Part shown: one piece after another, positions 1 to 64,000 of the stretch
How the letters are laid out: each line of letters begins with the position of its first letter
How positions within the stretch are numbered: the first letter of the stretch is position 1
From: Coffea arabica
Lineage: Eukaryota > Streptophyta > Magnoliopsida > Gentianales > Rubiaceae
Direction of reading: 5' to 3'
Assembly: GCF_036785885.1 (NCBI RefSeq)
Contig: NC_092312.1
Span: 17,998,001 to 18,062,000 of the forward strand
Length of the DNA: 64,000 nucleotides
The notes under the pieces: generated by a model
Database searches by the model: none
What the model was told of the DNA's origin: nothing
Seen by the model: only the letters and a program-made list of their open reading frames with translations
Translations under genes and position numbers: made by a program

Positions 1-2278
1 ATTGGATCTGGGAATGTTATTAGAGCATTGCAGCAGTCCATGATTGATGAGAGAAGGGCTTCATTTGATGGAAGGCTGAGTATTGATTTGGGCAATGCTG
101 AGCTTTTGAAGGCAGTTCAGGATGCCCCAGATGGAAATTCAGTCAATAATGAGTCGTCTGTGCAGTCTGATCTTACTGCATCTGATACAGATAGTGTTTC
201 TTCCGGTAGTACTTCTGGAGTGCAAGAATGTACTGGGGTTTCCCATGCTAAAGGTGTACCTCGTGGAATTGTTGTTTCAGCTCGCTTCTGGCAAGAAACT
301 AATAGTCGGTTGAGGAGGTTGCAGGACCCTGGGTCACCTTTGGCAACTAGTCCTGGTTCAAAATTGATTGTGCCGCCAAAGTTGAAGAAGTTCCCTAGTG
401 ATGGTCCCTTATCATCACCACGAACAATGTCATCACCTATTCGGGGGCCTATAAGAGCTTCATCTCCCAGTAAGCTTATGACCTCAGTTGGATCATCTCC
501 TTCACGAGGAATGCCTAGTCCATCTCGGGTCAGAAATGCTGTTAGTACTATTAATAGTAGTTTTATTGAGACACCTTCAGTTCTCAGTTTTGCTGTTGAT
601 GTTCGGAGGGGGAAAGTTGGGGAGAACAGAATTGTGGATGCTCACTTGTTGAGACTTCTATATAATCGACATTTGCAGTGGCGTTTTGGAAATGCTAGGA
701 CTGAAGCAACCTTGCTGGCGCAGAAACATAGTGCAGAGGTTAGTTATTCTGTTCTTTTTGGACAGTAGTTATCGTTATAGTACTAAATTTGAGTATTTCT
801 AGATTTACTCTGCAGTTAGTGTTTGAGCTTTTAGTTGACTGTTTCAAATATTTTGACCAAGTTTGCTTTTGCCCTGGATACAATGCCCTATAAGAATGCA
901 ACAATTATGTCAATAGATTAGGTGCCGTGAAACTGTGTTTTTGGACATCCAAGTTTCAGTGGATTTAGAATAGCTTTCTAAATTTGATATCTTTTAACAA
1001 TTATAGTTGCTTTTTCTAGCACTTCCTCTAGCTTTCCAATTTTATTGTCTTCTTTGGGATAGTTTTTTTTCCTTTTTTCTTTTTGGGGCTTAGTTTTTTT
1101 TTTTTTGGGTTGGAGGGGGGGAGGGGACCTTATCAGTGGTCTTTCCTAATTGTTCCTCCTCTGTTTTAGTGTCTGATTTTCATTTCATACAGATTTGAGC
1201 GTCAAGTGGCTATTCAATGACTGATGGCATAAATGCTTTACTTGTTTGTGCTCTATAGCATAGCTTAGTATTCATGTAGGTGTATGATCTTTATAATCCA
1301 AGTAACTATTTAATGACTTCATGTATGGCTTAGTATTCAAGTAACTATTGGATGATTGATGGCATAAATGCTTAACCTGTTTGTGGTGTATAGCATAGCT
1401 TAGTATTTATATAGGAGTGTGATCTTTATAATCCACTGATGGGTGGGTTTACTTTGCCTCTGTTTGGATGATTACCAATTTAGCTAAGCGGTTACATTAC
1501 TTTACTGCTTTCATGCTCCAAGAGTCGTTTGTTTAGGAAACAGTTCAATACCCTCTAGAGATTCTCATATGAACGTGATGGTATGGATTGACATAACTGT
1601 GAGAATTTAAGTCAAGTTTTGCAAGTTTTAGAAAGTGAAGAACTCCTGCAAGTTTTACAATTACTTGCACCTTCCAAATATCACTTTTGGCTCCGTGCTG
1701 CTCATGGCAGTCTAGTGTTGCAAGCTCATTCTATTTTATCATCTCTTTAACTTGTTTTTGTCCTCATGGTGGGTGATCTTGTCTTACTTAATACTGCTCC
1801 CCAGTGACTTCTTTCATAACTTCATGGTTTATATGTTGCTTTTTTGTAGTGCCTGTGTTGCTCAACTAGTACAAAGAGACAAAATTCTAATATTTTTAGC
1901 TATGCTTTTGTCCTTTTTCCAGAAGAGTCTGTGGAATGCTTGGATAACAATCTCAGATCTACGTGATACAGTCACAAAGAAAAGACACAGGTTACAGTTG
2001 CTGAGGCAAAAATTGAAGTTAGCCTCCATTCTCAAGGGACAAGTAAGCTTCATTCTTTTCATCAGTTTTTGGATGAATACCCTGTTTAAATGATGGTCTG
2101 AAAATCGTTCATTTACCGTGGTAAGTGTTAGGCCTTCTTTAGACACATAAAACATTTTGTGGTTGTCCAAGAGCAATAAAAATAAAATTTCTCATATTCA
2201 TCAATGCTGGAGAGGTCTGAAATATATCAATTGAAACTTTTATAGATGTTAGTTAGGTTACATACTTAACCAAATCAC

Positions 2279-2333
<55 letters not shown>

Positions 2334-4896
2334 CATGACACAATTTATAACTTCATTTATAAAACTGTCATGATCACATACTACCTTTCTGGTTATTTTG
2401 TAGTTCATGGAGCTAGTTATGATTTGGTAAATAAGTAATCGGATTCTCAATTAGTAAGATAGATATGAACATGGGATTGGGGATTGTGCAAATGTTAGCA
2501 TTTTTCCAAAAATATAAGTCTCTGGGATTTCCCATCCCTCTCTTTAATGTCATTTTATTTGAAGAAGGTCTATATGGTTGATATTCCTTATCTATACGTC
2601 TTCTTGTCAATTATCACTCAACACTTTATGAATGGAAAAAAAAACTTAGTCTGGGTAAGTCTAATCTCTTGAGTTATTTTAAGTGAGATTCACAGTGACA
2701 TACTCCAACTTGAATGTGTTTGTGAAAAAGCTCCCTTTTGTTTGATTTGGTTATTTTCTTTAAGCTTGAATACCCAAGATTTTGTTTATGGGGTCGCAAA
2801 ATTTTATCCCCTGTGAACCGTTTAATTACTCTTAGGAATTGCAAAAGTTTCAGAAGTCTTTTTCCTATCTGTATGATGCCCTGTTTACTTCCAAGCTGAG
2901 TTTTCACATATGAAAAGGGATCTGAAAGCTGATCCTTTCTATTATTATTTTTTTTTTCTGCTGAAAATCTTTAATCAGGATATCTTATATGATTGCATTT
3001 TGTATGGTTTTTATATGCTTTTGTCATGTGAACTCTAGCAATACAATATCACTGTCTGTGGTATGGGAACATGCAATCAGAGTGCAAAGCCAATATTGAT
3101 GCAAGCAATATGTTATTCAATTTACTTGCTAGTTTTTAGCAAAATTTCCAAGGAAATTGAATTTGTAACTGGAAATTATTGAACCAATCAGTAAATTATT
3201 ATTTGCCTTTTCAATCGAATATATTCTGAAACCACTTTTCCTCATCTTCTGTAGATAACTTGTTTAGAAGATTGGGCTTCTTTGGATAAAGATCACTCTA
3301 TCTCTCTGCTAGGAGCAATTGAAGCGTTGAAGGCTAGCACTCTTCGCCTCCCTGTTGGTGGAGGGGCTATTGTATGTGCCCTGATTTACTTTATTGCTTT
3401 CAAAGTTCTGAAAATTATCAACACACCAAGAAAAAAAATGGGAAAAAATGGGCTGTCATAATTTTCATTGACTGTATAAAGCTTTAATCATAACAGGCTG
3501 ATATTCAAAGCTTGAAGGAGGCAGTTGGTTCTGCAGTGGACATGATGCAGGGAATGGCATCTTCAATATGTTCTCTTCTGCCAAAGGTAATTTATCTGTC
3601 TTTTTTGGGTAAAAATTCTCAAACCTTTCGAATTGCTCTAGTTTTGTTTCTGAAATGCAGTTCGGTTGGAAAATGGTAGCTGAATTTTCTCCATCAAGGC
3701 CTCTTCTTGATCTAATATTTAGGTGATAAACTAGTGCAGCTGATCCTAAGCTTATGAGCGTCATTACTCATGTTTCAGTTTATTAAGATATTCATCTCTT
3801 TACAGTTTGCAATATAAGTTGTTCCCAGTTAAACCAGCAAACATACTTTTTATTTGTTTCTGTGTTGTACCACATGGAACATTCATTTACAGATTGATGT
3901 GGTCTTGAAAGGACAAATTAATTTCTTTATGTGGATGATACATGGCTGTAAGAAAAGTACGGAAACAGTAGTAGTTCATGGATAATTATTCTCAATCTTC
4001 ACTTCCAATATCCTTCTACTTCTCTTCACCTCCCATCCTTGTGGCTGATAATGAGATAACAAATTAGTCCTTATGTTGAAGAGAAGAGGAACATGCATGT
4101 CCTAGTGATGTAAATTGAAATTTGAAGCTATCTAATTGCAGCCAGTGACTTCTCAAAAACCACGAGTCTTGCAGATTTGATTCCAAGGATATTCTGTTAA
4201 CCAAAGAAAGAAAGCGTTCTTACAAGCTTTGTCACAAGGTTTAACATATTTGGTATCAGCCTTTGCAGATTCTAGATATCATTTTAACTGTAACAGATCC
4301 CGGCAATAATTCATTATTCATCATTGAGATATAAAATACAATAATGGCAGTACAGTTGTGATGAGCAGAACAAACATACACCAGGAAGCAGTCATGTGTC
4401 AAACTTTTGGTATATCTGGCATATCAAGGTTAGCCTGAAGAAAGGAGTAAACCTGCATCTACATATACAATGCTTCTCGGTTCTGTTGTTCTTTTATTTT
4501 TTAATTAATGTACGGATGGTTGTTTGAGTTTCAAAATCCTGGTTATGTTGAGAAAAATCAGCATGGAGATTATGTACTTGGAACATGCGGCTGAAAGATG
4601 ATATAATACATGTAAAAACATGTCTAACCAAGTTGATCCTTTTTTTCAGGTAGATGAAGTGAATTCTCTAGTGATTGAACTTGCAAAAGTGACTGCAAAA
4701 GAGCGAGCTTTACTCGAACAATGCAAAGATTTCTTGGCTGTGCTAGCAGCCATGCAGGTAAATACCAGCCATCTCTTTTTATTTTCCATTCAGGCAATTT
4801 ATCTGATTCATCCGCTGATTGTACTTGTTCAAACATATTTGACAGGTGAAAGATTGTAGTTTGAGAACACACATCTTACAACATAACCGTGTATGA
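1..4896 (+). CDS. QWRF2: QWRF motif-containing microtubule-associated protein (QWRF1/QWRF2-like), 5'-truncated by window edge
   Basis: The window opens inside the gene in frame 1. Exons read 1-738, 1923-2042, 3255-3371, 3497-3586, 4650-4757 and 4846-4896 (TGA), all with GT-AG borders and codon-phase joins, giving 407 residues of the C-terminal part. The visible protein starts with a Ser/Pro/Arg-rich basic region (SPSK, SPSR and SSPIRGP repeats), typical of microtubule-binding tails. The QWRF signature follows at residues 226-229 ([13 protein letters not shown]), then the helical, coiled-coil-prone DUF566 domain. In Arabidopsis this family includes augmin subunit 8/EDE1, SCO3 and QWRF2, which act on microtubule arrays in division, growth and fertility. 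Arabidopsis QWRF2 has about 660 residues, so roughly 240 N-terminal residues lie outside the window. The choice of QWRF2 over QWRF1 rests on neighbourhood and is not firm. Confidence 0.9.
1203..1436 (+). repeat. Imperfect tandem duplication in QWRF intron
   Basis: Positions 1203-1300 and 1339-1436 are about 98-bp copies, 136 bp apart, sharing stretches such as 'gatggcataaatgctt' and 'tagcatagcttagtatt'. They lie in the intron 739-1922. The copies have diverged by several substitutions, so the duplication is not recent. No coding or RNA function is visible. Confidence 0.8.
2284..2331 (+). repeat. (AG)24 microsatellite
   Basis: An uninterrupted run of 24 AG units lies in the intron 2043-3254 of the QWRF gene. 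It is probably length-polymorphic. Confidence 0.97.
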
Positions 4897-5468
4897 ACAG
4901 CTTGACATGACATTGTACAACTGATCCTTGTGACTACCGACTCTAATGCTAACATAGAAGAACTAAAACCATTCGGTCCAAAGGCGGAGATGGCTTTGGC
5001 GGCAATAGTGATGCGACAACAACTGATTAGTTTCGCTTCTCAACCGACATTTTTTGGGGAATAATTGAGGTCAATGTTCTGCAGTATTGTGCCTTAGCAT
5101 CCATCCAGAGTTAGAGGAAATGTCTTAATCAGTAGTAATTAGTTGTGTACACATTTCTTTTTCTGTTTCCCCTTTCTTGAGGGGAAGAGAAAACTTTTGT
5201 GTATATATATCCATCATATTATATATTTCCTAATGAAATTCTTGTTCACCAGTGGTATCTGGCAGAGTTGTTATCACTTGTCATTTGACTCTCTGCACTT
5301 CTTGATTTTGTGGCTACGAGTTTGATGTATAATTAATTGGCAGAAAATCTGGTCGCTGTGGAAGCCATTTGTGTTGTAAAACCTGAAAACTATGAAGACT
5401 TGGGTTCCCTTCATAGTTTTCGGACTAAATCCAAGTAAATAGAAGCATAAATTTGGCAAGCAAATATA
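4897..5468. other. 3' flank of QWRF gene
   Basis: This stretch holds the probable 3' UTR and downstream flank. No open frame resembles a protein. AT-rich tracts near 5210-5235 could serve polyadenylation, but no single site can be chosen. Confidence 0.5.
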
Positions 5469-5806
5469 CTCCCTCCGTCCCACTTTGATAGTCCCGTTTT
5501 TCTTTTTCGTCTGTCCCAAATTATAGTCCACTTTCCAATTGAAGAATGTAGTTGTATTTTAATTTTTCTAAAATACCCTTATTCAATGTAAGTTGTTGTT
5601 ACTATAAATCTATCCCATTTAATGAGAATTGATTCTTTTTTTACCATAAACCTACTCCATTCAAGTTTCCATAAAGTTGTACCATATTTAATGTGAGGGT
5701 ATTTTAGGAAAATAGCAATCTAAATTTACTTTTTCAATAAAGTTAACTACTTTTTCTTAAACTGTGTGAAAAAAGAAACAGGACTATGAAAGTGGGACGA
5801 AGGGAG
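5469..5806. mobile_element. Stowaway-like MITE (Tc1/mariner), copy 1
   Basis: This 338-bp element starts CTCCCTCCGTCCCACTTTGA and ends in its near-complement (AAAGTGGGACGAAGGGAG). A TA target duplication lies on each side (5467-5468, 5807-5808). The terminal inverted repeats cover about 26 bp. There is no coding capacity, so any movement would have needed a mariner-type transposase in trans. A close relative is at 14675-15007. Confidence 0.95.
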
Positions 5807-5808
5807 TA

Positions 5809-6544
5809 ATATTTTATTTGGTTAGAAGGTCGAACTTATGGGGAATGTAAAAGTTTGACGACGAGGGTAGATTCGTCCCAGCAACCCAATCCAAGGCTGC
5901 GTGGGGCACATAAACATTCCCCCGACCAACAAACTAAGCCACTGACAATGCATTTCCATTATTATGAAATGGCCTTTCTCTCCCTCGACTGAGAAAAATC
6001 CTTACCCTCGACTTAATGAATTGTACTTCCGGTTGAATAGCCAACCAAAATGGATCTTGAAGACCGTTTTTGGACCGTGACCCAAACAACCACCGCTAGT
6101 GCTAAACCGGAGGGGGAATTTTAGACCGCAACACCCAAAAGAAAGAGAATAAAAGAGGGGAATTTTGGACAGCAGTCAACTTTACTTGTTCAACGCTAAA
6201 ATTCAACCGGTGTTTCTGGAAGAGCAAATTAGGCCCGTTTCAACCCCAGAAACGGAAGCCGAACATACGAAAATGGGTTTCGAACGATTTTGCTACCCCA
6301 ACTCCGGGCGGAGCTGGCGTCCAAGTCATTCGGAGGGTTTTTTTGTTTAGCTTTAACCCACTAAGATATCTGCCAGATAGTCTACCGTATTTCCATCCAT
6401 CTTCATTCCTCCTTTGCGTGTGGAAGTTGAACCAACCAAAAAACACAAGTTTTGGACCACTCACATTAATTAACTCAACTCCAAGATTAAACTCGGTTGC
6501 CATGGTACTTGTCTTTTATTATGTACGATCACGATGCATTTAAA
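5809..6544. other. Intergenic, no gene recognised
   Basis: The open frames here (near 6165-6543) have no recognisable domain, start context or splice partners. I see nothing functional. Confidence 0.4.
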
Positions 6545-6890
6545 GTCCTTCGCCCCGGCGTCAAGTCTGCTCGCAACGGTCAAAACTTGATTCGAGTTCG
6601 AGTTGACTTTACGATGTAATCATCAAATTAAGTACGCGAATACTAACTCGTTAACACGTCGAGCCAATTCGAATTTATATATTTTAAACAGTTTATGTCC
6701 TCTGTATTTTTATTATTTTATTAGAGTGAAATGTCAATTTTTAAAAATGTTAAAACTATTTTTTTTTAATTTTATTTAAGCTCGAGTTCGAGCTATAAAA
6801 TAAGAGCTTGTCGAACTCGAACTCAAGCTTAATAAAAATTGAGTCGAACTCGACTAGTTTATCGCAAAGCTTGAGTCGTTGGAAGCCCTA
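6545..6890. mobile_element. Degenerate hAT-like MITE of the 'cgagttcgag' family
   Basis: The stretch holds several facing copies of 'attcgagttcgag' and 'gtcgaactcgaactcaagc' around an AT-rich centre. Its right edge ends in 'agcccta', matching the end of the better-preserved copy at 29774-30134. No target duplication can be read and the boundaries are approximate. Confidence 0.55.
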
Positions 6891-7070
6891 CTTGTTCCCA
6901 CCATAGAAGCATACAAGGCAAAGTCCAAAATGAAATGACAAAATAGAGGGGCACAAGGGACAGCTTAAATTTGACCTCCACAGCATGCGGAAAACAGAAA
7001 ACAAAAAACACACTCGGACACTGTGCTCCACTCCTTTTCATTGGCTTTCTTAAGACCCACATCCACCACA

Positions 7071-7071
<1 letters not shown>

Positions 7072-7102
<31 letters not shown>

Positions 7103-7114
7103 AAAAAAAAAAAA
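7072..7114 (+). repeat. C21-A22 homopolymer junction
   Basis: Twenty-one C are followed directly by twenty-two A. The opposite strand is T22-G21. Exact lengths may be affected by sequencing or assembly slippage. Confidence 0.95.
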
Positions 7115-8060
7115 GGGAAAAAAGTTTGCACACTCTCCAACCAAGTGCCGGAGCTTGTCCTCCACTTTGTGATGTCCAAGGAAGAAAAAGGACAAAAATT
7201 TTTTTGTAAACATGATGAAACAACGAGTATTGGTGGACGGACGTTACAAGAAATGAAAGTCAACAATCAAATGCCACCTTTGCAGTCTTCTGTTTGTCTC
7301 GATCTCTCAGGTAGCCGCAATTCAGATCCCTGCTCCTTAATAAATTGCACTTCTTAATTGTCTCTGTTTTCGGGGATTGCCTTTCACAGTTCATCTGGAT
7401 GCGTCCTCTTACTCGCAATTCAAGAAGGGGTATTTGCGTAAACTGCGTCCCAGCTTTGGTCGATCGCAATTCAGATGTCTCCTTTGCAGATAGTCCCCCA
7501 TAACATAAACAAGGGGCTGGACACTCTAGTCCGCAGTTCTTCGGCTTCTTTTGAATCGATAGAATTCATGAAATATTTGAAATAACCCTCAAAATTTTTC
7601 TCAGTTTGATGCTCTACTTCAAAATTTGCATCTTATCTTTTAAAGTAGTAAAACATCTCAATTTGGTCTCTCAAATTAAGAAAGTTTACTCTAAAAAAGT
7701 TTGTTTGTTGGTACTCCTTAATTGATAAAGTAATGTTAAAAATACAAATAAAAATTTCACGGTTCTGAATCTAGATAGAGCCTATTGAATAAAGGATAAA
7801 TTCAAGGTTGAACTCAAATTTTAAGTTGGTGCAGAATTCGAGTGGGGAAAAATATTCCATTCATCCAATCATGCGCAAGTTGATTGCCAGAGGCATCAAA
7901 TTCGTCTCGGCCTCCTGAGTGTCTCCAGCCTTCCTAGTTCTATCAGACACAAGAGCCCTTTTCGTTTCCCTTTTGTTGGTTCATGGTTTTCAAGATTAAC
8001 CCGTCATTAAGAAAAGTTAGAAGGGAATGCGAATAAACCGACCCGCGTGATGGACAGCAA
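7115..8060. other. Intergenic, no gene recognised
   Basis: AT-rich DNA without a supported gene, repeat or RNA. Confidence 0.4.
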
Positions 8061-8236
8061 GTGCATTTGGATAGGAAATCATTTCAAATAGTTATTGTAT
8101 GTATCACTTTTGGAATGTAATATATGTAAGATAAAAAGTTGATTAAAATGAAAAAAAAAAAGATTGATTAAAAACTAAATATGTTCGTAATGCAAGTAAT
8201 TGTAATAGAAAAAAAAAAAAGGCTATTCAAACAGAT
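8061..8236. mobile_element. Small MITE with TTTGGAT-type ends
   Basis: The left end reads 'gcatttggatag' and the right end 'ctattcaaacaga', imperfect complements about 170 bp apart around an AT-rich interior with two poly(A) runs. It resembles the GTTTGGATTG elements at 28935 and 30738. No target duplication can be assigned. Confidence 0.5.
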
Positions 8237-8237
8237 T

Positions 8238-8507
8238 GGACCTTGTTTGATAATTCAATTAAATACTTAAATTTAATGGATTCAATATTAACATATTCAG
8301 ACGTGTTTGATAATTAAAACTAGAACATTTGAATTCATTAAGTTGCTCTGAATTTTGTAGGTAAAATTTGCTCCAAAAAATGAGTAATTAGCTATTCACT
8401 TATCATTTAATGTGATATATAATCAAATGTATCAAATTTAGTACTTAACAATTCACTAATTGAATGAATTCAATTTCCATATTTCAATTTTATCAAACGT
8501 CGTACCC
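8238..8507. mobile_element. Probable Tourist/Harbinger-like MITE, degenerate
   Basis: The left end 'ccttgtttgataattcaat' faces 'caattttatcaaacgtcg' at the right. The GTTTGATAA core and interior motifs such as 'ttgaattcatt' recall the element at 39846-40575. The ends are approximate and no clear TTA duplication is kept. Confidence 0.5.
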
Positions 8508-8628
8508 TTACTGTTGCTCATTTTTTCTTTTTGTATGTGCTTTAGGAACGAATTGTGAAAAGAGAACCTGTTATTCGAAATTATCTATCTCCACTAATCA
8601 ATTGCTAAGCAGGAAGCGAGGCAAGATT

Positions 8629-8657
8629 AAAAAAAAAAAAAAAGGGGGGGGGGGGGG
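8629..8657 (+). repeat. A15-G14 homopolymer junction
   Basis: Fifteen A are followed by fourteen G. The mirror type, C-run then A-run, occurs at 7072. Length is uncertain because of slippage. Confidence 0.93.
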
Positions 8658-10543
8658 CAGGAATAGAATAGAGCAACGAGGCGTAGGCTGTGAAAATAGA
8701 CAACGACAAATGGGGTCCATGAGGCACCCCAAAAAGCATATGCAGCGACGCACAGCAGCTGGGTTGGACTGCATCAGTGTGTGTGGACTGTGGAATCCAC
8801 ACCCACACACTCCCCTCTCCTCTTCAGGCCCCACTGCCCCCCAATTTAACTGGAAAGACAAGAATGAATGGATGGATGGTCGCATCCCCTCTATTGGCTT
8901 GGCTATATCCCCACTTTGAAAGCCAGAAGATAACTTGATTGAACAGGGCCCCATTTTGTTTCCCATTGCTGATCTAAGCCACCAGCAAAGCTAGCTGTCC
9001 CTCGCCACCCTTCCACCGCTAATTCACACTCAAGCTGATAAATGCAATTTGCACATCCCTGACCGGCCTCCCCTGAACCCTCTAATTAGACGGCTTACCT
9101 GCCTCTGTAAAGAACCATTCCTGGAATTTATGCTGTCTAAGCTTTGTTCAGTTAGCCAAAATCCTCCGGAAGAGGGCCATGTGCCTGCACGCACAAGCCT
9201 ATGAACCAGATAAATGATGCCCCATGTCCGATCAAACCACTCTTTTGACCGGGCAACCAATCTTTTGTGTCTGATTATGGATGGATCGGGGACACGATTT
9301 AATAAGCCATCCATTAATTCTTGATGAAGGATCTTTCACCGCGTCATCTACATTGTGTGTTTCCAGAACATGGCAGTTCATTCATGGTGAGGCAGAAAAT
9401 TGAAAACGTACAAGCCATTAAAATCTTAAAGCTAAAGGGATAAAAAAAAAAAAAAATCGGTTTAATTAGAAGTTGGTATTGGGAGAAAGCCTGGGTAGCA
9501 AAATAAAGAAGCTTGGTCAGTATATTAAACATCTATCATTCCAACTCCAGGTTGTACTACAAGTTGGAAATCAAAGATGTGGCACTTTTTTGAGAGGTAG
9601 ATAGATAGACCCACGCATTGGAAAGACGTACTTATTTAGAGGCCTCATCTCGCCTTTGTTCAGTCAGACAGATGTCTCGACTCTCAAGAATATAGCGCCC
9701 AATAAAATGTTTGGATCCTAGAGATTTTAATCATGGAATATGGTGGCAACTAGCAAATGTTTGGATCGCAATTCATAAGCTCCAATTTACCAGATTAATT
9801 TCTTGGTCTAGTTTGGCAGACGAGAGACCATATATTTGAGGGGGGTTGGTTTAAGCGAGAGTGGCATGCACATGCAAATACATGTCATAGCATCTGAATC
9901 ATTCACGATTAATTAAGCTTAAGCAAGCAACCGATTTCTCTTTCAATTAGAGCCATCAATCAAATTATAAGCAGTGATTTTATTTCATTTTTCTTGTTCT
10001 ACACACATACTGTACTGTACTCATAATCATTGAACTCACTACTATTATATCGTTTACATGTTCCACAAAATCATTTCGTGCAATGAACTTCACGGCTTGA
10101 GGATACCATTCCAGAAACAGCCCTCTTCAGTCAATACTCAACTCAACCAAACAAATGAGAATAGAAAGTGAAAGATGGAAAATCCCAAAATCTCACATCA
10201 TCATCGCCGTCAGCCCCTTTTAATGTCACACCATAATCCCTTAACAAACGGGAAATGGTTCAAGGCGATATTAAGGTTGTTGATTATAAACCCGTCGTAA
10301 AGTAAAGGGGATATATAGATGAAGATGGCTGAGAATTTACTTGATTTTATTCAAGGTCACAAATACGAGTGACAATTCAGACAAACCACAAGTGAGAAAT
10401 CCAGCAACCCCCCCAAAAAAACCGCTTTTGCCGGCCAAAGGAAACTGAAACAAAACCCCAGAAGCGCCCAAGTGAAGAAAGAGGGGGGGGGAAAAGTCAA
10501 ATTGATTAAAATCCTCAGGAAAATTGCATTTGCCGATGCTCAG
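8658..10543. other. Intergenic / 3' side of the LBD gene, no further gene recognised
   Basis: Only short open frames occur (8605-8966 and 9030-9314 on the minus strand), without domains. The part nearest 10543 should contain the 3' UTR of the minus-strand LBD gene. Confidence 0.4.
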
Positions 10544-11326
10544 TCAAAAAAAGAGTCTAAGAAGCTTTGTTCCTTCTCCGCCTTTTAGATTTTGAAAATA
10601 ATTACTAGCAGTATAATCATAGCAGCTCTCCATGGTGGAGGTTTCGGACTCCTCCGGTGTGGCCGACCTCCTCTTCACTCTCCCGCCTGCCGTCACTCGG
10701 GCCGACAAGTTAAGACACAGACGGCTCGCCTCCGACGCATCATCATGGTCCACAGCTTCTTGAGGTTCGGCAGGAAGATTCATCATCGGCCGCAAAACTC
10801 CGCCACGGAGAACCGTCTCCACTGCAGACTGGCACAGCTGCCAGTTGCCGGTCCACAGCAGCCCCACCACTCCACTTACTGGGTTCACGGTCCTCCCACA
10901 AGCTTCATATAGCAGCGATTGAAACAAGGCTGTACATAGACCAAATTCATATAAAAAAATTCTCATCAGATGGGATACCCCCCAAAAACAGGGGGAAAAA
11001 GTTCGATACAACACATTTCTGATCGGGATGGTGCGAGTCGAACTTAATTAGCCTCTTGTTCACAGAACCAGGGCTCTGTTCTCACCGTCCCAATCGCCAC
11101 AAGAGATAGATAAATACGTGAAAGATACATCACCTGGTCTTTGGGGTTCAGGGACAGCGGAGAGGAAGGACATGAGACCGGCGCGGCCGAAGAATTTGGC
11201 GACAAAAACTGTGGCATTAGCTTGAGCTTGAGGGCTCCCAATCCCCTGTAAACTTTGTCGTAGTATACAGTTTTCGTTGCAGCCCTTTCTTAGTATTCGG
11301 CATCCGTTACAACTCATCTTTACCAC
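10544..11326 (-). CDS. Class II LOB-domain transcription factor (LBD37/38/39-like)
   Basis: Two exons, 11326-11134 and 10929-10544, joined in phase 1, encode 192 residues. Splicing at CCAG/gtgatg and tacag/CC restores the invariant RP-A-LFQSLLYEACGRTVNPV stretch. The start at 11326 gives MVKMSCNGC; the next Met, three codons in, is also possible. The zinc-binding CX2CX6CX3C motif is C6, C9, C16 and C20. It is followed by ATVFVAKFFGRAGLMSF and VGLLWTGNW, class II features without the class I leucine zipper. The tail ends TKLLRLFF, like the TKLLNLF ends of LBD37-39, which repress anthocyanin synthesis and nitrate responses in Arabidopsis. At 192 residues it is shorter than those proteins (roughly 220-245), mainly in the variable tail. 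It also departs from the usual ILRPCLQWI, reading ILRQSLQGI at 21-29. Function as a nuclear repressor is inferred from the family. Confidence 0.9.
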
Positions 11327-11542
11327 ATCTAATCAACTTTTCCTCCTCCTTGCCTGCCTTCTATTATCTACAGCTGTATGTGTGTGTATTATTGTATATA
11401 TGTATATGCCTGAGAGATGAGGTGAGTTATGAGGGCAGTGATTGCTTTATAGAGCTGGGTATCTAAAAAGGAGGCTGGAAGTGAGTTTGGAGTTTGGAGG
11501 TTGGGAGGAGAGGAAGAGGCAGGGGAAAGAGGGGGATAGAAT

Positions 11543-11551
11543 CCTTTTATA
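11543..11551 (-). promoter_or_regulatory. TATA box, LBD gene
   Basis: The minus strand reads TATAAAAGG, about 217 bp upstream of the LBD start codon. This implies a 5' UTR of about 185 nt. It is the best TATA match in the proximal promoter, but the transcription start is not shown. Confidence 0.55.
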
Positions 11552-12477
11552 GCGAAGGAATGGGAGGGGGTGCATGGGATGGGAGGTGGAGAAAGGTAGA
11601 GAAGAATTATTGAGAGCCAAAAAAAAAAAAAAAGGCGCAGAAGGGAAGGAAGACGGGAGGAGGCTGGAAAAATTAACCATGGTTAAGGAGAGAGGATCAT
11701 ATTCGGACTATGGTTTGGAAGGATTTTCCCTTTCCTTTCTCTAGAGGCTAGAGTGAGCGGGTGGGTGGGACCATAATGTGATGTAACGAAAGGAACAATC
11801 ACCATTTTAGTGCAATTTGCATATGACCATGAATGTAACTTGGATAAAATGATCCTTGGAACATTTTTGACCTATCTTGACCATTAATTGATGGGGATGA
11901 TCGCATTTTTTATTTGGCCCCAACTTAATTGTCACAACAATGACTTGAACAATGGTTATCTCATCAATTCAGCAGTAGTAAAGCAGATTTTCCTCGAGTT
12001 TACAAGTCATTGTGAGGCTATGCTTGATATTCAAGAAAATACTCTTAGTATTTTTTTTTTTTTTAAATCATAGTATCGAAGGAACCCTGAAAAATCTCGG
12101 CATAGATCGAAACAACGAATTTCTCTACTGTATTGCATTTGGCCTTGTGCTTTGTCTTTTCTTTGAAATTGTCTTGATCGGCCTTCCACCCCTTCTGAAC
12201 GGCCAAAGAATCACCGTTTCATTTTCGTTAGTTACATAGTTACAGTTAGTAAATAGGTAATTGGGAAGATAAAAAGGTGTATTAGAAATTGTAATGGTGA
12301 TGTAAGTAAATATATTTGGACAAATAACTCACAATCCAAACACACTCAGTATTCGTATAATATATATTCACGTGTATGATTTAAAAAAAAAATTGATAAC
12401 ACGCATGTTAAAACAAACTCTCAACATAGATTAGTTTAGTATGCTAATAAAATTTAGGATAAATCTTATATACACTG
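11552..12477. other. LBD upstream region, no gene recognised
   Basis: GA-rich DNA near 11555-11670 is followed by AT-rich DNA. 'ctcacaatccaaacacac' at 12327-12344 looks like the right end of a GTTTGGATTG-type MITE whose left end is not clear. Confidence 0.4.
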
Positions 12478-12575
12478 ACAGTGTATACACTATCACCGTT
12501 TGATTTATGATATATGTGCAAAAATTGAATTTCAAATTTAAATTTTACATAATTGTCATTCATCAACGCTGACAA
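12478..12575 (+). repeat. Dispersed 'actgacagtgtata' repeat, copy 1
   Basis: It begins 'actgacagtgtatacacta', followed by 'gatttatgatatatgtg', and ends near 'caacgctgacaagtgta'. The same opening occurs at 42037, and diverged relatives lie at about 16058 and, inverted, about 37560. It is probably a short MITE; edges are approximate. Confidence 0.6.
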
Positions 12576-12599
12576 GTGTAGGAATGATTAATCCTAAAA

Positions 12600-13311
12600 T
12601 TTATAGTCCTAGATGATATACCTTCCATAAATACAAACTCGTATGTATGTATGTATGTAAGCGTATGCACTATGCAGTGGGTTTGTTATTGGTTTTGGGG
12701 AAGAGCGAGGGTGCGTTTGAGTGCACGTATTGTGGTTGCCGGGGTAGGGTACTGTGGGTGGTTCCATGGTGTTGGGTAAGACCGGCTCCGTGTCTCCGCA
12801 AACGCCCGGTTCCCTTTGCACCATTTTGTATGATTCTGCAGCTTCATCTTTTTGCGCCCATCGTTTTGGAGAGTGGGACTTTGCGGATTCAACATTCTCT
12901 CCGCGAAGCGTGACTTATTTACTAACTTGCTCCTTTTCCATCTTTTCTGTTTTGGCGTTCTTTTGTGAGCTTTTACTCGTTCTCGAGCCATCATAGTGCG
13001 GCAGAAATTTGTCCTTGTATTTTATACGTTTTAGATTAGAACACCAGCATGGAAAATTACAGCCATCAATGGAAAAATCTTTTAAAATTAGAAAAATGAA
13101 TAAGATTTTTTTAACAAAAAAAAAAACCTAGAGAAAAGTTTTGTATAACCAATATAATGTATGGATGAAGAAAGCTGTTTTGTTTTGTTCATAATTCACT
13201 CACTTTGGTTACCTCTTCGTTGGTTGTAGTGGAGCATGACCTAACAACAAAAAAAAATCATGAATGCTTGCTTTTCTTTCCCCTATTTAAGAAAAATATT
13301 CTAATGACAAG
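12600..13311. other. Intergenic, no gene recognised
   Basis: Overlapping frames on both strands at 12609-12996 look like chance reading through a GC-richer patch. No domain, splice structure or promoter supports them. Confidence 0.4.
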
Positions 13312-14126
13312 GCTCCGTTTGGATTTGAGAGTTTTTTAAATATTTGTTTTTCATCTACAAATCTACAGTAACACGCTTCAAAAAATCACCAAAAAACATT
13401 CCTTAGATTTTAAATACAACTTAAAAAATAAAATAAATATAAATATATCTTATCACCTTTTTTCTTACTCCAATCACCACCACCATCTACTACTCTCTCC
13501 TCCACCATCACTATTACCTCACTGTTGCTCCTCCCATCCTTCCTTATTCTCCTTCTCCTTCCTCCTACCTTTCCTTTCCTCTCCCAAGAACCAGCAGCAG
13601 CACCAACTGTGACCTTTTGGTTGCACTAGTCGCGACCTTCTAGTCACAACCATATTCGAAGGAAGGTTGGGTCGGCAATCTTCGGGTGGGTTTAGGGGGG
13701 AGGGGAGGAGGGATAGGGAACAAGGAGAAAGAGAGGGAGAGGGAGGGAGGAAGAGGGGGAGAGAGAGAAGGGAGGAGGAGTGAGGCCATGGTGGAGATGG
13801 ATAGTGGTGGTAAGTGGTGTAAATTTTTTAAAAAGTACCCAAACATATTTAAATTATAAAAATACTCCAAAATGCATTCCAAATATCCCCAACAATACCA
13901 CCAAAATATAGGGGAGGATAAGAGGGAGGAGGGGGTGGGTGGTGGTACGGTTTTTTGCAATTTTTAAAATATCTCATTAAAATTTTAAATCTTAAATATA
14001 CCCAAAATATATTTTCAAAAATATCCCAAAAATAACATTAAAACATTTACAATAAAATTTTTTCACGTACATTGTTATAATAAAATATTTAAAAAACATC
14101 TCAAAAATAGCTAATCCAAACGGAGC
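13312..14126. mobile_element. Foldback-type element with GCTCCGTTTGGATT ends
   Basis: About 815 bp begins GCTCCGTTTGGATT and ends AATCCAAACGGAGC. The arms are imperfect inverted repeats almost to the centre: a CT-rich left arm (13470-13600, with 'cacca' and 'ctcctcc') faces a GA-rich right arm (13690-13830, with 'ggtgg' and 'ggagg'). No clean target duplication is seen and there is no coding capacity. It is a larger relative of the small GTTTGGAT MITEs in this window. Confidence 0.75.
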
Positions 14127-14674
14127 TATAAAAGAAGAAAAAAAAAAGGACTTGGTAATTATAATATAAGACACGATAATGTTTGTATTTGCATTAACTT
14201 TGCAGTCGGGCCATTTTCGTCGGACATCTCATGCAATTCTCACATTGTGCTACTGTAAATGCTCGCTCACTTGTAGATCCATCCAAAATTTGGCCTCATA
14301 AACTTAAGATCAAGGGTAACTACTCTATTTCTCTTTAAAACGTTCAAATAACCTCTAGTGTTTTAGCAGAAAAATAAAAAGAAAAACAATAGAGGGAGAT
14401 TCAAAGAATAAAATATAACACCCACTAGATTTATACAACTAAGCAAAAGGGTTTTAGATTTGAAGGTACTTTCCTGATAGTATTATTATTATTGTCCTTT
14501 GAAGAACATGTAGGGATCTGGCTTTGGTTAGGCAAGATTCCCTTCCCTAATGCATCATCGTCACAGGAAACAATGAGTCGTCATCCTTCACTACTGCTAC
14601 ATCATATATTAATTCATCCAAACCCTTCTTCCCCGCCACTAATTTCATGCTTGCTTTGGTCGCATTTATAAGTA
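14127..14674. other. Intergenic, no gene recognised
   Basis: AT-rich DNA without a supported feature. Confidence 0.4.
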
Positions 14675-15007
14675 CTCCCTCCGTCCCACTTTGATAGTCC
14701 TGTATTTCTTTTTCATCTGTCCCAAATTATAGTCCATTTTTCAATTGAAGAATGTAGTTGTATTTTAAATTTTCTAAAATACCCTTATTCAATGTAAGTA
14801 ATTGTTACTATAAACCTACTTATCACATTTAATGAGAGTTGATTTTTTTTTACCATCAATTCAAGTTCCCATAAAGTTGTACCATATTTAATGTGAGGGT
14901 ATTTTAGAAAAATAACAATCTAAATTTACTTTTCCAACAAAATTAACTACTTTTTTCTTAAACTGTGTGAAAAAAGAAACAGAACTATCAAAGTGGAACG
15001 GATGGAG
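14675..15007. mobile_element. Stowaway-like MITE, copy 2
   Basis: This 333-bp element starts CTCCCTCCGTCCCACTTTGA and ends in the near-complement TCAAAGTGGAACGGATGGAG. TA lies on both sides (14673-14674, 15008-15009). It is closely similar along its whole length to copy 1 at 5469-5806, so both derive from one recent family. Confidence 0.95.
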
Positions 15008-15009
15008 TA

Positions 15010-15771
15010 TATCTTAAAACTGGCAGTTTAAATTTTAGACAAAGATCTCTGAGTCCAACATATACATTTATTTGTAAACATATTAATTGTACGAACTGAT
15101 CTATGCATTCATGGAGATGCGCATCAATTACGCTTGTGCGTTCTTATAAACCAAGTCCAATTGTAAAGTCTTAGAAAAGGAATCATTTGGCATGTCACAC
15201 AGAAACGAGAAAGATAATCCAAAACACCATCCCGATTTCTTCTTTTATTTTTTTAAAAATTTTTTTAATAATAAAAAAATCCAATAAGGTAGGCATTTGC
15301 TACTGTATATACTAGAATGTGGATAGAGTCCCGGCCGGTGAGTTGCTTTGGCCGTAAAATGGAAGGTGTAAACAAAGCGCGTGATTAACGAAGCTGAGAG
15401 TGAAGATCGATAAAATAAAAATAGTGGCGGCAAGGAACTGACTACTGAGGAAGAGTCAATGAATATGAGGAGGACGTCGAAGAAGAAGATTGTGGTCGCA
15501 GATCGTAGTCTTGACTTGGGCTACGTGGCATCTCAATCCGTTTCTTGGCGTCTTTTTTCACCTCAACGTTGGGGTTGGGCACAAACAAATCCACATACGA
15601 CGTCTTGCTGGGCTTGGGACACCAAAAATTTGTCCCTTTTTATCCAATTTCATAAAATATACATTTATTTTTCTATGGTGTAACTTATTTTGAACACAAA
15701 GTAAATATATAATAAATTGTTATGAATCTCACACAGAATTAAAAATAACATACACGCAATGATCTAAATCT
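15010..15771. other. Intergenic, no gene recognised
   Basis: Overlapping short frames at 15459-15693 have no recognisable domain. Confidence 0.4.
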
Positions 15772-15792
15772 TATATATATATATATATATAT

Positions 15793-16480
15793 GGAAAAAT
15801 GATCGGTTTCATCCTTCACATTTTACAAAAATATTCTTTTCGTCCCTTACTTTTGAAATGGAGCAATTTCATCCTTGACATTTAAAAACTGAAATTATTA
15901 CATCTCTAAACCTAAATTTCAATTTTAATCAAACCACCAATCAACCTGATTACAAATTTTGGAGGTGTAATTAGAAGATCACTTAGTTAACTCAACTTGA
16001 TATTCATGTGAAATTTAATGAATCTAAAAGAAAGATTAATTTTTTTTAAAATTATCATTGTATACACTGACGGTTTTATGTACCGCATATCATTTAAATT
16101 TAAATTTAAATATCAAATTTTATATTTATGATACACATCTAGATTCGCAAGCGGATATACTAACGGTGCATGAAAAGATTTATCAAAAAAAAAATTCTAC
16201 TATTCCAAAACAAAGAATGGCCTTTTATGTTATAATTTTTATTTTTTTGGTTTAATAAATGTCATGTGAATATGATGAAGTTGACCGAATAATTTATCAA
16301 TTTTATTTTCGAAATTCATTGTTGGGTTATTGGATGGTTTGATTCAGATTGAAAATTAGGTTCAAGAATGTAATGGATTTAATTTTTAAATGTCAAGAAC
16401 GAATTTGCTTCGTTTTTATAAAAATGAGGGATGAAAAGAATATTTTTATAAAATGTAAAGGATGAAACATTTCATTTTTC

Positions 16481-16481
<1 letters not shown>
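15793..16481. mobile_element. Long-TIR element (Mutator-like MITE candidate) in a TA repeat
   Basis: The left end (ggaaaaatgatcggtttcat...) is the inverted match of the right end (...atgaaacatttcatttttcc). The match continues inward for about 240 bp, for example 'cattttacaaaaatattctt' against the complement of 'aagaatatttttataaaatg'. Both sides are TA repeats (15772-15792, 16484-16534), so a target duplication cannot be told from the repeat. The long arms favour a Mutator-like origin. No transposase is encoded. Confidence 0.75.
16058..16165 (+). repeat. Dispersed 'actgacagtgtata' repeat, diverged copy inside the long-TIR element
   Basis: 'gtatacactgacggtttta', with an AT-rich body of 'atttaaat' units, lies in the centre of the 15793-16481 element between its arms. 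It is related to the copies at 12478 and 42031. Confidence 0.45.

Positions 16482-16483
<2 letters not shown>

Positions 16484-16534
<51 letters not shown>
16484..16534 (+). repeat. (TA)25 microsatellite
   Basis: Uninterrupted TA dinucleotides border the right end of the long-TIR element. A shorter run, 15772-15792, borders the left end. Confidence 0.95.
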
Positions 16535-16536
<2 letters not shown>

Positions 16537-18570
16537 ATCAATCCTGACGGTCAACTTTTCAGAACGGTCGGTCCCGAAGCGCATCTTGCTTTATATGTGA
16601 TTCCAACAATTACCCCAATTGAGGGCAAAGAGAAAAGAATGGGAGCTATTGATCTCCCACGCCAAAAGTGAGATTTAATATGCACCCCCAATTATGTAAG
16701 CAAAGAATTATTTATTATTATTATTATTTGGCTTTTGGTAAACGTAAGCAAAGAATGATACGTTCATGAATGTATATATAAGAGGCTTACCTTCCCTCTA
16801 TTAGAGTATAGAGGCCCTCGTACACATTGAAACAGCCCATTGGTTCCTTGACCTTTTCTTCTTTTTTTTTTTTTGTTTATTAAAACAATATTGCCCTCGA
16901 TCTGCAAGGCAACAACTTATATAAAGAAAGAAAGTGTGCCAAGTGAGTGCGTATGCAGTTTGGGAGATTGGATACGGTGATTTGGTACTGGACCACTGAG
17001 TTGAGATGCTCATATGGTTAATTCCACAAATACAAAAAAAAAAAGGTCAAAACTCAGCCAAGGATGATTACGATAATGCTGACCTCCTCCCATTAAAATC
17101 CCCTCCCCCCCCCCCCCCCCCCAAATCCCATTCTTTATTTATTTTTTTTTCTTTTCCTGTTTATCTGGTAAAATAGTACAACCCCCCATCGAACCCCTTT
17201 TTCTTGCCTCTTTCACTTGAATCCGTCCTTCCACGGAGCGGAAGGACAGATGATGTTTTAGAATCTTCAAAGAGCCAAAGTTCCATCATTAATTTGTATC
17301 AGTCATTTGAGTGTACTTGTATGGATAGATAATTATTTGAAATTTTTTTTGTAATGTAATATATGGAAGACGAAAACTAATTATTCGATACTAATCTACG
17401 GTGGGACGGAGTTACCTCTCAGGATCTAAGGATTGTGACAAATTTTTTAAGCGACTAGAATGCTGTTTGGGCCACAAAATCTGACAATCTAACGCTGCTT
17501 TTTTTTTTTTTTTTTGTGTGCCAATCGTAAAATGTTTCAGAGAGATAATAATGCTAGCCCAAAACTCGATAGCTCCATCCAGTAAACATTCAGTGACAGA
17601 ATTGTCATATAGAAGAACACTCAGTGATACAAGTGTTTGAAACTTGACTGATTCTATGCGCTTGTACCCAAACCCATCCCCGGCCCAACCCAAAAATAAA
17701 GAAAAGATTAAAAGAAATAATCCGTGTATGTTTAATCCAGTTGAAGAAGATAAAAGGCCGAAGCAATTCCGTTTAGGATAAACCTGACAATTATGCTCAA
17801 AATCTAACACCTCACCCACTAATTTGAGAGGTTGAGTTGGATAATTTGGGTGTTTGGTCAATTTTGGATTGAGTAATAAAAATTCAAATATATTTTGGGT
17901 GGTTCGGATATTTTGTGTTGGGCACCTAGTACCCAATTTAAATTTAAAAATCAAATAAAGAAATTAAATTCAAGAAACACGACTCTTGTTTCCGGCGACT
18001 TCAACATAACTTTTATTCTTCTGCCCGAATAAACTAGACAAAAAACCTTTGACTTATTTCTTGCATTAAATGGTGTTTTTGAGTGCCGGCGATTTTTGTT
18101 ATCTTCCCAGATAGTATCGAAAATTTCAGTTCCCAAGTTACTGTCCAATAATTATCTCAGGAAATCCAATCAAGCAGTTGTTATATAATTTGAAAAGCAT
18201 AAAATCACAAATTAAGCAGCTGAAATGCTGAACGTCATAAATTTCCTCTTATGCTCAGATTAATAATTGCAGTAGTTAGTGCTACACTTTCTCATGTTCT
18301 CCTTGCATGTTGACTTGTGGCTTCAATTTTGAACTTTTCTCAAATTAGTTCATCATACTAAATTCCTATGCTATAATTAACTATGTTTCTAGTGCTTAAC
18401 TTATTATATATATATTACTGCTTGAGTTTGTGATATGTTGGTTGGGGCTTTAAATAACTAGCTTCCTATCTCATACTACTGTTTGTAAACCGGAACCGGA
18501 AGATGATGAAGTAAGATTGCAGCCAACACCGCTTAGCTAACTGAGAGTCTTTTGATTTATCTCTGATTGG
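16535..18570. other. Intergenic, no gene recognised
   Basis: A C18 run lies at 17105-17122. The long minus-strand frame at 17412-17954 (180 codons) has low-complexity, unrecognisable sequence and no gene context. I do not call it. Confidence 0.4.
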
Positions 18571-18585
18571 ATGGTTGGAGTAGTT

Positions 18586-18896
18586 GTTAAGTGCTGCGGA
18601 GCACTTCAAAAGTTGCCGGCTTTTGAAGTGTCTTCGCAGAGTCCATTTATCGAAACACTCATACAAAAAACTGTGAGTTATGAAAGGGAAAAACCTGTCT
18701 CGGGGAGTCTGGGGGGTCTTTATCTCTTAGCAGCGGGGCACCCTGTGGGGTTAAGTTCCCACATCGCTTGGGGGGGTTTGGGGGGTTTAGTAGTTAAGTG
18801 CTGCGGAGCACTTCAAAAGTTGCCGGCTTTTGAAGTGTCTTCGCAGAGTCCATTTATCGAAACACTCATACAAAAAACTGTGAGTTATGAAAGGGA
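18586..18896 (+). repeat. Perfect 104-bp direct repeats around a G-rich spacer, flanked by a 15-bp duplication
   Basis: Positions 18586-18689 and 18793-18896 are identical base for base. Each contains a strong hairpin: stem cacttcaaaag / cttttgaagtg (18602-18612 with 18620-18630), 7-nt loop ttgccgg. The spacer 18690-18792 is G-rich, with several runs of four to seven G. The block is bracketed by a perfect direct repeat, atggttggagtagtt, at 18571-18585 and 18896-18910. No known element is recognised. It could be a tiny LTR-type (TRIM) element, a retroposed unit or filler DNA copied during break repair. Confidence 0.85.
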
Positions 18897-18910
18897 TGGT
18901 TGGAGTAGTT

Positions 18911-20194
18911 ATTCGACCTGTTTTAATGCTGCGTTAATTTTTTTCAAAAATTTTCAAATGAATTGGATAGTGATATTTGAACTAATTGATTGAGAACTAT
19001 ATCTCTCTCATCAAAATTTCAGTTTAATTAAAGCGTGATTGGATCTTTTTTGAGACTAGAAATATGTTTGACACGGCTAATGCTAAATCAAGTAACAATA
19101 CTTGAAAAAGCGTATATTGGTGTACCATTTTTTCATGCTATATCCACCTTGGACTAACATTGTTGTTTCGATCTCTTAGTTTGGACCAAAGCTTTATTCA
19201 CCATCCAATTTGAAAATCCTTACTTGTATAAAAAATAATAAGCCCATCCAAGTAATTTAAATAGTTAATACGTGTGTATATTTGTGAAAGTATATTAATG
19301 TGTTCTAAAGAACTTAGGAAGTGAGTGCATGCTTGTATCTATGAAAGTATTTTAATTTGTGAAAATGTGTTTATACGTGTGAAAAAAATTTTTGTATGTA
19401 AAAATGTATTAAAGAGAATTTATGTATCAAAATCTATTAATTAATATATTGAATCATGAATTTGAATCATGAATTTGAAATGACCCAATTTAATCCAACA
19501 TAAAATAAACCCAATTTAAAATTAGACGGGTTGAATAGTGTAGGAGTTTCAAGTGAGAAGGGGTGAGACTTGGGAGGAAGGCAGGCTCCGAATTCTGATT
19601 CCTCCTCCCCGTTCCTTACAGGGGAACAAAAATTCCCACGTTAGCACGTTCATGTGACAGAGAAGAGAAGTGGACAAGAATAGCGACAAAGTTCAGAGGA
19701 TTCCAGGGGGGTCTCCTCGCAGCATATAGACTGGAATTCACCTTGATTTAATAACTTTTGTTAAAACTATATATTAATATAACCAAAATTAACAGAATGA
19801 CTGATCGAGTTCGAGAGTGCTTTAGACACAGGAGGCCCCTATAACTAGAGGAGTCTTGGACGATTATACAGCCAATAATAATATGCATCTGGTACTCGAA
19901 AAAAGTTGCAATATGTTACTTCCACACTACATCATCTGACCTGTGTGGCTATCACAGCTTGTCTGGTCCTAGCTCTGAACGGTGTCAGTCTACGATAACT
20001 TTCCAGAGGTTTCCTTCAGTTTCTCAGGTCCATGGAACTGGTTCCACTTTCGAAATCAGACAGACATGAATACCTGCTGCTATGTCACAATTCTTTCCAC
20101 GAACTATGTGCTTCTTACTTAAAATGCTAATGATATCATTAAGGTAATCTCTGAAATCCCAACCCAAAAGGAGCCCTGATTTTGTATTTCCCAC
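18911..20194. other. Intergenic and 3' flank of the NPH3-like gene
   Basis: AT-rich DNA without a supported gene. The part next to 20194 should be 3' UTR of the minus-strand gene. Confidence 0.4.
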
Positions 20195-21077
20195 CTAAGA
20201 AACTGAGTGCCTTCCCCTCCTTGAAGGAGTTGATTTTCCCTCTTCAAGATTGGCGGAACCAAGACTCTCTGATGAGTCTGATCCGCTATTCTCCCCCTGT
20301 CCTCCTCCTTTGCTAGACCAGATTTTTGAGAATATTTTCTTCGACATAAGCAAACTTCTCATTTTACTAATGGCAGCCCTGTCATTATTATGACTCCTAC
20401 TATCTCCACCATTTCTCTCACTGATGGATCCATTCCCCAATCTTAATGCAGCGAGCTCCCCCTTTAAAGCCCTGAGCTCTTCAGCTGATGCTACGGCATC
20501 CCAATCTTCTTCTGTATTAGTTGTTGCTGTTCTTGAGCTCCCATGGGAAGCACTGTTAAGGTCTTTAAGAACTTTGGGTAGATCAGGAGTGCTGCTTCCA
20601 GATGATGCAGCAGCTCTTACTTGCTCAAAAAAGAGCACCTGTACCACTACACGCAAGGGAAGTCTCTCATTTTGCACAGCATGCATGCATGCATCAACAG
20701 AGAGCTTCTTGCAGTCCATCAGCCTGCAAATTCTCTTCCTCTCACTCTTACTGATGCCAGGGTGCACCTGACGACATAACCAATACATCAGTTGATGGTT
20801 GACATCCTAAGTTCTAGTACTACACCATATTAATATCCTTCTATTCTGGAATCCGGACATTATATCCTGGCAGACTTTTTACCAATAACCACAAGTGTAT
20901 TGAAGATTATTCTTCTTATAACACCATTGGATGGGAGTCCAAAGCCTACAGGCCTCTTCGTAACACTTTGAAAAGGAAGAAAACTTAAAGTATGCAATCT
21001 GCACAAGTACTCAAAACTTGCAAGGAAGGACGTATTAAACACAGAGCACATGCCATGAGATGCAGAAATTCCTCATT

Positions 21078-21112
<35 letters not shown>

Positions 21113-24100
21113 TCTTACCTTTAGGAACATGTCTATTGCACGATAAAGACCATCATGAGCAGGCCGAGAAATACTGGAAACCATCTCAGCAAGATCAACA
21201 AACAACGACAAAGGTAGATGAGGGTCCTTTGCAATTTCAGCAAGGTAACCATCAACAAGCTTTGCAACCATCAATTTTGAAGCTTCAGATAAAATCCCAG
21301 GCTTTCTAGCCTCCTGAATCTCATCTCCTTCGGTTGCACCATTCGCTTCTTGCATCATAAATTCCTTGAGTATCTGCTGGACTACACAAACATCATAGAT
21401 TGTCGTTTCCCCATTTTGGGATGGAATCAGGAGATCACTGACAGAAGCCTCCTCCAGTTGCTGCCCTATTCTCTTAACCAACTCCCTTTTTGGCATTTCC
21501 CCTAAATCAGCCAAAATGGATGCTTTTAACAACTTTAGCAGGAAACCACAAGAGACACTGCCTCTTTCTGCAGGCAAAAGACACACAATGGCATCCAATA
21601 CTGTCCGAGCCTTGGATACATCACCACACTGGATTCCACCTTTGCCAAAGCCTGGTAACATTCTCACAGCATAAGCTTTCAGTGCTTCACCAATTACTTC
21701 ATGAGGAACTATGCCTTTGTTTGTTATACTAACAATGACACGTTTATATAAATCTATTTCAAGGTCACACAAATCCTCAACCCACCAATCTTTAGGCACC
21801 GTTCTGCTTCTAACACCATTCCAGGTAGGGTCATTCCCATTTTCCTCCAGAAGCTTTTTCCTGTTATAGGTGTAGGACCAGTCCACCTTGGAAACATCAC
21901 CAGATGCCTTGGAAGATATGGCATCAATGCAGTGGCTGGACAACTTCAGCTCCTCAGAAAGAGGTAGTAGAGATTTTGTAGTCTGAAGAACAATTATAGA
22001 ATCCTTCCAGCTTCGGAAAATGCTAGAATTGAGGAAAACCTCAACCTTGTAGATGAGGTTACCTTTCTCAACTGTCTCATGCATTCCAAGGTATTCTGCA
22101 GCACAACGTGCTGCAACAACATTGTAAGCATTCAAGGTAACAGTCATACCATAACAAAATTTGGCACATATTTCAAGCGCAACAGGCCCGCCCGGAATGT
22201 CATGAATATTGACTTCATCATTTCCATCATCAGCACTGGCAACCAATTTTTGTAGATGGGAGCTCTTTGACAGTAGAGGAAACTGCAGAAAGAGAAGTAT
22301 GCAAGGCCGCATGTCAACCCAAGGTTCCGTTGCTCACATTTAGCTTCTTAGTTAACATTGTAGGTTGGATGCACACAAATTTGTTGTATAAATCTACTCT
22401 AGTTTTCTAGTTCAAAGCTGCTTAGTTGAAAGCAAATATTCATGCATACATTCATTCTCATGAAAGGTCACAATATTCCTAGGATTCTCAGTAACTGTTG
22501 TTCTTCAGCAAAATAAAACTTCAATCAAGTAAATCAGCAAGTATAGGTAAAGAATCACCATACCTTATGTAGATAGAACTTAATATCCCCCACATTGACA
22601 ACAATATCAGTGGCCAACTCAGAAGCTACATATCTGTGAGTAAAAGTTTACCTTCATATTATTAGAAGTCAATCCACCAATAAAAGCAAAGGATAGGAGC
22701 AAACAGTCATTAACACTTGAGGGAAAAAAGTGTCGTATTAAAAGTGTACATATCAATTGAAAAAGATGGAAGTGGAACTAGGCAGCAGGAAATATTTGAA
22801 AAAGACAAAGGCTAATTTCAGGAGGCATATCAATATCGCTGCTCCTGCACAATTCTGAGCAAGACCAAATTGCAGTCAGTTAGTTATGAAAGTGAGGTTG
22901 CTCAAAGGCTGCTGAAAATAAAGATAAGTACCTTTGTCAACCAACTTAAGAATATGTGCAAAATTTTTGTTTCCAAATGTTTCTTTGTTTGCTCCCACAC
23001 CTTTGATAACTCAATTTTAATGCAGAATACTAATTTTCATCCTTCACCAAATTTCAAGAGTCAATTTTCAAAGTTTAACAGCAAATTTTACAAGTTTTCA
23101 GACATTTAAGTTCTGCCAAAAGTCTAGCAATTGAATTTAACAGTTACTTTGAATATTATAAAAGACGAGCAAGCAGGTCATTGAGAAAATGAAATCTATC
23201 TTGTTCTCTCCCATTTGGCCAGCAAGAGCAAGCATCATGTGTAGGTTTACTCAACCGCAATTCCTAAAGATTTTTTAAGTCAGAAAACTCTTTCATATAG
23301 TGCTGAAGATTCTCAATGCCTTCAATAATAGCTCTTGTAACTTTGGATTGCTTGGCAATATTTGGACACAGAAAGCTTATTGAATTTCTCAACATATAAC
23401 AAATGCCATCTTTCCTGCTGCGTATGACCACATGTTGTAGACTGGATCTAACCAGTGCGTCCAAAATAACAGCCCAATTTTACTGGAAACATAAAACCAA
23501 ACCTAGAGAGTTCAAACAAAACATAAGAACTATCACCAAGTGTACAATTTTCACCCCTCTAATTAAGAAGAACGTAATTGAAAATAATCATCATATAAGC
23601 TAAAAAAAATTACTAAGAGATACTGCCCAAACAAGCACAGAAGTGAAATAAGACGCTGACAGTTTGGTCCCACATGGCATAGTACATGGATGAAGCTGCA
23701 TCTGTCATGGCTTTAGATGGGACAAAGCACAGCCTTTCTCTCAATATTCTCGAGCTAAAGGTCAATCTAAGGGTGTTATAGGCTGAACGACATTAATTGG
23801 TGATTTCCATTTTCCCCAAAATGGGGAATTACTGGTCCTCTTTTGTTTATTTTTTGGTGTGTGTAGGGGGTAGGAGAGGGAATCTTTGAGCATTGCTGCC
23901 GTGCCTTAATGCTCCAAAGAGCTCCCTCAACCTGAAAGAACATGAAATAGAGTTGCTGCTCACATCATGATCAATTCCATAGAAATATACAGAAGGATGA
24001 CCCTTGGACAAGAATAGGAGCGTGCAAGTACAAACCTATACATTGAACCGACTGACAGGGCAGCTATATTTCACTGGGAGTTAAAGCATGTATTCCGATT

Positions 24101-24491
24101 AAGCACAATGCAGTGATAGAGCTTGATAAGAAAGATACAAACCTAGCAAAGGGCCTTCGCCATGGTCATATAATGTAAATTCCTGTAGTCCGAAGACAAT
24201 CCAAATGCTAGTTCTAAATTGCTCATCCACTAGAAGCCAAGTATTAGTAGTTAATACATACATCAATCCGGAGACGAGGGAAAAAGTGAGAAGGTGAGCC
24301 TCTAGAATTGTGACAAACAAGTGAAAAGGAAAAATCATTCCCAGTTTGCTACACTAAACTGCAGTGCATCACCACAAGATTAAAGATTGAGATGGCCAAC
24401 TTATTTCCAGAAGCTAGAAGAGAGCTGACCTGACATTGTTCCCATCAGTCTGAAAAGAATCTGGCTTGGATCCAAGTTTCATAAACTTCAT
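20195..24491 (-). CDS. BTB/NPH3 family protein (NRL family, NPY-like)
   Basis: Four exons, 24491-24430, 22633-22564, 22282-21119 and 20767-20195, join in phase and give 622 residues. The first exon encodes [14 protein letters not shown], the conserved NRL start. The BTB fold spans about residues 25-125 ([20 protein letters not shown], then [20 protein letters not shown]). The NPH3 domain begins near DWWVED (209-214) and runs past the conserved DGLYRAID block, which holds its usual tyrosine, and [16 protein letters not shown] short coiled-coil stretch ([14 protein letters not shown]) and a Ser/Gly-rich basic tail ending RGRHSVS follow. Family members act as CUL3 adaptors or plasma-membrane scaffolds in phototropism (NPH3, RPT2) and auxin-dependent organogenesis (NPY1-5). 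The start and end motifs look closest to NPY proteins, but At1g67900-type NRLs are also similar. The specific role is inferred. Confidence 0.93.
21091..21111 (+). repeat. Short GA/GT microsatellite next to NRL splice donor
   Basis: A 'gtgtgtgtga' tract grades into (GA) units just after the donor at 21118-21117 (minus strand) of the last intron. On the transcript this is a CT-then-CA tract about 7 nt into the intron. Confidence 0.8.
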
Positions 24492-25114
24492 CCTGCCAAC
24501 TTAAAAGATCTGCTTGCTTGCTTGCTTCTCCTCTGATTCCTCAAAACTATGCTTCTAAACCCCTCAACCGATTCCTGTAAAGATAAAACAACTTTTCTTC
24601 ACCTCAGGTTATCCCAAATTACCAAACATAACCCAAAATCGAGGAATAGAGTCCCAAAAACGGAAATAGATGGACTTTTAAGAGTGGGGACCAAATGCCT
24701 GAAAATAACCAAGTTTCGGAACTTCAAGGGGGAAGGTAATAGGATCTCTAAGAGGAGAAGGATATATGCTTCGTATGACCGAATCCAGACAGCAACCAAG
24801 GCAGGGGAAATTTCAGAGAGAGAGAGAGAGAGAGAACTAGAAAAATTAGAGAAAGGACTCCTTGGTTTTGAGCAAAAAATTTCTTTTCTTTAAAGAAATA
24901 GCTCACTTGAATGGGAAGAGAGCCAGGGGGAAGAAGCTGTTTCCTTGGTCGGCGGCAAAGCCCACGGACCCCGGGCGCACCCAGTCAGCTCAGGAGACAT
25001 AACCAACAGATTCCCAACACTAAATTATTCTCAAAACCAGAGAACACGCCCACTAGCACTAATCTGACTCCAATCCACCACCTCTCTTCCCCTGTTTCTT
25101 AATTTTTTTTTCTC

Positions 25115-25146
<32 letters not shown>

Positions 25147-25200
25147 GCGTATGCTTACTCTGCTATCTCGCTCCGTTTCTATATAGTTTATGACTGACAC
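24492..25200 (-). other. 5' flank / probable 5' UTR of the NPH3-like gene
   Basis: Contains GA-rich tracts (24818-24836) and a CT-rich tract (25112-25147). On the minus strand the latter is a GA-rich stretch upstream of the gene, a common feature of plant 5' UTRs. No transcription start is assigned. Confidence 0.4.
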
Positions 25201-27204
25201 TTTAAAAGATTCATAAAACCAAAAGGCTTAAAATGTTTCAAGTTCCGAACTTTATAAAAGGAAATAAGTACATACATCCTATACATCTTATTTTGTGGGT
25301 TCAGCGGATTTTGGAGAAGGGACCTGCAACGGAAAACAGCATCTCGATATCAGTTGGGAAAACCACCAAAACCGTAGACAACAAGAATCTCATCTTTAAA
25401 GTTCTGCAGAGCTGATAAAAGCACAAAAATCCGGAGAGGATATCAAAAAAATATTTCATACAGCTACTTCATTAATTATATGACTAACCAAACAACACCA
25501 GCAACTAACAAAATCTCAGGAACTGAAAAGGATCGTCTTGAAATCTTACATTCATGTAAATCAAAGGTAACTCAATCAAGTTGAAGAATATGCACCACTT
25601 GAGGTGATCACGTTGAATGCAACAGACAAAACCCAAAAGCCACTCTCCATGTAAAGTTCAACAATATCCAAGACTTACTATTTACCCACGTACAAACACA
25701 AGAAATCCAACTGCTAATAGACTAATACTCTTACCATCTTCAAAGAGACACATAAACAAACAAGAAGTAGGGTGAAAGTTGGAAGTAGCCCAAAAACAAT
25801 TTGACAACTCCTTTTCGGAAGAATCAGACATTGAGAATATTATAGCAAGCCCAAATTCACATGAACAATAATTTTGCACAAAAACCAACAAAGTACATTG
25901 ATGTGCACACCAACAAGGAAATGAGTTGAATTCTGATGTTCTGCAGCTAAAGAAAATAAACAACACACAAAACAAAAGAGCCCAAAAAGCCAAGATTTGC
26001 TGTTATGTGCTTACCAGTTTTGCTAGAACCGGCATGACAACTTTTTCTTACCAGAATTCCTCTTTTTTTCCTTTTTCTCAACAAAGAACAAACAAGCGGC
26101 AAAACCCCATTGTTCTTTTTCTTTTTTTCTTGGCTTCCAAGATTTATGGTTTCTCTTTATCTCGTTGATTTTTAAGTTGGGAAAGTGGAGACTTTTTCAG
26201 TACAATGAGACCGGAAGTTGTAGTGGCCAAAGTTTAAAGATACCTCCTATTTGCTACGTCACGCACGCCACACTGACACTCAGCTTTCTTGCTCCCCCTC
26301 CCTCCCTCTTCTTTAACGTGGGGAGTGGCGAGTGGCAATGGGTAAGGTGAGTGCTCTTTCGTCCCAGTGAACACATTTGATTTCTGTCTTGCAATTAATC
26401 AATAAATTGTTCGTGCTAGTATACTGTGGTGTACAATAAAAAGACTTTGTCAATCAATTCACTTTCTCCTCCTGATTTTTACAGTACGGGATCATTTCAA
26501 TTAGTAGTAGCTTTCCCAGTTACGATGCTCCTACACAAGAATCAAAAACATGGAAACCATCTTCCTGTCGTCGTAAAAGGGCACCCGATAGAATAGCACT
26601 AATGGTCTTTAGTAAACAACTAAAGTCGAGGACTGTATCGACTTTTTCTTCAGTCTACCTCGGACAGGATTGCTAACGTTACATGGTAACTGGTACTGCC
26701 ACGGCTACCATAGGAGTTCTAAATTGATGGACGCCAGTCGTGAAACGGGGGCTTAATGGGTGCCTTGCGAAGTTTTCAATGGTGAATTTTCTCTTTCTTT
26801 TTTTTTTCTGTTTTCATTTTAATAATTTTTTTTTAAAAGGGATCGATCAGTTCCTAAAGAAAAGAAACCCTTAAAATAATATATATATACTTTTTTTTTT
26901 GTATGCAAATCCAGGAAATGCACATGAAAACCAAAAGCACATATATAATCCAGGTCGCGTGCTTGTGCATGTGAGGGAGGGAGAGTCCAAGGTAGTGTCC
27001 AGGCAGTCAAAGCGATCCAGGATTAACCGACTTTTGATTGGTTGACCCGTCCTGTCCATGAAGATGGAATCCCGACCAGCTTAATCCGCACATAAACAAG
27101 CAAGCATCCCATGAGTTTTTCCTTTCTTCTTCCTTTTTAAAAATTTTTTTTTTCATTATAGAGCAGCATCCCACCGGTTAGGAACTTGAGTTGAATATTG
27201 ACAC
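25201..27204. other. Intergenic, no gene recognised
   Basis: Short frames only, without domains. Confidence 0.4.
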
Positions 27205-27616
27205 TAGCGGTGCAAATCAATCGAGTTCAAGCCAATAGCTCGTGAGTTTGTTAGATCAAAATTCGAGTTCAAACTCTTATTGACCAAATTCGAATTTGAA
27301 TTCAAGCAACTTGAACTTGTGGTGTTTGATAAATTCGATGTTAAATTTAATATGTGAAACTCGAAAACTCGTTGAACTTAATATAAGTTTATATGTAAGT
27401 ATTTTTTATTTAGTAGTATGAAATATTTATTTTGTCCCGTATTTAAAATAATATAAAATATATATCTACTTTTATTGAAGTTGATTAGGCTCGACTGAAC
27501 TCAAATTAAGCTCAATTGGATCAATTTGCACGAATTCGAACTCGAGCAGTTTTTTTATTCGAATTAAAATAGAGTAATGCACTATTTGAGCTCAATTCGA
27601 CTCAATTGTATCCCTG
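27205..27616. mobile_element. hAT-like MITE of the 'cgagttcaag' family with 8-bp target duplication
   Basis: The 412-bp element begins 'tagcggtgcaaatcaatcga' and ends 'caattgtatccctg'. It is flanked by attgacac (27197-27204) and attgatac (27617-27624), an 8-bp duplication with one mismatch, as hAT elements make. The interior repeats 'cgagttcaa'-type motifs in both directions around an AT-rich core. No coding capacity. Confidence 0.8.
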
Positions 27617-27624
27617 ATTGATAC

Positions 27625-28934
27625 ACAACAAAACAATTGGATAAACCAAGGAGGTTTTTTCTATTATTTGCCACGCCGCACTTATGAAGATATTTTATTC
27701 TTTAGCATTCACAATTGCAGTGATTTCTCTGTCAAAAACATTTTAGGTCATGTTGCTAACAAGTGTTGTTGAGTATTCATGTTCACTTGTGAAAGTTTCC
27801 TTGAGTTCAAACCTATCCTTTGTCATCAATTTTGTAAACGGCGGAAGGTGCTAAGAAAAAAAAATTGCTTCGAAAGTTGGAAGAAAATGAAAATATAAAA
27901 CATCTTAAAATCTAATTATGAGGGACAGTGCAACCCATCAATACTTTTCTTAATTTAATTAATTAATGGGCCGCTGCTGCTACAACGGGCGAGGAAGAAC
28001 AAGAGTACATGATAGTGTAATATATGCTCGTTCCCTCTCATTAAAAGTATTTTATTTTTCATTTTGGGATCTCACAAAGTATTTGTTATGTTAAGAAAAT
28101 TAAAATATATTTTAATTTTTCCTTTTAATACAGGTCCTCCTTCTAATCATATGCATGTTATCGCTTAAATTCAAATTTTAAATTTATAAAGATAAAATTG
28201 AAATGAGAAATACGAACATCAAAGTCAAGACATTATTCTTAATATGGCTTTCCTTAGATTGTATTTTTCTGATTTTTTTTTTATAAAAAATTATTACAAC
28301 GATTTGATATATATAAAATAAAAATGTAATTAAAAAATATGTTTACGAAAAACACAATAAATTTTCTTTGAAAAATTGTTTTCCAAACGAAGACAATTTG
28401 CGAAATATGACGGACAAATTGCCCGCAGGGCGGGGTGGGGGGGGGGTTAAAAAGGACACTCCTGACGAACCAATGCCACGTGTTGCTGACTGTGCCGCCA
28501 TGACTGCAATCTCCATGCAATTTTTTACTATTTTGATTCTTTAAAGTAACTTTCGATTCTAGCACCACCATAGAATTTCGAAGTCCCATTCTTCAAAGAT
28601 TACTGCAATAAACTACTTTATTTTATTATAAATATTTGTATTTATTTATCAACTCCTGCCTTTTTATCTCAACCCGTATATTTATTTTGACAGAAAAAAG
28701 AGTCAACTGCTTTCGTCATCTACCATTCAGCGGTGGGGCAATCGAACTCCAAATGAACCAGTAATTAGTAAACCATAGAGAGTGAATCTAGCGGTTGCTT
28801 GAGGATAGACGCTAAGTTGTGGAGAAGGGCAATGTTCGCTTTCCACCAAAATGCCATGGTAATTGTTTGATAATCGCCTTTCTTGTTTGTCCATTTATCA
28901 AATTCCCATGGACTCAGCGTCAATCCCTCGTGGG
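27625..28934. other. Intergenic, no gene recognised
   Basis: 'ttccaaacgaagac' at 28381-28394 looks like the end of another GTTTGGA-type MITE, spanning perhaps 28255-28395. A G-run lies at about 28436-28447. No gene. Confidence 0.4.
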
Positions 28935-29082
28935 TTTGTTTGGATTGTGAATTATTAGACATATTTTTACTGTAATATTTTTTGTGATGAAAAAATAATT
29001 AAAAAGATTAAAAAATGTGCTGAAAATTGTAATGATAATATAAATAAATATATTTTGATAAATAAACTGCAATCCAAACAAA
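28935..29082. mobile_element. Small MITE with TTTGTTTGGATTG ends
   Basis: TTTGTTTGGATTG at the left is the exact complement of CAATCCAAACAAA at the right, 148 bp in all. The interior is AT-rich and partly self-complementary. No unambiguous target duplication was found. Confidence 0.7.
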
Positions 29083-29289
29083 TTCATTATTATCAAGAAG
29101 GAATCCCTAACAAAAGCTTTTTTCTTTCTCTTCTTTTCAACAAGTTGTTGATGACGAAAACCTTTCCTCTGTTGGTATTATTGCCACACAATTTGGTTAA
29201 ATAAATAAACAAGTACCTATCATCATTGATGCATCGAAAATATTTAAACAGCTTTGCTAAACGAGCCCAAAGCATCCGAGGGGTGGGTT

Positions 29290-29305
29290 GGGGGGGGGGG
29301 GGGGG
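29290..29305 (+). repeat. G16 homopolymer
   Basis: A run of 16 G preceded by 'gggtgggttg'. Length may reflect slippage. Confidence 0.93.
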
Positions 29306-29765
29306 ACAACAGAGCAAAAACTGGACAGGACGGATCCCATATCTGCCAGAGGTTGGAAAATCCTTAGGCTTACGGTTTTAGCAGACTAAAGTAATTAGAG
29401 ATGCAGTCTTAGCCTCTTGTTCCAGCATGTAATTTATTACTTCTGCCAAAATGACTTTTGGCCCATAACGCGTTGCAATAAGGTTCACATTTACAACTCA
29501 CAGATGTACTAAACAAACAGATATTAGTAGTATTAACGTCAGGCAATAGACTAGACTCACACGCAGCACATGGGCAGCAATGCCATATCCTTAGGCACAG
29601 ATCAGTTTAATTAAAACTACTGCTCGTGTTTTATGTTTTGCAGCCGCTTAATCAACCAAACTTCGATTAAATGGCCAACAACAACACTCTAATCATGGCA
29701 TAATAGCCTTTGCTTTAAATTATAGGGCAAGGACTGGGACAAAATAGCAAGATTCAAATTATGTA
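29306..29765. other. Intergenic, no gene recognised
   Basis: No supported feature. Confidence 0.4.
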
Positions 29766-29773
29766 GTCTACGT

Positions 29774-30134
29774 TAGGGTTGCAAACGAATCAAATTGCTT
29801 ACGAGCCAATCGCAAGCGGCTCGAGTCCGAATTCGATCTAAAAAATATTAAGGTTATTAACTTGCGAGTCAGCTTGAACTCAATTATACATATATATATA
29901 ATTTTAATAGTAAAATTACGTATAAATCATTAATATTTTATTAATTATTTAAAAAATTATTATTATTACTTATTTTTAAAAAATAAAATAATTATTTTTT
30001 GAACTCGAGCTCGAGTTCAAATTCGACTCGAATTTGAGTTGAGCTTGAGTTCGAGTTAGAGTTTCGTAAAATTATGTTGATATTCGATTCGATTATGACG
30101 AAACTCGATTCGATTCAGTTCGTTTGCATCCCTA
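29774..30134. mobile_element. hAT-like MITE, best-preserved copy of the 'cgagttcgag' family
   Basis: The 361-bp element begins TAGGGTTGCAAACGAATC and ends with the near-complement of TAGGGATGCAAACGAACT. Flanks gtctacgt (29766-29773) and gtgtacat (30135-30142) agree at six of eight bases, as in an old hAT target duplication. Interior facing motifs 'gaactcgagctcgagttc' and 'cgaatttgagttgagc' allow a hairpin. No coding capacity. Confidence 0.8.
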
Positions 30135-30142
30135 GTGTACAT

Positions 30143-30737
30143 CATTTTTAATATTAGATCTAAATTTCATAAAAACTTGTTTTATATTAATATTGTGTTG
30201 AAAGCGATTTAGTATATTCTAAACAAACGAACTTACTTTCTATTAAATCGAATAAAACCATTCTGAAACGGTTGCGCTGCAACCATTCATGTTGATCACT
30301 GGATCCCTTGAGTGAACAATCTGCTTTCAAATGGTCGAAAGAAAACGATTCCACGTGAACGCAACAGGCAGGTGGCAAGGAGATGAAGATGACCATTTGG
30401 GCATTTACGTCAAAGACTGCATGTGATGCCAATGAGTTTCAGGCCAACTGCTGGATGCAATGCAAAGCCTATATAGACCCAGTACATCAGCTACTTCCTG
30501 TCAGTTGCAGCCAAAAGGATCAATAAGATCTCTAAAATCCATCATAACAAACCCTTTTTTCTCATTTACTACCAGCACTGCTCAATAGAAATTTGCGGGC
30601 AGCAGAACAGCGGATGCAAGTTTTCGCCGCCACCACTATTAGTACTTCTTACTCATTGGTTGCCTTATTTCTCAAGACTATTCCCGTTATACTAATGCGC
30701 AAAAGTAGTCAGACTTTCTTGTAAAATGTTATAAGTT
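30143..30737. other. Intergenic, no gene recognised
   Basis: An 81-codon minus-strand frame (30187-30432) has no domain or promoter support. Confidence 0.4.
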
Positions 30738-30889
30738 GCGTTTGGATTGTAATTTTTTGAAATTTTTTTTAAAAATATATTATAATAATTTGATACATGT
30801 AAAATAAAAAAAAATAATTAAGAAATACATTCATAAAAAATATAAAAAAATTTTGATAAAAAAAAACCCTTTCCAAACAAGACTACGCT
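30738..30889. mobile_element. Small MITE with GCGTTTGGATTG-type ends
   Basis: The left end 'gcgtttggattgta' faces the right end 'ttccaaacaagactacgc', about 152 bp in total, with an AT-rich interior. Related to 28935-29082. No target duplication assigned. Confidence 0.55.
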
Positions 30890-31635
30890 GTAGAACTAAT
30901 ATTAAACATTCTAAAACATGTGCAAGGGTGTAGAACTAATGTTAAACAAAAAATGTGTATATTCCCATCTGATTAAAACCTAGCACCAGCGAGTGATCTT
31001 TCTTATCCAGAGTAATTTAGCAAGAGGATTGATATTGCGAAGTAGCTTGTTCAATACAGGTGTTTTAATAAGATTTGTTATTTTTGAAAAAACGTGCATT
31101 TTATGTATCGTAGAGAAGAAAAAAAGAGTTTTTACTTTTTTTAATATTTTAATAACGAGTCATATTTTATTTGATATATTAATAATTATAGAGAATAAGT
31201 TGTAGATTATATGAAGAATAGAGATAAAATTTTATTAAAAAATGGATTGGCTTCTTTGCGATGATAATTAATTTGGACAAAAAAAAAAACTGTCAAACAT
31301 GATAAATTTTATGAAATGGAAGAATATAATTTTAAAAAGAAGATGGTGACATCAATGTATGATTGCCCTTTACTGGACCTATTAATTATAGCACTATGAG
31401 CAATTATACCCATAGCCTTATCAGCTTTTAACAGTCAAACAGTATATTTGTTGTTTTTACAGCATAAATTCGGATCGTACCACTTTCCAGCACGACGTGA
31501 AAATGATGATATCCCTCGAGTTATTGCGACGCAGTTGCGGTACGTAAGATGGATTGGATTGAATTGAAAGACAAGATCAAAATTTACGACTATAAATCTT
31601 TTAACTTTTAAGGCAATGGCGAAAATTGCACAGAC
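30890..31635. other. Intergenic, no gene recognised
   Basis: AT-rich. No supported feature. Confidence 0.4.
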
Positions 31636-32034
31636 TAAAATCGCAAATAAATCGAATAAGTCGAATTTTGATCCAATCAAATCAAATCTTGATTTAGTTT
31701 ATTAAGTTTCAACTCGACGAGTTATCAATTTAAAGTTTGAATTCGATTTTGACTCAAATTCAAATCAAGTTCAAGTTAAAAAAAATTAAAAAATTTTTTA
31801 TTTTATTTTTAAAAATAAATAAAATAATATTTTTAAAATAAATAATAAAATATTAAAAAATAAATATATATTTATTATTAAAATAAAAAATAAATATATT
31901 ATATACTCGGTCTTGTGAATCGATTTGCATGCTAACAAATTTGATATTTTTTAATTCAAATTCGAGTTTGAATTCAATTTGGTCAAGTTGAACTCGACTC
32001 ATAACACTCGCGAACGGTTCGATTCGTTTGCAAC
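31636..32034. mobile_element. hAT-like MITE of the 'cgagttcgag' family, degenerate
   Basis: The left part reads 'aaatcgcaaataaatcgaat' and the right part 'ggttcgattcgtttgcaac', with interior 'aattcgatttt' and 'aattcgagtttgaattc' and an AT-only core. The right end matches that of 29774-30134. Borders are approximate. Confidence 0.6.
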
Positions 32035-32099
32035 TATAACCCTAACTAAAGCACCTAAAGATCTGTTAAGGCCCCGACACAAGCACCTATAAATCTTTT

Positions 32100-32220
32100 T
32101 AGGCGTTGTTTGGATTGACACTTTTCTTTAAAAATTTTTTATGAATATATTTTTTTATCAATCTATTATAATAATTTTTTAATAAAAAATTTTAAAAATA
32201 GCAACTCAAATAGACTTTAA
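32100..32220. mobile_element. Possible small GTTTGGATTG MITE
   Basis: 'gttgtttggattgacactt' at the left and 'aatagcaactcaaatagac' at the right may be the ends of a very degenerate copy. Confidence 0.35.
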
Positions 32221-32979
32221 TGTTAATTTAGGGACATTATACCAAATTAATATTCAACCGTCTAATACCATGATGCAAAGCAGATCCAAAAGATTGACGC
32301 TCAACTTTCTAATATGTTTCAAAGAAACTAAAGAACATCTTGAAATACTCAAGAAAAGTTGTTTGCATTAATAAGGGGTCTATTTGGATGATTTATTTTT
32401 AGATATTTATCAAAAGTTTTATAATAAATTATTATAATTATTTTCTAAGCACCTTTCCTCCTTCTCACCGCCCACCACCTGCCACCAACAAACTCTGTGT
32501 CACGCATCACTAATACCGCCTCCGCCACTTTAATGTAATTTTATTGATTGTGTGGTTTGTAAAACTTGTGAGTGTTTAAATGTTACCGTAAATAATACTT
32601 TAAATAAATTTTGCTTTTCTAAAACATGCCAAAAATAGGCTATCAAAACAAAGCCAATAGTCAGGTCAAAGATCCGAATACCCATTCCGTCATTAAAAAA
32701 AAACAAAAACAGAGCCAATAGTGAATAGTTATGCTACAAGACTCAATAGTTGTGTTAAAATTATTCAGAAGACTACCTAAAATATCGATTTCTTTGCTGG
32801 TTTCATCGACGGGTATCTCGTCAGCAGGTTAGGTCTCAAACTCAAAAGGACACGTGTTCCACATAAAACAAGTAGTTTCAATTTCAATCTATTTATTTTA
32901 TCCGTATTGGAAATTGCGATGCTGTTCCAAATTAAAGCGGTGACTACATAATTTCACGCATGCATGACATACAGTAGCT
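32221..32979. other. Intergenic, no gene recognised
   Basis: No supported feature. Confidence 0.4.
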
Positions 32980-32988
32980 CTATTATTT

Positions 32989-34142
32989 GGGTTAATATCA
33001 TAAACCTCCCTTGAGGTTTCTTCTAATTACACCTAGAACCCCTCATGTTTTCGAAATCACACTTAGCACCCCCTGGAATGACAACTTTGGTATCATTGTC
33101 AGCCCCTCATTATTTTTGTTCCACTTTTACCCTCCTTGTGAACTCTATTTATGTAGAGTTAATTTCGAAAACCTCAAACCTCCCTTGAGGTTTTCCCTAA
33201 ATTATGTAAAACTATTATGTAATTATGTAATTTTTTTGTACAAAGTGTAATTCTAATTGAACTATTTGTAAAACTTATCAACACAAATACGATTATTACA
33301 TATTGGACTCATATGTACACTAACAACTTATCACACTTCTATTGTAACGATGTACAAGAAATTTACATAAAATTACAAAATGTTCAAAAAATGTTACACG
33401 ATTTAGGGATGGTTGATCGAACAATTGTTCCTATCCCACTCCCTAATATTAAATAGCTATAGAGTTTCCAGTGATGTTGACTTTTGGCAATGGACATAGT
33501 GTCATTGCCAAAATTGCAATTTCTAAGTGAATAATAACATAATCTAAAAGTAATTTAAAGATGATGGAAATTCATGAGTATATAGCATTAGTAATCCATT
33601 TTTACTTGATAATAGGGTATCGCAATATTAATTACTTACAAACTCCATTCGACTAGGATGCAAAAAAAGCTATTTATACCACCTCATTTTTACAAAAATG
33701 AAAGAGCAAGTTTATTTACAACTACAACCACATATTGAAACTATTGCTGCCATTATGAGAATCCATAGTCACATTTTTTTTATCTCTGTTCAGATCAATA
33801 TAACATTTTTTAAACAATGTGTAACTTTATGTGAATTATTTGTAAAACTTAATAACAGAAATGCAATCTATTATAAAGATGTACAAGAAACTTACATAAA
33901 ATTACAAAATGTTCAAAACATGTTACATTGCTCAAGGACGATTTTGTAGTGTTACAAAAGTTGGAGGGATGTGAGTTGCATAAATAGAGTTCACAATGAG
34001 GGTAAAAATGGAACAAAAATAATGAGGGGCTGACAATGATACCAAAGTTGTCATTCCAGAGGTGCTAAGTGTGATTTCCAAAACATCAGGGGTTCTAGGT
34101 GTGATTAGAAGAAACCTCAAGGGAGGTTTCTGATATTAACCC
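32989..34142. mobile_element. Mutator-like MITE (element 1) with 168-bp TIRs and 9-bp target duplication
   Basis: The 1154-bp element has termini GGGTTAATATCA...GATATTAACCC. The inverted repeats cover about 168 bp (32989-33157 against 33975-34142) with few mismatches. A perfect 9-bp duplication, ctattattt, lies at 32980-32988 and 34143-34151, diagnostic of Mutator-type insertion. An internal direct duplication (33340-33400 and 33877-33930, 'gatgtacaagaaa-ttacat') separates the arms. There is no transposase; it is non-autonomous. The left target duplication of element 2 overlaps the right one of this element. Confidence 0.92.
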
Positions 34143-35002
34143 CTATTATTTACGAGATAATTTCAAAAACATCCTTTGAGGTTATATTATTTGGCACTTT
34201 TGAATTTTGAAAAATATCACTTGCTTCCTTTATTTTCAACCTTTTATAACATTGCAAGCCCAATTTAAAATATATTATTAAAAACTCAATTTTTAATCAA
34301 GAATATATTTTTATTTCAATATTGTCATTTTCTTGTGCACCTTTTTTTTTTTTGTATTCATAATAAATCTCGATAATCTCTTAAACTTTTAAGAACTTGG
34401 CCATTATGGTTTTGTAGTTAAAAATTATAGGATGTTAACAAGATTGAAAGAACTTTTAATAATTTTCATGCCATCGGTCTGCACAATAAATATAAAATTT
34501 AGATATTCACGAGACTTTTCAGTAAAAAGAATAACCTCTTTTGGTCTTTGAAAACGTCTCAAATAAGCTTGTAAACTTAATTTTAAACATGTTTATTTTA
34601 GTTTTCTAAAATTCTAACAATTTGAAAAACTACTCAAGTTGACTGCAAAACTTTGTGGTAAATTAATAATATTATTTGACTTTTATACTTTAAAGTGCCT
34701 ACTATTATATTGTATCCCACTAAAAGTGCACATTCATACATTTTGTCCATTGATTTCAAAATTTTCTTAATACACTTTAATTTTACAAAAAAAAAAAAAA
34801 AATTAGGACAACAAATGGCACTTTTGGAATGAAAACATCTTTTCTATCCAAAATTGAGTTTTTTTTAATAATATAACTTAAAATTAGTTAATAATCTTTA
34901 CTATACTAAAGGTGGGAGTTTGGATTGCTACAGTGAAAATGGGCCAGTTATAGCGCGATTTGTGTGAACTTGAGGGACGGTTTGGTCTTGTGCCATTCAG
35001 TT

Positions 35003-35150
35003 GTAGTGGCTTTGCCGGAAATTGCTCGAAATTTGTTGCTATCCATGTGGAGTTGTTGTGGGCGGTGGGTTCAGTGGTAGTGCCTTTGCTAGAAATTGCT
35101 GGAAATTAGTTGCTATCCACGTGGAGTTGTTGTGGGCGGTGAGTTCACTG
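35003..35150 (+). repeat. 74-bp tandem duplication inside the Helitron
   Basis: Copies 35003-35076 and 35077-35150 share 'ggagttgttgtgggcggt' and 'gttgctatcca' at the same spacing, with a handful of substitutions. Confidence 0.85.
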
Positions 35151-37554
35151 TTATCAGCTGTCTGCATGGCCTTCGATTCGCTGGTGTCCGCATGGTGGCT
35201 TTGTTTCCATCCGTTCCATTCTGCTCGTACCCCGCGTGTTGTCCTCGCATAGGGACACGCGTAGCGGTGGATTATGGTACAGTACAAGAACCGCTGCTAG
35301 AAAGCTTGGCAGTTTCCACTACCCTCTCATTCTTTTCTTAGCTTTCTTTGCTAGTTGCTTTTTTTTTTTTTCCTTCGTCTCTTCCTACTGAATTGTCTCC
35401 TACACCACGTCTTTCTTCATAGTTGAACCGCTGCGCAAAGGCTTTGCAATCTCTATTACTGCGTCTCATTTGTTTCTTAGTCTGTGCAAAACTAGATCTT
35501 CGATTTTCCTATGATCGGCGGAGTTTGGAGTGCCAACCTCCACAGTTTTGTTGCCTTTAGTCGGATTTTGAATTCGATGTGTTAAGCATGGTGCCATGAA
35601 ACAATAATTGGAATAAGGCTGGTGGAGCGTCTATTCCTTTTTGGTGTCTTACTCCCTTGCCCTACTGAACACAGGAGTAACAGACAAAAGGCCTCTCCTA
35701 TTTAAAGGATAAAGTTTGTGATTCAAAAAAAAACCAGACCAGTTGTTAGAGCGGGGTAGGATAGGCAATTAACATGATTGGTCCCATTTCAGTTTAAGTT
35801 GTTGGATGTGAGTACATCTGTACTTTGGCTTCTTTTCTTTCAATTTTTATGGAGCCTGCGCATTGGAGTAAGTTTTGTTTATGGTTCTGTGAATCAAAAG
35901 TTATGGTACTACTCTTATTGGAACCTTCTTACTTGTGTATAGCTGAGTTTATTTAATGGGTCGTTCGCGGAAATATGTAAGTTTGGAAAAAGCGACTAGA
36001 GAGAGGAATGCGAGGAGGCGCCGGCAGCGTGCCAATGCAAGTGCTCATGCCAATTCTAGAGAATACCGAGGTGTGTGTACTGTGGTTATAGATGTACGTA
36101 GTATACGTGAGCTGTGCATAAGAAGGATACTGTGTTATATTAATTCATGTATTAGTTATCTTGGAGTATTTAGCATATTTCACTCTTTCCTGATAGTGCT
36201 TCTGTTCTGCTGATTTGTCGAGGTTTCGAAAAATTACAATTGATATGAGAAATGCTGGACTTTAGATATATTGACGATGCTAATACAAAGATTAGTGAAA
36301 TATTTATTCCTTTGAACAGATACTGCTGCTAGAACAAGACTTTCTGTACCTATCAAGCAGTGGCCCTTCATCCGTGGAATTGAGATGTAAGAGTATGGTC
36401 AATATCGATACTGAAGGAGTGAGCGGTCAAGATGGACATCATGTTTTGTTTGGGTTTGCCCTCTTACTCTAGAGTTCAGACGCTAGAATTCCTTCCTCTC
36501 TCCCTCCAGTGGCATTTTTTAGGAAGCATATATGTGCCATATATAAAGTTTGATGCCCTTTACGGTGTTGTATTGTTAGTTCTTTCTTCTTCTTTTTATT
36601 TTTTTTGCCTTTATTATAAAGGATAAAATGGATTTATTCTCTAACAAAATAATAAAACAATAATTTTACTATAACTTCGAATCTTCCCATATTTTTACGT
36701 TCAATTTCTTCATGTTTATCTACTATATTTGACACACATTTTTTCAATTTTTCTTTATTAATATCACCGAAATTAATCCCATGCACTTGTTTCCCCTATA
36801 ATACTTCACTTTTGTAAGAGAATTATTATTACAAATATTTTTATTCTAATTAGTTATACACACATCTGAGTGTGCCTTAATCACTATTATGTATAACGAG
36901 AAAAGAATTACTGAACATGTTTGAACTAATTCTTGATAAGAAATTTCAGAAAAGTAATGTACTACCCAATCTTTAGCTTTATGTACTTTTATTCGTATTT
37001 TCTTCATTTAGAGTTTTAATTTTTGTTTATATTCTTAATTAGGCTTGCTATAAAAATTGAAACCTAGAAATTGGAACATTTGATTTGTTTCTTAGGGTTT
37101 GGGTGTATGTATGGTGGAAGTTGGACCAGTTTTGAGTGCTTCAACTTTTAGATACAATGTGGTATATCCATTATTATCCTCTTTAGGTCTCTTCGTGTAA
37201 GGCATTAATAGTGCAATATCATGCAAGCAAACTTTTCTTGCTGCAATAGAACGATGAAACTTGGCATCTTTGTGTTTGATTCACGTTGAAAGCAGCATCT
37301 TACATTTCTACTGTTTTGCAAATGTAGCTTTACGAAATATTGTTTGATTATCTTACATTTCAACAAAGAGTTTCAAAATATACAGTATACACTGAGTTTA
37401 TTTGGATGATTTATTTGAGATAATTACTGTAGCACATTTTATGATGCGATATATGTGAGATAAAACGGTGATTGGGAAGATAAAAAGGTGATTGGAATTT
37501 GTGAAGCAAATTATTTTTTTCAAATCATTTCAATCTGCACACTCACTGTCATTT

Positions 37555-37655
37555 TTGGATACATGTCATATATACAAAAGTTGATATTAGAATTTAAATT
37601 TGGATTAAATAATATGCATTAAAATGTGAAAATGTATACTGTCAATATAAACAAG
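37555..37655 (-). repeat. Dispersed 'actgacagtgtata' repeat, inverted diverged copy in the Helitron
   Basis: On the minus strand it reads 'tatattgacagtatacatt', followed by 'atttaaattctaatatcaa', resembling the 16058 copy. Similarity is modest. Confidence 0.35.
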
Positions 37656-37689
37656 AGGATCCTCCTGTTTTGGAAAAAAAATTTAAAAA

Positions 37690-38084
37690 AAATATGAAGG
37701 AATCCCATGGCCATGTAAACATTTTTTCTTTTTTTTTTTTTAGAAAAGTATAAACTTTCTTCATAAAAAAAATATGCAATTTAAGAAATGAATTATAGTT
37801 TTTAAACTTTTACAGTAGTCCCAATTTTTCTTTCGAGCATGAAAAAATGATTCTATAAATACATATTTTCGGATTTTAAACATGAGTTTGTTACTAAAAA
37901 TATGAAGGTATCCCGTGGCTGTGTAAACTTTTTTTTTTTTGATAAACTTTCTTCATAAAAAAAATATGCAATTTAAGAAATGGATTATAATTTTTAATTT
38001 TTACAGTAGTTCCAATTTTTCTTTCGAGCACGAAAAAACGATTCTATAAATACATATTTTCGGATTTTAAACACGAGTTTGTTA
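37690..38084 (+). repeat. About 200-bp tandem duplication near the Helitron 3' end
   Basis: Copies 37690-37894 and 37898-38084 share long stretches, including 'ccaatttttctttcgagca' and 'acatattttcggattttaaa', and differ mostly by a T-run length and point changes. The high similarity means the duplication is younger than most repeats here. Confidence 0.9.
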
Positions 38085-38892
38085 CCCCATTCGTAAAATA
38101 GATCCACTGCCTAAATTATGGGCAACTTCGATGGCTTTTGCATTCGTGCTTCAGTTGTGTGCTTGGTCAATTTTGGTGGCCTTTGTGTTTGTACTTCAGA
38201 GTTCAGACGTGTATTTGTATCTTCATCGTATAGTTGTAGTTGCTTGAGCTCCCCTGGTGAGTGGGCGGTGGGTGGTGTCCGAAGCGGTTTGTGGGAGCCG
38301 TACAAAGCTATATTGCCTGTAATCTTGAGAGAAAGACATCTGAAAAGCAACATATTGGATGTGTTTCTTTCTCCAATTGAAGACCTGGATTTGGCAGTTT
38401 TACAAGGTGAAGTCTTCGCACTCTCACCTAGCTGATCTTGTTTAAACTTACTTCATTCTTGATTAGATACAAATAGTGTGTGCATAGTTTTAAAAGTGAT
38501 CAGCATCACCATATTTATGATATTTGTATGTACTTGTACATTTTAAATGAATGCATCATTTATTTATAGTATCAATAATTCGCAAAAATCTTAAGACAAA
38601 GGCTGACTATCTAAGAGAAAATTACAAATCAAATGAGTAAAGTCAAATTCTCCACATTTATTAACACCTGTCATGTCTGAAATATATAACCATTTCACAT
38701 TATCCACTTGCCTTCATTTGATCTTGATTAACATAGACCCAGGACATCCTCACGCATTGCGTGAGGCTGAAAAAACTAGTGTTATAAAAAAGCACAAGCA
38801 CAAGGGCAAGTAATATTTTTTAAAATTTAGAGGTACTGCATAAAATTGTTAAAAACCTTAAGGAAGGTTTTTGAAATTGTCCCATTATTTAT

Positions 38893-39842
38893 TGCTTTCG
38901 TAATATACATTATTCATCCTTGATGGAAAAAGTCGTTAATCCAGTGTAAAATTGCAACTCTGCAATTGTAATCATCATTTCCATCTGCGTCTGCGCTCGC
39001 CATCGAAGGGCGAACTGAAAAGCCGTTCTCTAAGGCTTTAGGCCGCACACTTTAGGAACAACATGTCAGGTTTCAACCAATATTAACCAGTTCACCAGGT
39101 ACACCTTTTGAATATGGTTAGCAATATTCTTTTTTGACTTTTCTTAATTTAAACGTGCAAGCTTAAATTTTGATTTAGTCCATTTTTTTCTCAAGAGCTT
39201 TTATATCGCCAACGACCCGAGTTTTTTTTTTTTTTTTTTTTTTTTGACAATCGCCAATTGCCAGAGCTAGTAACAAAAATTAAATCGTTTCTAGCTCCAA
39301 TGTAAAAGCTCATGTACACGAATGAGTTTTATGACCCAAAATAGTAACATGGATATTACATTGTTCCGAACCATTAGAATCCGAAAATTTTGAAACTATT
39401 TTATATGAATTTTTTAAATAAGGTATAGATAAAGTGTTTTTAGAACCATATTTAAAAAATCTTTGACTCTGCATGAATTAAGTGTTCCTGAAAATGTTTT
39501 TCAAATATTATACTGTATCATTGTATTTAAAATATTTGGCATGGTAGTTATTTATTGGTGTTCTTTTTAAATCTAAATTTTTATTAAAATATTTTTTTAA
39601 ATTGAAAATACAGCAGCCACTAGTGCCGCCACCCTCCTCCTTCCTCTCTACTACCTCCAAAAAAAGTGGTAGCATCGGGTGATGCGTGGAAGAAGAGATG
39701 TGGTAATTTTTTATTTAATTTTTTAGATTAATCTTTCATATACTACTAGTGTATATATTGATGAGATTGAATAAATATCGCATCATTTGAATTTGAACGC
39801 CCAAATTATGGGTATTGCAATTTGTCTAATATAATAGATTAC
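38893..39842. other. Intergenic, no gene recognised
   Basis: A T-run lies at 39222-39245. No supported gene. Confidence 0.4.
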
Positions 39843-39845
39843 TTA

Positions 39846-40575
39846 GGGTCTGTTTGATAATATACAAAAGTATTGAAACTGAACGTTTTCAGATATTCAG
39901 ATTTTTTGAGTAAATTACTTAGGCTTCGTTTGATAAAACTGAATCTAAATCATGAAGTCTGAATTCTAAAATCTGAATATTGAAACAATTAATTTGCTGA
40001 ATTTTAAGTACTGAAAAGAAATATATGAATGTCTGAATTTTAATGTTAAACCTATTTATACGGTTTGATAAACATTTATAACTGAATACTTAATAAGTTG
40101 AATTTAACAAATTTGCCCTTATATTTTTTCATCCAAAAAAGAAATAGAATATAGGATTTAATTAGCTAAAAATGTTATATATGAAAATGATAATATATAT
40201 TTTTAAATCAAATTAATATAAAAGATGAAATATATTATATGAGGAGTATGAATAAGATGTGAAAATCAATCAAAAGGGAAAAAAATAGAAAATCATTAGA
40301 TAGAAAATATTAGATTGTTTAATTAGATAAGAATTTTGAACATAATTAACAAACAATGGTAGATTTGGTAGATAAGATAAGGTAATTGAAGTAATTCTAT
40401 TGATTCTTATCAGAATTAAGCATTTAGTTAGAAGTTTTGTACTGAAAAAAATATACACAAGTTCAGCATTACTTAACAAATTCAACAAATGGATTTTCAT
40501 TTGTTAAACACTCAAAACATATGAATGTCTGAAAAAATTCAGATTTATCACTTTTTTATGTTATCAAACAGACCC
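39846..40575. mobile_element. Tourist/PIF-Harbinger-like MITE with TTA target duplication
   Basis: This 730-bp element has termini GGGTCTGTTTGATAA and TTATCAAACAGACCC, exact complements, flanked by TTA at 39843-39845 and 40576-40578. A second left-end-like motif, 'ggcttcgtttgataaaactg', at about 39932 suggests a nested or duplicated relative. No transposase frame is seen. Confidence 0.9.
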
Positions 40576-40582
40576 TTAGTGT

Positions 40583-40584
<2 letters not shown>

Positions 40585-40614
<30 letters not shown>
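40585..40614 (+). repeat. (AG)15 microsatellite
   Basis: Uninterrupted AG units lie just right of the Tourist-like element. Confidence 0.93.
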
Positions 40615-40618
<4 letters not shown>

Positions 40619-42000
40619 TTGATGTTCTCGCGGACTACGAAAATGAAGAAAGCATAAATGGTTCTATAAAATTTGTTGTTAAGAATTTTGTGAGCCTAAT
40701 TAGAATGTCTTGCACTGGACTATACTCATATAGTGCCTAACTTGCTGACCGCGAAGTCCAAAAGGATCGAGGAATCCAATGTTCCGAAGTCCACGGGCAA
40801 AAGATCATGGGAATGGATGGAGATCACGGGCTTGAGAATAGCCTATGGACTGCAACTGCAAAACTATTTCCTACTTCTCTTTTTCTGGATGCAACCTTTT
40901 CCAACGAAAATGTCTCAAAGACGGAACACACGATTGAGTTCATGGAGGCCTACCTTTGACCAGCTTGGGTTGGACACATGAATGCCTTTGATTCTAACTC
41001 ACACCTGGGCCCCTTGGACAACTGAGACCGGTCACTCACGTTGCAATTTTAACACGAGCCAGCTGAATCCGAAACACTTAGACAGCAAACATGTTATCGC
41101 CCCAGTTAGGCCACCGGCCAGCCTAGAACTCCACTCTCGTGTTAGGCTTCGTTTGACAATTTAATTTAATAATTTTAAATTTTAATATATTTAGATGTGT
41201 TTAATAATAAAAAATAAAATATTTGAATTAATTCATCTTTTCATCTCACATATATCAAATTGTATATTTTTCTATAAAAATTCTGAAAAATAGTAATTCA
41301 AACTGTGGCGGGGGCAATAAGAAGGGGAAGGAAAGGAAAGGAAAAAAGGTTCATCAAAAGGACGGTAAGAAGATATATATATATTATATTGGATAGAGTA
41401 AGAAGATAAAGAGGTATGTTGAGCAGGTAGACCATAATTCTAAAAATAAATGGATTTGTGCCGCTCTCGTACGGTGTTAAGGTTTGTGCTACATTTGACG
41501 GGAAGGAAAGAAACAATAAGATAGACGCAGGCAGGCAGGCATCGAATACTACTTTTCCCCCAAAGCTTGAGCTCCGTCTTGCCTCCCTCGTAAAGTAATA
41601 TGATGATTCTATCACCGATCCGAGCATTTTGTCCCTGCCCCCTTAATCAAAGGCTGAGATGATGCATTAGCCATCATATTGTCCTTGCCCCAATATCAAT
41701 GGCTGAGCTGATGCATTAGTCTTGTTAGTTCGTACCCCTCCCCTACTGGCTACTCCACCCAGCTTGATTCTTTTCTCCCCCGCCGGTTATCCAAACATTT
41801 ATAGCTCACGAATTCGTCTTCATTAATACTAGTGGAGTAATTAATGGAAAAGTCGTGGCAGTCCAACCAAGCAATCTCTTCATTCTTACGAGGCAGACAC
41901 CCCTCCTATTACGCGTATGTTTTTGGTGTTGCCAGACAAGTATGACGTGAATAGCATAAACGAATTCAAACAACTTTTAGGGGTTTCGTTGCCCGCAAGC

Positions 42001-42002
<2 letters not shown>
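40615..42002. other. Intergenic with a 50-bp tandem duplication
   Basis: No gene is supported. 41629-41670 and 41679-41719 are copies sharing 'gctgagatgatgcattag' / 'gctgagctgatgcattag'. 'ggcttcgtttgacaattta' at about 41145 may be a Tourist-like end. Confidence 0.5.

Positions 42003-42036
<34 letters not shown>
42003..42036 (+). repeat. (TA)17 microsatellite
   Basis: Uninterrupted TA units run directly into the next repeat. Confidence 0.95.
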
Positions 42037-42037
<1 letters not shown>

Positions 42038-42155
42038 TGACAGTGTATACACTATCATTGTTAGATGTATGATATATCTGTAACATTTGAATTATGTGCC
42101 GTGCATCAACTGATGAAAAAATATATACTACCAGTGTCAGTATATAAAAGATTAA
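42031..42155 (+). repeat. Dispersed 'actgacagtgtata' repeat, copy with inverted ends
   Basis: It opens 'tatactgacagtgtataca' and closes 'ctaccagtgtcagtata', so its ends are inverted repeats (tatactgaca). The body shares 'gatgtatgatatatctgt' with the copy at 12478. It is a MITE candidate inserted in or next to a TA repeat. Confidence 0.65.
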
Positions 42156-43169
42156 TCATATATATATATAAAATGTATTTTCAGGTAATTAAAGTGATGA
42201 CACCTTAATTAATTAGTCTTACAGAAACACGTATTGAACAAGTTCAAAGCAATTCCAGAAAACAATCAACCAAGAAAAAACAACACACGCTTGGCCATAA
42301 AGATCACGCAAGGGACTGCCAAATTATTCCGCAATGGACGGAGTGTTGCGTCCGCTCTCAGGTTAACTCTGCAAGGATGTGGGAATTAATTAGGACACCT
42401 ACAGCATCAAACAAGTGCACATCTTTTATTCCTTTCTTTCCTTCTTCGTCAAGTTTTCCGACGGAAACAAATCATTGCTGCCAGAACCGGGTTTCCATTA
42501 AAACAAATTTATTTCCTCTAATCCCTGCATGAATACAGCTCCGAATCTACACACGACTGCCGCTCCTTCCTTTAAAGATGTACAATGCTTAGTTTCAAAA
42601 GAGAGATTGAGAGGCTAAGTGTGATACTCACAGGAGCAAGAAAATATTATTGTCCACCAACCCACAGGAGAGAACAGAAAAATGCCAATGCCACTGTGCC
42701 AGCATTTATGCTGTCAACTTCAAACGTCGACATGCCTAAAAAAACATGTGCATTTAGGCAGATGACAAACGGATGGAGGAGTCGTGCTTGGTTGTTGCCA
42801 TAATGCTACCCTACTAGCCCTTTTTATCTTAATTGCAACTTTATGCTTCATAATTCAGATTGGACCCAACACAACTTTTTTTTTTTTTTGTGACAATTAA
42901 TTGCTTAGCAGTTAAACAAATATAGAAGAAACTAGAGACACATTTTAACTGAAAAATCACTAGCACTGTCAATTAAATGAATTGAATCAACGAATTGATC
43001 ATGTCACTAACAGAGAGTTTTAAGGACAATAACCTACTACTCTCCATGGTTTGTACATAAACAATCAACTGTGAACGGGTGGGGAAAAGTGAAAACAGCG
43101 AAGAGAAATTTTGGTTCAAAATAAAAATACACGAAAAGAAAAAAGAAAAGTGGCAGTAATTGTAATTGA
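42156..43169. other. Intergenic / 3' flank of the zinc-finger gene
   Basis: No gene is recognised. The part nearest 43169 should be the 3' UTR of the minus-strand gene. Confidence 0.4.
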
Positions 43170-44081
43170 TTAGGCCGCACATCCTAAATCAACCGAGAAC
43201 GATAAACGCGGCTTCTTGGTCGGCATTGGGCTATCCACCTCTTCATGGTCCGCCAAGCGTTGACTTTCCACACCGCAGTCAACGCCCAGTTCGAATTCCA
43301 ATTCCGGCGCCGGCACGTTCAAGTCGATACCGAGAGCCGCATGGCTAGGAGACGCGCCACCACCGTCGGAGCATGTGACGCCGCTTCCGCTGGCAGTGGC
43401 GGTTGCACTCACACCGCCGTGCCCAACAGCATGGCCGCCGATCGTTCCTTCATAGTGGCGGCGCTTGTGCCCACCGAGAGCCTGCCCGGTGGGGAACGAC
43501 TTGTTGCAGATAGAGCAAACGTGGGCCCTACCGCTGGGGTTCAGAGCAGATACATAAGGAGCGTTCCCGGGGGCTTCGGCGGAGGTTGATGGTTTTTCAT
43601 CGTCTGAAACGGCGGCCGAGAGCTTGCGGTGGCTGGCTTTGTGGCCGCCCAAGGCCTGGTATGACGAAAAAGCCTTGTTGCACACGCTACACTTGTAAGA
43701 TTGGGCTACGGGCAGAGAAGGTTCGGTTTCTTGGTTTTCAGTCTTGAAGCCTGTGGAGGAGGAGGCGACGTTCTTGTCGTTGGCGGCAGAGGAGGAGGCG
43801 ACGTTCTTGCCGTCGCCGCCGCGGGCGAGCATGATTAGACAGAGAGCCAAATACTCTTCCTTACAACGCTCTTCTAAAGATGACGGGCTGTCGTCTTCAG
43901 AAGATGAGTTTTCGGGACGAGGAGGAGAACAAGAAGCGGAACCAGGACGCTTGGACCTCTTTTTCTTGACGTACTTCTCGAAACTAAGGTTACGGAATTC
44001 TTCATCGCAAACAAGCGAGGGCGGCGGCGGCGGTGGCGGTGGCTGCGGCGCTGCTCTTGTATTCAAAGCCTCCAGAGCCAT
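43170..44081 (-). CDS. AZF2: AZF/ZAT10-type C2H2 zinc-finger repressor (AZF2-like)
   Basis: A single uninterrupted frame of 303 residues; C1-2i zinc-finger genes are usually intronless. Layout: conserved start MALEALN, a proline run at 14-21, a basic NLS KKKRSKR (39-45), the L-box [15 protein letters not shown] (75-89), finger 1 (C131-H151) and finger 2 (C189-H209), both with the plant QALGGH signature. The EAR repression motif DLNVPAP is at 253-259 and the conserved tail [12 protein letters not shown] at 284-295. This order matches Arabidopsis AZF1-3 and ZAT10/STZ, nuclear repressors induced by salt, cold, drought and ABA. A short in-frame duplication (NVASSS twice, 93-109) precedes finger 1. 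GC content is clearly higher than in the flanks. Assignment to AZF2 leans on synteny with BUB3 and QWRF; ZAT10 or AZF1 remain possible by sequence alone. Confidence 0.95.
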
Positions 44082-44233
44082 GGTATTAACTCGCCAAGGT
44101 TGGATTGAGGTTTTTTTCTTTTGGAAAGTCGCTTTGAGTTCTTCGAAAGTTGCCAGGAGATGAGAGTAAAAGATCGCGAGGAGGTAGCAAGTGAGGAAGG
44201 AATGGATGGAAAGGTTTGTGGGGACTTTTGGAG

Positions 44234-44241
44234 TTTATATA
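44234..44241 (-). promoter_or_regulatory. TATA box, zinc-finger gene
   Basis: The minus strand reads TATATAAA about 153 bp upstream of the start codon, which fits a 5' UTR of about 120 nt. Confidence 0.6.
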
Positions 44242-47200
44242 TGTGAGGGCCGAGGGGGAGTTAACATTTAGTTAACCGAATCATAAATGGAGTAGTGATA
44301 GAGCTGTACCAGTGAATCCTGGAACGAGAAGGAGTTAGAAGTTGCGTGAGGAAAGACAGGTGGAGAGGAATTAGCATAGTATAATACTAATATATAACGA
44401 TGAAGAGGGATTGGATAAAACAATTTTAAAATACTACTACTAATTGGCTTACTTTTTGTGCGTGCTGTACTTTGTAGCTGTGAATAGTAATGGCCAATTT
44501 ATAAGGATATATACCTACCTGCCATTTAGGTATATTCCTATAAATTTAATTTAATTTATTTATTTTTTGGGGTAATTTCTTTTGAGGAAGGAAGGCGGTT
44601 CGGGGAAGTGATGAGTTGGCGGGTGAGAGCGAAGGCGGTCAATAGCAGTGGAAGGGATTGATGATGAGGTCCGCAATATGTATGTACATGTACGGTTTTG
44701 ATGGAAGGGAAACCTCAAAACTGTGAGTGAGTAGTCTGGAGTCTGGATCGGTGGTGGTGAGGGGGCGGCGGCGGGTTTTGGATTACTACTACAAAGTGAA
44801 TAGTAGTAGTAGTATTTATTTTGAGACACCGCTCAGGTTCCTGCACCAGCCCCAGTGTGACTCGTTCCAGGTCAAAACAAAACCAAGCGAACATACGCAT
44901 CTATCCATCCATCTTTGGTTTCAGATTCGTTGATTGTTCTCACTTCTCACCTCTTCACCCTGCCACTTACGCAGTCACTTGCGTAGTCGTTTCAGCAGCC
45001 TCTCCAGTATCGTGTCTTTCACTTAATTAATTACATCTCGTTTAACTAGTTTTTTTTCTTTTTGATTAACTTCAAGTTTGGCAGATTATAATTTGTTACA
45101 CGGAACTATTATGTTCGGGAGTGGCGGGTACACGCCTCTCATTGTCCAAGTAAACGCCACCCACATGAGATCTCGGTGCCATTTTTTCAGTGCCGCTTCT
45201 CTATTTATATTAAGTGTTCTGTTTATTTAACTTGTTATATGTACTGTTTATTCATTTTTTTTTTCCTACTCTCACGCGTGATAAGTAGGATCGACACTAG
45301 ATTTGACATCGAATAATGGTACAGAGTGCGTTATAATTATGATTGATACTGTATTTGGTATCGGATAAGAGCACGTGATAAGTAAGATTGATACTGGATT
45401 TGGCACCGAATAATGTGCCACCTGAATAAACTCTACTCATCATACTAATTTTACTCGATCTAGAAATTAGTATCCTTGTTTCTGATGAATACTTGCCTTA
45501 GCATTGAATATTGCATTAGTGTTTTAAATTGGGAAACGTAGATGTAATAAGCAACTCACAAATTATTCATGAATACTTGCCTTTACGAGTATGTTAATGT
45601 TAAATTGGCTATGTTGGGAGCTTCCTTTAGTGCTACTGATTAATATTTGTGCAAGTCATGAATTCGTACGTGGATTAGCTAAGCAACACATGAATTGGTG
45701 CATCCTATACCACAATTTCAATGGACTTTCCTAATTAAATACCCCGCTTTCATTTCAATTTTCGTGGAGGAAAAGGAACAGGAGAGACATATTCGAAGGA
45801 CGACCATGCATGATCTCACGTATTAATTAAAATCAAGCTTATCATTTGAAACTAACGTATTATTGTGATTAATAATGAACTTTACGAACTAAATAGTATA
45901 ACTGATCTGTACACTCAATTTGTCACTTCTTCATTTGCTTAGGCTTCAACACCTTCTTTTTTCTCTTTATTTAAATTAAACAGATGATTGACTCTTTATT
46001 TTGGTCACTTGTGCCTTTTTTTGCCCTTTTTTGAGTCCCTTTTGATGTGAATTATCCATATTGGAGGAGAATACTAGGCCATACTGACACTTTGATCCTT
46101 ATCCTCGTGCGACGACGGTATGAATTGTCAGCATGTAATTGGTCAGACTCCATCGCTCCACCCGGATGCTGAATTGGGCATGCATTTGATAGTTGCTTCT
46201 TCAGTCCACATTCAAAGAGGTGGATAAAAATCAAATGCACCTTTACAATTGGAGGAATCTTCTAAACAGAAGTCGGTTTCTAGGTGTGTGCTTCAATCTG
46301 GAAGTTACTTTTGTAAGACGGTTGGCTGCCTACAAATTACACCTAACCATCTCACTAACTTCCCAACCAGCCACGTGTGTAATCATTGTCCAATTCTAGA
46401 ACGTTGTGGACCTCATCTTCCACTGACCGTAAAAGACCATTTGGTTTTGAAATCCACTGCCTCGGCCAGAGAAATACTAGTAGTAACGACACCAGTTTGC
46501 TTGCTGCTCGAATTCTACCGTCTTCAATCAGAATCAATCAACCACTCAGCCTATAGGTTAGGGTTCGGATCCTACTTGCAATAAAAAAAATTTTAAAAAA
46601 GTATCAAAATACCCTTTTGGTTATAGATGCATCTTACTTACAGTAAAAAAAAAAAAAAATTAAAAGAAGTGTCAAAATATATCATTTTGATCTAGTAGGT
46701 TCTCATTCTTGCTAGCTTTCATTTCTCTCTAGATTAGAACAAATTACATTGTAGAAATGTTATCGTTACCGTAAAAGCAATCAGAATTAATCATTGGGAA
46801 TTGAAGAAAAAGGGCGTCGTCATTTCATTTGAAACTAAAACAAATCATAGTATGTGATGTGTGTACCTTGTATAAATGTCAATCATTTCATCCATTTTTA
46901 TCGTTGGCAATATAGTATATGTATAAATTATGCATTCTACATATATGTATATGTATATGTATTTTGTCCTTCCCATCCCTCCTCACACACTTTTCAGGAT
47001 TCGAGCCGCCCTAAATTCAATTCAGAGTATAAAAGATTTTACGAGCCCTCCTCTGATTACTAGAGGGAACTAACGGCTTTAACATCCGTAATCTAGTTCG
47101 AAATATATTTGATTTAAAACTCCTCACTAAATTCTTGTAAATATATAAATAAATTATTTGGCTATGTACCATCTCTTGACATCCAGCATGCACTGCAATT

Positions 47201-50161
47201 GCCCAGTTCAACTCAGTCGCTAACTGTAAGGCCCACAGTTGGATAAATAATTACGATGTTCAAGAAACATGATCCGTGCGTCTCATTCATTAAGTATTTC
47301 CACGAGGGTTAACTTTTAGAATATATTGATGGAGGTGAAGAATAGAATTAGGGGCAATGAGAGTAGAGCACTGGACGATCAAGCGTGAATTAGTTCGTAA
47401 GATATTTTGTACTAGCTGAGAGGTTACCTGTTTCGATCATCGAGAGATAGGCGGTAAATCAGCTCTGATCCTTTTTTTTTTTTTTTTTTTAAGGAAAAAA
47501 AAAATGGTAGTGTGCAGTGCATAAGAAAGGGACTTGGACTTGGAGGGGGGTGGTGCCGCCATGCCGTAGTAGCGTAACAAACAATCACCGGCACGCTACG
47601 CGGTACGCGTGGAGTCCAGGAAGGGAGAAGACACGTGTATAGATAGGGAGGAGGCGACACGTGGAAGTTGCGGTTGCTTTTGGGTAATTAATTCGTGAAT
47701 GTATTGGCAAGTAAGTAAAGTGAAGTGTCGAAGCAAGTTAGCAGCAGCACAGGACTTTCGAGTTTTATTAGTGTGTGGAGTGAGTGAGCGAGGGATTAGG
47801 GATGATTAGGGATTAGGCGTCTCAGAATCAGAAAGAGAGCAGTCCACAGATTCAATCCAACGCTACCACAGTGTGCGGCCTCTCACAGCTTCTGCCATGT
47901 GCTCCCCTATCCCTTCCACGTCTTCAATTCAACATACCTAATCTCTTATTAATTTGGAATTCTAAACCTCATTCGTTCTATAATTATTATTTTGTTAATG
48001 CCAACTTTACGTTACGCGTAATTTGATCTGGTTGTCCTTAGATGAAGGGAAGGCTGGGTTGCCATAGGATGCTAAAATTACTCGTATGAGGGTCGAATTT
48101 GGGAAATATTAACTCAGAGTTCCAGCATTGGTTTACTACCCTTTCGACTTTAGAATAGTTTATTAAGAAGCAAACATCATTCGTGCCATATGTTGGCAAA
48201 ACATAATCGGGGTACGATTCTCTCTTTTTTTTTTTTTTTTAAAGTTGACCTTTTTCGTGCTACCTACAAAAAAAAAAAAAAAAAAAACAAGGGGCTATGC
48301 ATTATGCATATGCATGATGTTTCTATATATATATATATATATATATATTTTGGTAATACATCGTATTAGACAGGTGTTTCTCTAAGCACTCATTGAATTT
48401 AGTGGAAACTATATATTAGTAGTAATTGTTGGGAGGCAATGTTTAAACTCTTGATTTCTCACCCACAAAGGCATTTAAAGAATTATTTGTTTTTTTTTGT
48501 TGGGGTGTGGGAGGGGGAGGGAGGAAGGAATTTTAAAGAAAATTTGCAGGTAAGGGTAGGCACGGGATGAACACTATTATTTGGTTGATTTGACCCTTAT
48601 TTTGCGGTTCAGCCATTTGCTGATCATTTTTCACCTTGTATATCAGTCGGTGTCCGCTAAGATAGGGTTGGATCAACGGGCACTTGTCCCACCCTGTTCA
48701 TTATTTAATTTTTTTAAAAAATAATTTATACTAATTTAATTTTGTATCTTAATATTCATCGAAGACTTAATAAAGATTTTTCTCAAAAAATGTCTCTAGT
48801 TGGGAAACAAACATGCCAAGAAAATATAAGGAAAAAAAATTAAAAGAATTTAAAATCAATGAAAATTTGAAATAACTAGTACCTTTTTTTAAATATATAT
48901 TATACATCAATTAAATTCATTCCTAAAAAAAAAATAAGATCACAACCTGTCCAGAATGAATACTGTAAATAAACCATAGCTTCCCATATTTGTAATGCAA
49001 TTTATTTAATAAAATTACTTAGTTCCAAAAATATGATGGATTTTCGGGTCAAAGGATATTTTTGTCCTCCCCTATTTCCAGTAATTCGCCCTTTTGTTCC
49101 CTCCACACGTTGACCTGGATAATTCTCTATCGACGGACATTCTCATGATTATTATTTTTTTTAAATTGCTATCATCAGGCCAGCATCCATACAAAAGATA
49201 TATAGCAGAATGAACTTCTGCTCTCTGCATATGTATTTTTTTTTTTTAAAAAAAAGAAGATATGGAAATTAAATAGTTACTTATTATCAGAGACAGGATC
49301 TAAATAGATTTCAATCACATCAGGATTCATTCTACAGCTCTAAATTTTGAGCGAGCGCCTGTGGTAGTATTTATGCGAGAAACTACTACAGAAGAAGGAG
49401 GTCACCACTGTTTGTGCAGGCCAGGTCACCAGGCAAGACAGAAAGAGGAATAAAATGAGGGGCGAAACCTAAAAAGGAACTGCATGCCAAGCAGAACACC
49501 AATCTTACGTAAGAGATGGCCTCATTCATCATCCTAAAGCCTTGGGGTAGAAAGATTCGTTAAACTCGGGTAGATGTCTAAGGGGGGACTTGGTCCAAAG
49601 AATTACAAAGTTGACGTGAACAAGGAAAAATCTGCAGCCACGTTGTTTTCTTGTTGGGTACGTGGCCTGCGGAGAAAGATTTGATCGATTATTCGGCAAG
49701 CCAATCAGCTTAATTCCTTCCTCGGTCTTCTGGTCAATCAGTGCATTGTTGTTATACCTCTTCACCCGTTGTTAGCGTCAAAAACTGGCAGCGACCAAAA
49801 CATCAAACCCAGCCCCTTTTAGGACCAAAATTTTGCCCAATACTAGCTTTATACATACGCCAACTGACAAAATGCCAAACCTTTCCCATGTAGACCCAGC
49901 CCAACAAAAAAGGCCTGTTCTCTTTTCAGCCTTCCGGGAGCCAGGACTAGGAGGCCCAAAGTTCGGCTTAACGAGTAAAACTCTTGATGCAGCTGAGCAG
50001 CACCCGAACCAGCAGCTCTGCGCCAGCACTCCATTACCATCGAGATTTTGGTTTTACAGTGGCCTCTGGAGTTGTTTTCAACCAAAAAAGAAAAAACCAA
50101 AAAAGAAAAAAGAAAAAAAAAATCGAATTTTTAGATAGGAAGAGCCTTACAGCCATCAGCC
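44242..50161. other. Large intergenic region, no gene recognised
   Basis: AT-rich DNA with homopolymers (T-runs at 47471-47490 and 48225-48240, an A-run at 48269-48287) and a TA repeat at 48324-48349. ACGTG cores occur at 47633 (acacgtgtat) and 47658 (acacgtgg); without a nearby gene they mean little. Short frames on both strands lack domains. The final 60 bp before 50162 contain an A-rich stretch in the probable CLPR1 5' UTR. Confidence 0.4.
45277..45416 (+). repeat. Degenerate tandem repeats with 'gataagtaggatcgacact' core
   Basis: 45277-45320 and 45372-45416 both read 'cgtgataagta-gat-gat/cactag-atttg', with a partial third copy at 45341-45371. Function unknown. Confidence 0.6.
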
Positions 50162-53100
50162 ATGGCTGCTGCTTCTTCTTCTTCAGCTATTCTGTCTCGT
50201 CTCTCTACAGCTACCGTTTTGGACAAAAGGGAGTACTTGGGTTCTTCCATTGGCCTCCGCAAATCTTCCTTTTTTCCGGACCCGAAGCTCGTATTTGCAA
50301 GTCCAAGAAAACCCAAGACAAATTCTGTTCGGAGATGTTGCTACAGGGCTCCCGTGGCCAAGTCCTTGGACCATATACCCAAACAGTTCAGGGAAGAAAA
50401 TCTCAAAGATGGATGTGAGCCCCTCTTCTCATTATCTTTTGTGTGATTAAGGCTAGCACTTACTAGGGATAGGCTACGGTTTTCTATTTATTCATTAGTT
50501 TCCGTTTATACGGTTATTGCTCAATTTTCATTTCTTGCTATTGTTTTTTGTTGGGCTTTTCGAAGTTTGAAATTTGGTTTCTTTCATACTTTTGCATGTT
50601 GCGGAATTAATTTGATCTCAGAGTCCGAGAAAAATTTTAAATATTCTCAGTTTTATTTTTTGTTATTTTTGACTAGCTTGGTAGGTACAAAATAATGCTA
50701 GTCTTTAGCTGTCAAGTTTTTGGAATTGTGGTTGGGAATTTGTTTCTGTTGTTTGGGCATGTTGATGTGAGCCAATGAACGGCATGGGATAAGAGAAGAG
50801 GCATATACACTGATACTGCTCTACCTAATAGTATCTCGTTCAGAGGAAGCACAGGACCTAGAATTCCTATGACTGAAACTTTATCTGCATTTGGATGTAT
50901 ATGAATTAAGTATTAATTACAGGGTTTTTCTTTATGAAAGGGAAAAATAGTACTATAAAGAAGCCAGGATTCATATTGAATCTAATAACAACCATAAAGT
51001 ACAAAGACCAGCTTCTTTTAGAAGGGTACAACTTTTCTTACCTATAGCAGATGGTTCACAAATACTATCAAGAACTTTGCAAGAACTTAGGAGTAATAAT
51101 TTAAAATGCTGTGCATCATTAAAAAAAATAATTTTGAAAATTTTCTATCCATATTTAGAGTATTTTCATCTCCTTGCAGCCAAAGTAGAAGACAGGAAGG
51201 GGTTCTTTTCTTTTTCTATGTGTGCGTCTGTCTGCCCCTTTTGGGGTTGTTTTGGTAGCAGAGGGGGAGGGATGCAGGGCATATTTAGATGTTTGAGTTT
51301 TTAGATGATCTCCAATCCCATAAATGTGACCATGAATAAGATATCCATGATAAATATGTTGTCTATACGTGCATAAAATGATTTTATATATTTGGCTACT
51401 AAAACACTTTAATGTGCCTTAATACAGATCTGTTTTGTGTTGAATTCGATCACTTATTTGTTTCATAATTGTCGTGGACCATGTTCTGTGAGTATTGAAG
51501 GTTGTTGTAACTTTACAGTAAGCTTTGATGAGGAAAAAGGATGAAGCATGTCCAAGGTGTGGTTGAACTTATCATAATAGACACTTAAGTTGTTCCATAA
51601 TCCACCATGGACCATGTTCTAAAAGACCTCCAATCTTTGCTGATTTAGTTTAGCAGATGAAATTCACCAAGCCACAAGACAGCGCTTCTACTTGAATGAG
51701 CTCAGATTACAACTTGAGACTGTTGTCAAGTTTAGTTGAAGTTGTCACTTTACAAATTGTATAGTAGTTTAGAAAAAAAATTTACCATCAATCTTCCTCT
51801 TATTCCGCTTCTATTTTGCGGATGAATATAACTCCTGCTTTCCTCTTGGCTGTTCATTTTACTAATTTAGCTCTTCAAGTCTTCTATTTACACTTCCACT
51901 TAAAGTTTGCTGTAAGTTTTGGGGTTCCGTGTATTTTGACTACTATTGGATATTGGCATTGTGCAGTTTTCTTACTTTTAACTATTTCTTGTCCTTTGTA
52001 GTAATGGATAACTACAAAAACACGCCTCAGTATCTTTACGGCCTTACTCCCTCGCAGATGGACATGTTCATGACAGAAGATAATCCAGTACGTCGACAGG
52101 CAGAAAGGGTAACACAGGTATTAACTATTTTGTATGATCATCTGTGATTGATTATCAAGCTGATTAAGAGATCCACACTGGCTAAGATAGTTATTTGTAA
52201 TACTGTTAAAAGATTCTGTAATTGTACTTATTTTGGTTGATTATTTGCATGTATTGGTCTAAAATCTTAGTGCTGGGTGTTAGCTTTGCTCATTAAAGGT
52301 TCTCATCTAAGCTATCTTATGGGTAATTTTAACAGGAGAGCATTTCTTCGGCCTGCAATTATCTGAATAATGGTGGGATGTGGAGTATGTCAGGCATGGA
52401 TGAGAGAGGTCCCTCAAAGTATAGCATGAGTGTAAGTATGTATCGAGGAGGAGCTAGAGGATATGGGAGGCCAAGAACTGCCCCTCCTGATTTGCCATCT
52501 TTGCTCTTGGACGCTCGAATTGTCTATTTGGGCATGCCGGTACTGCATCTTTTTGAGAGCAAATTTATTTTGAGAATGTGTATATTTCTCTGTGTTGCTG
52601 ATGTCTCTCAGTTATCCTTACTCTGACTGTTACAGATTGTCCCTGCTGTAACTGAGCTTCTTGTTGCTCAATTTATGTGGTTGGATTATGACAATCCATC
52701 TAAACCTATATATCTGTACATAAACTCGTCTGGCACGCAGGTAATTTCTATTTATTGTAGTTTTTTAGTTGTATATCTGCTTCGAATTTTAACTAATTTC
52801 ACCTGGTCTTTTTGGTAATTGGGAAGTTTATGGATGATATTGTCTAAAATTTCTTTTGCACATTTGCTTAGAATGAGAAGATGGAGACGGTTGGTTCTGA
52901 AACTGAGGCTTATGCAATTGCGGATACCATGGCTGTAAGAAATTTTTTATATTTATGCCTCTTGGTTTCTTTACTTGATTAACATTGACATAGATTTCAG
53001 TGTAATGGTCAGATCTGTTTTTGACTGTGTTTATTTTCTCAAATCAAGACTAAACAGGAACATAGTTAACAGAGGAAGGGATGACATGACAGCTTTCTGT

Positions 53101-54858
53101 TACTAGTTTCAAAATTTGTACTATTTCCTTGGTTATAAATTTGATGACAGCTTAAAACATGTGATGTTTTTGTTTGGTTTCTTTGTTGAAGGCATCTGAT
53201 CTTTACTAATTAATTTTCACCTTTTTCTTTTCCTATAAAAAGTACTGCAAATCAGATGTGTATACTGTGAACTGTGGAATGGCATATGGTCAAGCAGCAA
53301 TGCTTTTAGCACTTGGAACAAAGGGCTATCGCGCTGTACAGCCAAATTGCTCCAGTAAGACCTAATATCTCATACATTAGATTGGTTTCCCTTTGCACAT
53401 TTTATTAGACAATGCAAAAATGTTATCTTCTGCATGCATCTTTGGACCAGCTCATCATTGACGATAGCACTTCCATTGTATGAAAGATCCAATTTTCTAA
53501 CTGCAATATTTTTACCATAAAATGAGTAGCCGGTCTTATCTAATTTGATTAGGTTGATCGCATGGTTTCTTAGAGTGAGAGACAGAAGGGATGAGCTATA
53601 TTACAACATAAAGGAATGCTTTAATGAGATACCGGTTTATTTATCTGTTGTTTTTATTAATTTGAAAAAATAAAGATATATAATAAAAACCATGCTTTCA
53701 ATTGCTTTAGAATCCTGGTTCCATTTTGCTCATACAGAATTGCAAGCTAGGCGATTTTCATTTATATTGCTGAATGCTGACATGTGTTTGGGATGTATCT
53801 ATCTTATAATAGCAGTTACGAACAATTTCATCATAACTTTGACGGCAAGCCTCTAGTTGGCCTTGTTAATAATGTTTGATATTTATCTAATAAAAGAAAC
53901 ATCTTTATGTGTTGCTCATGTCCAATCTCCTTTTGTTGCTTTTGTCTTTTGAGTGTTGTTTTAACTATTTGATTGCGTTTGGGTGTTCTCTCAATTATAC
54001 TTCAATAACAAGTCTCCTTTTTTCTTCGAAAAAGCCAGTGTTCTTTTTTTTTTTTTTTTTCAAAGGTGTGAAACATGCAAGTATAGTTACTGATGGCACT
54101 AAAAATGTCCTCATTTAGCAATCTCACTTCTGTAGAAAATCTCCCAATATTTATAATGCTTGGAAAACCATGTCAAGGATTCTCATGCATTTTTTCATGC
54201 TCTTTATTTACACAATATTGGTGAGATGAAATTATATTTGTAGGAAAGGACTGATGAAAGACGTGATTTGTTCTCCTATCATTCTCTTTTGCATGGTCCT
54301 GATTCTTGCTGTATTAATTTTGCCATGTAGCAAAATTGTATCTTCCTAAAGTGAGCAGATCAAGTGGAGCTGTCATAGATATGTGGATTAAGGTTCTCTC
54401 TCTCTCTCTCTCATACACATGCTTGTGAGTTTCTTTCTCTTGATATGTTTGCACTCATCTATGAATCTGAACACTTTATATTATACTTTCAATCAGGCCA
54501 AAGAACTGGATGCAAATACAGAGTACTACATAGAGCTCTTAACAAAAGGAATAGGAAAACCGAAGGAAGAAATTGAGAAAGATGTCCAGCGTCCTAAATA
54601 CTTCCAAGCTCAAGAGGCAATTGACTATGGCATTGCAGATAAGATCATTGACTCGAGGGATGCTGCATTTGACAAACGGGTAAGAAGTGACATATTCTGT
54701 TGCTTTCCTCCCATTTCTACCACAACCTGGTTTTACTAGTAATATTTTTTGATGTTGATTTCAACAAACAGAACTATGAGGAAATGCTTGCCCAATCAAA
54801 AGCTATGAGAAGAACAGCAGGAGCCGGGCCACAAGCTGCTCACTCTGGGCTTAGGTGA
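50162..54858 (+). CDS. CLPR1: Plastid ATP-dependent Clp protease, non-catalytic subunit ClpR1
   Basis: Nine exons: 50162-50414, 52002-52117, 52336-52539, 52636-52740, 52872-52934, 53243-53354, 54331-54392, 54497-54679 and 54772-54858. All have GT-AG borders and a consistent phase, giving 394 residues. A Ser/Arg-rich N-terminus lacking acidic residues at first (about 1-60) is the probable chloroplast transit peptide, followed by DHIPKQFREENLKDG. The ClpP-like fold starts at APPDLPSLLLDARIVYLGMP. Catalysis is lost: the serine position reads GMAYGQAAM (Gly263) and the HQP histidine region reads YLPK. ClpR1 is part of the heptameric R-ring of the stromal Clp core and is needed for plastid proteostasis; Arabidopsis mutants are pale. 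INSSGTQ replaces the usual INSPGTQ. The first intron, 50415-52001, is the longest. Its tail faces BUB3 with about 1.1 kb between the stop codons. Confidence 0.96.
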
Positions 54859-55398
54859 CCTGAAGATCACCGTGGTCCCGAGTTTTTGCACGACGAAAAT
54901 ATGATTATGTAGTTCGGATTGCATATAGTGCATGATGGATTTATTAAATCTGGGATTTATTAAATCTGTGATAGAACTACAGCAGCTTCGAGAATGGAAC
55001 GCCACCCAATCCCCTCCATGGTCGTGCCTTTGTACAAACTTTGTACTATATAAGGTGTTCTAAAGAAGAATAGCTCCCCTTAGAATGGCAATAACACGTG
55101 TACTTTTGTCATTTATCAAGCTTGGACATTTTGTTTGGTTAAACGTTCAAATTCAGTTGTCAAGTGCTTTAAATGTTTGTAAATGCAACGACTCAAAAAC
55201 ATGTTTTATTTGGCAGCCTTATGCACCCTTGGCGTATTTTCTTCACTTGGTCGGAGGTTCATGATTACTAGGTTTGAAGACTTCATCGAATGCAATCAGA
55301 CTTCATAGAATACAATCATTGATCACTGTTGCGGTATTGCATAGTTTATAGCTTCAGTATAACAATACAAAAAATGCTTCCTAACCACACCGCACTGC
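54859..55398. other. CLPR1 3' UTR and flank
   Basis: The 3' UTR runs at least through the 'atttattaaatctg' repeats at 54938-54968. No other feature is recognised. Confidence 0.45.
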
Positions 55399-55668
55399 TC
55401 AAATGACAATAATGTAACTTTTTAGTTTCAGAGATGTGTGGAACATTCTAATGTCATTCTATCGTCAGCTGACAGGCCAGAATCAATTTCCGCTTTTTCA
55501 GCTTTTCCAAATTTCCCTGATATTTTATACTCTTCAAATGTGACAATGTAACTTTTTAGTTTCAGTAATGCGTCGAACATACAGACGTTGTTCTATTATC
55601 AACTGAGAGCCCAGAATCAATTTCCTCTTTAACAGCTTTTCCGAATTTTCCTGATATTTTACTCTCCT
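55399..55668. repeat. 135-bp tandem duplication between the CLPR1 and BUB3 tails
   Basis: Copies 55399-55533 and 55534-55668 share 'atgtaactttttagtttcag', 'ccagaatcaatttcc' and 'ctgatatttta' in the same order with scattered differences. It lies between the two converging genes. Confidence 0.88.
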
Positions 55669-55962
55669 GACCTCCTATCAAGTAACTATTTGTTGGGTAA
55701 CAACATAAACCTCAATAAGTGGGGCAATTGATCGACTGAATATATCCATAGTACTGGCAAAATTAATCCTACTGATTCCTCTCTTCACAGTCATCGTTTT
55801 AGGCTGCAAAGGCCTCTGTCAGTCCAAGAAAGAAGTGAAATATTACTTGCATTTAGATGATGCACAAGTGAAGAGTTGTTCCGGTAAAATACAAACTTTT
55901 ATATCCAGACTGCCACCTGGTTGACAGACCTACCCTCTTAGTTCTTTGGAATATCATATCCT

Positions 55963-58900
55963 TCAAGTAGATGGGTTGGGTAACACTTTTGGTTTTGGCT
56001 TGATTTCGACTTCATTAACACTACGGACAAATATGGCATCTGGTTCATGACTGCAAAAGATAAAGGCAATGGAGGTTACACAAAAGCCAAACACAGAGAG
56101 AGAGAGAGAGAGACAGAGACAGAGATTCTTACGGTTTATCTCCCTCTTCATATGTATAACTCGATGCAACAGCTAAGAGCTTCCCATCTCTGCTGAATGA
56201 CAAGGCTGCGATGCTTGTTGGGTATTTTGAGTACTGTAAGTTGAATGAGAGTGAAGAAAATAAAGAAAAACATAAATGTTAGTACTAAAGTGAGCATTGC
56301 CATCGTGAAGTTGAAGACATTTCAAATTCAGTGTGGGAAAAATACCTGATACAGCCTTTTTTTGTTGTTTCCATCCCACACATTGACATAACCATCACAA
56401 CCCCCAGTAGCAAATGTACCATAGCTGCAAATTGAAATCAGTTTTGAGACAGATTTCGGGAAGAGACTGAAGATATTCAATCTATAGAAAATTGTAATAG
56501 ATCCAACTCAATCATTCAACATATAATAAATCAAGAAAAGATAGCTCTGCCAGTGATGAACCTTGGCATTGATTTTCCTTCTTAACAAAACTTGAAAGAC
56601 ACAAAAAGGCCAAAGTAGCCAAATTCCAATAAATAACTGCTGGACACTAATCTCTTCATTGTGGATAAATGTATATGCAGCACTTACATGGGATGAAATG
56701 CAATTGAATTCACGGGGTAGACAATGTCCCTTCCAGCTTCAGATTTCCGATGACATTTGAACGCATACCTTCACATATAAACCATCATGCAGTAGACAAT
56801 TATCAAGGTCTGCCTGTTTCATTCTCGCTGAATTCTTGATATGAGAAACTTACTCATTCAGTATTCAAATTGCCAGTAGAAGTTTTAATCCGCCAAATCA
56901 TAATGAATTACACACATGTCAATGTCATTGCACTATGTCTCATTCTCTAACAAGTAATGTTTAGGAGAAATGCAAGCAGGTGATAGGCAGTTGAATCAGG
57001 AAGGTATCTTTCTAGTTTTCAAGTCAAATTGTGCAGATCAAATTAACTCGCTGGCAGCAATCGATATGTTCAGTGACATATAAATACAATATAAATGTCA
57101 TGGAGCTCATACATACTTTTTGGACTGACCAGCCTCCGACAGATCAAAAAATTCCATTGCAACCCGACCTTCCACAGAGCTAAGAGCATAACCTGCAAAT
57201 TGCAATTCGGTTAAACAAGATGACAAACTGAGAGTTGCATGAAAATAAGGTCAACAAGCTAAAAGAAGTGGAAAGTTACAATAAAATCATTTCTTAAGAC
57301 TGCCTATCTCAAATAAAGTCAACTTCCTACTTATTATTCAGACATTCATTATTAGGCAAGAAAAGTGCGACCACTTCATTCTGGTCATTTGTGTTATATA
57401 AGCACAAAGCTCAACACAACACGGAGTACTTAAATTGTGTGGGTATGAGGCATCACTTGTTACAGACCAAATCTGCACCAGGTAAGTTACAATAGGACTT
57501 AAGTTCAGAAGTATCATAAGTTGTCAGAAAATCCACAAAGACATTATTGGAGAACTAAGAATTCAGGTCAAGACACTCAGATGAGTAAGGCATCCATCAT
57601 ATCCATCCCACACAGACCACCTTCAGCCAAAAAAGCTGGGCAATCAATGGAAATAGAATCTGCCACACTTCTCCTCATTGACGACAAGTGGTTGGAAACC
57701 AAAGAATTATAAAATACATCATGAACTGGATGAAAACCGTTACTCATGTTTACTTGTGCAATATGCTGATGTTTGACATCATTTGTTCTTCAAAAGTCAC
57801 AACGTGAAAAAGAAAAACGCATAAACTAATTATGAACAGAAATCGCAAAATGTTATAATATGTAGTCAACAAGTATTCAGAAGCAAACTATCCTAATGAT
57901 TCTTAATAAGGAGGTACAGGTGATTGATCACATGGCAGAGGGTATTATTGTATACCACATGTAGTCACACTGGTTTTTACTCAACAGAATGGCAATATCA
58001 CATACAAATGCCATAACACTTCGTTGAACAGGGACCTTCAGAACTGAGATACATGTTTTTTCTGTTATACCTTTTAGTGTCTAATGTTTCCTTTCTTATC
58101 TATGGAGCACTAAATGATTGTAACAACTTTCCATGGTTAATTTAACCCGAAGCTTCAACTATATAAGTAACCGTAATTCGAAGAAATGAAGAGAGTTCAC
58201 ACCAGTAGTTTCCCACAAACAAGAAATTCCAAACACCTTCAGGTTTTAAAATTTCTTCCACTTTGGTTAGTAGCTATCCCTTCTTTTTCTGGTTTACCCC
58301 TGGGTACATATTTCTAAATGCAGGCACGTTGAAACCACAGGCAAGTATATATTTATTACATTTTTTGTGGAGATTAAAACTGCCTATTTCTTGTCAGAAA
58401 TGCTTACTCTTTTTAAACAGTAAGAATTGCAGACTAAATCCAATTAGATTGTAACACCCAACCCACCCTCCACCAACAATGGATAAGCATCTGCCACCCA
58501 CTGCAGCCACATAGAAGAAAAAAGTTGTTTATATAACAGGTTTAATATATAATTAGATACCAGTTCCATTGGGGTAACAACGAACGCATCTTGTTTGGTA
58601 CTTCAATGAGGATTCCCTCCTCTGTTCAGGTTGAGACATATTCCGCAAATCATAGACATTTACATGTCTCCCAGCAGTTGCTACAACTAAGCGATTGCCA
58701 ACAAGAGAGAGTGAATAAACACGCTCAGGTTGGGTATATGTTCCAAGTAAAGTGCGGTCCTGCCCACTTGCACCTCTAGGATCCCAGCACTTCAATGTTT
58801 TGTCCCAACTTCCAGTAATGACTTGTCCTATAATCATGACAACCGGTAATTACTTCAAATACGCAAGCAAGAAGATTGTGCTAGAACCAATCATTTTAAG

Positions 58901-60914
58901 TCAAAGGTCCTGAATTTTAAGCCAAATGCAATCAAATATAACAACAAAACATCAATTCTATCGTAATTTAGATGCTTATTTCCTTGGTTGTTAATTAAGT
59001 AGTTCAAAATATTCCTCCAATAAAAAAATCCAACAGATTCCTTCAGCTGGAAAAAAACTTTAAGGAATTATAGTGTTGAAGTTATCATTTCCACATGCTG
59101 AGATGAAAAATGGATCTTGCATGCATGATTTCACTTCATGCCATAAAAGGATTTAGCTCTCAACAATTTTCACAGGAAATCTAGGCATAATTATGCCATC
59201 ATCTTAAATTTATCACTGTAAGATTGCTTGAGAAACCATTTTTTCTTAAAACGATAATTGAAGACATGTTTCAACTTGGGCAAATGCATGGACAAATAGA
59301 AATTAACCAGAACTAGAGGAATCACAGTATAATAAAAAACTATAAACTATAACCATTGATTGCTTATAAGCAGGATAAATATTTAGAACAATAAAAGAAA
59401 TTGCAGATGTTATAATTTATAAACACTTGGAGAACATTGATATAGGTACTTATCTGACCCTAAATCCGCATCTCTTTCACAGAGGTTTTCCAGAAAACCA
59501 TCAAAAAGCAGTAAGCATGAAAGTACCTTCTACTAACGATCATGGGTGGGGACTGGAATTAAGTGCATGCGACTCACACACATCATAAGACTAAAGAAGG
59601 AAAGGTCATAAATTGAATCTTAGGAAGGTTGGACTATGCAAAAGAATATAGGATCTACCCTAACATTATGAAGTTTAAGATAGACAGCGTGTCAGATAAG
59701 CAGGGGAAAAGATGACAGAGTTAAAGAGAAGCAGCAGCACCAGAAACCAATGAAGAAATCTGATCAAACATATGCTCAGATAAAATTACATTATAATGCA
59801 TAATTAACTTGATAAAAAGGCACATAACTAGGAAGAGTTTTTTCTTCCCTTTTTGGGGGTACAATAAAACAGGGTTAGCACAAACAGAAAAAGAGTTGTC
59901 ATTATGAAGTCCAACCAGTTGCAGATGAATATTCAACACAACGAACGGGTGCATCATGTCTTCCCAAAATATCCTCCCTGCCGTAGTTGAACACGAGCCT
60001 GGGCAATCAAAATGTAAAAATTATCTCCACAGACAGCAAAGTCTCCATTCAATTAAAAAAATAAAAACAAAATTCGTCTCTGTACTTCAAGATTGACTTC
60101 AATTGGGCCTCAGAGGTTCCTAAGCCAAAAAAATTGTAGCATCCACAAATAATAAACAGAAATCATGTAAATAAATAGTTGACTGTTTCACATTGGAAAG
60201 CTTTCTTTACACATAAAACACTGAAATATAGAAAATATACTACAGTTAAGAAATATTTGAATTCGATTTTTTTTTTTTAAGGCTGAGAACTAAACTGTGA
60301 GAAGAGACTCTTTAAAACACAATGGCCTGGCTATCTGATAAGGAACGTACTCCAAAACGAAAACTGCACTTCGTTTTCCTACAATGGAAAATCATAATCG
60401 AATGTAACTAACAAATGCTTTAAAAAGTAGGGGAAAAAAATCATATTCGGAGAATATCGGAACATCAAATTGCAATTCACAAAGAAAAGCATTTTGAACA
60501 TAAAGCTTAAAATTTACTAATGATTCAACGATAATAGAATTACCTTCTCACGGTGTTGTCGGCACCGGCACTAAAGCCGGAGGAGTCATCGTGGAAGCAG
60601 CAGTCAAGTACAGCACCTCCGTGCATGAACTCTCCTCTCACAGCATTGGCACTCGCATCATACAACCGAACGCTCTGATTAATTGCAGTGCATCACAAAA
60701 TAAAACAGCAAACACAATTTCAGATCTAAATACAACAATTTATCAAGCTTGTTGTCAATTTAAAAGACCGGAGCTTCGGTCATGAAGAAATTACCTTATC
60801 CCAAGAAGAAACAAGGAGGTGATCACTGTGAGTAGAGAAGCGAAGGTTTGTTATACCGTCAGCCGGAGGACTCGACAGCTCCCTTCCTGTGGTGACCTGC
60901 GGCGGCGCCGTCAT
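55963..60914 (-). CDS. BUB3: Mitotic checkpoint protein BUB3 (WD40 repeat)
   Basis: Nine exons on the minus strand: 60914-60795, 60674-60544, 59998-59916, 58827-58561, 57192-57117, 56768-56688, 56424-56346, 56233-56133 and 56050-55963. All join in phase to 341 residues, almost the 340 of Arabidopsis BUB3.1. WD40 blades are visible as [63 protein letters not shown] and [15 protein letters not shown], followed by [24 protein letters not shown]3 is a seven-blade propeller that binds BUB1/MAD3-type proteins at kinetochores and, in plants, also phragmoplast microtubules through MAP65. Protein start MTAPP fits a clean ATG after a GA/CT-rich 5' UTR. The sequence cannot decide between BUB3.1 and BUB3.2, which duplicated separately in Brassicaceae. 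Confidence 0.97.
56096..56122 (-). repeat. GA-rich microsatellite in last BUB3 intron
   Basis: A short (GA) tract within the intron 56051-56132. On the transcript it is CT-rich and may serve as polypyrimidine. Confidence 0.8.
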
Positions 60915-62653
60915 TTCTGGCGGTGGTTAGGGTTCCAGACGGAGAGTGCGTGTGAGAGAGAGAGAGAGATAGAGAGGGAGGGATACAGGTAAGAAGTCCA
61001 GAACGTTACAAAGAGAAGGAGAAAATTGGGGGGAAGAGTTTTTGAAAATTGATGCTCGCTGCTGCTGCGGCAGCTGGCGTTGGTGTTGATAGTAGTCGTA
61101 GTGTTGAAGTGTGATTCTTTGCGGTAAGGCGTAGCTTAAAACTTTAAATTCAAACACTTGATTCTTGTTTGTTGGTACTAAATATGCTACTGTTTGAATC
61201 TTTAGTTGAGGTTTAATTACGACATGCCCCTCTCAAAATACACATTTCTCGTCTTGCCGTCCCCATATTTTTGTCTAATCAAATAAATTCCCCAATGTAA
61301 GCCACCAAATCCAAATCAAATCTAATTTAGTCCTATTTCACTGGAGTTTTAAAAAATAAAATTCCAATTTAGTCCCATGAGTTACAAAACTATAGATTGC
61401 TACAGCAAAATAGTAGTATAAGGAGAAAAAATTGCTTAGTGAAATTAATGATTTGTAAACAAAGAAACTCTCAAGTCTTAGGTGTTATAATATTTTTCAC
61501 GCACAAGTTTAATTGACTTTGTTGAAGGTATATTTCTACTCATACCACTCTACTTGTGGACGATGAACCTTATACTTAATATTTTTTTCTTTTAATTGCA
61601 GCATGTGTATTTCAAAATAACGAAAGTGAGTTAAATATGATAATATTACAAGGTAACTTGTATTAGATTTTAAAAAAATTGAAAAGTAATGAATGGGTAA
61701 TATTTCCAAGTAATAATAGGTATTTCCAACTGGACAACAACTTAGGGAAAGTAATAAATGGATAATATTTTCCAAGGAGCTTTTCTTTCTGTTCTCTTTT
61801 TTTTTGTTCAATAACTACATAGAAATGAGACATAAAAAAAGTTTTAATGAAGCTTTTCTTTTATATATAGAATATTCTATCGAACCTTAATGTGTAAATG
61901 GTCATCTAACCAGACTCAAGGGCCAGAGCAATGGTAAATATTTTTTTTTTTTGGGGGTTCAAACGTCAATATTGTATTATAGAGTAGCAATTTACATAGG
62001 TTGGGCTAGCACCACCTCCTAGATTGGCAAGGCCTTAAACCAGTGAGCAAGCTACGGTGGCTATGTAGTAGCTCATTTTAGTCACTTTTATCCAGGTGGA
62101 TGGCAATGAGCGCCCACAAACAAGCCCAAACCAACCCTCAGGCTCAGCCCATTGTTCACCAACACTTGTCTCTCGCTTCTGTCCGGAGCAACAAAGAAGA
62201 GAAAAAATAGCAACTGCCAGGTGGTCGACACATTAGACGATCCAAACTCCACTCTCTCTCTCAGCCTCGGCATTAAACTGAAACGGATCCAGTACAATAG
62301 CCACCGCGCCACCCCATAGGCCATACCTCAGTACATACGCTCCATCACCGTTAAACGCAGTAATACTAATAATCACACCTTGGAAATAAACGTTTCTGAT
62401 TTACTCCCATGTTTTTACATTTCACTGGTCACATCCTACCACCGAGCATCATCGCTTGCCAATCCCGATTAAAGGCTAAAACACCATTCGTTCTTTTAAG
62501 TTTTCCCACTCTTGAGCTGAAATTTTCGGACATATTTGATTTATGCTCAAGCTAAAACCCTAGAATTTCCCAATCGAATCCCCCTTCCCCAAATTCAGTC
62601 CTCAATTTTGCGATCTCGAATTTATATATATCACAGCCTCTACAGTCCATGCA
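60915..62653. other. Divergent intergenic region between BUB3 and the ZFPL1-like gene
   Basis: The 1.7 kb between two start codons pointing apart must hold both promoters. Near BUB3 there is a short GA tract (60955-60970). Near the other gene 'tttatatatatcac' at 62619-62632 lies only about 30 bp before the start codon, so it is more likely UTR than TATA box. A minus-strand frame at 62088-62324 has no domain. Confidence 0.45.
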
Positions 62654-64000
62654 ATGGTGGTCTGTAAATGCCGCAAGGTACTCACACCGCTCCCTATTTT
62701 ATATTTCAACCTCCCTCATTTACATTAATTCTCCCATTTTAGATCAGATCGGTTTTTCAATTGATGATTTGGAAGACATTCTTCGTAAAATTCAGTGCCT
62801 AGAATTTTCTGCTTTGCTTTATTGGATGGATAGGGATTTATTTGTTAGCTCCTAGTTATTCGTCATGAAATCAATTGTGCAAAATCCTTTTCTTTTTTCC
62901 TTTTTTTTTGTTCGGGGGACAGTGGTTTCTCTAGGTACATTATACTATATTGCTTCCGCTTACAATTCTTTGGACATTTTTCTTTGTGCTAACCAGTTGT
63001 GATTCTTCTCTTGTTTCTAGGCGACTAAATTATACTGTTTTGTGCACAAGGTTCCTGTTTGTGGAGAGTGTATATGCTTTCCCGAGCATCAGATATGCGT
63101 GGTATGATTTTGAATTATTGTAATAAAATCTGGCTCGTTTATTTTTATTTATTTCTGCAAACTCTATGCTTGGTATTAGTCCAGTTCTATGTCTCATGGT
63201 TCTGTAAGAATTATTGCTTTTCGGTCAATTTATATTTCTCATTGGTGTAATTACCAGTTTCCTAGTCTAACTAGGTAATGCTATTGGAGAATTCTCCTAC
63301 TGTTCAATAATATTTTTTTTAATTGTGATGTTCAGCTTTGAAATATTTCTTATAAATGGAGAATCTGGAACGGTTTTGGGAAATCTTATTTTAATACTAA
63401 ATTGTGGGTTCAGTATACCCTTTCAATTTGATAGAGGACAACGGTGCTTCGTACACAGTTGTTAAATTTTAAAGGTGATGAATCATTGTCTGGGCTACAA
63501 CATGCATTGAGGAAGACATGTGGTGCTCATATATGTGAAGTAACAAAATGTTGTTGAGGCATGTTTTTTGTGTACCATAGCCCAATATGCGGGGAATTTG
63601 AGGCACACTGTCGTTTCAAATTTGATGATATGCATTTCTTACTGCCTATATATCTTCCAATTTTATTTCAGAATTACTGATGCAATTCTGTGGTGACTTC
63701 CCTTCTTCTCCTGGCATTCACCCATGCTTATAAACCATATATGTGTATTTCTACTTCAGGTCCGTACCTACTCAGATTGGGTAATAGATGGAGAATATGA
63801 TTGGCCTCCAACATGCTGCCTTTGTCATACTGTCCTTGAAGATGGAACTGACTCTCAAACTACTCGATTGGGTTGCCTGCGTATGTCTTCATGCAATTGA
63901 ATTTACTTCTATCCTGTTTTCTTTGGATTGGGATCTTGGAAAGGTTTCTGTACATGCTGTTAACATGATTGCCTTATCTAGATGTTATACACACAAGCTG
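62654..64000 (+). CDS. ZFPL1-like B-box/RING zinc-finger protein, 3' end outside the window
   Basis: Exons 62654-62677, 63021-63101, 63760-63880 and 63982-64000 (cut by the window) join in phase. The first 82 residues begin MVVCKCRKATKLYCFVHK. Cysteines and histidines at C4, C6, C14, H17, C22, C25, C27, H31 and C34 form a B-box-like cluster. The RING-like finger starts at C54-x2-C57 and continues GCLHVIHTS at the window end. This matches the zinc finger protein-like 1 family. Human ZFPL1 is a cis-Golgi membrane protein that binds GM130; plant homologues are little studied. An alternative ATG five bases upstream opens a different frame without domains and is rejected. The membrane segment expected near the C terminus lies beyond the window. 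Confidence 0.88.

Follow-up and report, generated by a model that had tools for sequence, protein, structure and literature searches.

The block at positions 32980-38892 of the window (the whole 64-kb stretch of DNA that was analysed) very probably arose through three ordinary transpositions at one AT-rich plant site, involving two related Mutator-like elements, here element 1 and element 2, and a later Helitron; such an arrangement seems unexceptional in a plant genome. The first-pass annotation had described two Mutator-like MITEs and one Helitron whose junctions can be read, a description that the structure supports, and its coordinates and letters proved correct on re-check, confirming the observation. 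Its picture of a three-layer nest has to be redrawn as one nest and one neighbour, since element 1 adjoins element 2 and lies neither inside nor around it. The features are collected in Table 1.

Each of the two non-autonomous elements would have been brought in by a transposase that cut the target with a 9-bp stagger, and the 9-mers that they hit overlap within one site, CTATTATTTAT. The Helitron would then have entered the right arm of element 2 by rolling-circle transposition, between A and T and without a target duplication. The transposases would have been supplied from elsewhere, and the common target would follow from a choice of AT-rich targets and from copy number, with no attraction by the older element.

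Table 1. Features of the block and their positions in the window.
Feature	Position	Strand	Remarks
Element 1, non-autonomous Mutator-like	32989..34142	.	1154 bp; inverted arms and perfect 9-bp duplication
Left 9-bp target duplication of element 1	32980..32988	+	CTATTATTT, 9/9 against 34143-34151
Left arm of element 1	32989..33153	+	
Third, internal copy of the 18-bp terminal palindrome (element 1)	33176..33193	+	exact match
Right arm of element 1	33979..34142	-	
Right 9-bp target duplication of element 1	34143..34151	+	seven bases common with the left duplication of element 2
Element 2, non-autonomous Mutator-like	34154..38883	.	845 bp without the Helitron; arms aligned, 184 sites, 53 differences
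Left target duplication of element 2	34145..34153	+	ATTATTTAC, 8/9; three other equal 9-base placements
Non-autonomous Helitron in the right arm of element 2	34895..38779	+	3885 bp; TC, hairpin, CTAG, A/T target
3' hairpin of the Helitron	38748..38766	+	
Outer part of the right arm of element 2	38780..38883	-	
Right target duplication of element 2	38884..38892	+	ATTATTTAT

Genomic setting

Judged from its sequence, the window is of land plant origin. Pfam matches were found in five of six scanned open reading frames (QWRF, NPH3 in two of them, LOB, and C2H2 zinc finger), these six being part of the 13 frames of at least 120 aa listed in the window. The block itself is AT-rich, with a GC content of 30-35% in 2-kb windows, and there is no coding sign in 32989-38883, where all 27 overlapping stop-to-stop frames of at least 55 aa fell below the Pfam cut-off; the matches beneath that cut-off (Pyr_redox_2, NAD_binding_8, Glyco_transf_9, TehB, Skp1_POZ, Focadhesin, HVO_0234-like, and DnaG zinc ribbon) were weak and were attributed to chance. 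Rfam, at its gathering thresholds, and ARAGORN gave no match in the window.

Several other repeats are present in the same window. Serial inverted matches at 29772-32040, 0.9 kb to the left of element 1 (29772-30003 against 31786-32040; arm score 116, at most 52 in 200 single-base shuffles), suggest a diverged inverted-repeat element of about 2.3 kb that consists partly of low-complexity AT. About 1 kb to the right of element 2, 39841-40580 is a MITE candidate with 71-bp inverted arms, 83% complementary, and ends AGGGTCTGTTTGATAA, where no exact duplication of at least 7 bp was found at the offsets tried. An inverted-repeat element of about 0.7 kb at 15772-16505, with (TA)n on both flanks and arms (15772-15946 and 16325-16505) that are 83% alike over 184 columns, TA runs counted in, resembles microsatellite-targeted MULE MITEs. 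Two copies of a further inverted-repeat element, at 5462-5816 and 14673-15016, are 89% alike over 355 columns and have the ends TACTCCCTCCGTCCCA, which we take to be Stowaway-like, and 18581-18896 holds a 109-bp direct repeat, 99% identical, with 207 bp between its copies.

Structure of the two Mutator-like elements

The extreme ends of element 1 are GGGTTAATATCA and its mirror. When the region is compared with the window by BLAST, the arms of this element align over 165 columns at 95.2% identity; they differ by seven substitutions at 164 compared sites, a K2P distance of 0.044. Its duplication stands directly outside both ends, so that the arms and the 9/9 flanks bear out the element and the perfect duplication first described; random pairs of 9-mers, in 400,000 draws from 28000-42000 with near pairs excluded, agreed at 9/9 with a frequency of 2.3e-5 and at 8/9 or better with 4.6e-4. 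The interior contains repeat blocks at 33338-33398/33867-33927 (93%) and 33232-33293/33806-33867 (79%), and the internal copy of the terminal palindrome, AAACCTCCCTTGAGGTTT, scores 36, where the best of 300 shuffles reaches 27. A whole additional TIR was considered in element 1 and rejected, as only the 18-bp palindrome recurs, and another inverted match, of 11 bases, is no better than chance (score 22, shuffle maximum 25).

Element 2 has the ends GAGATAATTTC and GAAATTGTCCC and, as had been proposed, inverted ends and a 9-bp duplication with one mismatch. Four placements of this duplication, by matched shifts of 0 to -3, are equal at 8/9, and alternative flanks can be read as an exact 8-mer, ATTATTTA, with ends uneven by one base, or as 9/10 and 10/11 placements, also with uneven ends; the placement of the first-pass annotation is favoured, since with it the ends are symmetrical and equally long. 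The value of 8/9 falls within the limit of up to two mismatches in a target duplication that is tolerated in PMC3310237. The claimed seven-base overlap between the duplications of the two elements lies at 34145-34151. Without the Helitron, the arms of element 2 are identical at 131 of the 184 compared sites (K2P 0.38). Set against a single mismatch in nine duplicated bases, this distance suggests that the arms were probably unequal from insertion onward, which makes them a poor clock.

Mutator-like elements typically have duplications of 9-11 bp and inverted arms of 100-500 bp. Element 1 shows both, with its 9/9 duplication and its 165 columns of arm; element 2 shows the long arms and, at 8/9 and with several placements possible, the duplication. 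On duplication length and arms, both are likely to belong to the MULE superfamily, and the names 'Mutator-like' and 'MITE' rest on structure, because no transposase gene was seen in the frames of 32989-38883 and no second copy of either MITE within the 64-kb window.

Membership of another superfamily, piggyBac or hAT, is improbable. The TTAA contained in GGGTTAA stands three bases inward of both ends of element 1, as a piggyBac element might have it, but the symmetry of that element continues beyond the TTAA through three arm bases and nine duplicated bases, and element 2 has no TTAA at the corresponding place; the exact 8-mer around element 2 would suit the 8-bp duplication of a hAT element, but at the cost of leaving its ends unequal. 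On these grounds piggyBac and hAT ends were rejected. More doubtful still, to the point of being scarcely credible, is one large composite element with outer ends at 32989 and about 38881-38883. If its right end is shifted two bases inward, the outer flanks do match at 8/9 (CTATTATTT and CCATTATTT), but two bases are then lost from the terminal CCC, and neither the perfect duplication around element 1 nor the pairing of arms within each element is explained. This reading was rejected as well.

Searches beyond the window were in keeping with a plant element: the longer terminal pattern had no occurrence in viral contigs and none in prokaryote genome contigs, as expected, and two matches to the palindrome in viral contigs were put down to chance, their similarity to the window ends spanning at most 33 columns. 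A text search of the literature returned no match for the palindrome and its variants and, for six end sequences, 20 papers, none of them on transposons by title. Repbase and supplements stood outside the scope of both searches, for which reason these negatives do not make the families undescribed.

Relation between the two elements

Elements 1 and 2 have a terminal match of about 26 bases in common, which includes most of the 18-bp palindrome. Each of the four arm comparisons gives this match a score of 32, whereas the best shuffles lie between 26 and 31 (300 shuffles each), so that the margin is small in one of them. The palindrome occurs five times in the window with up to three mismatches, where 0.08 occurrences are expected, whereas the interiors of the two elements do not match (scores 25 and 22, shuffle mean 25.7 in 50 shuffles); we take the elements to be distinct but related families.

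At the right end of element 2 the palindrome reads AAACCTTCCTTAAGGTTT, with two changes at mirrored positions that keep it palindromic. Three of the four ends form a better hairpin than their shuffles (z -2.9, -3.5, and -3.1), while at the left end of element 2 the hairpin is lost (z -0.63), and for the 150-nt end of element 1 taken whole, 19 of 200 shuffles fold at least as well (z -1.33). The palindrome may be a transposase-binding or fold-back module.

These features can be set beside MuTAnT, the Mutator-like MITEs of Medicago, for which PMC4486113 describes 9-nt duplications, GGGG ends, and fold-back arms. The likeness lies in the long arms with fold-back modules, the G-rich extreme ends, and the 9-nt duplications; the differences are that MuTAnT targets (TA)n, whereas the target here is plain AT-rich sequence, and that the published end, GGGGTTTGCTAGAACA, is unlike the ends of elements 1 and 2. 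The third palindrome copy just inside the left arm of element 1 recalls the MULEs with multiple long TIRs described in PMC3310237, but in element 1 it is only the 18-bp palindrome that recurs.

The Helitron and its position in element 2

The Helitron has a 5' TC at 34895 and a 3' CTAG (of the CTRR type) at 38776-38779, and it stands between A at 34894 and T at 38780 without target duplication. Its hairpin has a perfect stem of 8 bp and a loop of 3 bases; the stem ends 9 bases before the CTAG and 13 before the 3' end, and the fold has a z of -5.35, none of 200 shuffles being as good. Termini, hairpin, and flanks thus agree with the insertion that had been reported inside element 2. They are the marks of plant Helitrons given in PMC4683698 and PMC2575219, and by description the copy can be likened to Mothra and other non-autonomous plant Helitrons in the former (5' TC, 3' CTAG, A/T target, no duplication, and a stem of 16 bases at a distance of 13 bp from the 3' end). 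A text search with its 5' words returned two papers, one of them on maize Helitrons (PMC10095026). The RepHel gene, which is a mark of autonomous copies only, was not found, the longest stop-to-stop frame being 113 aa; judged on such frames, its absence is consistent with a non-autonomous copy.

The Helitron came later than element 2, as had been claimed, because its removal makes the arms collinear through the insertion point. With the Helitron taken out, the two arms of element 2 align on either side of the joint, and the score of the local alignment is 104, against 49 with the Helitron in place and 48 for the best of 300 shuffles of the joined right arm. The portion of the arm inward of the Helitron scores 69 by itself, against at most 40 in 500 shuffles, and Helitron sequence substituted for this portion scores 22. 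Twelve bases that span the joint, AA followed by TGTTATAAAA, recur in the left arm of element 2.

Within the Helitron there are tandem duplications at 34996-35147 and 37683-38085, with 74-bp units (89%) and blocks of about 200 bp (84-94% by piece). A 43-column match (86%) links 37461-37502 to 12250-12292 and is possibly a fragment of another repeat. An open frame at 35947-36210, with an arginine-rich stretch, MGRSRKYVSLEKATRERNARRRRQRAN, and no Pfam match, may be a remnant of a Helitron gene or of a captured gene.

Order of the insertions

For elements 1 and 2, the claim that the order can be read from the sequence does not hold at their junctions. A placeholder script that started from the pre-insertion site gave an identical string for the order 2 then 1 and for the order 1 then 2, and the junctions between the two elements therefore carry no order. 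The first-pass annotation had also argued from the perfect duplication that element 1 is later than element 2. This comparison (0 against 1 mismatch in nine) hardly discriminates: if the divergence is 0.05, no mismatch in nine has a probability of 0.63 and one mismatch a probability of 0.30, so that the duplications alone do not separate the ages of the two elements. Arm divergence does support the claim, weakly, with K2P 0.044 in element 1 against 0.38 in element 2, and on balance it is likely that element 2 was inserted before element 1.

In the reverse order, element 1 would have come first, and element 2 would have landed in the right duplication of element 1. This would leave exactly the same final sequence, but it is the less likely course, given that element 1 has the more similar arms and the perfect duplication, both of them weak clocks. 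Between the Helitron and element 1 the sequence gives no order.

The shared target site

Elements 1 and 2 stand 11 bp apart, and the sequence that joins them is CTATTATTTAC. End-to-end, non-nested Mutator-type MITEs joined by microsatellites are described in PMC5907723 for guayule, rice, sorghum, and citrus, and PMC8449440 reports the same of the Ac-mMITEs of pineapple. The present pair resembles SaTar (guayule, rice) and Ac-mMITE in consisting of non-autonomous MULE-type elements placed end to end, neither interrupting the other, but it differs in its ordinary duplications and 11-bp joint, where those arrays are microsatellite-joined; the microsatellite flanking and joining of a SaTar-type array was not found around or between elements 1 and 2. 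Since PMC5907723 states that members carrying ordinary duplications do not form end-to-end assemblies, an end-to-end pair with ordinary duplications is the one mildly unusual point of the block.

Some MITEs insert preferentially into each other, as work on nested maize and rice MITEs has found, and the first-pass annotation saw a hint of such self-preferring insertion here. That suggestion rests on one pair at a common AT-rich target. The two strands of the window together contain 45 occurrences of the seven-base overlap motif, ATTATTT, and 13.4% of 9-mers carry at least eight A/T. With copy numbers and genome sizes assumed, the expected number of chance pairs spans 0.06-48 over four settings: 0.06 to 0.5 for 1,000 + 1,000 copies, 0.17 to 1.3 for 1,435 copies each in 380 Mb, 1.6 (uniform targets) to 12 (AT-rich targets only) for 5,000 + 5,000 copies in 500 Mb, and 6.4 to 48 for 10,000 + 10,000 copies. 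Because of these estimates, the single pair found in the scan is no evidence of attraction, nor is it evidence against it, and a common AT-rich target together with copy number may suffice to explain the adjacency.

Insertion could instead be targeted to edges, a transposase on the terminal palindrome shared with the resident copy steering the second element to its edge. The terminal module common to both elements and the seven-base overlap of their duplications would suit this explanation, but only one pair is at hand, and chance would give 1.6-12 pairs at 5,000 copies each, though 0.06-0.5 at 1,000 each; we regard it as a remote prospect. There is equally little likelihood that palindrome-sharing Mutator-like MITEs generally recruit each other to their edges, with overlapping non-microsatellite duplications as the signature. 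Chance sharing of a common AT-rich target is the reading we prefer.

Implications

The block makes a clean teaching case. In element 2, the inverted arm of the element itself serves as an in-window empty-site control for the Helitron, and the neighbouring pair illustrates how the order of two insertions is lost when their target duplications overlap. Edge-targeting, if it were true genome-wide, would extend the end-to-end stacking of microsatellite-targeted MULE MITEs to ordinary AT-rich DNA.
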